DNA of 64,000 nucleotides, taken from NCBI RefSeq assembly GCF_020520425.1, contig NC_079492.1:112813157-112877156 (forward strand), given 5' to 3'. The notes beneath the pieces are model-generated. The model saw only the letters and a list, made by a program, of their open reading frames with translations, made no database searches and had not been told where the DNA came from. Both the position numbers and the translations under genes were made by a program. The number at the start of each line of letters is the position of its first letter. Positions within the stretch are counted from its first letter, which is position 1. The stretch comes from Spinacia oleracea. Taxonomy: Eukaryota > Streptophyta > Magnoliopsida > Caryophyllales > Amaranthaceae. Below are positions 1-64,000 of this stretch, piece after piece.

Positions 1-129
1 GTCTTTATTAGTTGTTAGTCTCGTCGCAAAAGGCTTTTGCGATTGGATTTTTGACCCGTCTTTATTGGTTTTTAGCCCCGTCGCAAAAGATTTTTGCGAT
101 TGCATTTTCAACCCGTCGTTATTGGGTTG
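1..129. repeat. 57-bp tandem repeat, two full units plus a truncated third
   Basis: Units at 1-57 and 58-114 share the order GTCTTTATT, CGTCGCAAAAG, TTTTGCGATTG, TTTTGACCC/TTCAACCC. A third unit starts at 115 and is cut at about 128 by the copia LTR. The repeat continues off the left edge, so its total length is unknown. The CGTCGCAAAAG core resembles subterminal repeats of plant DNA transposons, but no terminus is visible. Confidence 0.7.
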
Positions 130-556
130 TCATTAATGATACAAAGTGCAAATATTAAACTCAATATGGCAATGAGTTTCAGTTTTGGTATATTACTAGA
201 CATTAATTTAGGAGATATATTATGTTATTGTATTCCTATTTTACGAGTTGTATTCTAGGGATAGATTTGTTAGTATATTGGTTTCTCCTAAATTGGAATA
301 TTCTAGTCATATTGTGTTTCCTAATACCAGGATTAAGGTTAGGAAGTTGGGGTATATAAATAGGAATTTATATATCGTTAGATTCATATGCTTGGGATCC
401 TGAGCTTGGGAAAGTTTGAGAGAAACACGTGTGAGATTGATTGATTGTATGGTCAATAACGGTTTTGATTAATAATACAAGTTGGGAAGTGGGTATACCA
501 CGGTATTTATATTTTGTGTGTTTTGTCTAGATTGTTATCTTGTACTATTCCTAATA
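128..556 (+). repeat. 5' LTR of the deleted copia element
   Basis: It starts with TGTCATTAATG, carries a TATA box at 353-360, and ends just before the initiator-methionine tRNA primer binding site. The 3' boundary is placed by the primer binding site and is good to a few bases. Only the first 60 or so bases have a counterpart in the 3' copy. Confidence 0.65.
353..360 (+). promoter_or_regulatory. LTR TATA box
   Basis: TATATAAA lies in the expected place of a copia LTR promoter, about 200 bases upstream of the primer binding site. Confidence 0.5.
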
Positions 557-557
557 G

Positions 558-570
558 TGGTATCAAGAGC
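558..570 (+). other. Primer binding site (tRNA-iMet type)
   Basis: TGGTATCAAGAGC differs by one inserted A from the common plant copia primer binding site TGGTATCAGAGC. It directly follows the LTR, and the gag start codon is 12 bases downstream. Confidence 0.75.
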
Positions 571-581
571 TAAGGTTTGTG

Positions 582-1500
582 ATGGAGAAATTTGGTGGAA
601 GGTTCGAGATTCAATTGTTAAATGGAAGGAACGATTTTTCCTTATGACAGAGCATGGTGAAAGATCTCCTAATCCAGCAAGGGTTGTATGGAACCCTTGA
701 AGACAAGAAGTCTACCGAAATAGAAAAGGCAAAGTGAAAAGACATGAAGTTCCGTGCGGCATCGACAATTCGGTTGGTCCTTGCACTGAAAATTTATTAT
801 GATGTTCTTGAGGAAGATAACCCTAAAAGTTTATGGGAGAAGTTGCCAAAGACATATCAGTCCAAGTCTTTGGACAACAAGTTATTTCTCAAGAAATATT
901 TGTTCGGACTCGAGATGGAAGAAGATGGAGATTTGAGAGATCATCTGAATCGTTTTAATGGCTTGATCAACCAACTGAAAATTTTGGATGAAAAATTAAA
1001 GGATGAGGACACTTCTATTCTTCTACTTTTGTCTCTACCAAAGAAATATAATACTGTGATTACTTCTTCGTTGGTGGGAAAATGAAGTTGGCTTTGGAAG
1101 AGACTATTGTTGTTCTACTAGAGAACGAAAATTGATGAAGTGAGGATCGGGTGACTCATTAGATGGAGGAGCATTCGTGGATGCACGTGACAAGAGAAAA
1201 AAATTTGGTAAGAAACGTAAACCTAATATTAAGTGTTTCTATTAGTCATATACAAACTATGTGTCCCAAAGCAAAATAAGACTTGAAGGAGTTGAAGAAA
1301 ACTCGCGAGAAGGGACGTGTTTCATATGCGGAAGGAGATGATGATGATGTTGGTGATGCTCTTTTGGTTCAAGAAGATAAGGGACCAAAGGACGGTTGGG
1401 TGCTTGACTCGGGAAGTTCTCATCACATATGTGTTAGGAGGAAATGGTTCTCATCCTATAAAGAGTGTGAAGGGAAGATGGTTATTTACCGGATGGTAAG
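582..1500 (+). pseudogene. copia gag-protease remnant
   Basis: From ATG 582 the frame reads as a Ty1/copia Gag (UBN2-type). The longest open piece (744-1085) has the typical order of LWEKL, LDNKLFLKK, LRDHLNRF and LLLSLPKKY. Stops interrupt it near 645 and 735 and again after 1085. Around 1402 a different piece carries WVLDSGSSHHIC, the aspartic protease active-site region (D-S-G). The zinc-knuckle region (about 1210-1340) is degenerate. It cannot make a functional polyprotein. Confidence 0.8.
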
Positions 1501-1572
1501 AAGGTAAAAGTTGACGGCAATGGTGAGGTTGCGGTAAAACTTTGCAATAGTCGTGTTCGAAAGTTAGCTGAA

Positions 1573-1800
1573 GTGAGGTACGTACCAAAGCTAGAACGGA
1601 ATCTAATTTCATTGGGTAGATTAGATGGTTTGGGTTATACTGTTATGGTGAACAACAGTAGTTTGGAGGTCACTAAAAAAGGTTCGGTGATACTCAAAGG
1701 TTGGAAAAACAAAAGAAATCTATTTGTGTTAGATGGATATGTTCTTGTTCGAGGGGAGGCATTGTCGGATCGACGACGGTGTTTCAATGGTGACCGTTAA
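1573..1800 (+). pseudogene. copia protease C-terminus / pre-integrase remnant
   Basis: The peptide contains VRYVPKLERNLISLGRLD, the conserved end of the copia protease region, followed by a stretch like the GAG-pre-integrase domain (KGWKNKRNLFVLDGYV). The frame stops at 1800, about 40 bases before the 3' LTR. The catalytic integrase core, RT and RNase H have been deleted between this fragment and the polypurine tract. Confidence 0.7.
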
Positions 1801-1838
1801 ATCAGTTGTGGAACCATATTGGGTTGAAGGGGAGGAAT

Positions 1839-1898
1839 TGTTAATATTAAACCCAATATGGCAATTAGTTTCAGTTTTGGTATATTACTAGATATTTA
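1839..1898 (+). repeat. Truncated 3' LTR of the deleted copia element
   Basis: It starts TGTTAATATTAAACCC immediately after the polypurine tract and matches the 5' LTR for about 50 bases, to TACTAGATAT. After that it diverges into AT-rich sequence. The remaining 370 or so bases of the LTR are missing. Confidence 0.7.
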
Positions 1899-2177
1899 TT
1901 AAATCTAATTAATTTCATGCTTAATAACTTTAAAAATCAACACTTTAAAACTGAAAACGAATCTAAAAATTATTATTGATTACCATATTTAAAATTGACA
2001 TCTAATTATGCTAATTAATTATTCATATGAGTTTAATTGAAAACCTTAATTATGGAATATAATTAAAACCCTTAAAACTCATAAAAATCCATGCTTTAAT
2101 GTTTAAAACAAATCTGAAAAATTCAATCTCCAATCAATACTTCAAATTAACAACAATCATCCATAAAATCAATAGCC
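1899..2177. other. AT-rich spacer, no gene seen
   Basis: Low-complexity AT-rich DNA between the copia remnant and the gypsy integrase remnant. No open frame or repeat terminus was recognised. Confidence 0.5.
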
Positions 2178-3388
2178 AACCTCGTCCTATCGACCACAAA
2201 CACAGACAGCTGGACCAAACTCATCCTCGACTACCTCACACTCAAAACCCTTCCCAGCGACAAGCTCGAAGCCAGAAAGATTCTCTTTAAAGCTTCACCA
2301 TATGTTATTTTGCAGGACGTCTTATTTAAAAAATCAGCCAACGGAATGATGATGAGATGCGCAGAAAAAACAGAATGGGAAGGATTGCTCCAGCAATACC
2401 ACGAAGGAGAATGCGGAGGACAGGAGGTAGGACGAAGCTTGTCAACAAGTATCAAGAGGAACGGCTACTACTGGCTGGCGATGTTCAAAGACGCCATGAG
2501 GTACGTCGCCAAGTGTGTCAAATTCCAAAGGCACGCAGGTATGACACACAAACCATCTGAATTCTTACATCCGACTTTAACACCTTGGAATTTCATGAAA
2601 TGGGGAATGGACATCGTCGTTAAACTACCCGTCGCCCCTGGACAAAAGGTCTTCATGTTGGCATTAACGATTTCTTTTTCTAAGTGGATAGAAGCAGGTG
2701 CGTTCCAACAAGTAAGGGACAAAGAAGTATGCTCGTTTATTTGGACTAACATAATATGCAGGTTCGGAGTACCCTAAGAAATCATATGCGACAATGGATC
2801 ACAGTTCATAAGCGACAAGACGAGAGCCTTCTGCAAAACGTGGAACATCGAATTAAAGACGTCGACGCCAAGATACCCACAAGCAAATGGCCAAGAAGAA
2901 TCCAGCAACAAGACGATAATCGGATCACTGAAGAAGCGTCTAGACGACAAAAAGGGACGATGGGGCATACGCCTTTCTCACTCGTCTACGGGTGCGAAGC
3001 CGTACTGCCCCCAAAAGTGAAACTGCCTAGTGCACGATATGGTCTCATGACACCAGAGCAGAACGACGTAGAACTAAGTGAGAATCTTGACAATACGGGA
3101 TATTTAAGGGAAGCATCGCTGATAAGGATGGCATCGCAACAATAGATCGTCGCAAAGTGTTTCAACAAAAACGTCAAGGTGAAGATGTTCAAGGAGGGCG
3201 AATGGGTGCTGCGCAAGGTGTTTCAAAACACCAAGGAATTAAACGCAGGTAAATTGGCACCGCCTTGGGAAGGACCGTACTTGATCGACAAGATCATTGG
3301 AAAGGGAGCATACAGACTCGTCACAAAGGACGGCAAGTCGGTCCCCCGAAGCTGGAACGCCGCCCACCTCAAACTTTATCACTTTTGA
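2178..3388 (+). pseudogene. Ty3/gypsy integrase and C-terminal domain remnant
   Basis: Reading through frame changes gives the 3' end of a gypsy Pol. First is a stretch from the region between RNase H and integrase (about 2200-2320). Then comes the HHCC zinc domain (HEGECGGQEVG, GYYWLAM, then CVKFQ where CxxCQ is expected, so one Cys is lost). Then the integrase core: WGMDIV holds the first Asp, ICDNGSQF is in another frame near 2780, and ANGQEE is near 2885. Last is a C-terminal part ending PRSWNAAHLKLYHF at 3388. The NAAHLK ending and domain order suggest the Tat/Ogre/Retand side of Ty3/gypsy, but RT is missing so lineage is inference. Frameshifts near 2775 and 3145 make it non-functional. 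Confidence 0.8.
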
Positions 3389-4164
3389 ACCTTCGTCATT
3401 CGCAATTTTATCAGCTTTTACGCTTTCCTTCCATTTACTTTACTTTGCATCATTTTTTATCGCTTTCATTTGCTCATAACCATTACTGACTTAGGCATCG
3501 GAGGGCCGTTAGTGGTCTCCTAGAGACCCTTGTTCGTTAAACCCATTGGATCCCAACAACGACGCATCCAACGACGGACGACATCGCCTCCAAAGGTCAT
3601 GACCCTTAAACCCAGTGGATCCCAACAACGACGCATCGCTTTTAAACGCGACGACTACAGACGACGCAGGTACTATTTTATCTGCACATAACTTTGTCCT
3701 TTGAGTACCTATTTTTGTGACATCTAAATATGCTATGCACAACAGCGACATCGAAAAACAAAGAGTTACCACATGTCTAGAAATAAAACACACTCAAAAA
3801 ACAAACACATTCATCATACACAAAGCAAAATACGCGACCTCTAGGGCCACGACTTTCAAATCCAAGTTGTCACCTCAAAATGGGCGACAAAAACACACAC
3901 ATTATCCAAACACCTCGTCGTCGCCATAGACGACGAGTAAAAACATCCACAAAATAACCACACAATAAAAAACAAGTTCAAACTACAGACTGTTACATTC
4001 ACTCCTGGGGAGGGACAAAGCCTTCATCTACATGTTCTAGGTGCATGACAGTGTCGACAGAAATCACCACCTATGTCGTCTTTTTCTCTAGCATTTCCTC
4101 CTGTGGGGCAACGACGGGGGCTTCCCCTTCCTCGTGGACAACGGAGGCAACAAGAGCATCGTTA
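3389..4164 (+). mobile_element. gypsy sequence downstream of integrase, non-coding
   Basis: No convincing frame. ACTTAGGCATCGGAGGG occurs at about 3489-3505. The same motif occurs in the gypsy LTR at 28473-28490 and, reversed, at 44749-44765, which hints at LTR-derived sequence here. A GTGGATCCCAACAACGACGCATC-like stretch is repeated at about 3545 and 3610. The segment ends where the copia LTR begins at 4165. Confidence 0.5.
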
Positions 4165-5196
4165 TGTAGGGGAATAAAGTTAAACAAAATAACATGTGGG
4201 GAAACAATCCCCAAAGCCAGGAAACATGTATAAAACACGGATTAAGCAAACTTACATTCGAAGCGTATTTTCCCTAGTAATCTGTCAACGAACACGAACT
4301 TAGAACTCCACTTGTCGTTCCTCTACTTGGTTCACCGACACGATCAGATCCTTCTTGATAACTGTAGCTTAGACAATCAATCAAGAGTTTTTTCTTTTGG
4401 GAAGAACAGTTTTTACAGAGAGAGAAAACTGAAGAACGTAATTTCTGAATTAGGTTTAGGGTTGGAAAACAGTGTGTACTAAGTTGTGTGGAAAAATACA
4501 ATAACCTAATTGTATTAAATGATGTAACCGGCCAAAGACCAAATGGCCTTGACCGGCCACATCACACACAGACACCGCACAGCCCAACGCCCAGCCACAC
4601 GCTGCAGGCCGAAGCCCACAGCGCGCGCAGTCGAGCAGCTAGGCCATGGGCCTGCTCGCTCGTCGCTGATATGCTGCTGGGCTGCTGTTGCGTGCTCGTG
4701 CCACACGCGGGCTGGCTTGCTCGCCTTTGCTCGCGAGTCTTGCTGGCTCGTTGGCTCGACGGGCCGGCAGCTCCGATGCCCTTCGTATTCGCAACTAATA
4801 CCTTACGGATATTATTTATCGTTTCGTATACGAAGAATCACCGTCGTACGATACGATTTATTCGTTTCGCCCAGCTTACGAATATTCGCGATACGATATA
4901 CAATTCCGATGCAAGGTCGTATCGTATAATACGTTTTCCAAAACTAATTACCGAGAAGCTATTAAAAGAATTTCCGATTCATTTAATCCGGTGATCTGTT
5001 ACATGCCATTGGTGTGACCTTGTATGTTCAGTGAAGAGTAAGTTGTAAGCTTAACATTCATTAGAACTCACTGATCGGAAGCATTGCTCCAGCTAGCTGT
5101 TCCGATCACTTGATCTCACTGAACTAATTGTTCGCAATTAATCTGAACCTTGGTATTAGACTAAATGCACCTTGGGTGAAGGACATATTTCCTTCT
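4165..5196 (-). repeat. copia LTR, reverse orientation (family A)
   Basis: Its + strand ends, TGTAGGGGAATA at 4165 and ATTTCCTTCT at 5196, match the ends of the LTR at 29789-30828. The two share long stretches such as CAATCCCCAAAGCCAGGAA and CTCACTGATCGGAA. A reverse polypurine tract (GTCTCCCACTTGTC) follows at 5197, so this is the 3' LTR of an element running right to left. The last base of the inner terminus is T where the other copy has A. Confidence 0.8.
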
Positions 5197-7090
5197 GTCT
5201 CCCACTTGTCATTCAGACAAGTGTGCATTCACATTCCTTTGTCACTTAGTGTTACTTACTGAACATAAGGTAAGATCCAAGCCATCCTTATTAGGTCCAG
5301 AAGTGTTTCTCGGATTACAGAGCTCAACTGTTAAACTTTTACAGAAGGTTAAGCCTTAACCATATCCTATCAAAGATATCTAACTCTCCTATCAACTGTT
5401 TTCTGAGCACGGCCATGCATTTTTACAGTATCTAACTCTCCGAGAGGCCTTGTTACACAACAATACCATATCCTATCAAAGATAGGAGGGCAATCCATTC
5501 TTGCAATCTATGAACACTCACTTTGATTCATAGTACTCTCAATAATAGCTTTTATAGCCTCCTTTTACGGTGCGACGTTTAACTAGCATCAAAGCGAACT
5601 AATTCTCAAACGAGCAGTCATAATCGCTCATGTTCTGAGGAATGGTTCTAATCGCCATTCATGAGAACTACTTATGACATGACTTTAATCTCTTAAAGTG
5701 TTCTCTTGGTCAATCCGATACAAGATCCAATAAGTATCTATGCAAATGATTTCTGACATCCAGTCCATCTAGTTCAAGAAACAGAACTATAAATCAACTT
5801 GCAATCTAATCTTCATTAGTCATTGGTCGTCCAACCTTTTAATGACCTGGATTAGGGATCCTTTTGTGATTTCAATATTCAAGTTCACTTACGGGTGTTT
5901 CTTTGTCGAAGAATCCATCTTGACATCCCATTTGAATGTTTTGAATCACTTGGACTTCATCATTTAATACTAAACCAAAATTAAATGATCTATGAAATGT
6001 AATTTCATAAATGATAAATGTTTAAACCAAATGCATACCAATTTGTGGGCCTCTAACCCAAAATAAAGCATTTAATGTTTTACAGATATAGGCCTTTCAC
6101 CCAATACTTAAAACATTCATGGAACTCAAACTTGATTCCATTTCTGCATATGAATGTTGTGTCTCATTCAATGTAGAGGTTTAGTTTATCATACTTTGCT
6201 ATTCATAGCATCCTTTCTTTCAAAAGCCTTTCGATGTAAGATGAAAAGATCTTTGAATATGTTTATAGAATTATATAGTCTTTCATTGATGTTAGAATGA
6301 TTCTCATATTCAAAATAGAAAATTATCCAGATAGCAGACTTGTGATCATCCTGAGTTCATTGAAGAACTCCCACTAGAAACCATTCCCTTTCATTGCTTC
6401 TTAGGCAATGATGACTTCATTTCAATTATGTAGAATTGCAAATGATGCCATCCTTTTGGAATACTCCAACCAGTTCACAAAGATGTGGGAGATACATCTT
6501 TCAACTGAGAACTTGGAAACTAATCATTGATTTAGTTTCCCATGCATCACATATGGTTCAGAACCTATGTTACCACCTTTTAATCACGACACCTAATTGC
6601 CGTGTGTGTTTGTGGTTTGCCAAACAACAAGATTCAACTTTTTCTTAGACAAATGCATGTAGCATCAAAACTTTAGTTCATCTTCACTTCCTCTTATCAA
6701 GTGCTCATCGTACATATCCAAATGTATTAGATGTTCTTGATATGGTTCTAATGATCTTTGATCTAGATCAATAGAGATTGATATAAACTCGTCACGATCC
6801 AATGTTCACGAGTTATCTTGGCGAGCTATATATCACATCATACATGATTGATTGTAATGCAAAAACCATTCGCATTTTAAAATCTATCCATGTAACTTTT
6901 AGCTTTATTCTGTTTCAAGAGATACTGAATCTTGCTAAAATCTTGGAATTGCCATGTGATATAAGGTGAAGGCACCTCTTCAAGGTCCTTCATGTTTAAC
7001 TTTCCAGCATTAGCCAATTCATCGCATAACTGCGGCGCAATACTTGCTAGCAGCCAACGAAGCTTGAAACGCTTGCACATAGAGATGTCA
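5197..7090 (-). mobile_element. Internal 3' part of a family-A copia element, decayed
   Basis: Positions 5197-6000 align by eye with 30829-31620 of the better-preserved copia element, including the runs around TAAGATCCAAGCCATCC and GAACACTCACTTTGATTCATAG. This is untranslated sequence between RNase H and the LTR. Beyond 6000 the two diverge. No RNase H, RT or integrase was found. A short - strand frame at 7080-6877 (FKLRWLLASI... CDELANAGKLN) is coherent but unassigned, and may belong to the flanking gypsy antisense ORF. The matching 5' LTR is missing. Confidence 0.6.
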
Positions 7091-7253
7091 CGACAATCAG
7101 CGACACACGACCGTCATGCGCGCAAACAACATAGAACCAATTGACACACGAAGATCGACAAACAATGTAAATACCATAAAACAAACTTACCCGTAAGCTC
7201 AGTTCAGCAGCGTCCGACGCAACAGACACCGGCGTTGCCTCGCGATAGCGTCG

Positions 7254-8459
7254 TTACGTCAAAGGCAATATCAAACGGTCCGCGTACGGCCAGACGACAT
7301 CAGTATCACCGTCGCCCAAAATGTTCGAGGGCAGAGAGATATTTATATTCTCGACAGAACTTTTTTCAGCAGGACACTTCTTGGCCGACGCAGCAGGACA
7401 CTTGCCAAGAGTAACAGCAGACGACGACGCCTTGAACGGATTCGGAGGCGACAACGACGCAATAGGATGAAAACCTTCGCCACCAATAACGACATGCGTC
7501 TTAAGTGATGCACCTATCTTGGAGTGGCGAGGGACGATAGATAAACTTTGCCCACCAGCAGCAGCAGATGATCTCAACCTCTTTCTCGCGCGCTCCATCA
7601 TTTCACTCTACGACATCCTAGCCACAGGCTTAGATGAAAAAGTATGTTCTGCACTAGAAAATAACATGTCACTATCAAACCTTCATCAAACTAAACACAA
7701 GCACGAAAAACCAAAAACACTATACCTGAAGTATCAGCCATGTCGCCTTTCTCCTCCTCGTCAGATGACGAATTCGCAACAACCTCCTCTAGTAAATCCA
7801 ACCTCTTCCGTCGACGAGTCAAACGACCCGACTCTTCTTCCACCTCCTCCTCGTCGACGTCACCTGCCCGCTTCGCTTCTTGGCTCCCTAAGCAACCCCC
7901 GTCACGACAAAATGACCTTTAGTCGACATAATATCCCAAGAACTTGAGAGTTTTGTCGTGAAAGTCTGAGTTCAAGTCCGCCAACGACGTCTTGACAACT
8001 ACAAAACAACGCCAAGTAAGGCGACGTTCAGTAAAATAGGAAAAACCAAACTTAAAAATAAATTTACCTTCCGTCGTCCATCCTTCAACAAGGTTACTAC
8101 TCAACTCTCCCAGAGAATCCTTATTCACAAAAACAAAACGACTTTGCAAACCCCTGTCATTGACACTCAGACCAATGCCCAAATTTTTCATCCCTTTCCT
8201 CGTAACCAATGTATAGAGACAACATTCTTTCAACTCCAAATCATAAGTATGCAGCAGATGTACAGTGAAGGGCCTCATCCTTAGGGCCAGGAATCACAAC
8301 CTCCGCCGACGGCGGCAAAACAGCAAGCTCGAGAAACGCCTCCGGGCTCTCAACCGTAGAGAAAATCGGGTTAAGTGAGCTAACCCGGCTAGACCCAGCT
8401 TCTTCCTTCTCTTTGACCGCCACAGACTTAGATATAACTATTGTTTCTAAGAAATTCAA
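7254..8459 (-). pseudogene. Antisense ORF inside the gypsy remnant, apparently spliced, unknown function
   Basis: On the - strand, frames starting near 8459 follow one another with plausible introns. One stretch ends ...LVEGWTTE at a GGTAAAT donor (about 8070), and a TTTTGTAG acceptor occurs about 80 bases on. A Glu/Ser-rich part (EEEVEEES, then NSSSDEEEKGD, about 7840-7745) ends at GGTATAG, with acceptors near 7660. It continues as EMMERARKRLRSSAAAGG and on to about 7254. At least one stop lies in the last part. Tat-lineage gypsy elements are known to carry extra ORFs, often antisense, between integrase and the 3' LTR. Its position fits that, but I cannot name a domain. Confidence 0.5.
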
Positions 8460-8734
8460 CAGGAAAAACGAAGGGAAATGGTCGAAATTTACTTGAGTGT
8501 GGGTGAAATCAAACAGGGAAACGATTCCACTTCTCTTTTTCTCGTTCTTTCTCTCTCTTGTTTTCAGATCTGAAAATTTTCGAAGCTTTCTCTGTGAAAA
8601 ACTTATTGCATGCGTTGATTCCTATTTACTTTCTTTTAATTCATAGCAGTTCCCCACAACCGAAGCAGTTGAGCAGTTTATTTTTTGAAATTTTAATTGT
8701 TGCTTTTACTTTGTGAACCTTCGCAAAATCACAA

Positions 8735-9410
8735 TTGGGGGCAAACTGAATCCCACTTTTTGGACTGACGACATAACTGCTTTGACGTTTGATCATGTCG
8801 TGTCGACCAGGTACTGTCGTGTCACAGGTTGCATCGTGTCGGGTGAAAAGGCCGGAGGTAGCATCGAGCGACGAGACAGAGGTGACAAATGACCAACGAC
8901 AAGAGATAGGCGACGAGAAGAAAATAGGTCAAGCTCAAAGCCCAAGGCCCAAGATGTGAAGCGCCATCAGATAAACAAAATAAGTCAAGGAAGTCTCCAA
9001 AGATCTCGGGAGCTGTTGGAGACGAGCAAGGAACGTGAGGATAACGGTCACCAATCGGTTCCTATTTTCCGGGGATCCTCTCAACTAATCATGCCGTTGG
9101 AGTCCACCTATATAAGCTGGAAGCAGCGACTCTCAAAACACAAGTTAACTCAAGCATTCAAGCAATACAACAACATTATACTTTCTAGCCATTAAAAATG
9201 CAATTATTGTATTCATTTACTTGTTCGCAAAATAGTCTTATTTACTTAATTTCTTAGGATTACATAGTGGATTGGTAACCTCATAGCTTCCCGGGTTTTT
9301 ATCCCTATTCCTGGGTTTTCCGCGTCAACATCTCCTTGTGTCGTCTCTCAGCTCCTTTTATCGCTTTACGCATTTATTTACTTAGTTATTGTCGACCCAA
9401 GTCAAGTGTC
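8735..9410 (+). repeat. Probable gypsy 3' LTR
   Basis: A G-rich tract (ATTGGGGGCAAA, about 8733-8746) looks like the polypurine tract. The following stretch carries a TATA box at 9108-9117 and runs to about 9410. Boundaries are approximate because no second copy is present. If correct, 2178-9410 is one gypsy 3' half interrupted by the copia fragment at 4165-7090. Confidence 0.45.
9108..9117 (+). promoter_or_regulatory. TATA box of the gypsy LTR
   Basis: CTATATAAGC in a GC-balanced setting, followed by an A/C-rich start region. This is typical of an LTR promoter. Confidence 0.45.
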
Positions 9411-9998
9411 GCCCCTGGATGAAATTATAAACAATTATCATCTTTCATTATCATCAACCAGAGCAACTCTAATGGTTACAAAAGGAACCTGCTCACAGAA
9501 AAATGAATAAGTGAGCAGGTATCCCACCATTGGTGCAACAATGACATAAGCAGCTGTAAAAACCTTGTAGCTATTTTAGGCTACGTAGCTCAAAAAAAAT
9601 ATAATTCAAATAAATAAATTATATAAATTAAATATTATAGGGAGCTACAAAGTATTGTAGCCCACCAATATGATAATTTATAGTTTTAATCAATTGTAGT
9701 TAGAAATTTGATGTGGTAAACTTAGCCACAACATCTTGTAGCTCACACTGTTAGGTTATCATACATATGACAAAACATAAATCATGCGGAAAACCTTAAT
9801 GCCAGGAAACATATTATTTACACATAATCATTTAGCATAATTTAGGTGCATACACTTTGTAGCGTGCCCTCCTTAGCTGCGCCCCAACCGAACAAGAACA
9901 AGTCTTTAGGACTCCAAGTGTCGTCCCTCCGTAGATAGTCCACAACACGTTCAGATCCGCCTTAAGATTGACCAACTACAATCGCCCTTAAGGTACTA

Positions 9999-10326
9999 CT
10001 CCCTCCGTCCCGGAATACTCGACCCGATTTGACCGGCACAGAGTTTAAGGGACTTGAATTGACTTATTTAATTTAATAGGTAGTAGTTGATAGTGGGGTA
10101 TTATTTTAATGTAGTTAGTGGGAGGTGGGTTAAGAGGTGGGGTTGGGGGAGAGTAGGGGTTGAATTTTTAATTATTTTTTGTATGGAGTAGGGGGTAGGT
10201 GGGTTAATAGGGGTGGAGTAAGAAATAATATAATATTGTTAGAATATTTCCATTTTTAGAAACAGGTCAAGTATTAAGGGACGGCCCGATAAGGAAAACA
10301 GGTCAAGTATTCCGGGACGGAGGGAG
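9999..10326. mobile_element. Stowaway-type MITE (family 1)
   Basis: Terminal inverted repeats CTCCCTCCGTCCCGG and CCGGGACGGAGGGAG, with TA duplicated at 9997-9998 and 10327-10328. The 328-base element lies within the solo LTR and is therefore younger than it. A related copy in the opposite orientation is at 12396-12721. Confidence 0.9.
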
Positions 10327-10844
10327 TATAATTTTCGGCAATTATGGGCAAGAATGTGACTGATTTTTCTGCTCAAAAATCACTGTTTTATTGTATGAAT
10401 ATTTGTTGAACAACTCGTGTTATAAATTTATGACCCTAGGCATATATTTATAGAACAATGGAAAGGATTTCGAATCCTGTTAGAATACTAATTAATTAAT
10501 TAGAATCCTTTTAGAACTCTAAGTAATTAATTTAATCTTTTAGGATTAGGATTTAATCAATGCACGAATTCCGATAGCTTTAGGATTCGTATAGCACGCA
10601 CGCACGTAGCGCCCGAGCACCGCACGCCCATGCGCAAGCCTCGCGGCCCACGCACAGCGCTAAGGCCCACTGTCGCAGCCCATCGCTGAGCCTGTCGCGC
10701 GCGCCAAGCCTTGGCTGGGCCTGGTCGAGGCCTTGGAGTGTTGTTGGATGCGTGTGGCTTGCTGGGCGTCGGCCTGGCTTCGTGCTGGGCCTTCGTCTAG
10801 CAAGCCTCGTCCGATGCTAATTCGTACGATACGCTTTCCGATTA

Positions 10845-11155
10845 AATTCCCGATTCCGGAATTCATTTCCGATACGAACAATATTTAACATTTCCGATTC
10901 CGGAATTAATTTCCGTTTCGAACAAATATTTAATATTTCCATTTCCGGAATTATTTTCCAATTCCGATAATATCCGATTCTGACAATATTTCCGTTTCCG
11001 GCAATATTTCCGATTCCGGTAATATTTCCATTTCCGATAATATTTTCCGATACGTACTATGTTTCCGTTTCCGGCAACATCTACGACTTGGATAATATTT
11101 ATATTTCCGTTACGATCCATATTTCCGTTTCCGGCAATATCATCGTTTCCGGAGT
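10845..11155 (-). repeat. Degenerate TTTCCGATTCCGG minisatellite inside the LTR
   Basis: About 15 degenerate units of roughly 20 bases built on TTTCCGNTTCCGGNAATA. The same array is present in the sister LTRs at 40795-41060 and 42585-42860, so it belongs to the LTR family. Confidence 0.75.
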
Positions 11156-11545
11156 ATTCATTTCTTGCCTTTGACGATCTCAGCTCCCACTGAAACCAAG
11201 ATCCATCGATTCCGAATATCCATAGATGGAGTATTTAATGCCATTAAATACTTGATCCGTTTACGTACTATTTGTGTGACCCTACGGGTTCAGTCAAGAG
11301 TAAGTTGTGGATTAATATAATTAATTTCACTTGAACTGAAGCGGCCTCTAGCTAGACATTCAGCTCACTTGATCTCACTGAATTATTAACTTGTTAATTA
11401 ATACTGAACCGCATTTATTAGACTTATCATTAAATGCATACTTGGACCAAGGACATTATTTCCTTCACACACTGGAGTTGCTCTCATCACGTTAAAAATA
11501 AGCAGTTATCATCTTTCATCATCATCAATCATCACGTTAAAAATA

Positions 11546-11870
11546 CTCCCTCCGTAATTATTTAAGGGCTACACTTGCCTTTTTCGGTCGTATTTATTTA
11601 GCAGATACACTTGCCATTTTTAATAACTTATCAACCCCACCATCTAATTAAATAATCTATCTAATAATATCATATGTCCCACCACCCTATTAAACAAACA
11701 ATTTCAGAACTACACCCCACCCCCACTCCCTAAAATGACATGGTCCTCACTTGTTTTACTTATTAAAATATCTACCCAACCCCACTTGTTTTATTATTTT
11801 ATTTTATTTACTTCTTTTTCTTAATATCCGTGCCAAGTCAAGTGTATCTCTTAAATAAATATGGAGGGAG
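11546..11870. mobile_element. Stowaway-type MITE (family 2)
   Basis: CTCCCTCCGTAATTATTTAAG at the left is mirrored by AATAAATATGGAGGGAG at the right. TA is duplicated at 11544-11545 and 11871-11872. Length 325. It contains the ACACTTGCC/GTGTATCTCTTAAATAAAT subterminal pair shared with the next MITE. Confidence 0.85.
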
Positions 11871-11970
11871 TAAGCAGTTATCATCTTTCATCATCCATCA
11901 CTAATCAGTAATCATCATCATTATCTTTATCTCTAATATTCATACCGTATAAAAAAATTAAAAAATTATA

Positions 11971-12251
11971 CTCCCTCTGTATTTATTTAAGAGTTACACT
12001 TGCCTTTTCCGGCCATATTTATTTAAGAGATACACTCCATTTTTATTAACTTATCAACCCCACCATCTAATTAAATAATTTATCTACACCTCATCCCCAC
12101 CCCCAATCCCCTAAAATGACATGGTCCCCACTTGTTTTAATTATTAAAATATCTACCCAATCTCACTTGTTTTATTATTTTATTTCATTCAATTATTTTT
12201 TCTTAATACTCGTGCCCGACCAAGTGTATCCGTAAAAAAATACGGAGGGAG
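11971..12251. mobile_element. Stowaway-type MITE (family 2)
   Basis: CTCCCTCTGTATTTATTT and AAAATACGGAGGGAG termini with TA at 11969-11970 and 12252-12253. At 281 bases it is an internally shortened relative of 11546-11870. Confidence 0.85.
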
Positions 12252-12830
12252 TATAAAAAAAAAAATCAAAGGAAAGCATTCACGTGAAGGAGTTAAGGAA
12301 GAAAAGACAAAAGTTATCACTCATCGCTATCATCATCAATCAGCATTCTCTAATATTCATACCATATAAAAAAAAAGTTAAAAAATTATAGTTTAATTCC
12401 TCCGTTTCGGAATACTTGACCTGTTTTTATTATCGGGCCGTCTCTTAATAGTTGACCTGTGTCTATAAATGGAAACATTCTAACAATATTATATTATTTC
12501 TCACTCCACCCTATTAACCCACCTACCCCTACTCCATACAAAAAATAATTAAAAATTCAACCCTTACTCTCCCCCAACCCCACCTCTTAACCCACCTCCC
12601 ACTAACTACATTAAAATAATACCCCACTATCAACTACTACCTATTAAATTAAATAAGTCAATTCAAGTCCCTTAAACTCTGTGACGGTCAAACCGGATCG
12701 AGTATTTCGGGACCGAGGGAGTAAAAAAAAAAAAATCAAAGAAAAGCATTCACGTGAAGGAATTAAGGAAGAAAAGACAAAACTTATGACTCATCGCTAT
12801 CATCATCATTCATCATCAATCAGCATTCAT
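12252..12830. repeat. Direct duplication flanking the MITEs
   Basis: AAAGCATTCACGTGAAGGA and GTTAAGGAAGAAAAGACAAA-like sequence occurs at about 12270-12340 and again at about 12745-12815. TCTAATATTCATACCRTATAAA occurs upstream at about 11934 and 12352. The unit was tandemly duplicated, and each copy carries a different Stowaway family at the same relative point. Confidence 0.65.
12396..12721. mobile_element. Stowaway-type MITE (family 1, inverted)
   Basis: It reads as the reverse of the MITE at 9999-10326: the left end is ATTCCTCCGTTTCGGAATAC (first bases mutated) and the right end is TTTCGGGACCGAGGGAG. TA lies at 12394-12395 and 12722-12723. Length 326. Confidence 0.8.
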
Positions 12831-12995
12831 AAGTCCAAAAAAAAAAAGGTAGAGGAGCATGTTTGGTCCAGCCCATCCATCAAAAAAGTGGGCCAACAAT
12901 AATTTGGGCCAAAAGATCAACTATTACTGAAGCACGAATGAAAGAAAAGATCAGAATCACGTGGAGCAGGAAGGAAAGAAAAGAGGGGTCGTATC

Positions 12996-14062
12996 TAGGG
13001 GTGTCAATTCTCAATCCGACCCAGTGAACCCGATGGGTTTGTCCGACCGTTTAGAATCCGAACCGTTTAGAACCCGCGAGTTAAAATCCGAAATCCGATC
13101 CGATCCGATTATATTCAACCCGAATCCGACCCAACCCGTTAGTATTGATCCGATTAAGATCCGAATCCGTTAACAGACCGATCCGTGACAATCCGGATCC
13201 ATTTAATCCGATCCGAAGCGATCCGAAACCCGTTTATGATCCGATCCGTTTCAATCCGAATCCGTTCCAACCCGAGGAATATCCGTTTAATCCGATCCGT
13301 TTTTAATCTGTGACCCGTTTAATCCGACCCGTTTCAACCCGTGACCCGTTTAATCCGATCCGTTTTTAATCCGATCCGTTTTTAATCCGTGACCTGTTTA
13401 ATCCGAACTAATTCCAACCCATCGATATAATAATATATTCAATAACTTATATTACTAATCTTAAATTCTTATTACTTTTAAAAGTTAGTTATCATTTTCG
13501 TCCCCTAATTAAGTCATCGATATGATAATATATAATTTAGAACCGAACTGACCCAAATTCCAACCCTCTACCAAATAACCCGATCCGATAATTACCCGAA
13601 CCAATATAAAACTGAATCCAACGTAACCAGGCTAAATTAGTTTCAATCCAACCCGTTTTAGTCTGTTACCGATTAATCAGATCCGATATGAATCCGATCC
13701 GAAATGAATCCGATCCGATATGAATCCGATCCGATATGAATCCGACCCGAAATGAATCCGATCCGATATGAATCCGATCGACATGAACCCGAACCCGTTA
13801 TAGTCCGACTAAACCCGTTAATAATCCGTCGTATTCCAATCCGATCCGATCCGACCCAAACCGACTACAATCCGACCCGTTTACAACCCGATTCGATATG
13901 AATCCGTGAATAAAAAATCCGACCCGATCCGATCCGTTAAGTTTTCAATCCGATCCGATCTGACCCGTTAGCCAAATTAATCCGTTCCAATCCGATCCGT
14001 TTCAACCCGAATCCGATGAGTCCGACCCAAACCCGATCCGTTGATCCGATTTGACACCCCTA
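12996..14062. mobile_element. Non-autonomous hAT-like element with a repetitive ATCCGATCCG core
   Basis: Terminal inverted repeats TAGGGGTGTCAA and TTGACACCCCTA are flanked by a perfect 8-bp duplication GTCGTATC (12988-12995 and 14063-14070), the hAT signature. The 1067-base interior has no gene. It is made mostly of degenerate repeats of ATCCGATCCG and GATATGAATCCG with scattered AACCCG. Confidence 0.88.
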
Positions 14063-14070
14063 GTCGTATC

Positions 14071-14671
14071 ATTATAATCTTTCATTATCATCTTTTGTAA
14101 CTCTATCTCCAATTTGTGTTCACAACAACGATTCATGTTAGCCGATCTCAATCATTTGGGACAAAAACATGATTGTTGTGTTGGTGTTGTACTTCGGATC
14201 CGTAACTCGTAATGTTTCTATATGTTTGTTTCATCCGATCCCTAGCAAGTGCTTTATGAGGACCATGAACATAAACATATTCTAGTTTGTTTTTTCTCTT
14301 TTCTAAAATAAGTAAAAATAACATGAAGAAATATAGCTAATTAAATCCAGGTATGTCTCGATCAATCCCAAGATACTACGGAAGTAATAATTTATTTTTC
14401 AAAAATGATACTTCATTGAATCACATCAACTTCGATCGACAAGAAGTTATGCCAAATTAAAAAAACACAGGGCATGACTCACAATCACAAATTTCTTATC
14501 ACCTCCAAAAGATTGGGTACTCCAAATAATTCACTTCCAATCACCAATTTCTTATCACATCCAAAAGATTACGACACGATAATAATATAAAATAAATAAG
14601 GCATGAGTCATTCTCACTCGCAATCACCAATTTCACGCGACTAAATGTGTTTCCCATATTTAAACAACATA
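14071..14671. other. AT-rich spacer, nothing recognised
   Basis: No open frame, inverted repeat or terminus. A direct repeat of TCACCAATTTCTTATCAC-like sequence occurs at about 14485 and 14540. Confidence 0.5.
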
Positions 14672-15319
14672 CTAGTGGGTGGCTCGGACATTACCGATTA
14701 CTACGTTGAATAGTTTAAGTATTAGATTTTTCTTGAAGTCAATATTTGACCAAATACATGTATTCCATAAAGTGAAAAAACAACAATTAAATTTGTCAAC
14801 TACACAGACGCACTACGCCATTTATCATGTTAAGAAATTTTTCAATTAATCATCTTATAATTTATTTCTAGTGTAACTAAGAGTTTTGAATTAATAAATA
14901 CCAACTTAGATACTCCGCATATATACAGTTATGCAGGACGTTTCTATAGTTGATACTTATGAAACTTATGACATTATGTTTCTTCATAGTTGTCCAAATG
15001 TTTTAATTATTATTATTTTTTCCTAAAGTAGTCCATAGAAAATAAAAAATCACATAAAAAAACGTTGTTTTAGACTTCATGTTAACATTTATTTATAAGT
15101 TAATGTGAATAGATAAACCACAATTGGTGGTTGGTTAAGATAGTAATGAGAGTTATCATCTACACTTAAAGTCTTGTGTTCGAACCTCATTGGGTTGATT
15201 TTTGGTTTTATGGTTGTCCATGACATAACACTTGGTAAGTAGATGATATGGCGTAAAGAAAAGAGTATTACATGGCACATAGACGTTTTTGACAACACTT
15301 TTAAATATATTAGTATAGA
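14672..15319 (-). mobile_element. Non-autonomous Helitron (family H1)
   Basis: Read on the - strand it begins TCTATACTAATATATTTAAA at 15319 and ends CTAG at 14672, between host A and T. It aligns with the + strand copy at 22751-23378 along its whole length. Near the middle (15125-15190) a tRNA-like pair, TGGTTGGTTAAGATAG and GTGTTCGAACCTC, resembles pol III A and B boxes. It encodes no Rep/helicase. Confidence 0.8.
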
Positions 15320-15409
15320 TACAGAATATCTCGTGTGCACCTAATATATACACTTCGCATAAGAGTATAGTCTACGGAGTACAGTTGTTTAACACTGGGA
15401 TAATATATA

Positions 15410-15745
15410 CTCCCTCCGTCCCTTAATACTCGCACCAGTTTGACCGGTGCGGAGTTTAAGACATTTAAATTGACTTATTAATTTAATGGGTGGTAGTTGA
15501 TAGTGGGGTATTTTTTAATATAATTAGTGAGAAATGTGTAAGGGGTGGGGAGTGGTGAGTGAGGGATGTGGATTTTTAAATGATTTTTTGTAGGGAGTAG
15601 GGAGTAGGGGTGTAGGTGGGGTAGTAGGTAAGTGTGAGAAATAATATAATATTAGTAAAGATATCCATTTATGGAAGTGATGCAAGTATTAAGGGACGCC
15701 CCGCGCGAAAAGGAAAGCGGTGTGAGTATTAAGGGACGGAGGGAG
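15410..15745. mobile_element. Stowaway-type MITE (family 1-like)
   Basis: CTCCCTCCGTCCCTTAATACTC and its mirror at the right (TTAAGGGACGGAGGGAG), with TA at 15408-15409 and 15746-15747. Length 336. The interior (GTGGTAGTTGATAGTGGGGTA) matches the MITE at 9999. Confidence 0.9.
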
Positions 15746-15874
15746 TAATTCGTACTCCGTAATGAATGCTGAATTTTGGAATAACTAGAAAGTGATTTTA
15801 AATAGGTAACCCATTCAGAATTGTTTCAATTTGCAGTTTATATTCTCTTAGAAAATTAAACACCAAAAAGAGTA

Positions 15875-16181
15875 CTCCCTCCGGATATAATTAAGTGGCC
15901 TTCACGGAGTTTAGTAAAAGTGATTGATTTTTTTAAAAATAAGATGTAAATGGGGTAAATGGAGAATAAACAATTGTAAAAAAGATAAGGATAGTAAAGC
16001 ATATTTAAATGAAAGACAAGACAAGGAATAAATGATAAAATATGACTAGAGTGGTCCATGAGATAAGAAGAAAATTACTACGTATAAAATAAGGGGGAAA
16101 GTTCCATAAATAGAAAGTGCAACAATTAATAAAATAAAACGGATTATGAAAAGTGCACCTGTTAATTATATACGGTGGGAG
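15875..16181. mobile_element. Stowaway-type MITE (family 3)
   Basis: CTCCCTCCGGATATAATTAA at the left and TTAATTATATACGGTGGGAG at the right. TA is present on the left (15873-15874) but has decayed to CA on the right. Length about 307. Confidence 0.75.
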
Positions 16182-16219
16182 CAGTTCACATTTTTCTGTT
16201 GTCAGTTTTCAAAATCAAC

Positions 16220-17535
16220 ATGACTATTATCCACCCTTAATCAACCCAATTAACCCATCTTTTAAACCCACCCTTTAACCCATTTTTTTCCTTTATTATT
16301 TTCTTTTTTCCTTTCTCCTCTCCCTGTTCATTCTTCCCTGCCATTTCCTCCATGAACACTGTCCTTCAAATACTAGCAACCTCCACCACCATTAAATCTA
16401 AGCTCAAGATTTCTCACTCCTCCATGCTTACCCAAAAAAAAAAAATCAACCACAAAAAATAATCCGACCACCAATTTGCATACAATTCATTTCTACAATT
16501 CAATTCAAGACGAAGTTGCTGCACTTCTCAGCGGTCTTCTTGTTGCGTTCCTCACGGTTTCTCACGGCGGTCTTCTTGTTGCGTTTCTCACGTTTTTCTT
16601 ACAAATTACAAATCGTTGGTTGATCCTGAAGATAATCGGTTATGAATTGAGGTTTTCATCATGCTTGATTCAATTAGGTAGCAGATTGTTCCCGATCACT
16701 CGAAACTCGGTGCATTGTTCGCAACAATGAATTCGGGACTAGGTAAGCGTCGATAATTCGACCACCAATTTCTCCACTACATTCCCATCTAACACTGTCG
16801 CCATTCCTTCGGTACTCGCTGCTAATTGATACAACACCAGTATAACTCTCCCGGCGATCGATTATGACTCCTACCGCAGAACCACCAATAGTGGCGGAAC
16901 CACGTTGAATTGCTTCATGCGAACACCAATTGCAGATCAACAATGGCGGCAAAGCGCCGAGAACACCACTAGTAGTCAAATTCTGCACGCGCCGGCGGGG
17001 ATGAGTCTTTGCGAGCGCCAGCGTGGATCTGTTGAATCAAAGACAATAAGGGAGATCGAATCTGTCGCTCTCCCCTTCCCTTGTATCCACTCTCGCATCC
17101 CCATTCTCTCTCTTCTTCATCTTCTTTGCTCATTTGCTTCTGCCCTCCTCTATGTTGTGCCGCCATTGCCGAAAAATCAAAATCCGGTGGAATCCTACCG
17201 GTTTGTGGTGGAGGAATTGGCGCAGGTTGAATGAGTATGGATTTGAGGTGAAGATGAAGGGTGAAGGTGGAGGTGGAGTTGGAGTTTGTTTCCATGATAC
17301 TTGAGGTGGGTGCAGTGGTGGGTTAATGGGTGGCTTAATTGGGTGGATTAATGGGTGATTGATTAGGGGGGTTTATTAGGGATTAGGTGGGTAATTAGAT
17401 CGTAATTGGTTGATTATGAGGATAATGACGTCATTAGGGATATTTGGGGTATTAAGTCATTTGTGATGGGTATTTGGTGTATTTCTGAAACTTGATGGGC
17501 GTTTGGTGAATTATGCTAAAACTCAGAGTTATTTC
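16220..17535. mobile_element. Probable decayed Mutator-like element
   Basis: The right end (17490-17530) contains CTTGATGGGCGTTTGGTGAA followed by a TTTCATGAAA motif, the same terminal block as in the complete element at 46093-47593. Inward, ACCCATTAATCCACCC-like sequence (seen reversed at about 17300-17360) mirrors AATCAACCCAATTAACCCAT near 16230. The extreme left terminus is lost, so no target duplication can be shown. The interior (16460-17290) is GC-richer and may be captured host sequence. No protein family was recognised in it. Confidence 0.45.
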
Positions 17536-17883
17536 ATGAAAAGTCAGTTATATTTAAGAAAAAAATTAGTCACGTGGGTCTTATTATAATCGTACCATTG
17601 TATAGATTTATTATACAACTTTTTATAATTTTTAACCATTGATATTAATGGTTGGAAATAATATTGCATTTACAAAGGTGATAAAAAAAATTGTATCCTA
17701 AAAAAGAACGGAAGAAGTATTAATGTTGAGTTAATAATTCAACCTAAATCAAATACGAAGTAGAGTATTGTGTATTACATCCGTTTCAAAATAATCTTTA
17801 CGGTTACTATTTGCACATATATTAAGACAAAGTTGGAAATGTATGTAAAAGGGTGGGTGAATATAATAAAATATGCATATTAA

Positions 17884-17959
17884 AAATGGCAAGTGTATCT
17901 CTTAAATAAATACGGCCGGAAAAGGCAAGTGTATCTCTTAAATAAATACAGAGGGAGTA
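17884..17959. mobile_element. Stowaway family-2 remnant
   Basis: GGCAAGTGTATCTCTTAAATAAATAC appears twice in a row (17888 and about 17924), and the second copy ends AGAGGGAGTA. It is the right end of a family-2 MITE with a duplicated terminus. Confidence 0.6.
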
Positions 17960-18082
17960 TGACTTACAACACCAAAAAAAACCAAAAACTAAAAATTGAC
18001 CGTGCACTGATAATGATACATTGATACTGAATGAGAAATTTTGTAAGGGTCTTACGTAACTTTACAACCCACCTTTCAATAC

Positions 18083-18204
18083 CAATGATGTCTTGGCCTA
18101 GTGGTTAAGACTGAAGGCCTGTGTACTATAGGTCTCAGGTTCGAATCACCCGCCCCCCATTTGTAATTTATATTGACCTTGTGGCTCATTTACACCAAAA
18201 AATA
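18083..18204 (+). mobile_element. tRNA-derived SINE
   Basis: An A box (TTGGCCTAGTGGTTAAGAC, about 18092) and a B box (GGTTCGAATC, about 18138) are spaced as in a tRNA-derived pol III promoter. They are followed by TTTGTAATTTATATTG and GGCTCATTTACACCAAAAAA. The same tail is found in the reverse copy at 50312-50440. It is not a true tRNA, because the sequence after the B box does not close an acceptor stem. It lies about 120 bases upstream of the oxidoreductase start. Confidence 0.75.
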
Positions 18205-18326
18205 ACCCACCTTTGAATATTTATTTTCTAGAGCCTTATTTAACAGTTTGTAAAGGCCAATATCTTTCTCACAAAAGCTGATTTGTTAGCTTTACACTCC
18301 ATTATCTAGGTTCATTCCTCAGGTCA

Positions 18327-21300
18327 ATGGCAGAGTCCGGCAGCAATGCCATCCGGTTCGGCATCCTCGGTTGCGCAGAAATATCCCGCAAAGTTGCCCG
18401 TGCAATCAGTCTCTCACCTAACTCCACCCTCCATGCCATTGGCAGCCGCTCCCTCGAAAAAGCCCAAACTTTCGCTACCACCAACAGCTTCGACCCTTCC
18501 ACTAAGGTTTATGGAAGCTACGACGAGGTTATCGACGATCCGGAAGTCGACGCTGTTTACGTGCCTTTACCCACAAGTCTCCACTTGCAATGGGTGGTCC
18601 GTGCGGCAGAGAAAAAGAAGCATGTCATCGTTGAGAAACCACCTGCATTGGATGTTAAGGAGTTGGATGTCATGTTGAATGCTTGCAAGGCTAACGGAGT
18701 TCAGTATATGGATGGTACAATGTGGATGCATCACCCAAGGACTAAGATTATGACTGATTTTTTAGCTGATTCTCAGCGTTTTGGCCACCTCAAGGCTGTA
18801 AGTTTTCGTCTTTGCTTTAATTTAATACTCCCTCCGTTCTAAAATGCCTTATCATATTTTTTTACACATTAATATTTTAAGATAACATTATTGCCTTCTC
18901 ATGTTTACTCCGTGTCATATTTTTTACACATTAATATTTTAAGATAACATTATTCAATGAAATTTTTGTTAGATACTCTGTACAAACTTCAAAGTATGTT
19001 TTACTAACACATCCAATTAAACATATTACGGAGTAATAATTACTCCTTCCGTAATATTTTTTTAGTAGTCACAATTACAAAATTATTATTTTCGGTCGTT
19101 TTTTCTTTTGTGGAGTCACAATTTCATTTTCAGTAACTTTACACATACTCATCAATTGTTTTATTTTTTATTTTTCACTCTCCTATAAGGTCACTTAAAT
19201 CATAAATAATTTTATTTTTGTAACTTTTACATGACATCTACCCCACTTACATCATTATTATATCAAATTTAACTACATTTTCTTAATAATTGTGCCGGTC
19301 AGGGAGTAAAACTAAGGTGTGCGACATAGATTAATGTGTAAAGTCAAATGTCACTACAATTATTATTGTACTACTCCCACTGTTCCAAATTATAGTCATG
19401 CTTCTAGAAAAGACATTCATTTTGAGAACAATGAGTACTCCGTATATGGAAAAGTAGAATATAGTACATGGATAATCGGCTTGTATTGGAAAGTTAAATA
19501 TAGTACGGAGAATGTGGAATATACTACATGAAAAAGTGTAATATAGTTTTTACCCTCGTCCTTTTTTGTTTGCCTCATTTGTCAATTGTCATTTTAGTCC
19601 GTCCCTAAAAGATTGTTCAATTACTAAAAATGCGCATTGGACCACAACTTTTACTCTCACATAAATTACATATGGTCCCACCATTTTTGTCTATTTTCAA
19701 TTTTTTGCGTGCACCCAACTCTTAATAAAGCATATTTGAAGCATGAGAAAAACAATTAGGGACGCAAGGAGTATATAGTACTATTTTTATTTTGTTTTGT
19801 TTTCAATAAATTTTTTGATATAATGATAAGGGTACATTGGGTAGAATTAATCTATCTATATTTAGTACTCCCTCCGTCCCAAAATATAGTGCCTGTTTTC
19901 CTAAAATGGTGTCCCTAAATAATGTGCCTATTTCTATTTTAAACCATTAATTTTTACCCATAATACCCTCATGCACTAATTGTAATTCCAATATTGTGCT
20001 AAAAAAGTCAGAATTTTTACTTTGAAAATAGTACTTTTTGACTTTTATTCAACTCATGTGCTTGATTTTTGTCTTTTTGAGGGCCATTTATTATGTACAC
20101 ACCTTTAATCTCTAATTTCTCTCTCCATAAAAGCCACCTAACGTATACTTTATCTTAAAAGTACAAATAATCATTGTTTTATTATCAATGTTATCCTTTA
20201 CCTTAATAACCGTGATTTTGGTCAAACGAGCACTATATTTTGGGACAAAGGGAATATTTAAAAACTCAAACCATAATTACATCATTGACATGTGTCACCT
20301 TCTCCATTATTTTCCTTTTTTTTTCATGTTTTTCTTTTCTTTTGTGTTTGACTCATTTTTAATGTTAATTCTATACTTTCTATTAAAACTTACTTGTATT
20401 AAAACAAGAGAAAACTTAAAAGACATTCATGTATTTAAAAAAACATAAACACCTCAAAATACACTCATAATAAAAATGTAGGTATAATCACTGATCAATG
20501 AGCTAACATAAATTGTGATTTTTCAATTAATGTTTCATGTGAAAAACAATAATAATTTATATTAGTACTGATACATTATTACTTAATAGTCTTTATTAAT
20601 TCTTCACTTATAAAAATAATAAGAGTACAAGAAAAATAAACATCTTGTACCAATAAACCATCAACCACTCATCTTTCATGCCCCCTTATAAATAAATTGG
20701 ACTACCAACCATTATTCGTTATATCATTCACACAACAAACTATATTACTAATTCATCCTACATTTTTCAAAGAAATATGTTTTTACTTTATATATATTCC
20801 TTTTTTCTATGGTATAATCTCAAGTTTTCTCATTTGTTTTGATTAATTACTTTAATTGCGAATTATTTTATTTGCTATTTTAGAGAAATTTTATTGTATG
20901 TTAAATTATCCCTCAAAAAATATCATTGTCGTTGATTGTTTCCCTTTTATTTTATTTGACTTAATTTTATAATACTCGTACCTTAAAGGAAGAGTAATAG
21001 ATATAAAATGATTTTACTTACACTAATTAAATATTTGTGGTACCATAAACAAAATTTTTTGTGATACATATGCTTAAAGATGTATATAGAACGATTTAAG
21101 TTTTTAAAAATAATGCTCACGTGCATTGCACAGGAAAAATACTAGAAACCTTTAAAATACATGCAATTGGAGTATTATGCTTATAAATAGTCATATGAGT
21201 GACAAAAGTATGAAATTCACTATTCAGAAGGAATGAATTTGGCAAACTTCCCTTTAAAGACTCTATATTAATGTTGCAAGTATCTAAGGTTCAAGCCTCC

Positions 21301-24300
21301 TTACTTGCATTTTGTTCCTACTTCTTTTACTTTACTTTTCTTTTTCTTATTTCCATCATAATTTTTTGTATGAATGCCTCCCTTTGTTCTTTTTCTTTCC
21401 GTCACTTCTCCTTCGCCAAATTGCCCCTTCCTGCTTTCTTCATCAAAAAAACGTTCTTGGTTATTCACTTAGATGGATTCAACCCTAATATGTTCACGTA
21501 GCTATTGATAAATCATGTAACTTTTATCTAATTAATTTTTTATTGCTAAGCTTATTTTCACGGGGTTTTACCTCTCATCGCCCTCCTTATTTGTTAACTT
21601 CATTTTGACTATTGATTTCAAAATATCTTAGTGTTCAACAACTAGTTAGTATAAAACTAAAGAAGTCAAACAATAATTATAATTTTGACTTCACAAATCA
21701 AAACGTGGACTATAATTACGAAAACGGTTTATGCCTTTTATAGGAACTACGGTAATAGTGGCATTTGAAGTAATTAAGTAATGAAAGGAGGGGAAGCTGC
21801 TACATATACGGATATACCCCTTAGGATATTAAATAGTAACATACCCTGTGTTTTCAACTTTTTATTGATTGTTTTCACATAAGTAATCTTATACTTCCTC
21901 CGTTTCGTAATAGATGCATCATTACTTTTTTTCACGTATCCCAACATGTTTCTTTGAACATTAATATCTCTAATTGCGTGTAAGTAAAAATTATAAAAAA
22001 TTGATATTTGGAATCCTCACATTGATACGAATTTAGCAAGATCTCACTTGACTATGTTTGTTTTTATATAATGTGCAAGAATAATTGTGAAAGTTAGTTA
22101 ATGAATATTGTCCAAAAGAGAAACGATGCATCTATTGCAGAACGGATGAAGTATAAGATTAAAATCTAAATCTAAAATGGCAACCCTACTTGAAATTTAA
22201 AATTTTAGGCCAATCACAGTCAATGGTATCATACCCTTAGAGTATATGTAGCATTTTCAAAAGAAGTCGGAACGATAACGGTGGGCAAGAGGGTGCGTGC
22301 GTTAGTGCGTGTGCTTGGGAGTTGAAATAGATAGTCTGATAGTGTATTGGTGTGGTATGGAAATAATTAGACCTGATCAAGATGAACCCAGCCCGGCCCG
22401 CCTGAAATTTTTGAGGGTTTGGGCAGAATTTCCCGGCCCGGTTTTCGGGCCCGGCCCGACCCAAAATTTTACTTTTTTGGGTGGGTTTGGGAAACACAAA
22501 AATATACTTTTTAGTTATAAATTTGGCCCGGCCCGAAAATAGCCCGAAAAGCCCGGAATTTTAGGCCTGAAAATAGCGGGTTTGGACACAGGTTTTTGGC
22601 CCGAATCTTGGCCCGGCCCGACATAGCGGGCTGATTTTTTTGCCCATGCCCGGCCCGCCGTTTGATCAGGTCTAGAAATAATATATAGATGGAATACACT
22701 CCATTTTTTTTTAATGCATCATTTGAAATTGAACATTTGTCAATTCATCATCTATACTCATATATTAAAAAACGTTGTGAAAAAAGTATATGTGCCACGT
22801 AATACTCTCCCTTTTGCGCCACATCATCCACTCATCAAATGTTATTTCATGTCATGGACAACCAAAATCAATACAATGAGATTTTAACACATGACCTCAG
22901 ATGTAGATGATAACTCTTATTACCATCTTAACCAACCACCAATTGTGATTTATCTCTTTACATTAATTTATAAATAAATGTAAACATGAAATCTAAAATA
23001 ACTAAATTTTTATTTGACTTTTATTTTCTATGGACTATTTTTGAAAAAATAATAATAATTAAAGAATTAGAACAACCATAAAAAAACATGATGTCATAAA
23101 TCTCATAAGAGTCTACTATAGAAACGCCCTGCATAGCTGCATATATGTAGTATATATCTAACTTGGTGTTTATTAACTTGAAGTACTTGGTTCCATTAGA
23201 AAACAACATACAAATTATAAGATGATCTAATTGAAAAATTATTGTGTAGTTGACAAATTTAATGGATGTTTTTCACTTTATGGGATACATGCATATTGGT
23301 CAAATATTGCGCTCAAGAGAATTCTAAAATTTAACTATTCAATGTAGCAACCGGAGCATCGCCCGGGCCACACACTAGTTTTATAATTAAATATCTCCAC
23401 TTTTTTATTTACAAAAACTATAATGCATACTCCGTAAAAGTTGATATGATGAAAGGAGATTTTGTGAAACACCACCTTAATGTTGGAACGTTTTGTGAAT
23501 TACTACCTTATAAAAACTTTTTTATATTTTACTACCTTATAAGTTTCATTTGTTTGAGTAACACTACCAGTTAACGTCTGTTGTTAATATTCTCCGTTTG
23601 TGGGCCCACTCCAACGGATTTCTTCAACATGTTTATCTCCCTTCCCCCTTGTTTAAACACAGCTAAGAACCACATTCAATAACTTCAAAAAACTATCAAC
23701 ATCTGGGTAATTGTTCTTGTTAAAGAAAATTGCGCAGTGATATATGAAATTCAAGTAATCAAAAGGTAAATGTAATCAATATGTTCATCAAGAACAATTT
23801 CTGCGTTTTTTTTCAAATAAGGGTTTTTTTTTCTTGTTGGATTGAAGTAAAATTCGAAGCAATTTGTTAATTTAATTGCTATAAACCTTTTAATTCAGTT
23901 CTGAAACAACTTAATTACAAAATTAAGGTTCTGGATTGGATAAAATTTGTGTGATTTCATATTTTGACTTTTCAATTAGGGTCTTTTATTTCAATTTGGG
24001 GGTTTTCGATTGTACAATTGTATAACAAAAATTTGGGAGTTTTAGTTGATTCGATGAATTGGGGATGTTCAATTTGTCTTTGATGAAATGCTAGGAAAGT
24101 CTACTGTTCAACACGATAATTGCGGGTTATGAATTTCACGGTTACAATGAAGAAACTTGGGCTTTGTATTATGAAATGCAAGATCATGGTGTGCCGATGG
24201 AGGAAGTTGCTTCTGTCATTCACATATTGAAGCAAAAAGGTTTAAGAATGCTACCGACATGTATATAGATTGAACTTAAGAAAGAGTCCCATGTATTTGT

Positions 24301-27300
24301 CTGGTTGAAGATGGCTGAGAGGTACAATATCATTGTTAATGGATTCTTGAGTTTGTGGTGAGAGTAAAGGAGAAGACATATATAGAAGAACAAACATTGA
24401 TGAGAGGACAGGGATTGAGTAAGAAGAAAGAGAAATTAAGGAGAAAAGAGAAAGAGAAATGAGAAGAGAGAAGGTCGTTGTTAGGGAAGTAAAGGGAGGA
24501 CTTAAGGGTAAATTCAAGTTTATAAATGGAGGGGACCTCTTGGCCTGGGCCCACAAACGGAGAACGTTAACAGCAAACGTTAACTGGTAGTGTTACTCTA
24601 ACAAATGGAACTTATAAGGAAGGAAAATATAAAAAAGTTTTTATAAGGTAGTAATTCACAAAACGTCTAAACATTAAGGTAGTGTTTCACAAAATTTCCA
24701 TGCTGAAATTAAAAAACTCCCTCCGATCCGTATCTACTACTAAAAATAAAATAAATAAGGAAAAATTATTTTTAATAATCCAACCTTTCGACGATTTTTC
24801 GTTAATAATCCAACATTTAAATTATTATTTAATAATCCAACATTTGAATTATTATTTAATAATCCAACCTTTGTACCCCATTAACTTTTATTGCACCCAA
24901 CAGGTCACCAACCCGATATAGCAGGTAACCTATACACATGTCATGCTATTATTCGTTATAATTTAATATATTTTTTCTTTTCTTTTCTTTCCTTCTGGTT
25001 TTTGTTTTTTCTTCCTCCTTCCTCTATGCTCTTTCATTCCCTCCTCTTCCTCTACCGAAGGCTTTCATCTAATTTTACAGTGTTAATAAAAAAAATTACA
25101 CAAAATCCCCCAAATGAATTACTACCCACATAAAAAAGATAACTGATTTACCTTAAAGTAAGTTGATCGAATGTCAGTTCTTTAGAAAATTCAAAACAAG
25201 AACACCCCATAAATTAACAAATCAATAAATTTAAATACATCATAGAAACCAGATAATAAATCATCATCTCAATTAACCAAAAAAATACCAGATCAAAAAT
25301 TTCAATAATGGGCTTAATCCAGTACGTGTTAATCGCAACCGTCGCGATTGCTAACCAGACATCGATATCCATGGTTGAAGAAGTTCGATAATTAAGAAAC
25401 TTCTTTATGTGATGTCTGATCTTTGATTTGAGAATTATTCGTTTAATTAGTGGCATATATTTGAAATTCAGAGGAGATGGCCGATGAATTGAAGGTTGTT
25501 GGGAATTGCACATAGGTGTGTGGTATTGCTGGGCGGATCGGGGAGAGGAAGGGGTGTGATGGTGTGAGTAATGGAGAGATGGTGGCTAGGTTGATTTGGT
25601 AGATGGAGGTGGTGATGCGTGGTTGATTACGGAGAGGTGTGTATGAGTGTTAGATGCGGTGGACAAAAGGAGCAATAAAGGAGGGTATAACTAGCTTGGT
25701 GTCTATTATTGTGGATGGTGTTTGTTGGGGCTGGAGTTTGGTGAGGTAGGGGGAAGGTGAAGGTTGATGCAGTGTTGAAGGAAGGAAGAAGAAAACAGTA
25801 AGAAAGGAAGAAGGAAGGAAGATGTAAATCAGAGTAGAGAGGGTGAAGAAAAATTATAAAAATGAGCTAACCTTCTTACCCGGTTATCGGTCATATAGGT
25901 GCAATAAAAGTTAATAGGGTATATAGGTTGGATTATTTAATAAGAATTCAAAGGTTGGATTACTAATGGAAAATCGTCGAAAGGTTAAGGTTTTCTGAAT
26001 CTATACTGGGTATACCATTAAAATGGTATACTAAGGTTAAAATAGTAACTTCAGTTGGTATATTAAGGGTTAAATAGTAAGTTCATGTAGTAAATTGAGT
26101 CTGGCCCACGAAAAATAACATTTATCTTTGACTTGTGAGTACCAAACTATGTTGTTTGGAACCAAATAACAATGAAACCATGTTACCAAACTATGTTGTT
26201 TGGTATTAGATGAGAAAACACAACTGATTTTCTTGTACTAAACTATGTGGTTTGGTACTAAATAAAAATGCAGAATATTAGTATACCATTTCAATGGTAT
26301 ACCTAGTATAGATTAAGACTTCCTCCGAAAGGTTGGATTAATAAAACTAATTTTTCCGAAAAAGGTTGTTGTTGGGATTAAAACTCGTGATCTCCTTGAC
26401 TTCAAGGTTCAAATATAGTCAAGTTCATCTACTACTAAATTTCTGCAATAATTATCAATCAAATTGACTAATAGTACAATTTAGAGCCTCTTTTATCTTC
26501 AGGCCATGTTCTATATATCATTTTGGGTTTGTTAAGGGTCAGGCCTACAAAGCTACAAATACAAGGTAGAACAAATAGCAAATAACAATAATAAAAATAA
26601 ATGTTTTACTGAGAAATTTAGATTTTCTCCCCTCAAATAATATCGTATCATTATGATTCTGCAAAATAATACAATTTCTCTCACTAATGTATTTTCTCTC
26701 TTATTTTCTAGCTAGGCCTAAACCTCATTTTATAGGCTAAACTAAAAACCATTGTCTTTTCTAAAATGGTATGTGCTCTCAAGTCTAAACAATGCTAGAG
26801 ATTATTACATACCAAAATATTACTAGTTCCTAATTAACACCGAGTAAACTAGGAAATTAATCAGAAAAAAGAATATAATTTCAACCATATTTCCTACATT
26901 GATCTGCATTCTACTGCTCCCGCAACAACAATTTGGAGGGGGTTAGGACCTACCCACCCAAACTCGCCCCGAATCCGAATTAGCCCTAAGAGTGAAATGG
27001 GTGGTAACAGCCAAAAAACACAATCACAATATGGTAATGTTTCACTCGGAAACATCTACCGAAGGCATCAACCCTTACATGTAAGGTAGCCCAGAATTCT
27101 CGTCTTGGCCCAATAGTAATAATCTTGTTTGGACTTAAGATTCTGAATCGTGTTATTACAGATTGACGTAAGTTGTGTTTATTCCTAATAGATAACTTTC
27201 TTGCCAATGTATTAGAGTAAATTCCGGTCTTTTCAAGAGACTCAATTAATTCGATCTCATCATATACATTTCAACTTTTAATTTGACAGGTACACGCAAT

Positions 27301-27910
27301 ATTCACTTTTCTTGCTGACGATTACTTCCTTAAAAATGACATCAGAGTGAAACCTGATCTTGACGCGCTTGGTGCTCTGGGTGACGTGGGGTGGTACTGC
27401 ATCAGAGCGATTCTGTGGGCTGCAAATTACGAACTGCCAAAATTTGTGACTGCTTTAAGGAATCCAATTAGAAACGATGATGGGGTGTTATTGTCCTGTG
27501 ACGCTGCATTGCATTGGGAAGATGGAAAAATAGCCACTTTCCACTGCTCTTTTCTCTCCCACTTAACCATGGATATAACAGTTATTGGTACCAATGGAAC
27601 CTTACATGTCAATGATTTTCTTATTCCATATAAAGCATCAGAGGTGTCGTTTAAAACAGCCTCGAAATGTTGGTTCACTGACAAGGCCTTGGAATGGACG
27701 CACAAATCAAGTGAGCAGGTTGTAAGTACGGATCTCCCTCAGGAAGTTCTTATGGTAAAGGAGTTTTCAGGTTTAGTTGATGGTATAAAATTCCGCGATT
27801 TAGCACCAGAAATGAAGTGGCCTACTATTAGTAGGAAAACTCAACTTGTTATTGATGCTGTCAAGGTTTCCATTGATAAGGGACTTCAGGCAGTTGAGGT
27901 GGTTTATTGA
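18327..27910 (+). CDS. NAD(P)-dependent Gfo/Idh/MocA-family oxidoreductase, two exons
   Basis: Exons 18327-18797 and 27290-27910 join in phase 0 (donor GTAAGT at 18798, acceptor TTTGACAG ending 27289), giving 363 residues, the usual length of the Arabidopsis At4g09670-type proteins. Residues 9-25 (IRFGILGCAEISRKVAR) form the Rossmann nucleotide-binding turn. EKP at 103-105 is the family lysine motif, and DGTMWMHHPR (129-138) precedes the substrate domain. Exon 2 supplies FLKNDIRVKPDLDALGALGDVGWY, diagnostic for the plant group, and the C-terminal domain to the TGA at 27910. ATG 18327 is the first in frame and places the Rossmann fold at the expected position. The family is soluble and probably cytosolic or plastidic. 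Its physiological substrate is uncertain, though trans-1,2-dihydrobenzenediol dehydrogenase-like activity is often assigned by similarity. No frameshift is present, so it looks functional despite the TE-filled intron. Confidence 0.93.
18828..19033. mobile_element. Short Stowaway-type MITE
   Basis: CTCCCTCCGTTCTAAAATG at the left and a decayed ATTACGGAG at the right, with TA at 18826-18827 and 19034-19035. Length about 206. An internal TTTACACATTAATATTTTAA block is directly repeated. It starts only 30 bases after the exon 1 splice donor. Confidence 0.6.
19043..19306. mobile_element. Stowaway-type MITE
   Basis: CTCCTTCCGTAATATTTTTTTAG at the left, GTGCCGGTCAGGGAG at the right, with TA at 19041-19042 and 19307-19308. 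Length 264. It is nine bases downstream of the previous MITE. Confidence 0.7.
19307..19867. other. Intron sequence with MITE fragments
   Basis: Partial Stowaway-like ends at about 19374 (CTCCCACTGTTCC) and 19757-19771 (TAGGGACGCAAGGAG) with poor inverted pairing. No gene. Confidence 0.4.
19868..20254. mobile_element. Stowaway-type MITE
   Basis: CTCCCTCCGTCCCAAAATATAG at the left is mirrored by CTATATTTTGGGACAAAGGGAA at the right, with TA at 19866-19867 and 20255-20256. Length 387. The terminal pairing runs over 30 bases. Confidence 0.85.
20255..21893. other. AT-rich intron stretch
   Basis: No open frame of interest. A possible Helitron 3' end occurs at about 21118-21146 (CACGTGCATTGCACAGG hairpin followed by CTAG), but no matching 5' TC end was found. 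Confidence 0.5.
21894..22151. mobile_element. 258-bp Stowaway-type MITE (family 4)
   Basis: CTTCCTCCGTTTCGTAATAG at the left, CTATTGCAGAACGGATGAAG at the right, with TA at 21892-21893 and 22152-22153. It has the same length and interior (ATAAAAAATTGATATTTGGAA-like) as 48431-48688. Confidence 0.8.
22368..22674. mobile_element. hAT MITE with GCCCGGCCCG core
   Basis: Terminal repeats TAGACCTGATCAA and TTGATCAGGTCTA with a perfect 8-bp duplication GAAATAAT (22360-22367 and 22675-22682). The 307-base element is far GC-richer than its surroundings because of repeated GGCCCGGCCCGA. Confidence 0.92.
22751..23378 (+). mobile_element. Non-autonomous Helitron (family H1)
   Basis: It begins TCTATACTCATATATTAAAA after host A and ends with a GCCCGGGC hairpin, CACACA and CTAG before host T. 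There are no inverted termini or target duplication, as expected for Helitrons. It is the inverted-orientation sister of 14672-15319 and carries the same tRNA-like middle section (22900-22950, reversed). Confidence 0.85.
23455..24699. mobile_element. Pack-MULE (Mutator-like element with captured gene sequence)
   Basis: Long terminal inverted repeats start GGAGATTTTGTGAAACACCACC on the left and end GGTAGTGTTTCACAAAATTTCC on the right, pairing for about 150 bases to the GTGGGCCCA region. The 9-bp flanks ATGATGAAA (23446-23454) and ATGCTGAAA (24700-24708) differ by one base. The 0.9 kb interior contains a PPR-gene fragment rather than a transposase. Confidence 0.85.
24064..24250 (+). pseudogene. 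Captured pentatricopeptide repeat (PPR) gene fragment
   Basis: Two adjacent frames give DVQFVFDEMLGKSTV followed by FNTIIAGYEFHGYNEET, then ALYYEMQDHGVPMEE and SVIHILKQKG. This matches the A/B helix pattern of plant PLS-type PPR proteins. A small frame break lies near 24107, and the fragment ends within one further repeat. It is too short to function and lies in the Pack-MULE interior inside the oxidoreductase intron. Confidence 0.75.
24759..26357. mobile_element. Inverted-repeat element, probably Mutator-like
   Basis: The left arm (GGAAAAATTATTTTTAATAA, then CCAACCTTTCGACGATTTTTC) is mirrored on the right by GGTTGGATTACTAATGG, AAATCGTCGAAAGG and, beyond a nested insertion, TTGGATTAATAAAACTAATT and TTTCC at 26357. 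The ATTTAATAATCCAACATTTGA block is tandemly repeated in the left arm. No target duplication was confirmed. The interior (25000-25860) has no recognised protein. Confidence 0.6.
25998..26314. mobile_element. Small inverted-repeat MITE nested in the 24759-26357 element
   Basis: AATCTATACTGGGTATACC with ATTAAAATGGTATACT on the left is mirrored by AGTATACCATTTCAATGG and TATACCTAGTATAGATT on the right, almost identical over 35 bases. It splits the right arm of the outer element, so it is younger. Confidence 0.75.
26358..27289. other. 3' part of the oxidoreductase intron
   Basis: No repeat terminus was recognised. A TTGACTTCAAGGTTCAAATATAG stretch near 26397 faintly resembles SINE sequence. It ends in the pyrimidine-rich acceptor of exon 2. 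Confidence 0.5.
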
Positions 27911-28211
27911 TTTCCCTTGAAATGTCAAAGTGTAGTGCTTGTTATTCTTCTGTTGGGAACTTTTGGCAATAAGCTAGGTCTTATAGCTTGTTTTTAGGGT
28001 GTTAAATCATTCATATTTGTATTAGTCAGTTATTTTCGCATTCAACTGTTCTAGTGTACTCATATACTTGTGTTGTATTTCAGATCGAGTTTGTGATCCT
28101 TATTAAGATTCCAATGTTGGCTCTATTATCATGGTATTAATCTCCATCTTATTGCTTTAAAGGTTACGTTGTTGTACGTGGTGGTTAATCAATCCCCATA
28201 TTAATACTTCA
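27911..28211 (+). other. 3' untranslated region and flank of the oxidoreductase gene
   Basis: T-rich sequence after the stop with TTGTATTAG/TTGTTATT-like elements that could direct polyadenylation. No AATAAA was seen. A gypsy LTR begins about 300 bases downstream. Confidence 0.5.
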
Positions 28212-28626
28212 TGTTTGGGTGCCCAATTGGCTACCAATTGGGCCTGCTGGGCAAATGCCCACTTGGCTAACACAACATAAACCAAATATCACCTTATAGG
28301 CTCTACATCTCATATAAGAGGCCCAAGGCCCACTGGTAGTAAAACCCAGCTGCATTTACAACACACGCACTATAAATATGTCGCCCTAGCGCACATATCA
28401 AGTTACGTTTATTTATTGTTTTAAAACATACATTTCTCTAGAGTACTCTATTTAGATCCGAACCTAGTTCTTACTTAGGCATCGGAGGGGCTTTCTTCGA
28501 AACCACCCCCGAGTCCAGTAACCTTACTTATGTGCAGGTATTCGTGGACTCATTACACTCAAGAGCAAGTTAGATCTTCCATACAACAAAAGAGCCTTCA
28601 ATCCGAAGCCCATTGCTTCATACCGG
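28212..28626 (+). repeat. gypsy 5' LTR
   Basis: It has a TATA box (CACTATAAATATG, about 28368-28380) and the R-region motif CTTACTTAGGCATCGGAGGGG at 28470-28490. It ends before the primer binding site. Its left edge is placed by the first TG after the AT-rich gene flank and is uncertain. Confidence 0.6.
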
Positions 28627-28632
28627 AATAAT

Positions 28633-28652
28633 TTAGCGTCGTCTATGGGAAA
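28633..28652 (+). other. gypsy primer binding site
   Basis: TTAGCGTCGTCTATGGGAAA resembles the TTGGCGCCGTCTGTGGGGA site common next to Tat/Athila-group LTRs, with several C-to-T changes consistent with decay of methylated DNA. Confidence 0.65.
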
Positions 28653-28694
28653 GATACTACAAAAGCCTTGAAAAATCAATCATTTTGCTTCCAG

Positions 28695-29640
28695 AATGGA
28701 ACACCTCAACTACAAAGACGCTGGATCTGGATCTGAAGCGCCTCCCTACTCTAGTACGAGTAGGACAACACACACATACATTTGTCTCTAGACCTCCGGT
28801 CCCGACGAGGGAGAAATTAAACGAGGCCATGAAAATAATACAGAACTTCTTTGCACAAGAAAAGGAGAAAGATGCAAGAAATGAACGTCTCACCCGCCAA
28901 AGGACCACGAGACCACTGGATGTGGAGCAACAAACGAACGGTGAACGTTCCAAGTCTAACCAAACTCTTACACCAATGCCGAGAGCTCATCTGGGAACCA
29001 AATGGACGGAGAGTACCTGGAACTGCAAAGAAATGGCCTAAAGACAACAAAAATGGTGTAGGGAGCCCACGCCCTGAACCTTCCGAAGCAACGCGATGAC
29101 AACTAGTCAACCTACAAGGATACGAAGTAGCGTGCACAACAGGCTAAGGCCATGGATGCACGAAAGGATAGGTGATTCGAGTCGACCCAAGGACCAGCCA
29201 GAGTCAAGTAGCCGAGCTACAAGGAGGGACATGAGAAGGCGATATCAAACTCCTAGCCCCCAACGTATTCTCGAAGATTCTCGCGCGGAGACCTCGGGAA
29301 GTAGAGGAATCAGATGGAACCTAGGAAAGAAGATCATAACGCCGAAGTGTTCCCCATTCATTGAAGAGTTGGTCATGGAGCATATCTCGAAGGTCAGGAT
29401 GCCAATGTATTTGACCTAAAACGGGACGAACGATCCGTGATATCACGTGATATCCTTCGAGCAGCACATGTACTTGATCGTCCATTCCGATGCAACGTGG
29501 TGTAAATACTTTCCAACCACGTTAACCGAAGTGGAAGGAACTTGGTTCAAGTCGCTGCCGATAGGATCAGTTGTAAGCTTCAATGATCTTGCAGAGAAAT
29601 TCAAGATTCAGTTCGTTAGCAATAACTGAAGGAATGAACC
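28695..29640 (+). pseudogene. Ty3/gypsy gag remnant
   Basis: Open stretches at 28685-29041, 29096-29419 and 29447-29629 belong to one Gag spread over several frames. The best part is the capsid-like region FIEELVMEHISKVRMP ... EQHMYLIVHSDATWCKYFP ... GTWFKSLPIGSVVSFNDLAE, the Retrotrans_gag pattern. Stops and shifts near 29040, 29419 and 29629 disable it. Confidence 0.75.
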
Positions 29641-29788
29641 ATTGCCGAGCTTACCTCGGTGCAGCAGGAAAGGGGAGAAAGTCTTTGGGATTTCAGGGCC
29701 AGATTCATATTGGAATCAAAAAACATTCCCAACTTGCAGCCCTATGTAGCAATATTCGCGTTGAAGCATGCCCTTTTGGAGGGGAGGT

Positions 29789-30828
29789 TGTAGGGGAATA
29801 CAGTTAAATACATATAACATGTGCGGAACAATCCCCAAAGCCAGGAATCATGTATAAAGCACAGATTAAGCAAACTTACATTCGAAGCGTGTTTTCCCAA
29901 GTTTAGTAGCAACGAACACGAACAAAGAACTCCAATTTTTGTCCCTCTATTTGGTTCACCGACACGTTCAAATCCGTCTTGATAATCGTAGCTTAGACAA
30001 TGTTTAAGAGTGTTTGATTTTTGGGAAGAACAGTTTTGTGCAGAGAGCAAAACTGAAACTACGTAATTTCTGAATTATATTACGTTTAGGTTATGGAAAT
30101 ACTGACTTAAGAGTGTGGAATCTAACCTAGTTTATATTATATGTAATCGGCCAAGGCACAAGGCCTTGACCGGCCACACACTCACACTCACCAAAGCCAC
30201 AAAGCCACGCAAACCCAGCAGCAGGATGAAGCCCACAGCAGCCGAGAAGCAGTGATGGGCCGCGGGCCTCGCTTGCTTTGCTCGCTGCGCTGCTGCCCCT
30301 TGTGCACCCACACTTGTGCCGCGGGCTGGCTAACTTGCTGCGCACAAGCTTTCTGGCTCGTTGGGCCTTGCGCGCATGCGCGCTTGGTTCTACGGGCCGG
30401 CAGCTTCGTTATGGCTCGTATTCGCGACTAACGCCTTACGGCTATTATTTATCGTATCGTACACGAAAAATCACCATCGTACGATACGGTTACTCGTTTT
30501 GCCCAGCTTACGAATATTCGCAATAAGATATACGATTCCGATGCAAGGTCGTATCGTATATTATGTTTTTCCGAACTAATTCCCGAAGAGATATTAAATG
30601 AATTTCTGATTCATTTAATCCGGTGATCTGTTACATGCCATTGGTGTGACCTTATAGGTTCAGTCAAGAGTAAGATGTGAGCCTAATATGGATTAGAACT
30701 CACTGATCGGAACCGTTGCTCCAGCTAGCTATTCCGATCACTTGATCTCACTGAATTAATTGTTCGTAATTAATCTGAACCTTGGTATTAGACTTAATGC
30801 ACCTTGGGTGAAGGACACATTTCCTTCA
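29789..30828 (-). repeat. copia 3' LTR (family A)
   Basis: TGTAGGGGAATA to ATTTCCTTCA on the + strand, 1040 bases. It is followed by the reverse polypurine tract GTCTCCCACTTGTC. It is inserted in the gypsy gag region. Confidence 0.8.
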
Positions 30829-31669
30829 GTCTCCCACTTGTCATTCAGACAATTGTGCATTCACATTCCTTTGTATCTTAGTGTTACTTGCTGAACATAA
30901 GGTAAGATCCAAGCCATCCTTATTAGGTCCAGAAGTGTTTCTCGGATTACTGAGTTCAACTGTTAAACTTTTACAGAAGGTTAAGCCTTAACCATTCTGA
31001 GCACGGCCATGCATTTTCACAGTATCTAACTCTACGAGAGTCCTTGTTACACAACAACACCATATCCTATCAAAGATAGGAGGACAATCCATTCTTGCAA
31101 TCTATGAACACTCACTTTGATTCATAGCACGCCCAATGACTGCTTTTATAGCCTCCTTTTACGGTGCGACATTTTGCTAGCATTAGAACGAACTAATTCT
31201 CAAACGAGCAATAATAATTACTCATATTCTTAGGAATGGTTCTAATCACCATTAATGAGAACTTCTTATGACATGACTTTAATATCTTAAAGTGCTCTCA
31301 TGGTCAATCCGATACAAGATCCAATAAGTATCTATGCAAAAGATTATGACATCCAGTCAATCTAGTTCAAGAAACCGAACTACAAATCTATTTGCAATCT
31401 AATCTTCATTAGTCATTGGTCGTCCACCTTTCAATGACCTGGATTAGGGATCATTTGTGACTTAAATATTCAAGTTCACTTATGGGTGTTTCTTTGTTGA
31501 ATAATCCATCTTGACATCCCATTTGAATGTTTTGAATCACTTGGACTTTTCATTTAATACTAAACCAAATTAAATGAATATGAAATAAGAAATTTCAAAA
31601 ATATGAAATGGTTAAACCAATTGTTTTAAACACAGATCTAACAGATGTTCTAAAACAAAACTTAGAAAA
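30829..31669 (-). other. Untranslated 3' internal region of the copia element
   Basis: No coding. It matches 5197-6000 of the other family-A copy. Confidence 0.7.
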
Positions 31670-33379
31670 TCAAAGCCATTCTCCAATATGCTTGATTCTC
31701 ATAGTTGCTACATGTGTGTTGTGCTTCACTTGTGGCAACAATTTAGTTAATGGATCCGCGACGTTGTCGTCAGTTCCAACCTTGCAAATCTCAATTTGTT
31801 TCCTTTCAACGATTTCTCGAATTGAAATATATGAAATCGCCATAGTACGTGCTTGGACTTCTAGTGGCTCCTAGGCTCCTTTGCCTGGGCAATGGCTCCT
31901 TTATTGTCGCAATACAAAGCCATTGGTCCTTTAATAGAGGGGACAACCCCAAGTTCTTCGATGAACTTCCGAATCCAAACAGCTTCCTTTGCTGCTTCTG
32001 AGGCAGAAATGTACTCGGCTTCAGTTCTAGAATCCGCAATAGTTCTTTGCTTAGCACTGTTCCATCTTACTGCTCCGCCATTAAGGCAGAATAAAAAACC
32101 AGACTGTGATCTGAAATCATCTTTGTCTGTTTGAAAGCTTGTGTCCGTATAGCCCTTAAAAATTAACTCATCTGTACAACCATAGACCAAAAACTGATCC
32201 TTAGTCCTTTTCAGGTACTTTAGGATATTCTTGGCAGCAGTCCAATGCGCCTCACCTGGCTCTGACTGGTACCTTCTCGTTGCACTGAGTGCAAACGAAA
32301 CATCCGGCCTTGTACAAAATCATAGCATACATGATGGATCTAATAGCCGAAGCATGTGGAATTCCACTCATCTTTCTATGCTCATCAGATGTCTTGGGAC
32401 ATTGAGTCTTGCTTAGATATGTGCCATGTGTCATGGGTAGATGGCCTCTCTTGGCTTCCATCATATTGAACCTAGCTAGCACTTTGTCAATGTAAGTTCT
32501 CTGGCTTAGTCCTATCATCCTCTTAGATCTATCCCTATAGATCTTGATGCCCAATATGTATTGTGCCTCTCCTAAGTCCTTCATTGAGAAACACTTTCCA
32601 AGCCAAGTCTTTACAGACTCCAACCTAGGAATGTCGTTTCCAAATAAGTAGTATGGCATCTACATACAAGACTAGAATGCAATTTTACTCCCACTGACCT
32701 TCTTGTATACACAAGATTCGTCCTGATTCTTGATGAAGCCAAAATTATTGGCTGCTTCATCAAATCGTTTATTCCAGCTCCTTGATGTCTGTTTTAATCC
32801 ATAAATGTATTTCTTAAGCTTGCATACCTTTCCTTGGTTCTTTTGATCGACAAAACCCTCCGGCTGCGTCATAAAAAAAATCTCTTCAAGAACACCATTG
32901 AATAAGGAAGTTTTGAAATCCATTTGCCATATTTCATAGTCATAAAACGCGGCAATCGCAAGGATTATCCGAATAGACTTAAGCATATGGACTAGAGAAA
33001 AGGTTTCATCGTAGTCAACGCCGTGAATTTTCCTGTAACCTTTTGCTACCAATCTAGACTTGTATATGTATACCATTCCATCTTTGTCTTTCTTCAATTT
33101 GAAGACCCATTTGCATCCGATAGGTGTAAACCCATCCGGCAAATCTACCAAATCCCATACTTGATTTTCAGACATGGAGTCTATCTCGGATTTCATGGCC
33201 TCTAACCATTTAATGGAGCTTGGGCTCGTCATAGCTTGCTTGTAAGTCATAGGTTCATCATTATCTAATATGAGAACTTCTAAGTTTTCAGTCAAGAGGA
33301 CGCCTGTCCATCTGTCCGACTGAACCTTAGTTCTACGTGACCTACGAGGGGCAAAAACGTCTTGAGGAACTACTCCCAC
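31670..33379 (-). pseudogene. copia reverse transcriptase and RNase H remnant
   Basis: From 33379 the frame gives the RT start (PMTYKQAMTSP..WLEAMKSEIDSM), QVWDLVDLP, CKWVFKLKKD, then MDFKTSLFNG and CKLKKYIYGLKQTSRSWNKRF. The catalytic motif C at 32666-32655 reads YVDA instead of YVDD and is flanked by a frameshift. RNase H follows (TDTSFQTDKDDFRSQSG, CLNGGAVRWNSAKQ, SRTEAEYIS, CDNKGAIAQAKEP), ending near DPLTKLLP and a stop at 31670. The mutated active site and several frame breaks show it is dead. Confidence 0.88.
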
Positions 33380-33485
33380 TGGCTCTTCTAAAGGCCTTGG
33401 AGGTTCTTCACCTTGAACTGCTTCTAAAGAGTTCTTGGTTCGCTGCCCGTCTCGAATCTCTTCAAGGTATATTATCTCCCACTTG

Positions 33486-34525
33486 TCAATTTGGAAATAT
33501 GATTTCTTTCCAAAAAGACACCGTCACGAGCAACGAAAACTTTGTTCTCTGACTTGTTGTAGAAGTAATACCCCTTTGTTTCTTTTGGATAACCAACGAA
33601 GAAACATTTGTTAGATTTTTGGTTCGAGCTTGTCCGAAATTAATTGCTTGACATATGCTTCGCAACCCCAAATCTTTAGAAAAGACAACTTTGGAAGTTT
33701 CCTAGTCCATAATTCGTATGAAGTCTTTTCAACAGCTTTTGACGGAGCACGACTCAGTGTGAGTGTTTCTGTTTGCAACGCATATCCCCAAAATTGTAAA
33801 GGAAGTTAGGCTTGACCCATCATTGACCTGACCATATCTAGTAAGGTCCTGTTCCTCCGTTCCGACACTCCATTCCATTGAGGTGTCCCCAGATTAGTCA
33901 ATTCAGAAAGAATACCGCATTCTTTTAGATGGTCATCAAACTCGTGGCTAAGATATTCACCTCCTCGATCTGATCTTAGAGCTTTGATTTTCTTGCCATG
34001 TTGATTCTCTACTTCATTTTGAAATTCTCGGAATTTCTCAAACGATTCAGACTTGTGTTTCATTAAGTAAATATAGCCATATCTACTGAAATCATTCGTA
34101 AACGTTATGAAATAGCTGAAATCGCCTCTAACTTTCGTACTCATAGGCCCACATACATCCGTATGTATTAGCCCTAGTAGTTCGCTTGCTCTTTCTCCCA
34201 CCTTTGAGAAAGGTCGCTTTGTCATTTTGCCAAGTAAACAAGATTCTCATTGATCAATCTTCTCTAAGTTGAATGATTCTAGAATGCCCTTCCATTGAAG
34301 TAATTCCATGCGTTTTGTGTTTATATGGCCTAATCGACAATGCCACAAATATGTGAGATCGGAATCACCAGTTGTAGCCTTTTTAGTATTTATGTTATAA
34401 ATGTGTTTGCTCGTATCTAGCACATATAGACCATTTTCTTGTTGTGCTGAACCATAAAACATTCCATTCAAAGAAAAAGAACAACTATTGTCTTTAAATT
34501 GAAAACTAAAACCTTTAGAATCCAA
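33486..34525 (-). pseudogene. copia integrase remnant
   Basis: The pre-integrase zinc region (YLWHCRLGHINTKRME, about 34350) is followed by the core: LLGLIHTDVCGPM (first Asp), FTNDFSRYGYIYLMKHKSE, LRSDRGGEYLSHEF (second Asp) and GVSERRNRTLLDMVRSMM (Glu). A frame change near 34240 separates the zinc region from the core, and another near 33805 ends it. Confidence 0.85.
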
Positions 34526-34539
34526 ACTTGAAACGGAAA

Positions 34540-34790
34540 TGATGTTTCTGGTGATCTAGGAAAATAGTAACAGTTTTCTAGTTCCAAAACAAAACCACTA
34601 GGCAAAGAAATAAAACAAGATCCTACGGCTAATGCAGCAATCCGTGCTCCATTTCCCACGCGTAGATCCATCTCGCCTTTATCAAGCTTTCTACTTCTCC
34701 TTAGTCCCTGCGAATTGGAACATAAGTGTGAGCCACAACCAGTATCTAATACCCAAGAAGTAGAATTAACAGATTACAATGTATAACATA
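34540..34790 (-). pseudogene. copia protease remnant
   Basis: The peptide MDLRVGNGARIAALAVGS..LPSGFVLELENCYYFP (34671-34560) is the copia protease C-terminal half. The D-S/T-G active-site region lies just upstream around 34745, in a different frame. Confidence 0.7.
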
Positions 34791-34831
34791 CATACCTGAA
34801 GGAGAAGGTAAGCAACGTTTCCGTCCTTCTT

Positions 34832-35777
34832 CTATTCCTTTAGTTTGGGGTAATATTGCTTGTAATGACCAATTTCATTAGAATTGAAGCATTGCGATGT
34901 TGAAGGAGAAGCATTCTTCCTCATCTTGCTCTTGGAAGGCGCCAGTTGCCCTCCGGGAGTGGATGAAGATGCAACCTTGCTTTTCTTCCCCTTGCATACT
35001 TTCTTGAATTTGGTGCACCTCACATTCAAAGGGTCTTGCTTGAACTTAAGGATTTTATCGAATTTCTCGAGCAATTCCATAAGTTCACTGAATGTGTTCT
35101 CTTTCTGATTAAAGAGATAGTGCATCTTAAACCCCTCATAATCCCTATGAAGAGAATTCAACACTAGTGCAATAGCTATTGGCTCTCTGATGGAACCACC
35201 AAGTCTCTCAATTGTGAAGAATAATCCAGTCATCATAATCACATGAGACCGAATTGGTGTGTTTCTGTCCATCTTAATTGAGTAAATGCGCTTTTGTGCC
35301 TCTAGAAGCTCGTTCTCTAGACACGACCTTTATGGGGTAATGAGTTTGAAATTGCACATTGAATTAGCCAATTCGATCATCAACCCTGTTGCCAACAGTT
35401 TGGCCCTTGGGTTGATACCTCACACGACATCTATCCTTTAGTTGACTTAGGAGAGCATGAGGCTCAAAGTTAATGAACCTCCCTCTCCAATTTTCGGGAA
35501 TAGACTTTAGGATAAACTCCGCGACAAGGTACTTGAGAAGTGCCCAATTTTTGTACCTTTCTGGAGTCATACCCCGCGCATAATAGCTAGGAAAAGGTTG
35601 TTCGATAACATAGCGCATGTCGTTAACATTTAAAACTTCGATAAGTTTTCTTTCCCATTCAAGAAAATTAGTCAAGTTTAACTCGACATCCAGAATTTCC
35701 GATGATTTGATTGTTGTTTTGATTGCGGCCATTTGATTACTACATTTGAAAAGAATTCGCAATAAATAACCATTCAT
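34832..35777 (-). pseudogene. copia gag remnant
   Basis: Start at 35777. LNLTNFLEWERKLIEVL and MRYVIEQPFP lead the UBN2-type Gag, and after a frame break ALVLNSLHRDYEGFKMHY and the zinc knuckle CFNSNEIGHYKQYYPK follow. In the knuckle the second and last Cys of CxxC-GH-C are replaced by Ser and Tyr. A stop near 35364 separates the halves. Confidence 0.8.
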
Positions 35778-35880
35778 AACTTAATAACTTTGAAATAAGT
35801 GAGAACATGCAATCATTAAAGATATTGAACATTTCATTCATTCAAAAGCAAAACATGGTCCAAATCATAACCTAACACCT

Positions 35881-36199
35881 TTGGCCAAAGAATGGTAAGG
35901 GGCGAACTCTAATGTAAAGTTTTTGTGCTGCACAAGCTCAAGAAGTAAATAGAAAATTGTCACTTGAAAGTTAAAATGGACTGCAAAATTAAAGTCAACT
36001 CATTATAAGATAAATAACACTAGGATATATCAGAATGATAGTAATACAAGTACATAAGATTCCAACACACAAGTAAACGAATTAAGGCATGTCAAAATGG
36101 TGGACCTTGAAACGGGAAAGTTCACATTCCTTCAGATCTCTAGTGACTCCAGATATATATTTGGGAAGCTCATCATTATGTTTCTGAATATTCTGATAA
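35881..36199. other. Spacer between copia remnant and gene-fragment mosaic
   Basis: No open frame. It contains AATAACACTAGGATATATC, which does not match the CACTA terminus seen at 39344. Confidence 0.4.
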
Positions 36200-36323
36200 T
36201 TAATGGCATTCTGCTCCTGTAATTTCAATACTAGCACAGGGCCTCCATTTCATTTGGGTCGGGCCTGCGTATAAATTTAAAGATGCAAATGATTCAAGGA
36301 AATATCCATCACAGAGATAAATT

Positions 36324-36710
36324 TCAATTAAGCAGAGATAGAGCGGTGTGTAATGGTGTATCCCCATTTTTGTTCTTTGTTTTCCAAGGAGGGCAATCAT
36401 ATTGTGGCTCTGGCGTTTCCCCTGCTTCTTGCTGGTAACCATGTATAAGCACTCGAACAATATCAGCACCATTCTTAGACCTTGCTGCAATATGTAATGA
36501 ACTATCACCCTTTTTCTTACCTGTCATGCAGTAGATTAAATCTCTGAACACTTTAGTCCTTGTAGCAGGAAAATCCCCATTTAAAAGAAAGTTTAATGGC
36601 CAAACTTGTGCTGTTTCTGTCCATTGGTGAAGCACATTGAATCCCTTATTATCAACTGCGTCTAAAAGATCTGGATTCTTTTCTAGCAGCAACCTTAAAA
36701 CATTTTATGT
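36324..36710 (-). pseudogene. Ankyrin-repeat gene fragment (ITN1/ACD6-like)
   Basis: The frame reads RLLLEKNPDLLDAVDNKGFNVLHQW, then KKGDSSLHIAARSKNGADIVRVLIHG and KNKNGDTPLHTALSL, two to three ankyrin units of the kind in plant membrane ankyrin proteins. An in-frame stop lies directly upstream (36705-36707) and another right after SLLN. No PGG transmembrane domain is nearby, so this is a captured or truncated fragment. It shares strand with the pfkB fragment at 38243. Confidence 0.7.
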
Positions 36711-38242
36711 CCATTCACAAAGTTTGCTAGCTATCAGATAGGATACGGGTACTAATTTACACAACAGTTTGGGACTAAAGCTATTAGATAGAATCTCAGT
36801 TTTGGGACTAAAGCATTTGAAATAAATAACTTTTACATTACTAAGCCATTAGAATCAAAAGTACAGCTTATGCCAAATCTCAAATAACAGACATTCAACT
36901 TTCGGAGAACACGACTGTTTATTTTACACAACAGTTTGCAAGTTTTATGACCAATTCGATGAAACCAAGCATCCACTTGAACACCAATGGTCAATTTTTC
37001 AAAACATACATGGAAGGGACTATCAAAATCAACCAAAAACACTTTAAAAGTTTGATACCATATTAGTTTAGGAGGGGAAAAAACCATTACCTACATACGA
37101 ATACTGGGAGAGTACCCATAACAGTTTTCCATGCGCTCCAAATGCTCAAGTGACACCACGTAGAATCCAAACTCCTTGGCAAATGAAATCAAAGAATCAC
37201 ACAACAAACATGATTAATAAACATAGTCATTGGCAATCTGTAAGTCTGTAACCCCAAAAAATTCTTCAAAATTCGAAATAATAACTCAGTAAAAAGTTCT
37301 AGTTTCCATATTACTTTATTAGTTCTCAAAAAACTGAAAACTAAAACCACATATGATGACAGACAAGCACTAAATCACCAATAACCAGGGGTGAAGAACA
37401 GAAAGTTGTGCTGATATTAGGACATGATTAAGCTATTGAGTATTAAACATAGAGCATGTCTAGACAAAACCATTTTTTTAGGTCTATTTTTGCTGGCATC
37501 TTAGTTTAAAAAAGCGCGCCCAAGGCGCGCCTAGGCTAAGTCCCCTCTATTTCATAGTTGATGCAAGTCAGATCATTGAGCAGGACATCAATCTCGACCT
37601 TTACTAACTGAACATGTATATCCGGTGGAAAGACTAGATAATCAGATAAAGGTTCCAAAATAGATACTACGTACAATCGCAATGACAGAGCCTGGGGCTT
37701 CTGCTGAAAATATTTACAACACCAACATGTAAATTAGCTGCCTAGTTTTAGACATTGCTTGTAGAGGAACTGACTGATCTGAGTCTGACTAAAGGTTAAA
37801 AGGAAGATGGAGTCTGTCCAAGCTAGAATGCTACGGAGGTAGTGTGTTTTCTTGTTTGAGAAACAACTGGTTCTTGATATAAGGTTTATTGTCATTCCAT
37901 TATTGACAACGATCATAGATGAACTGAAATTTATGGACTGTAATTTCAGAATACATCCTCCTCAATCTATTGATCAAATAGGTTCAAAAAGCAATGTGTC
38001 AATGATCCATCCAACCTATTAGAAATAAATCTTCTCATCCAACCTATGAGCAATAAATCATTCTCATCCAACCTAAGTGCATTTATATGCTTGTCAAATA
38101 TTCTAAGCAAGGCTCGCTTTTTAGCCTATACATGGTGAATTACAGAATTTAATTCGAAAATTACCAAACAATTTGAAAAACAAAATTTAGAAATAATGGA
38201 ATTATGAAAGTGAAAGATCAAAGAAACAGGCAAAATTGACCC
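36711..38242. other. Non-coding part of the gene-fragment mosaic
   Basis: No protein was recognised. A perfect short palindrome-like block, GCGCGCCCAAGGCGCGCC, lies at about 37513-37531 in otherwise AT-rich DNA. Confidence 0.4.
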
Positions 38243-38527
38243 TCCTAATCGCGATATTCCGACAGCAACATTAGCAAGAACACCCCCCCCCCCCCCAACA
38301 ACTTTAGCAAATACAGATGCATCAGCAAGCGACTAATTCAATACAACATCACATCAATTTTTCATAGAAACTATAGATCTTCATATTATGCAACGAGGCA
38401 TCAAATCAAATCAAACTAATAAAGTTGATTAATCAACAAATTGAATAAGAATTAAAGTAAAGTAACACTAATTCAAGAACGAAATTAATTACCAGCGGAG
38501 GAAACGCGAGAGGCTCATAATCATGGA
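38243..38527 (-). pseudogene. pfkB-type (fructokinase-like) kinase gene fragment with a retained intron
   Basis: On the - strand an exon ending LHDYEPLAFPPL (to 38493) meets a GTAATT donor. A 160-base intron ends TTAG at 38333, and the next exon reads SLADASVFAKVVGGGGG..LANVAVGISRLGG before a GT. The pattern SLA-A--F-K--GG--ANVA--ISRLGG is the sugar-kinase (pfkB) signature 1 region. A run of 14 G lies where the family has GGAPANV. The frame is kept, but the site is altered. No downstream kinase exons were found. Confidence 0.65.
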
Positions 38528-39040
38528 GTTCAATCTTCGGGTATCAAAGATTGTTATCCTCAACTCACGAAGCAGGTTCGGATGTGTCGACCACTACTGC
38601 AGTTTGTCGGGCCGTCACTTACGCCGCTGTTGTGGAGTGGTGCTCTGCCGCCGATACGAAAATCCCTAACTCCCTAACTCCCAAATCCCCAAATTCAATT
38701 CACAAACCCTAATTTTCTGAGAAGCAGAGGAGAGAGAAAAAACACAGAGGGAAGAAGAAGGGGGCCAGCGAGGAAGATCGGAGAAGAAGAAGGGGCAAGG
38801 TCTGCGGTGTTTCCGGTAGAGCTGAAGGAAGATCGAAGAAGAAGGGCCAGGTCTACCGTGCGCGCGGGCTGAAATTTTTAAGGTGAAAAAAGACCCACCG
38901 GCGAGGAGACGAGGATCGGAGGCGAGGAAAGAGACCACCGGAGACTGGCAAGGAGGCGAGAACCACCGGCGACTTGCGAGACGCAGGGAAAGTTGAGGGA
39001 AGAAGAAGGGAGTTGAGCGTGAGACTGCTATGAAATTCAA
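38528..39040 (-). other. Possible captured promoter/5' UTR of the kinase fragment
   Basis: GC-richer, purine-rich sequence upstream of the kinase exon on the same strand, with AGAGAG/GAAGAAG runs. A long - strand frame (39040-38666) is Ser/Arg/Pro-rich and has no family likeness, so it is probably UTR. Confidence 0.4.
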
Positions 39041-39069
39041 AGTTGGTCTAGAATTTTGAGATGATATGT

Positions 39070-39344
39070 TGGTCTGAATTAACCAAACTTAATGTTGCAG
39101 CGAATTCTTTTTACTAACATGCTATTGCAGGGGACTTTTACACTGTACGCTGCAAAGTAACGGGTTATTGCAGGGGCTTTTACAATGTACGCTGCAACAA
39201 ACTCTTTTGCAGGGGGGAATTAAATCTGTACGCTGCAATAACCCTTTAAAGGGTTTGACCCGCGTTGACCTACTGATTGTTGAAGCGTATTAATACATGT
39301 ACGCTGCAACAAGGGGGCAGCAACATGGATTTTTTCTACTAGTG
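39070..39344. mobile_element. CACTA-like transposon terminus with subterminal repeats
   Basis: It ends TTTTTTCTACTAGTG at 39344, which reads CACTAGTAGAAAAA on the other strand. Inward, the unit TTGCAGGGGNNTTTTACANTGTACGCTGCAA is repeated at least three times (about 39125, 39165, 39205), with extra TACGCTGCAAC near 39300. CACTA elements have such ends and subterminal arrays. The partner end was not found in this window. Confidence 0.55.
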
Positions 39345-39589
39345 ACGTGAGCCGTAACATGAGCAAGGTGCCAGTGATCGAGACTTGTGTTGAGGATGAC
39401 TCGAACTTATCCTGCATGGTAGCGAGTTCTAGCTTGCCTTGGTTGGACTTTTATTTGGAATTTTTGTAGTCGTATTTGTATTTGTAAAAGAATATTAGAC
39501 GCTTACATTGGACACAACTTTCTATTCTATTAAGTATTTTGAATTTAATTAATTATTTTTGATATGGAAAGAATACAAGACAGTTAGGT

Positions 39590-39721
39590 AAGGTAACCGT
39601 TCTCTATTCTTTTCTTCACACAAATGTTATGAGAGAAATGCGTTCTCTATACTCCTAAACAACGTTTAGCAAACTTAACGATTCTCTATTTAGCATTCTC
39701 TATTCCCTATTTTGTAGTAGT
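39590..39721. mobile_element. Second CACTA-like terminus
   Basis: It ends ATTTTGTAGTAGTG at 39721 (CACTACTACAAAAT on the other strand), preceded by repeated TTCTCTAT(TC) units. It belongs to a different family from the terminus at 39344. It also cuts off the inside of the copia element whose LTR lies at 39964. Confidence 0.5.
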
Positions 39722-39950
39722 GCGAAAAAGAGAATTTTTGTCAAAATTTTAAAACGTCGTTTACATGCTAAATGCACTATAAAAACATAAGATTCCGACC
39801 ATTATTGACAAAATTACCTGCGAACATATAATTAAATCATCGCATGAATTTGCAATTACTTAAACTAAATTAATTCACCCCTTTAATTCTTTGCAAATTT
39901 ATAAAATTTAATCCATGTTAAGTATAATTAATTATGGAATTAATTAGAGG

Positions 39951-39962
39951 CTCGTGATACCA
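39951..39962 (-). other. Primer binding site of the family-B copia element
   Basis: CTCGTGATACCA, which is TGGTATCACGAG on the - strand and is close to the iMet-tRNA site, next to the LTR end. Confidence 0.65.
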
Positions 39963-39963
39963 C

Positions 39964-41390
39964 TGTTAGCATGGTTGTTAAACTCCCGATTAGGATCTTA
40001 TGATTCTACGATCCAAAAACACGCCACCGATCCGGATCTTAGGTAGGATCTTAATGTGTGTAGGATCTTACGATCCTACCTCGATAAAAATTTTGAGTGG
40101 TGGGATCTTAATACGATCCTGAACCGAACAAGAACAAGTAAAGAGCTCCAAATGTCTCCCCTCCGTAGATAGTCCACAACACGTTCGGATTCGCCTTAGG
40201 TTCAACCAACTAGGATATTATCTAAGGTTTGGGAACTCACAATATGTGATAGGCAAATATTAAACTCTATTGAATTTAATGTCTTATCAAAGTTGTTAAA
40301 TATGTGATCATTAACCTCATATTTATAGGGTGGAAATAGAGAAGTTTATTCCTACTAGGAGTCGATTAACTAAACTCATTAGGATTCTAGTTAAACACAA
40401 CCACTTAGTATTCTAGGAATAATCAAACACTAATTAAGTATTAGATTCATCCTAGAATTCTAATTATGTAGGATTTAGGAAAACGAACAACTTACGGCCC
40501 AAGTAATCTTGGCGCCTAAGTTGATGACATGCGTGTGGGTTTGGGCCTTGTTGCGCAAGGCTAGCCTTGGCGCCCACGCAGCCTTGGCGCCCACGAAGCC
40601 TTGGCGTGTATGTTGCCTTTGCTCGCAGCCAATGCTGCCTTGGCTCGCAGGCCACGCTGGGCCTTGTGCCTGGCGTTGGGCCTTTTGCCTGGCACTGGCT
40701 TATCGAGCTTGCGGGCCTTGCTCGTCGAGCGATTGGCTGGCTCGCTTGCCGGTCTGTCGCTCGTCATGCTTCCGATTCGTTTTTCGATCCCGAAATTTAT
40801 TTTCGATTCGAACAATATTTACCTTTCCGATAATATTTCCGATTCCGACGATGTTTCCGATTTCGAGAATGTTTTCAATTCCGATAATATTTCCGTTTCC
40901 GACAATATTTCCGATTCCGGTAATATTTCTATTTCAGTTAATAATTTCCAATACGAACCATATTTCCGTTCCCGGCAATATCTTCAACTTTAATAATATT
41001 TATATTTCCGTCATGAACCATATTTCCGTTTCTGATAATATCTTCATTTCCAACAGATATTCTTTCGTTTTCTTTTGATGATTTTAGCTCCCACTGGAAC
41101 CAAGATCCATCATTTCCGAATGACATAAATAGAGTACTTGATGAATATTATATTCACTTAAATACTTGATGCGTTCACGCACTATTTGTGTGACCCTACG
41201 GGTTCAGTCAAGAGCAAGCTGTGGATTAATATTATTAATTCCACTTGAACTGAAGCAGCCTCTAGCTAGGCATTCAAATTACTTGATCTCACTGAATTAT
41301 TAACTTGTTAATTAATACTGAACCGCATTTATTAGACATAGCATTAAATGCATTAAATGGAAACTTGGACCAAGTGCATTATTTCTTTCA
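39964..41390 (-). repeat. copia LTR (family B) with attached primer binding site
   Basis: It begins TGTTAG at 39964 and ends TTTCTTTCA at 41390. From 40119 rightward it matches the solo LTRs at 9749 and 41721. Between 39970 and 40118 the usual LTR sequence is replaced by GATCTTAYGATCC-type repeats, a small insertion. Because a primer binding site lies directly to its left, it is the 5' LTR of a leftward element whose body is lost at 39721. Confidence 0.75.
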
Positions 41391-41720
41391 CGTATAAGCG
41401 CCCGAATTAAGCCCGGATCCTGTCAAAGAGTCTAGTCAAGTCGAGGAACGTTCGTTGAATAAAAGGAAAGCGAGCAAAGCCAAGTGGTTAGTTTATGAGA
41501 GCCTCAATATAGACAAAACTATATTGTAAAGTGTCATAATCTGATTTATTTCTTTAATCATCATTCTAAATCTGTCAAACTTAATCTGATTATTTATAAC
41601 GCCTAATAAGATATTCTTTGGACAATCCGGATTATTGTTAGGTACTTTAAATCAATCTCAATCACCTCTTGGCGATTGTTAGTTAATACTTGTGCAATAA
41701 AAGCAACTCAGATAAGTAAT
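41391..41720. other. Spacer between two family-B LTRs
   Basis: No coding and no recognised repeat. It ends in GTAAT, the target site of the next LTR. Confidence 0.5.
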
Positions 41721-43196
41721 TGTTAGGTTATGAACAATATAAACAATATATTCATGCGGAAAAACCATAAAGCCAGTAATCCAAATTAATTGCCACATTG
41801 TCAATTAGCATAATTTAGGGTACATACAATGTGATGTGTGCCTTCCATAGCTGCTCCCAAACCGAACAAGAACGAGTTTTAGAGCTCCAATCGTCGCCCC
41901 TCCGTAGATAGTCCACATCACGTTCAGATCCTCTTTAGGTTCAACCAACTAGGATATTTATTAAGGTTTTATGCACTCGCGGGGTTAGGCTATGAATTAT
42001 GTTCTCCCTTGAACACAATCTATGTAAAGTATATTGTATGGGTATTATAAATTTTGAATACAAATCACATATTTATGGAGTAGGAAAAAGAGACATAGAG
42101 TTCTACTAGGGAACCAATTACTAATCCTATCAGGATTACAATTTAATTATAATTATGGGATTAATAAAACACCTAGTGTTTGAATCTTATCCTAACTATC
42201 TAATTCTAGTAGAAGCAGGAAAAATATACTTTAGGTCTATGTTACTTGGCACCTAAGTAGTCGTACAAGACTTGGTGCACAAGATGAACGCCACCAACGC
42301 AGCCACGAAGGTCCACTGGCGTGCGCGCCTGGCCAGGCCCAAGAGAGCCTCGTTGTGGCCTTCGGCCTACTGCTCGTTGCTGCTTGTCGTGGCCCATTGC
42401 ACGAAGCTTGTCATTGGCCCATAACACAAAGCCCACGCCTAGCTGGGCCTTTGTCCTTGGCATTGGCGCCGGGCCTTTGTCCTTGGCATTGGCGCTGGGC
42501 CTTGTGCCTAGCGATGTGCGTGCGGCCTTTGCTCGTTGAGTGATGGGCCGGCTCCCTTCTCGGCTTATCACTCGTCGTGCTTTCGATTCGTTTTCCGATT
42601 CCGGAATTTATTTCCTTTCGAACACATATTTAAGTTTCCGTTAATATTTCCGATTCCGGTAATAATTTCCTATTCCGACAATATTTTCCATTCCGGTAAT
42701 ATTTCCGTTTCCGGCAATATTTTTGATTCCGGCAGTATTTCTATTTCCGATTCCGATACGAACCATGTTTCCGTTTCCGACAACATCTACGACTTGGATA
42801 ATATTTATATTTTCGTCATGAACCATATTTCCGTTTCCGGCAACATCTTCATTTCCTGAATATTCTTTACTTTGCCTTTTGACGATTTCAGCTTCCACTG
42901 GAACCGAGATCCGTCATATCCGAATGATCATAAATAGGGTGCTTTAATGAAAAATATATTCACTTAAATACTTGATCCGTGCACGTACTATTTGTGTGAC
43001 TCTACGGGTTCAGTCAAGAGTAAGTTGTGGATTAATATTATTAATTCCACTTGAACTGAAGCGGCCTCTAGCTAGGCATTCAGTTCACTTGATTTCACTG
43101 AATTATTAACTTGTTTAATTAATAATGAACCGCATTTGTTAGACTTAGCATTAAATGCATAAATGAAAACTTGGACCAAGGGCATTATTTCCTTCA
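41721..43196 (-). mobile_element. Solo copia LTR (family B) with perfect 5-bp target duplication
   Basis: It begins TGTTAGG, ends TCCTTCA, and is flanked by GTAAT at 41716-41720 and 43197-43201. The internal minisatellite (TTTCCGATTCCGG) lies at 42585-42860. A GGCCTTTGTCCTTGGCATTGGCGC stretch is duplicated near 42450 and 42475. Confidence 0.9.
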
Positions 43197-43489
43197 GTAA
43201 TATAGTGTAACGCATTCCCCGTCTTCGTTATATTGGACTAGTAAGGACCGCTTCATGGGATAATAATGTGTGGCACTCCCCGTATTAGTAAATATTCCCC
43301 GAACCCTCAATCTCTATTCCGCTGGATGTATGTTGAGCGATTCCACACCAGGAATCACAAGGGAACATAAGGCCGTTGTGGTAAAAAACGTTGAGCATGG
43401 GTCTTACAAGCTTGTACTCACATATCACAACAACCGAGTTCTACCAGTTTTGTAAAACTGAATGGCAACTCCATAAACTAGTAAAAATA

Positions 43490-44600
43490 GGCTAATTGTC
43501 CACAGTTAGTCTGATTTTACTTAATATTGCTTGCCACACATCCGCGAGGGAAGAAGTAAGAAAAGGCCCTAAACCCATCTTTTCCGACCCCCCCTCACAT
43601 ACGCTACATATTTCTGTGGCATGTATGAACGCTTTAGCTTTGTCCAACACATCTACCATTGTCCTCACACTTTTTTCAACCAAATAAAATTTAAAAGATC
43701 CATTTTTCAATCCGTGCACAAAGTTATCAAATGCTACTTCGTCTGCCAAATCTGGGATTTGGCTGGCTTCGAGGTTGAAGCGCTTTACATAGCTTCTCAA
43801 TGACTCCTCGTGCCCTTGTTGCATGCGTTCTAAATGCATACTCGTCTTTTTCTCCTCCATGCGAGCCATGAATCGAGAGGAGAAGATGATTTATAATTCC
43901 CTGAAGGAGGTTATGGACCCAATCGGTAGTCTTTAAAACCATTTGGACATGACTCCCCTCAATGAAGCTGGAAAATATTTTCACCATGTGGCCACATTTG
44001 TCCCTTGCACATACATGTGATGCCGGTATGCCACCAAATGCATGTCAGGGTCAGTAGTACCATCGTAGGCGTCTATTGTTGGGGCTTTCACTTTGGGCTC
44101 TTTCGGTGCAGACATTATATCAGTGTAGAAGGGAGATGTGTGCCCCATTGTTATGGGCAGGGCACCATGCTGGATATGATGTAACGATTTGTGCCGTCAT
44201 CCATGACTTTCTAGGTGTCGTTCTTTCACATGGTAATTGGGAAATTCAAGCGAGGGGCCCAACATAAGCATCAATTCTGTATCTCATCCGGCACCAGATC
44301 TCTTACGGTAGGATTGAGAGATGGCTCCTCTTTGTCTTCCCTAATATTGGATTCTAGCGCACTTCGCTCCACTCGTCCCGTCTCTAGGCCAGCTTCGTTA
44401 AAAGATTGCATTATTTCTTCTCGGAGGGTATGTTGTAACTGCGCCTGCCATTCTGCAGTGATGTCTTGGCGAAGGTTGTGTCGCATATGTTGTAGTGATC
44501 TTACTGAAGCAGGTTGGCTTACCCCTGCGTCAATAGGTATTGCAGCTACACGATCCTCTTTCCACATCGCACCTTCTGTTGCAGACTAGAAATCTACCAT
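43490..44600 (-). pseudogene. Ty3/gypsy gag remnant, reverse
   Basis: In its direction: a leader stretch (44567-44271, RQDITAEWQAQLQHTLREEI), then a frame change, then the capsid (FSSFIEGSHVQMVLKTTDW) and, after another change, MEEKKTSMHLERMQQGHEESLRSYVKRFNLEASQI and FDNFVHGLKNGSFKF, the Retrotrans_gag signature. Several frame breaks show it is dead. The zinc knuckle and pol are absent beyond 43490. Confidence 0.8.
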
Positions 44601-44611
44601 GATACTATACC

Positions 44612-44631
44612 TCCTCACAGACGACGTCAAA
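44612..44631 (-). other. gypsy primer binding site
   Basis: Read on the - strand: TTTGACGTCGTCTGTGAGGA, the same type as at 28633. It lies between the LTR and the gag start. Confidence 0.65.
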
Positions 44632-44632
44632 T

Positions 44633-45200
44633 GATGTGGGAACTTTTATTGATGCTGATGTGTCGCCCTTTCCACGGAGGTATCACGTATGCGCTAGCAC
44701 GATCTTCTTACAACATGCAAAACAAGAATATTCCTGTAAGGATATAGTCCCTCTAATGCCTAAGTAAGTATTTGTTGGAGAGAGAAAGAATTTTTAGAGA
44801 GAAGACATAGCATAATAATTAAGGCATGTGAGACTTTTATCTTGGGATTTGGACTTTTTATAAGGCTAGGGTTTTGAGATTTGTTCTCAAAACCTAGCTT
44901 ATCTGATTGGTTAATTCTTGAGATAAGGACATGTGTCCTTACTAGGTATTTTGATAGAGGACTTAGTGGGCCTCTTATTTGTTGGGCCTTTAGTATCGCA
45001 TTTGGGTTTTTTAATTGCATGGTCTTTGTTCTATGTATAATTCATGCCAGCTGGAATGGTTGGTGCCACGTGTTGTGCTCTAATTGATCCACGGTGGACA
45101 AGTGTCTTAGGCCACATTAGGAGGAATTGCAATTCTTTTCACTATTTGGTGTTAGGCCCGATAGTTAATGAGTGTGTCTTTATCTTTTCCTGTATCTTTT
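44633..45200 (-). repeat. gypsy 5' LTR, reverse (right boundary uncertain)
   Basis: In its direction it has a TATA box (CCTTATAAAAAG, about 44868-44857) and the R motif ACTTAGGCATTAGAGGGACTA (44765-44745), shared with the LTR at 28212. No second copy defines the outer end. Confidence 0.55.
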
Positions 45201-46092
45201 TTCAATGTAAAAAAAACAATATCAATAAATTTAACATAATGATGTGGATGGTCCATTGGTCTATTTATGTGGAAAATGATTCTTATATTGAAGGAGTGTA
45301 ATTAATAATTTTTAAAGATGACATGAATTTCAAGATAACATTATGATAGATGTATACTTGTGCATGGTGTAACTAAGTAACAATTGGCTGAATGAAGATT
45401 ATAATAGAGAGATATGTATGGACCAACAATCAAAGCAGCAAGCAACCTCAGGATTGCAGAATTGTTTAGCTTAAATACTTCTATGCATGAATTCGTTTAA
45501 TTAATCAGCAACTATACAATATTATTAAAAAAAAAGAGGATAGTTTTAGCTGCTCCCTGCCTTTATTTGATGATCGGTCATTTCTACATTGATTCTCGTG
45601 CTATAGTGTTTGCTGCAACAAAACATTAACAAAAATAATTCTATATGAGTAATTCTATCCGGAGTATAATTTATTATATTTTTTTAAAAGATAGACTCAA
45701 ATCTCGTTATGTACGGACTCGATCAGCTGATTGTTTCTTGTAAGCTATAGGCACAACTAGGACTAACACGTTTTTACTCGTTTGAGCGAAGATGCCGTGG
45801 AGGAAAAATTAGTAAATGAGCAAAAACCAATGTTTAAGTATAAACACAACTAATTGAATTGTATTAGTATACCATGATATATGGCCGGACGGCCCGGACC
45901 TGAAATATTGTAATTTCATACTTGTTGAATTACATCCCGCCTTGTGAAATTACGTCTCTAAGGCCCTAAGCTAGATGTTATTGCACAATACATAAGGGCA
46001 TTTAAACAGGCTTTTAGACTAAATGAATACGTAGTATGAATTAAACTCATTAGACGTAAACTGTACAAACTGAATCATAATATTAAATTTAA
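45201..46092. other. AT-rich spacer, nothing recognised
   Basis: No gene or repeat terminus. It ends in TAAATTTAA, the target site of the next element. Confidence 0.5.
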
Positions 46093-46480
46093 CGGAAATT
46101 TCATGAAATGCCCTCGAGTTTTGCCATAATTCACCAAACGCCCATCAAGTTTCAATAATTCATAAAATACCCCTCACAATTCGTACAAATACCCAACATA
46201 CCCTTACTAATAACGGGCCGTTAGTCCGCCGTTAGCCAAGTTTCCAATTCACCCAAATGCCCCTATTCTGAAACTTATTTCACCAAATGCCCCTATTAGG
46301 AAACTTATTTCACCAAATGCCCCAAATTTAAATATAGCTATTCTGATGTTCCGGCGGCTAGTTTTTGTGTTTGAAAAGTGGTTCTTGGTCATGGTTGGCT
46401 ATAAAAACCCCTTTGCTGAATGGTTCTTGTATTTTAGATGTTATTTTACTTTACTTTGCTAATTTCATAAGATTTGTGTC

Positions 46481-46575
46481 ATGAGTTTTCTTTCAAAATC
46501 ATCTTCCACACCCAATGAGTCCACATATATTAGGGTACCTAACAAATTTTGTTATTGTGGTAGGAATGGAGGTTG
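46481..46575 (+). pseudogene. Captured GRF-type zinc-finger fragment, left arm
   Basis: From ATG 46481: MSFLSKSSSTPNEST, RVPNKFCYCGRNGG, then a stop. It is the mirror copy of the fragment at 47205 and ends where the two arms stop pairing. The intact CYCGR here versus CYCAR in the other arm shows independent drift. Confidence 0.6.
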
Positions 46576-47053
46576 AAGTGGTGTTCCACAAGCTCTTCTG
46601 GATAGCTGCTAATGCTTTTTGGGGTAGTTTTTTGCACATCTGTTTTGATCTTGCACATATTCATTGAGTACAAAATAACATTAAATGTAGTTGGTGCAAA
46701 GATGTTTTGTAAGTGAAGCTAAAAACAGAAATGCTTCCCAGTTTGGTATTTTGTGCAGATTATGCAACATCAATTATTTATGAAATGTGAATTTGTTTCT
46801 CATTACTTGTGTTTACTTCATGATTACAAACAGTAAAATTACAAACATCAATATCCCCATTTGTATTACAACTTTGACTACTTTTTGTTGTTGTTTTAGC
46901 TTCTTCTTCATTTGCTTCAATTCTTCTTGCATCTTACTGTTTCGCCTGTTTTCAATACTTTCTCCTTCGTCTAAGCTTCCCCCGCATTGTCCTTCGTGTT
47001 GTTGCCCCTTGTTTTTTTGCTCAACTACTCCCTTTCACCATCTCAGATTGTTT

Positions 47054-47205
47054 CAAGGATCACACTTGTAGTACAACCTTTGTGGATTGAGTGTTGTATC
47101 AGAGCTTCGAATGACAAATTTCCTAGCACAATAACAAAATTTGGTAGGTACTCTAATATATGAGGACTCATTGGGTGTAGATGATGATTTTGAAAGAAAA
47201 CTCAT
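47054..47205 (-). pseudogene. Captured GRF-type zinc-finger fragment, right arm
   Basis: From ATG 47205 the frame reads MSFLSKSSSTPNESS, RVPTKFCYCARKFVIRSSDTT and NPQRLYYKCDP, matching the GRF pattern C-x-C-G/A-R...NP-R-x-F/Y-x-x-C, then a stop. Beyond the stop a Lys/Gln-rich coiled-coil-like stretch (QEELKQMKKKLKQQQK) remains, as in full plant GRF proteins. Confidence 0.6.
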
Positions 47206-47603
47206 GACAAAAATCTTATGAAATTAGCAAAGCAAATCAAAATAACATCTAACTTACAAGAACCATTCAGCAAAGGGGCTTTTATAGTCAACCGTGACCA
47301 ACAGCTACCTTTCAAACACAAAAACTAGTCGCTGAAACATCAAAATAGCTATAGTTAAGTTTGGGGCATTTGGTGAAATAAGTTTCACAATAGGGGCATT
47401 TGGTGAAATAAGTTTCAGAATAGGGGCATTTGAGTGAATTGAAAACTTGGCTAACGGAAGACTAACGGTCCGTTATTAGTAAGGGTATGTTGGGTATTTG
47501 TACGAATTGTGAGGGGTATTTTATGAATTATTGAAACTTGATGGGCGTTTGGTGAATTATGGAAAAACTCGAGGGCATTTCATGAAATATCCGTAAATTT
47601 AAA

Positions 47604-47899
47604 CTAGTTTTTGGGCCCCGGTTATTACATGTATTATGGTTATGACTAAGTAATTCTTTGAGTAAGTTCTCTTATATATATATTCTCATTTGAAATGATA
47701 ACATGTAATTCAGTATAGCTCAATGATTAGTCTTTATTGTTTAATATTGAGTTTATGGGTTCGGTTTCTACGCTTATCATGTTTCAATTTTTATGTGTAA
47801 GTATATATGTATGTGAATGGCATACAATGAAACTCTGTAGCAGAGTGCCACGTGGCGGATAGAGCGTATTATAAATGTCTTTTAATATATTAGTATAGA
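47604..47899 (-). mobile_element. Small non-autonomous Helitron
   Basis: On the - strand it begins TCTATACTAATATATTAAAA at 47899 after A and ends with a GGGGCCC hairpin, AAAAA and CTAG at 47604 before T. It starts two bases beyond the target duplication of the Mutator-like element. An internal GCTCAATGATTAG...GGTTCGGTTTC pair resembles tRNA A and B boxes. Confidence 0.75.
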
Positions 47900-48430
47900 T
47901 TGAATCAACAAAACAAAATATATAAAACAACCAAAAAATAATTAATTAAGTTCAAAACAATAACCCCTTAATTAATGACTTGATGTACTCCTACAATACT
48001 CTCTCCTTTTAGGGTTGCAAAAATTAGGGTTTTCTAGGGCGGAAATAGCCAATTTTATTCGGAATTTTGGTTATATTCGCCCCTTCTCTTTCAATTCTGT
48101 TGTATTTTTTGCGTTAGATCTCAATAAAACTACATAGTTTCAGTGTAGTAAGTACATCTATGGTGGGTTTGTGTTTTGTGTGTTTAATTTAGTTTAGGTT
48201 GTTTCTTTGGTAAAGATTTATGCGGGATAAAAGAGGATGTCAATCTTTCGACTACAATCAGACGAATCAGACGAAAATCATATTTGTCACGGCTACAACA
48301 GATCTATAGACCCCCTTGTCAATAAAGGCTGTAAATCACAACGATATAAAAGAGGGTATACAGAATGTTTGATATACTACGATCGTAGCTATGGCGAAAG
48401 AAAGTTTTTATTTAATTCGATTGTTATGTA
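47900..48430. other. Spacer, no supported gene
   Basis: A 76-codon frame at 48237-48467 runs into a MITE and has no family likeness, so it is not called. Confidence 0.45.
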
Positions 48431-48688
48431 CTTCCTCTATTCTTTTTTAAATGACACAATTATTTAGGCACGTTTGCCAATGCACGATTTCAAACGTTAA
48501 TATCTTTTATTATGGATAAGAAAAAATTATAAAAAGTTGATATTTAAAAAATATTTATTGAGACGAATCTAATAAGATCCCACACGACTATGTTTTTTCT
48601 TATGTATAAATCACAAAAGTAAGTCAAAGGAACATGTGTGAATAGTGTCGAAAGTACAATTGTGTCATGTAAATAAGAATGGAGGAAG
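48431..48688. mobile_element. 258-bp Stowaway-type MITE (family 4)
   Basis: CTTCCTCTATTC at the left, GAATGGAGGAAG at the right, with TA at 48429-48430 and 48689-48690. It has the same length and interior as 21894-22151. Confidence 0.8.
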
Positions 48689-49516
48689 TATTTGTTAGAT
48701 TTAAATCTTTAGATAAATGTCGTATGACTTTTTATCAATGAATTAATTTGTTTATAAAAAAAAAAAAAAAAAAAAGTACTCGTGCAATATTGGAAAGCAT
48801 CCTGTAGAGAGCATGCATACAAATTTAATTAGCCATTTAATTATCATATTTCTTTTACATTCAATAGTTTTATTATTTAATAAATTTCTTGGGCTTTGTG
48901 CATTTGTAAAAATGTATAAGAACCTGAAAAAAATTCCCATGCATGCATTTGTTATCGTTGAATAGGTAAAGCTATAAGAGTGTATGTATTGCTGTTTTGT
49001 CCCATGCATAATTTCCAGCGTTATTTCCTTGTCAACATATTTCCCCTTTCCCCTTGTATTCAATTCTGACTATAACTATATAATCCTTGCTTCTATTAAT
49101 TGTCAGCTTTTTGTTTTTTTAGGACAGAGAAAATAAACCCTAGCTACAGAATTAGCTGTTCCATAGCTACTTATATTATATCTATTCATATTAGTCATTA
49201 GTCAACCTCATCACTGAAAAAACTCTCTGATTGGAATCTAACCATTCATTCAAAAGTACTAATACCAATCACCAAGAACATACAAATATCTAGGATGTGT
49301 AAAATTAACAGAGGCCGGTGTTAAAGATCATATCGATAATACGGATTAGAGTTACAATAAAAATAAATTACTACTATTGAGCACATGCTTAGGTCCGGAT
49401 TTAGTTGTCACGTCGCCACTTAAAATTACATTGTCCAACGTGACCATTAATTCCGGACTGATTGGACTGGAGTATGTTAATTAATTAGAACGATCAAACA
49501 CTAATAATTGTTGTAA
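48689..49516. other. 3' flank of WOX3
   Basis: A poly(A) run lies at about 48757-48775. No open frame of note. It holds the presumed WOX3 3' UTR near 49300-49516. Confidence 0.45.
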
Positions 49517-51339
49517 TCATACAAGAGAAAGACCGTGACCATCCTTTAGAGATGTCTTGTCATTGACAGGAAAGAGCTCCAAGGTCTTGAGGGGTCTTCT
49601 AGAGGGATGATACTCATCATCATGGTCATGATTATCATGATGATGATGATCTCCTGATCGCACCGCCATCCAATCATCATCATAGTCATGATTTGTGATC
49701 ATAGACTTCATCATTGGCATTGTATTTTCCATTCCATATTTTGCATCCGAAGTGTACTCCTGGTTCCATGTGTATGTATTTGTCATCCGTGGGACTAATG
49801 TATCTTCTGCCCTTGTCTTATCATTTAAATTTTCCAACCAAAAAATAAAAAAACCATATCAATATATCAGACGGCATAAGTAATTATACCAATAAATTAT
49901 TTATAATTTCTTATAGAACATCATTTTTTTAAGGAAAATTTGATTCTAAAAATATAACTTTTAAGCGATCTGCTTAAAAAGAGCTGACTTTATGTTTATC
50001 TAAGAATAACACAACATTTTGGATCTATCTTCTTAGGGCTCCCCGTCATTTAAACATTTTTTCGTTATATAATTAAGAAGAAGATTAAAAATATTGTAGC
50101 ATATTATCTATTTTAGCAAGTTATTACAGAGGAAAGCCTTTTAAAAGAAGATAGGTCCAAAAGGTTGGGTTATTCTTAAATAAACCTAAAGTCAGTCATT
50201 TTTTAAGCAGATCCCTCAAACGTTGTGTTTTTAGAATCAATTTTTCCTTTTTTAAAACGCTCCCTACCTTTATAATTGGGTTTCGACCATCAATATTTAC
50301 CTAATTAAGTTTTATTTTTTTGTTGCAAATGAGCAAAGGACAATAATAAATTACAAACCGGGAAGACTGAAGAGATTCGAACGTGAAACCTATCATATTT
50401 AGGCCCACAGTATTAACAACTAGGTTAAGACATTATTGATATTATTTACCTAATTAAGTTAAGTAAACAAAAAATGAAGAATGTTTGGTAGGGTTAAAGT
50501 AGGTTGATGTATAAAAGGAAAAGTACTGTAGTTGCAGCTAAACTCACTAGATCTGCCCCCTAAAAGGTGAATGCTACAAGTTGTCATCCATCATGTCTAA
50601 ACTTAACCACCTGAAAGAATCTAAATATATTGATCGAGCAAAGAATCTTGTTAGTTAACATAACCCCCTTCAGAATATTCCTTTTTTAGTCATACTATAA
50701 ACTACAATTTTGAATCAAATTTTAAAGAACTGGTTCCAAATATAAGCAACCTTATCCATATCAGTATTAGTAATTTGCTGTTAATTTGAGTGGTACATTA
50801 CTCAAGTAAATGTGTAGTATAAGTACCTGATGAGCAGCAAAGCAAGGAGAGTTGACAACAGGAGGAAGCTGATGATGGAATAAGCCAAGAGAAGACGGTG
50901 TCGGACCGCAACAAGATAGTGGTGGTGGTAGTGGTAGTGGTAGTGGTAGTGGTAGTGGTAGTGATGGCGGTAGAGGCAGTGGTTGATCGAAGTTAAGATG
51001 ATGAAGGAAATTACTATGATGTTGGAAATGTTGATGATGATCAAATGGAGGAAACATATGATTATGATGATGATGATGACTTGAAAACATCAATTGGTTA
51101 TGTTGTTGAAGTTGTTTGCCAAGAAGTTTTTTCCTAAGCTTTTGTCTATCTCTAGCCTTATGATTTTGGAACCAATAAAATACATTTTTACCTTCAATCT
51201 TTCCATAAAGGGAAAGATGGGAAGTAATCTGCTGTATTTGAGCTGCATTTGGTGTTCGAACACCGCCTCGATACATCTCTTCTAATATCATCACTTGTTC
51301 TGGTGTTGGACACCATCTTGTTGAGGCTGCTGGTGACAT
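49517..51339 (-). CDS. WOX3: WUSCHEL-related homeobox protein, WOX3/PRESSED FLOWER type
   Basis: Exon 1 is 51339-50827 and exon 2 is 49816-49517. The donor GTACTT (50826) and the only in-phase acceptor (ATAAG before 49816) give about 270 residues. PRS of Arabidopsis has 244. Residues 1-70 start [15 protein letters not shown] and hold the WOX homeodomain: helix 1 EEMYRGG, helix 3 [17 protein letters not shown]. The [14 protein letters not shown] start and [10 protein letters not shown] end are diagnostic for WOX3. A His-rich stretch and a (Pro-Leu)n repeat fill the rest of exon 1. Exon 2 has another His/Asp-rich stretch and the WUS box TLELFP preceded by RPLK, close to the C-terminus. The protein is a nuclear transcription factor acting in lateral/marginal cells of leaves and floral organs. 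No stop or frameshift is seen. The exact exon 2 start is the least certain point. Confidence 0.92.
49817..50826 (-). other. WOX3 intron (about 1 kb)
   Basis: Bounded by GT (50826) and AG (49817). It contains a reverse SINE at 50312-50440 and an inverted pair of GGATCTATCTTCTTAGG / GATAGGTCC-like blocks at about 50018 and 50150. Confidence 0.7.
50312..50440 (-). mobile_element. tRNA-derived SINE in the WOX3 intron
   Basis: On the - strand: ATGTCTTAACCTAGTTGTTAA (A-box region), CACGTTCGAATCTC (B box), then TTTGTAATTTATTATTG and GCTCATTTGCAACAAAAAAA. It has the same tail as the SINE at 18083-18204. Confidence 0.75.
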
Positions 51340-51442
51340 TATTTTTTCCTTTTCTTTTTGTTTTTGGGGTTTGTATTTTGCTTCTGAAGTTTGATTTGTT
51401 TGCCCTTTTGGTGGGGTATTGGTAAGGGTTGGACAAGATGAG

Positions 51443-51452
51443 CGCTATAAAT
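51443..51452 (-). promoter_or_regulatory. Possible WOX3 TATA-like element
   Basis: CTATTTATAG, about 105 bases upstream of the start codon, followed by a C/A-rich leader. It is the best candidate within 300 bases but not a canonical TATAAA on this strand. Confidence 0.3.
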
Positions 51453-51637
51453 AGATGGGAATTGAAAAAGAGGGTAACACTGTAGGGAGCAAAAGGAAAA
51501 GTATGAAATAAATAGTTGATAAGATGACAAAATGATGTTAATAAAGTTTTACTAGGAATTAAATGGGTGAAGCTAAAGAGAATTGATGGGGGACCGAATT
51601 TGAATTGTTATGTCGTTGTTGGATATTGTGTTAGCTA

Positions 51638-51662
51638 TATTTTTTTTTTTTTTTTTTTTTTT
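51638..51662. repeat. Poly(T) tract
   Basis: A run of about 24 T, 300 bases upstream of WOX3. It could be the poly(A) tail of an antisense retroelement fragment, but nothing recognisable precedes it. Confidence 0.6.
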
Positions 51663-51689
51663 ACAATAGCTAAATCTTTTTAAGTTCTG

Positions 51690-51865
51690 TTTTTTTTTTA
51701 TACTGAAAGTTCTAAAATAAATTTATTGGATTTGAACTGAACTAAACTTATTAAACTTAAAATGAATGAAATTAAATTGGACTTATATGACCTAAACTGA
51801 ACTGAACTTATTGGAGCTAAAGTAAACTGAACTTACCTTAACTTAACATAACTCAAATAAAATAA
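51690..51865. repeat. Degenerate TGAACTGAACTTATTGGA repeat, left block
   Basis: At least five units on the theme YTGAACTGAACTTATTRGAC. The same repeat continues at 63225-63505, on the other side of the two LINEs. Confidence 0.7.
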
Positions 51866-52715
51866 ATTATAATAATTTAAATTTTTTTATTAATAATATT
51901 ATTATAAAATAATAACAATAATATTTCAATAACAGAAAAATATAAAAATAATTAAAGTAGCTTAAAAATATATTTAAAATGCTAAGTGGTAGATTCGGAT
52001 ATCCGGATACAATGGGATATCAGAATAGACATTCATGAGTTAGAAACGAAGTACCATTTTCGGTATATATGGACGCACTCATGCACCACCTAGAGGAATT
52101 TGAAATCGATCACTTTAATTATCGACATTCATCATTGAGAAATAAAGTTGAAATTAATGATGTTTTAGGAATTAAAAAAAGTAAAGGGGGGTAGATGCTA
52201 TAATATGCCTAAAATCACGCAAACATATAAAAAAGTCAATAATTATTTGCATTTTCACACTTAATATATAATTTTATACCTGCACACGCTTGAAATATCA
52301 ATTGTATAACATCGTGCAAATGGTTATGACATATAGAAGATCCATAAATACTTATTGGAGATCAGAAGGTGGTTGTCGGAATTCAAAATTCTATATGAAC
52401 ACACATTTGAAGATCTATATATACCGGGAATAACATGAAGTTGAAGTGGAAGAACATGGTGAGTTAATAAAACAAATGAAATAAGATGGATGGAAAAACA
52501 AGACATGTAAATTGTAATAGAAGACAATTAATTTATATACAGTAAACAAGTCCGTTCCACTATCATATTAGCAATAATGTATACAATTTAAATAATAATT
52601 AACAAAATAATATTTTATAATAATAATAAAAAATAACAATAATAATAATATGATAAATAATAGTCCTAAATAATGGACAATAAAAATGACAACAATACAA
52701 AAAAAAATATGGTTA

Positions 52716-52716
<1 letters not shown>
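51866..52716. other. AT-rich spacer upstream of the LINE pair
   Basis: No gene. ATAATAATA-type low complexity increases toward the right. Confidence 0.5.
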
Positions 52717-52797
<81 letters not shown>

Positions 52798-52820
52798 TAA
52801 AATAATAATAATAATAATAT
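52717..52820. repeat. (ACT)n then (TAA)n microsatellite
   Basis: About 10 units of ACT followed by about 16 uninterrupted ATA/TAA units, a TTAAA break and six more TAA units. It forms the left flank of the LINE at 52824. Confidence 0.9.
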
Positions 52821-52823
52821 TAG

Positions 52824-55800
52824 GCGATTAGGGCACGATAATCATGTGCCTTTAGGGTACGTTCCCGTCGTTTATCCAAGGGGCTCCGGCGACGGCGTCG
52901 GCTTTCCAGTGTCAGGTGACGACGGCTAAGGGTCAGGCGACGGCAATCAGGCTGGTTCCAGGCGGTTCCAGGCGGTTTTAGGTGGGCTTTGCTGGCGGTT
53001 ATTCAAGTGTCGACGGGAACTTTCTGGCTGTCTCAAGTGTCGACGGCTTTTTCCGGTGGGCTAGGACGGTATCTCAGGCGTTTTCCGGTGGTCTAGGACG
53101 GCATTTCGGGTTCCAGTTTGTTGTTACGACCAGTTTCCGGCGAGTGGGTGTTGGTTTTTCATATCAGCAGTTTCCGGCAGTGTGTCGATCAGGTTGTGTG
53201 AGTTCGTTTGTCCGGCCATTCGTGTGTGTTTGGGTGATTGATCAGGTACGACGGCTAGCTGGTTCGACGCTACTGCAATTCGTGGGTTCAGGTTGGTGTT
53301 TCTTGTGGTCAGTTTGGTATTTCAGTTTGGTGTTCGTTGTTACTGTGGGTTGTTTTGGAAGCGTGTTGTGTGGTCAGATTGGTGTTTGGTGAGTTCATTT
53401 TGGTGGTTTGGGGTGTACGAGTTCAGCTTTTGGAGTTCAGCTTTGGTGGTTCTGTTTTGGTGGTTTGTGGGTGTACAAGTTCAACTTCGTCGGTGTTGGT
53501 GTTGGGTGTGTCAGTCAGCTTTGGTAGTTTTGGTTAGCTTGTCTCGGCAGTTGTTGTTTGGTTTTCCGGCGAGTGATCGTTGTGGTTGGTAGTGGGTACG
53601 TTGGTGTTACTTTTTGGTTGAAGTGCTTTGATATGGCGGCTTCCGTGGAGAAGTTTCATTGCCCTTTTGTGGGTCTTAGCGGGTGCCAGGATGGAGGTGG
53701 GCGTGGTATGGTAAGGAGTTCTCTGATCACTCACTTACGGGATCGTCATTGTTGCTCTGGTGTGCGGGATGTAACCCGTCATTCCCTTACTACCAATTTG
53801 CAGGTTTTTTCTGCGGCTGAGGTGACTTTTCGTCGTATGGGAATTTGGCTGTGTGGAGATTGTTTCAAGACGCATACTCATCGTACTAGGTGTCGACATG
53901 GCAGTGGTTCTAGTACTGTTTTTGTGGACCCACCTAATTCCGGGGATGGTATTATTCGTTTTATTCTCTACGGTATTCAAAAGCCTCAAGCTCCTACTGC
54001 CGAGCTGTCTTCTTCTGATGCGCCTCGAGAACATCATTTTTCTTTTGATGTTGCTCTTCTAGACACTTTATTGTCTAAGCGGTTGCGTTCTGTGAAATCC
54101 ATCCCTCCCAAATGTCGTTTGGGTTTTTCGCGAGTTCTAAAAGGGGCGCTTGATAAGGTGATTTGCAGACCAGATGACATTGCTTGTTGGGTTCAGTTGC
54201 TTGTGTTGCCTCTTTGTGTGCTCTCGACTTTTTCTCCGCGAAGTAATCGCGAGTGTTCCTCTGGTGTTAGGCGGCGGCGACAGGAAGAGAGTATCACCTC
54301 TGCTATTCGTTCTTGGGGTGAGCCTGGTGGTTTTGAGCAGCTTGTCATCGACACATTGGCTAGCGTGTCTCCATTGGATGTTGACGAAGACCAGGATTTG
54401 GCGGAGCGTAATATTAAGCAATGCAAGAGAAAGATTTCTGACGGTCACTACACTGCTGCTGTTAGAGTTCTTTCGTCCTCTGGCCTTGCTCCTTACTGTG
54501 GTGCTACTCTGGCTGATTTGCAAGAAAAACACCCTTCCTTTCCGGTCCCTACCTTACCGGATATCCCTGTTGATCATCACCTTACTGCTTCATCCGCTGT
54601 TGTGTTGGAGTAGATTAGGGGCTTTCCGCGGGGTACTTCGTGCGGTAGAGATGGCTTGCGTGCTCAACACCTTTTGGATTGCTTGGGTGGTGCTGCTGTA
54701 GCTGTTTCTGATGAGTTGGTGGATGCTATTACTCAGGTAGTTAATCTCTTTCTTGCTGGAAAGTGTCCTGGTGAGCTTGGAGGATATATTGTTAGTGCTC
54801 CTCTTACGCCGCTTGTTAAGCCTGGTGGTGGTATTCGGCCTATTGCTGTGGGCACTGTTTGGAGGCGCCTTGTTTCTAAGGTCGGGGCTGTTTTGATTGG
54901 CCCGCGTTTAGGAAACTACTTCGGAGGGCTTCAGTTTGGTGTTGGGGTTCCAGCTGGTGGTGAGGCTATTCTCCATGCTGTCAATCGTTTGGTTGAGGCT
55001 CGTGGGGCTGATGTTGGCCTCTCTATGTTATTGGTGGATTTTCGGAATGCGTTCAATTTAGTTGATCGATCGGCTTTGTTGCGTGAGGTTCGGCTACACT
55101 GTCCTGCTCTTTCGTGTTGGGTTGAATTCTGCTACTCTTCTCCAGCACGGCTGTACTATGGGGAGCATACCTTGTGGTCTTGTCAAGGTGTGCAGCAAGG
55201 GGATCCTCTCGGCCCTTTGCTTTTCTCTCTGGTTCTACATCCACTGGTGTGTCGAATCAGAGACTCTTTTGATCTATCTCTTCAGGCTTGGTACTTGGAC
55301 GATGGCACTATCGTTGGTGATACTTTGGTGGTTGGAAAGGTCTTGGAGTTGATTTTGGAAGAGGGTCCTCATTTAGGTCTCCATGTTAATGTTGAGAAGA
55401 CAGAGGTTTTCTGGCCCTCAGAGGACCCACGTAGTCGTCTAGAGGGTGTCTTTCCTTCGGATATTGCTCGTCCAGCGCTTGGTGTTAAGTTGCTTGGTGG
55501 TCCAGTCAGTACGGATTCCTCTTTTTGTAAGGAGTTGGTTTCGCAGCGTGTGTCGAAGACTGTTGTGTTGATGGATGCTGTGGCTAAGCTTAATGATCCC
55601 CAGTGTGAGTTGTTGCTTCTTCGTGCGTGTACTGGAGTCTCTAAACTCTACTTTGCTATGCGCACTTGTCCGCCTCATCTTTTCGAAGCGGCCCAATTAT
55701 CCTTTGATGTGGCTCTTCGGGCTTCTTTAGAGCGTATCGTGACTGCTTCGGGACCTGGGTTCGGTGACTGGCAATGGCGTCTTGCCACCTTGCCTTATTC

Positions 55801-56868
55801 TTATGGAGGATTGGGTGTTTATTCAGCTGGTGATGTTCGGTATTATGCTTTTCTTGCATCTCGTTTGCAGTCTTCTGGTTTGCAGGATTCGCTTCTTCGG
55901 CTTTCAGGTGTTGATGGTCGGGGACCGGCCTTTGATGATGCTCTTGGTCTTTTCAATAGGACCGTGGATACCGACCTTATGAGTAGCCCTAGTGAGATCG
56001 CTGCCCCCACACTCATGAAGAAATTGGCAGACATATATTTCACGAAGGTTACGGATGATGCGGTATCCGCCTACTCCTTATCTTCACGTCATGTTGCCTT
56101 ATGGAAATCACAGCAGGGGGATCACTCCTCAGCTTGGTTGCGGGCAGTCCCCATCTCAGGTTTGGGCCAGACTATGAACGGTAAGACTTATCGTTCGGTT
56201 CTTTGCTATCGGTTGGGTATTCCTTTGTTCTCTGATTCGGCGTCGTGTTCTGCTTGCTCTCGGGTTTTTGATGGGGACATTTATGGGGATCATGCCGTGT
56301 CTTGTGCTGGGATCGTGGGTATCAAACATCGGCATAATGTTGTTCGTGATACCCTTTTGGATATTTGCTATCGGTCGGGGATTTCTGCTCGCAAGGAGGT
56401 TGATGTTGGGCTGACTAGTGAGGGTGATGGAGCTCTTCGTCCTGCAGATATATTGCTTTATTCATGGGATGGCGGTCTAGATGTGTGTGTTGACTTGACT
56501 GGGTCTTCTCCTATGACGCAATCTGGGTTGTCAGGCTTCGTTCCGGGTCGGGTTGTGGCGGTTGCAGCGCAGCGAAAGCTGGATAAGTATGCGGCACGTT
56601 GTAGGGCTTTGGGTTACGGTTTCTTTCCTTTTTCCTTCTCTTCTTTTGGGGAATTAGAGAAAGGGGCAGTTTCTTTGCTGAAGCGGGTCCAGGCGTACTC
56701 CAGGGCTCAAGACATTGGGGCGCGGGCTGCTGCCCACATTTTCAGCAGGATCGGGTTCGCCATAGCTAGAGGAGTGGGGGCCCAGATTGTATCTCGGCTC
56801 CCCTCCAACTTCTTGTAGTCCACTTGATCTTTGTCGCTTGTTAAGCATGTAACGTTTTGGTGTTTTCT

Positions 56869-56905
<37 letters not shown>
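52824..56905 (+). mobile_element. LINE of the restriction-like-endonuclease type inserted in (TAA)n
   Basis: A GC-rich, Gly/Val-coding-biased 5' untranslated region (52824-53632) is followed by one long frame (53633-56818, one internal TAG), a 50-base 3' UTR and a tail of about 12 TAA/ATA units (56867-56903). The left flank is also (TAA)n. There is no LTR and no poly(A). Base composition (near 50% GC) contrasts sharply with the AT-rich neighbourhood. Domain order and endonuclease type set it apart from the plant L1 and RTE clades. Confidence 0.8.
53633..56818 (+). pseudogene. LINE polyprotein: zinc finger, reverse transcriptase, CCHC, restriction-like endonuclease (one stop)
   Basis: The start at ATG 53633 (MAASVEKFHCPF) is preferred over the alternative 25 codons upstream. 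Codons 10-39 form a C2H2-like finger (C10, C18, H34, H39), and a second Cys/His cluster follows (CGDCFKTHTHRTRCRH). TAG at 54611 (codon 327) interrupts the frame, which stays open on both sides. After it come RT motifs LVDFRNAFNLVD (A), CQGVQQGDPLGPLLF (B) and AWYLDDG (C, catalytic Asp pair). Then CSACSRVFDGDIYGDHAVSC gives C-X2-C-X11-H-X3-C, followed by HRHN, RPADIL, VDLTG and QRKLDKY. This matches the R2/R4 RLE core (H-N, R-PD, D, K-KY). The catalytic Asp of RPAD and the Asp 15 residues later are present. No APE motifs (SGDFN, SDH) occur. Apart from the single TAG the protein looks intact and recently active. Confidence 0.85.
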
Positions 56906-56906
<1 letters not shown>

Positions 56907-57172
56907 CAATATTAAGAAAAAAAATAACTATATTAACATTAATGGGAAAATTTAATAACAAAAATAAAAACAATAGATGACAACATCACAATATCTTCCA
57001 CTCTAAGGAGAAATATATGCTCAAGTCACAATTACAAGGGTTTCTTCTTCCTCTCTCTGGAGGCGCACGTTAGGGTGAATCTACTATCGTGCACCCATCA
57101 CCATTAATGGGTATGAAAAGAAATCTGCGACCCGTTCTTCACCTCAAGCTAGTGGTACCACTCTAGAACACA

Positions 57173-59415
57173 ATGCAACCCAAAAAAAATGCAACTTTAG
57201 GCCATAATTCAGCTCTACCTCAACCTCAAGCAACAGGCAGTTCTTCTTCCATGGAGACGTCGGGTGAGTTGATTTCTTCTCCTCTGGTTCATGCTAGTGC
57301 TGATTTAATACTTATTGAACTCCATAATACTATCTTGCAATATCACCACTCACTTGGTATCCCTATTCCCACAATGACCCAAAATGAGTCGTTATGTTCA
57401 AATCTAGAGGGCCGAGGGGGGGTACGTGGGTTTGCTAGTCGAAATAGTGGAGTGTCACAGGTAGGGGTGTTAACGAGCCGAGCCGAGACCAAACTTAGGC
57501 AAGCTCGGCTCGAGCTCGAAACTTCTAACCTTAGGCTCGGCTCGAGCTCGAAGCTCGGCGAGCCTTGAAAACTGAGCTCGAGCTCGGGCTCGAACCTAGG
57601 CTCGGTTCGGCTCGAGCTCGGGCTCGAAACCAAGCTCGATTCGGCTCGTGCTTTGTTCAAGCATAGGAATAACTGTAGCCCAATTCAAAATAAGCTAAGC
57701 CCAAAATAGACACAAAATATTAGACTTTATAGGGCCCAATAAATGGTATTATTTGATGCCATATCCAAACAGCCTAATAGTCATTTAGTTTTATAAGTGA
57801 TTCTAGTTGGCTACTTATTTGCTTTTGCCGATATGGGACAATGAAACTTTGTCAGTAATAAAGTCTCAACTACTGCCATTAACAAATGTGATTCTCTATT
57901 TTAAATTGTCCTCCAAAAGTGTAATGTAACGTGCACAATTGTTTGAGATTTGGTTGAATGCCATATTGCCAACAAATAAATCCCATGTTCATTCCTTCTA
58001 TAGTTCTATAATAAGCCTTAGACCAGTCATGGCAGCTCCAATGGTCGTTCCCCTGAAGGAATTTTCAGCAATTGGTGTATCAAGAACTCTTAGATCCTCA
58101 TATTTGGGGGTCAGTCCTTTAGTCACTTTACATTCGCACCCCTTTCCATTTCCTCATCAAGACCTTGACGAAATGCTTCAAAGAGAAACACCTCAGCTTG
58201 ACAAACCAAATGGCCCATATAAAGTATTATTATTGCAATATGAGTTTAATTTATATGCATCTCATTCTTTCATTCTTTTGCAATAACCAATGTGGGATAG
58301 TCTTAAGTAGTAAAAATTACAGTATTATTAAAGCTCGAGCTTGCTCACGAGCTTTCGAGCCGAGCTTAGGATAGCTCAGGCTTGGCTTGTTAAGATCTCG
58401 AGCCGAACCCGAGCTCGAGTCGAGCCCGCCCGAGCCGAACTTTGACCGAGCTTTAGCGAGCCGAGTATCGAATAGTTCACGAGCAGGCTCGGCTCATTAA
58501 CACCCGGAGGGTGAAGAGGTTAATGAGAGGATTAGAACTTTGGCTGTGCAACTAGAGGAAACTTTGGTACAAAGTAACCAGATTTGTGACCCAATTCAAG
58601 GTGTTGTTGGTAGTCAGCAGGTTCAAAGAAGGTTGAATTTGCAGGGCCCTCCTATGGTGGCTCCTACTACAATTGTTCCTACCTAGTCCAGTTTGTTCCA
58701 ACGTTCCCCACTGACTAGTAAGGGAGCATCTCTTCAATTTGTTTCCCCAATTTTGAAGGAAGGGAAGAAAATGACACAATTACAAAAAGTTGAGGTTGAT
58801 GCCATGACTAAGAAGTGGATTAGGTCTCTGGTGATGTACATAGTGGGTGAAGTTCCTACTATTGCATCTATTTAAAGATACATTGCTGCAAATTGGAGTC
58901 ATGTCAGTGCCCCTAGTGTTTATTTGCATGATGATGGATACTTTGTGTTACATTTTAGTTCTATTAAAGAGAGAAATGAAGTGTTGTGTGGTGGACCTTA
59001 TACTTTTTCAATAGACCAATAATCATCAAACCCTGGTCTCCTGATTTCAACTTCTATGAGGAAGTTCTTAGGGTCATTCCTTTGTGGATTAGGCTTCCTA
59101 ATCTGCCTCTTAACTGCTGGAGTTGTGATTCATTTAGCAGAATTGCTAGCTTACTTGGTGTTTTCTGTGTGTGCTGATGATTGTACCACTAGGCAACAGA
59201 GGGTGTCATTTGCAAGAATTTTGGTGGAAATGGATGTCATTGCTGAACTGCCAGAACACATTTTGGTTGAAGACATCAGTGGCAATGTGTTTAAACAGAA
59301 AGTTCAGTATGATTGGAAACCCACATACTGTCATAAATGTCAAATTCCAGGGCATAATTGTGAGGGAGTAAACCACTCTCACCCTCAACCTACAGGAAAG
59401 AACCACAGAGAGTGA
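57173..59415 (+). pseudogene. L1 ORF1 (nucleic-acid-binding protein) remnant
   Basis: It starts MQPKKNATLGHN at 57173, is interrupted by the 57462-58505 insertion, and resumes with EEVNERIRTLAVQLEE (58515). It includes the DUF4283-like domain (WIRSLVMYIVGEVPTI, IAANWSHVSAPSVYLHDDGYF, LHFSSIKERNEVL) and the zinc knuckle YCHKCQIPGHNC near 59330. Stops lie at 58684, 58873 and about 59021, and there is a frame change around 59050. Confidence 0.75.
57462..58505. mobile_element. hAT-like non-autonomous element with GAGCTCGAGCTCG core
   Basis: TAGGGGTGTTAACGAGCCGAG at the left and CTCGGCTCATTAACACCC at the right pair as inverted ends, of the same type as 12996-14062. The right end lacks the final CTA, and no 8-bp duplication is visible, probably a small deletion. 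Both arms are built of repeated GAGCTCGAGC / GGCTCGGCTC. The middle (57660-58320) is plain AT-rich. Confidence 0.75.
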
Positions 59416-59701
59416 AGATGGTTTGGGTTCCCAAGAAAAACAAGCTCCAACCGCTGCTGCTCCCACATCTATCTCTACTCCTTTGAACCAACCAGTTGCA
59501 GCTACCCACTCTGGTGCTGATGCAGGTTGAAAGGTTGCTACTAAAAGTACTAGGAACAGGGGTGTGCATGTACCTACTACAACACCTTTTGCACTTTGGT
59601 TGAAGATGATTCTGATACACATGATACTGATGATGACTTTGATGAGGATGCTGATGTTGGCCAGCAAGAGGATGGGATTGTGCTTCCCCCTGATCCTTTA
59701 T

Positions 59702-62700
59702 GTTAAGCCTTTGCACTTGGAATATAAGGGGGATGAATGATCCCTCTAAGGTTACTGAGGTAAAAAAATTATAAGTCAGTATAATATTACTATTATAGCT
59801 TTACTTGAAACTAGAGTTAACAATAGTAAATTCCAGAATATTGTAAAGAAATTTGGCACTCGGTGGACTTGGGTACACAACTATCTCTTCTATAGTAGGG
59901 GTAGAATCTGGTTGGGGTGGCAACCTGGCTCAGTAACAGTTAAAGTTGGCAAAATTCATGAACAATATATCCATTGTGAGATCCTTGACTCACATGGTGA
60001 CTTTGTTTTCTATTTTACTGTTGTGTATGGCTTGCATACTATTGATGACAGGAACCAGCTGTGGAGTGATCTTGGTAGAATTGGGATTGGAATTGGGAAT
60101 GTACCATGGCTTATTTCTGGAGACTTCAATGCTATTCTTGATGTTCAAGATAGAATTAATGGAGCTCCAGTTACATGGGCTGACATTAGGGACTTTGTTG
60201 GTTTTATTGATGATTGTAAGCTATTTGAACTGAGGAGTAGGGGTTACTTTTACTCTTGGCATAAAGGTGGAGATTCTACTAAAACTTCTAGTAGAATAGA
60301 CAGATGCTTAGGTAATACTGAGTGGGTGAATAACAATAGTGCTATCTGTTCTGAATATCTCAAATCTTCTCTTTCTGACCACTGTCCTCTCCTCATCAAA
60401 TGCATTCCAGAATTTCAAGGAGGTGGAAGACCTTTCAAATTTTTTAACTATCTTGCTGACCACCCTAATTTCCTCACTATGGTTGATCTTGGCTGGAAAA
60501 AGGTTGTCCATGGGTATGTTATGTTCACAATGTGGGAAAAGACTCAAACTGGTTAAGGAAAAGCTTAAATCTCTACACCAGCAAGAATTTAAAGGGATTC
60601 AGGAGAAAATTACTCAAGCCAGGGCTCGGTTGGATATTATTCAAACTCAACTTCAGAACTCTCACTCTGATTCTTCCCTCTTGGTTCAGGAACAAGTTTG
60701 TTTTCTCAGTTGAAGAAGTGGCTAAAAACTGAAGAAAGTGCTTTGAGGCAGAAGTCTAGACTTCAATGGTTGAAAGATGGAGATTCCAACAATAGTTTTT
60801 TCTTTGCTGCAGTCAAAGAGAGACACAGGGTTAACAAAATTATTGAGCTTACTGATGCTACCAATAACAAACTGGTGAAACCTTCAGACATTCAGAATGA
60901 GATAGTTCAGTTCTATGCATCCCTTTTAGGATCTTGTGCCCATAATCTATCTATGATTGATATTCCCACTATGAGGAGTGGACCTCAACTTAGTTATGAG
61001 GATAGATCTTATCTATGTTGCTCAGTTACTAATGCAGAAATTGATATGGCACTGAAGGGTATTGGAGATTGCAAAGCACCTGGTATTGATGGGTTGAATG
61101 CTGTGTTTTTCATGAGAGCTTGGCCAATTCTTAAATGTGATATCTATGCAGCAGTGAGACAATTTTTTGAAAAGAAAGTTTTGCTGAAACAAATTAACTG
61201 CACTTCTATTACTCTGGTTCCTAAAGTTCCAAATCCCACCAAGATCAAGGAATACAAACCAATTACATGTTGCACAGTACTGTACAAGATCATTTCAAAA
61301 ATTCTTACTGCTAGGCTTCAAAGGGTGGTGAGCTCTGTTGTAAGTGAATGCCAAGTTGGATTCATACCTGGAAGACATATTGCTGACAATATTTTGTTAG
61401 CTACTGAGCTTGTTAAAGGCTACAACAGGAAGCACCTCTCCCCTAGATGTATGATCAAAGTTGATCTTAAAAAAGCTTAAGGCTCCATTGAATGGAGTTT
61501 TCTCAGGTGTGTTATGACTGCATTGGGTTTTCCCACTGTGTTCCTGGATTAGATATTTGCTTGCATTACTTCTGTTTCATATAGTGTTCAGCTGAATGGT
61601 AAACCATGCCCTCCCTTTGCTGCTAAGAAAGGTCTTAGACAGGGTGACCCTCTATCCCCTTTCCTGTTTGCTATGGGTATGGAATATCTCTCAAGAAACA
61701 TGCTCCTGCTCAAGGATGACCCTAATTTCAATTTTCATCCCAAATGTGAGAGAATGAACATCACACACATGATGTTTGCTGATGATCTTCTTATGTTCTG
61801 TAGAGGGGAGACTATTTCTGCTTCCATGTTGTTCCAAAAATTTCAGAACTTCTCCATTGCTTCTGGTTTGGAAGCTAATCTGGATAAGAGAAATGTCTAC
61901 TTATGTGGTGTTACAAATGCAGTTCAGACTCAGATTCTTACTAACCTCAATATTCCAATGGGTGAATTCCCATTCAGATACTTGGGTGTGCCTCTCTCTA
62001 CTACAAAACTTTCTTAAATTCAGTGTAAACCTTTAATTGAAAAGGTTCTAGCTAGAGCCAAGTCTTGGACATCAAGGTTTCTATCCTATGCAGGCAGGTT
62101 ACATGCAGTTGATCAAAACAATTCTCCTCGATTTACAAAACTTTTGTTGTCAGATCTTTGTCCTCCCTAAGAAAGTTATCAAAGAACTTCAAGGGTATTG
62201 TAGGCTTTTCTTGTGGACCGGTGACACTACTAATTCAAAAAAATCTCTGGTGGCATGGGCTACTCTTTGTCTTCCCAAAACTGTTGGTGGTTTAAACATC
62301 AAGAACATGGAACTTTGGAACAAGGCAGCTGTGTGTAAACTCCTATGGGCCTTAACCCACAAAAAAGATAAGCTATGGGTTAGATGGGTTGATAGTTACT
62401 ATATGAAAGGGAGACCTCTTGGTAGTTTTCAGTGCTCCAGTAATATGTCTTGGGCCCTGAAAAAGATTTTTTGTTGTATGCCTCTGGTGGAGAGTGTTGG
62501 TGGATGGGATGGAGTTATGAAAGATGGTTTATTCTCTATTAACTTGATGTATAGGATACTGTGTGGTGATTATCCTAAGGTTCCATGGAGAAGGGTGATA
62601 TGCAACAACTATGCTACTCCTAAGAGCTTATTCATCCTTTGGTTGGTGATTTGAAAAGAATTCCTACTCTTGACAGACTGCTTAAATGGTCCATTGTTAC

Positions 62701-63068
62701 TTCTGATAACTGTCTACACTGCAACTTTAGCTCTGAATTTGTTGAGCATTTATTTTTTGAGTGTGGGTTCACATCTCAGGTCTGGGAGAAGGTGCTTACT
62801 CTCCTTCACTTTACTAAGTCTCCTGCTGGCCATTTTCTGTGAAGAACTAGAGTGGGTTCTAAAATTCAGTAAGAAGAATGGTAGTAGACAGAAGCTCTTG
62901 GTGATGTTCTTTGCTGAAACAGTGTACTCTATTTGGCTCAATAGAAATGATAAATTGTACAACCAACATTGTAAGAACCCTACTGAATTGTTTAGGGATA
63001 TACAGTTTAAAGTAGATGCTAGATGCCCCCCTGATCTTAGTTCTAAGTTGTTGGACTTAAGCTGTTAG
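59702..63068 (+). pseudogene. L1 ORF2 (APE endonuclease, reverse transcriptase) remnant
   Basis: CTWNIRGMNDP (59711) opens the AP-endonuclease domain, with LLETRV, WLISGDFNAILD and LSDHCPLL (60375). RT follows in 60698-62017: GDCKAPGIDGLN, LVPKVPNP..KEYKPIT, VGFIPGRHIADNIL, KVDLKKA then stop, GLRQGDPLSPFLFA, and catalytic FADDLLMF at 61773. The zf-RVT region has CLHCNFSSEFVEHLFFEC (62711). Breaks at 59773 (stop), 60554, 60712, 61478, 62015 and 62652 leave it inactive. Confidence 0.85.
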
Positions 63069-63224
63069 CTTTGTAATCTGTTGATTTGTGTAGGCTTTGT
63101 GCTTGTATGGCTGTTGCCTGGTTTCACTTCCTTTGGTAATAAAATCCCCTTTTATTTGCCAAAAAAAAAAAAAAAAAAAGATTAATATGAAAATGCTAAT
63201 AACATAAACAAATTAAGTTGAACT

Positions 63225-63505
63225 ATAACCTATTCTTTCAAACTAAACTAAATTTATTTGACCTAAACTGAACTAGCTTATGAATTTATTAGACTTATAC
63301 TGAAGTGATTTGAACTTGTTAGACATGAACTGAACTTATTGGATATGAACTGAACTGAACTGAACCGAACTGAAGTTATTGAACCAAACCGATCAAACTT
63401 ATCGGGCCTGAACCGAACCGAACTGGACTTATTGGACCTGAACTGAACTGGACTGAACTTATTTAATCTAAATTGGATTTATTAGACCTGAACTGAACTG
63501 CATTT
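63225..63505. repeat. Degenerate TGAACTGAACTTATTGGA repeat, right block
   Basis: More than ten units of YTGAACTGAACTTATTRGACC with CGAACCGAAC variants. It is the counterpart of 51690-51865. Confidence 0.75.
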
Positions 63506-64000
63506 TTTTTTGAAGTCCGAAAAAAAAGGGTCTAACCCTCTAATCTTTAGAATTATTAAAACATAACATATTACGACATGTTTGCTTTTGGATTATAGAA
63601 ATTTAATTTAATTGTGTTTCATTCAATTTGTGAATGAGCCGAATATTGTAGCTAGGTCGGTCGGCGACGGCGTTGTCTTTCGCTAAATACTGAATGAGTA
63701 TAATATAGAGAATATTATATTAAGTTAATTTCGTAAAATATTCACATAATAGACCTACAGTGAAATACTAGTTAACATGGAGAAAATTATTTTTATTATT
63801 GCAAAATGATAAAGGTCGCAAATGCGACAAAATAATTTATGTCGCAATTACTTTTTTTAATTGCATAATTTTTTTTTTTAGATTGTAATTTCTATCTTTT
63901 AATTTATTCTTTTTTTATGAATTACCTTATTTTAATATTTTCATAGTAAAAATAAAACACTGATAGTAAAAATAATTCGATGAGAACACACATGTGTAAC
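63506..64000. other. AT-rich end of window
   Basis: No gene recognised. GTCGCAAATGCGAC near 63826 is a short palindrome. Confidence 0.45.

Follow-up and report, generated by a model that had tools for sequence, protein, structure and literature searches.

LINEs of flowering plants have been described as almost only L1 (PMC3747384), and the list of land-plant LINEs in a 2022 review holds L1 and RTE only (PMC9033089). A non-LTR retrotransposon of ~4.05 kb in spinach (Spinacia oleracea), at about positions 52820-56870 of the 64,000-nucleotide stretch analysed here (the window), raises the question of which kind of LINE it is, whether the TAA repeats around it were its target or its product, and how long its lineage has resided in plants. 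The features of the element and its flanks are listed here in window positions.

52717..52819, plus strand: 5' flanking target up to the 5' end of the element, with (ACT)n preceding both (TAA)16 at 52749-52796 and (TAA)5 at 52803-52817 (sequence; tract location)
52820..53632, plus strand: 5' UTR, about 0.8 kb (sequence, comparison of copies)
53633..56818, plus strand: single LINE ORF with one in-frame TAG (reading-frame analysis; open in 38 of 62 genomic matches)
53660..53749, plus strand: N-terminal C2H2-like zinc finger, C-X7-C-X15-H-X4-H (sequence motif, no Pfam match)
54611..54613, plus strand: in-frame TAG of the window copy (reading frame; homologue P0001 has no stop at the same place)
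54818..55414, plus strand: reverse transcriptase (RT) core, PF00078 (RVT_1) (Pfam E 3.5e-13)
55292-55303, plus strand: YLDD of the RT (sequence)
56246..56305, plus strand: CCHC knuckle, C-X2-C-X11-H-X3-C (sequence motif)
56327..56640, plus strand: restriction-like endonuclease (RLE), RHN-X19-E-X13-RPAD-X14-D ... RKLDKY (sequence motif, predicted fold)
56819..56870, plus strand: 3' UTR, 52 nt (3'-end comparison)
56871..56903, plus strand: 3' (TAA)11, tail or target (sequence; (TAA)n at the same place in 41 of 41 copies)

Many other copies start with (T)CTCTCAAAA-GGGGCGATTAGGGC or a similar sequence, and the window copy begins slightly later. Rfam gave a single chance-level match over 52500-57200 (E 7.9), with no known ribozyme family at the 5' end. 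The ORF comprises 1,061 codons with a single break, the TAG, which the preliminary description of this DNA did not mention.

The order of domains, zinc finger, RT, CCHC knuckle and PD-(D/E)XK endonuclease, is that of an RLE-bearing LINE, and the motifs first read from the sequence (N-terminal finger, YLDD, C-X2-C-X11-H-X3-C, RPAD-X14-D and QRKLDKY) are all present. By pattern match the finger also occurs in homologues P0001, P0006, P0009 and P0059, and it has no match in P0095. The predicted structure has an RLE fold and the RT-knuckle-RLE order of R2, with low confidence outside the RLE (mean pLDDT 54), and the best PDB sequence matches of the RT are R2 RTs. Pfam searches for an APE domain were negative, both for the window frames (E <= 1) and for the homologues P0001, P0006 and P0059 (E <= 0.5). 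The absence of APE motifs claimed earlier extends to these relatives and, together with the domain anatomy, bears out the reading of the element as an RLE-bearing LINE of a flowering plant.

Kinship was examined through the RT. Among the matches listed, the best homologue of the window ORF is a Spinacia oleracea protein (95% identity); the named plant sources in this list (120 of 1,666) are Spinacia, Tanacetum, Saponaria, Silene and Ranunculus, with a predominance of proteins from Tanacetum. Two further searches gave animal proteins among their matches. One animal group contains a barnacle protein (P0168) named 'Retrotransposable element SLACS protein', Octopus and Plutella; a second contains Anolis, Penaeus and others, and we take it to be R4. 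The spinach protein aligns with P0168 over its whole length (28% over 729 aa, E 2e-66), and the plant protein P0048 aligns with P0225 of Plutella at 29% over 944 aa, pre-RT region included.

The RT tree was built from 42 sequences and 219 columns (12 of the plant group, 17 CRE-like, 9 R4-like, 3 R2 and 1 L1, from human), the CRE-like and R4-like sequences being hand-picked (17 of 120 and 9 of 120). This final tree is of the RT only, a first tree having lost R2_Pm, R2_Bm and L1 on coverage. Plant and CRE-like sequences were separated from R4-like, R2 and L1 with support of 99.8/100, the plant sequences from all others with 96/98, and the CRE-like group received 91.6/91; R2 and L1 were not cleanly separated from each other. 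Mean RT identity of the plant element was 37.5% to the CRE/SLACS-like animal RTs, 18.3% to the presumed R4 group, 22.8% to R2 and 22.6% to human L1. 'CRE/SLACS-like' is therefore the fair name on this RT comparison, in a set of animal RTs of which one is named SLACS rather than of authenticated CRE/SLACS/CZAR elements.

Two other affiliations can be weighed against these results. The element was at first called R4/Dong-like, and an RLE, a single ORF and insertion into TAA repeats are indeed properties of Dong; DongAg and DongBg, moreover, insert into microsatellites (PMC3636483). The RT identities (less than half as high to presumed R4 as to CRE-like sequences) and the best-supported split of the tree do not bear out membership of the R4 clade, which we rejected on the RT tree and regard as highly improbable. 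The TAA preference common to Dong and the spinach element is therefore parallel or deeply ancestral, and not evidence of kinship. That an ordinary plant L1 or RTE element has been misread, these being the sole superfamilies in the land-plant list of the 2022 review, has almost no probability, given an RLE fold in the prediction, no APE domain in the Pfam searches and, as regards L1, a plant clade that lies far from the one L1 sequence in the tree, the human one.

The size of the family was gauged by a protein search of the 894,210,420-base spinach assembly, where the window occupies C6:112813157-112877156, with a 720-aa query, in which 62 of 2,900 candidates were scored. All 62 span at least residues 1-712 or 2-720 of the query and are 96-100% identical in amino acids, and in 38 the match is free of stops and lies in an open frame of 1,060 codons or more. 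Judged by this identity and these open frames the spinach family is young. A 2019 survey of spinach with MGEScan-nonLTR gives 642 full-length 'CRE' LINEs, the commonest LINE class in its table, and 22 'R2' LINEs (PMC6337768). These 'CRE' LINEs probably include the elements described here; the words 'endonuclease', 'microsatellite' and 'AAT' are absent from the main text of the survey in a whole-word search.

Flanks were examined in 41 copies, the window copy and the 40 of the 62 matches that come next after it at the top of the list. The TAA tail and the TAA repeats directly 5' that had been noted in the window recur throughout this sample. At the 3' side, (TAA)3 or longer lies within 60 nt past the stop codon in 41/41 copies. 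Eight have a shorter 3' UTR (L024, L025, L031, L036, L037, L044, L046 and L048), often ending ...TTTTA-TAATAA, a short end that may have been inherited or may result from internal priming. At the 5' side, read by eye, an adjoining (TAA)n tract is present in 31/41 copies, always in the same orientation. Its length is 5-41 units with a median of 11 in the 28 measured copies, a set without the three whose truncation lies inside the ORF (L012, L030 and L037); a (TTA)5+ tract occurs near the 5' junction in none of the 28. The tract is below 10 units in 13 of the 28, and for such short runs the background is that of the window only. Ten copies have no adjoining 5' TAA: L010 has an N gap there, L020 and L040 share a foreign upstream sequence that is probably an LTR insertion, and L014, L029 and L039 are joined to the cut-off ORF2 of another copy, while L015, L018, L022 and L045 are unexplained or unclear.

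The TAA background was taken from the window, from a genome-wide count of (TAA)10 and from eleven tracts on C1. The flanking repeats are not local background, since no further run of 5 or more (TAA) or (TTA) units occurs in the window outside the flanks of the element. The 30-mer (TAA)10 matches the genome 24,233 + 24,204 times in overlapping windows, which at ~9 windows per tract (the figure from the eleven tracts listed on C1) gives an estimate of ~5,300 tracts of at least 10 units, or about 0.03% of the genome. Against this background the flank table of the 41 spinach copies supports the (TAA)n target preference proposed in the preliminary description.

It could be held that there is no choice of target: (TAA)n would be a tail encoded in the RNA or made by slippage, and the TAA at the 5' side just its target-site duplicate. 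The presence of (TAA)n on every 3' end examined is in keeping with this, and the I element, another LINE, ends in TAA repeats (PMC3747384). The 5' tracts, however, need TAA in the target, and some copies are nested in the TAA tail of another element: 9/41 loci (L009, L012, L024, L028, L031, L033, L036, L044 and L045) are closely preceded by the 3' end of a second RLE LINE and its (TAA)n, with ~50 nt between tract and copy in L045. In L047 a 3'-UTR remnant is followed by (TAA)13; the locus runs host repeat, TAA, LINE remnant, TAA, full copy, TAA, host repeat, an order that we read as one insertion followed by another.

Further evidence came from eleven tracts of at least 10 units within the first 4.29 Mb of C1. 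An RLE LINE borders four of them, recognised by sequence match at L050, L051 and L057 and by its 5' start motif, read by eye, at L049; the sequence examined upstream of L057 ends before the 5' end of that copy. Three others (L053, L056 and L059) are insertion-free versions of one host repeat with the TAA tract intact, and the same host repeat forms the 3' flanks of L038, L047, L023 and L057. On the other side of the insertion, L053 matches the 5' flanks of both L038 (score 53 vs 38 for the best of 500 shuffles) and L047 (76% over 59 nt, E 3e-8), and L059 matches that of L023 (70% over 120 nt, E 1e-6). Compared with the left flank of L038, L059 and L056 did not stand out from shuffled sequence, 8 and 21 of 500 shuffles respectively scoring at least as high. 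There are thus TAA-bearing empty sites for L038 and L047 (L053) and for L023 (L059), as pairs of paralogous repeat copies, not alleles. Because copies nest in TAA tails, insertion-free host repeats carry TAA and the flanks match on the other side as well, these three lines of sequence evidence say that the TAA tract was in place before insertion. TAA as a mere tail was rejected on the 5' tracts, the nesting and the insertion-free host repeats, and we consider it very unlikely.

The gene anatomy, the kinship, the TAA of the same orientation on both sides, the nesting in TAA tails of the family and the insertion-free host repeats with TAA directly support our reading that this is, very probably, a young and abundant spinach RLE LINE, CRE/SLACS-like by its RT, with (TAA)n microsatellites as its target and a single orientation of insertion. 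R2 is the established model for the nick by an RLE and for target-primed reverse transcription. By analogy with R2, recognition and nicking of the (TTA)n strand would fall to the N-terminal fingers and the RLE. The 3' end of this strand would pair with the terminal UAA of the element RNA and prime the first strand, and second-strand cleavage and synthesis would leave short filler where the 5' end joins the target. Every new copy would have (TAA)n at its ends and so become a target for later ones.

The preliminary description had offered an ancient plant lineage or a horizontal arrival as alternatives, and the tree of translated upstream neighbours and plant proteins favours the former. It contains at least three deep spinach lineages: the window type with P0004, P0016 and P0026 of Tanacetum; L036 and L012 with P0095 and P0048 of Tanacetum (split 98.7/99); and L024/L028/L033 (100/100). 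Since two lineages are common to both groups, their split would predate the separation of Caryophyllales and Asteraceae, unless there was repeated transfer. All three end in (TAA)n in spinach, and the target preference is therefore probably ancestral to them. A recent horizontal arrival from an animal or other eukaryote would agree with the youth of the spinach copies and with the closest named non-plant kin found, which are animal. The plant sequences form one clade in the RT tree, however, with at most 45.2% RT identity to the CRE-like RTs, two of the spinach lineages have Tanacetum kin, and homologues occur also in Ranunculus, Silene and Saponaria; we hold recent arrival to be unlikely, and the sequences favour old residence in plants. 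No relative was found on viral contigs, nor on genome contigs searched with one protein; genome contigs searched with an alignment gave four distant kin (29-32% identity) on MAG contigs, with no TAA run seen by eye in the stretches inspected.

We lean, by a modest degree, towards a wider account of this old residence. An RLE LINE lineage that predates the split of Caryophyllales and asterids would have lasted in eudicots by inserting where it does no harm, in TAA microsatellites. With the TAA ends of earlier copies as targets for further ones, the lineage would make and replenish its own target and would be a main source of TAA microsatellites in spinach, where 4/11 sampled long tracts adjoin such an element. 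TAA microsatellites belong to a class of repeats that serves for genetic markers, and the element offers a direct account of how some of those in plants originate and are maintained. Spinach holds a large, young RLE family, although the list in the 2022 review has only L1 and RTE for land plants. Among the papers listed in the literature searches, titles, abstract starts and passages showed none that deals with RLE LINEs or TAA-specific LINEs of plants, though a Repbase entry is possible; an appendix table of a Metrosideros genome gives 72 bases of Dong-R4 and 424 bases of R2, with 'Dong-R4' found nowhere else in the main text of that paper (PMC13084152). A plant-adapted RLE LINE aimed at microsatellites would be new, and RLE LINEs with a specific target attract interest as enzymes for site-specific DNA insertion.

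With the CRE clade (CRE/SLACS/CZAR, Cnl1, MoTeR and FoTeR) the spinach element has in common its RT kinship, through the protein named SLACS, and a C-terminal CCHC with an RHN...E...RPAD...D endonuclease; its host, however, is a flowering plant, and its target is (TAA)n rather than the spliced-leader genes or telomere repeats that CRE-clade elements use. FoTeR inserts in telomeric repeats and has repeats on both sides, as the spinach element does in short repeats, and the knuckle spacing of CRE-clade elements is X7-8 or X6 vs X11 here (PMC12857005). The REL motif of the clade is given as C[X1-3]C[X7-8]H[X3-4]C[X9-10]RHD/N.X19-33.E.X9-21.R/KPD.X12-14.D/E (PMC12857005). The spinach element, with C-X2-C-X11-H-X3-C-X8-RHN-X19-E-X13-RPAD-X14-D, follows its order with small differences in spacing; the motif is not specific to CRE, since its loose form also matches 101/120 presumed R4 proteins. 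R4/Dong, likewise an RLE LINE with a single ORF in TAA repeats, differs in its RT, which groups apart. R2 resembles the spinach element in the RT-knuckle-RLE order and predicted fold, but its RT is distant and it inserts into 28S rDNA instead of a microsatellite. L1 and RTE are also non-LTR retrotransposons of plants, but they carry an APE instead of an RLE, and their tails are poly(A) or of TTG type (PMC3747384, PMC9033089).

Among 40 genomic copies of the spinach LINE (L009-L048), some that resemble each other in the ORF differ in the 5' UTR. In many of these loci blastn homology with the window copy starts only near the ATG, at element position 797, about 20 nt ahead of the start codon, and the 5' UTRs therefore seem either to have been swapped between copies or to be evolving very fast. 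Directly upstream of three of the copies (L014, L029 and L039) lies a second copy in the same orientation, which is broken off in the middle of ORF2 and fused to the 5' UTR of the copy that follows. Such joints could have arisen by template jumping during reverse transcription, or else by recombination.

Elsewhere in the window, an 18/36-bp unit resembling AATATTTCCGATTCCGG forms three separate arrays inside 32 kb, and a further tandem repeat is present:

10842-11109, array of the 18/36-bp unit
40798-40981, array of the 18/36-bp unit
42592-42750, array of the 18/36-bp unit
50917-50983, tandem repeat (TAGTGG)11

Public records give several Tanacetum proteins of the LINE family, among the matches listed, the name 'ankyrin repeat-containing protein ITN1-like' or 'TNT 1-94'; these names look like misannotations caused by fusion. 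The predicted Plutella protein P0225 carries, next to its CRE-like RT, a domain of glycosyl transferase family 4 (PF00953), probably because two gene models were fused. Relatives (32%, spanning query residues 1-716) with an RPAD endonuclease were also found at two loci (L063 and L064) on MAG contigs whose bins are labelled Spartobacteria and Verrucomicrobia; these contigs are most likely misbinned eukaryotic DNA.
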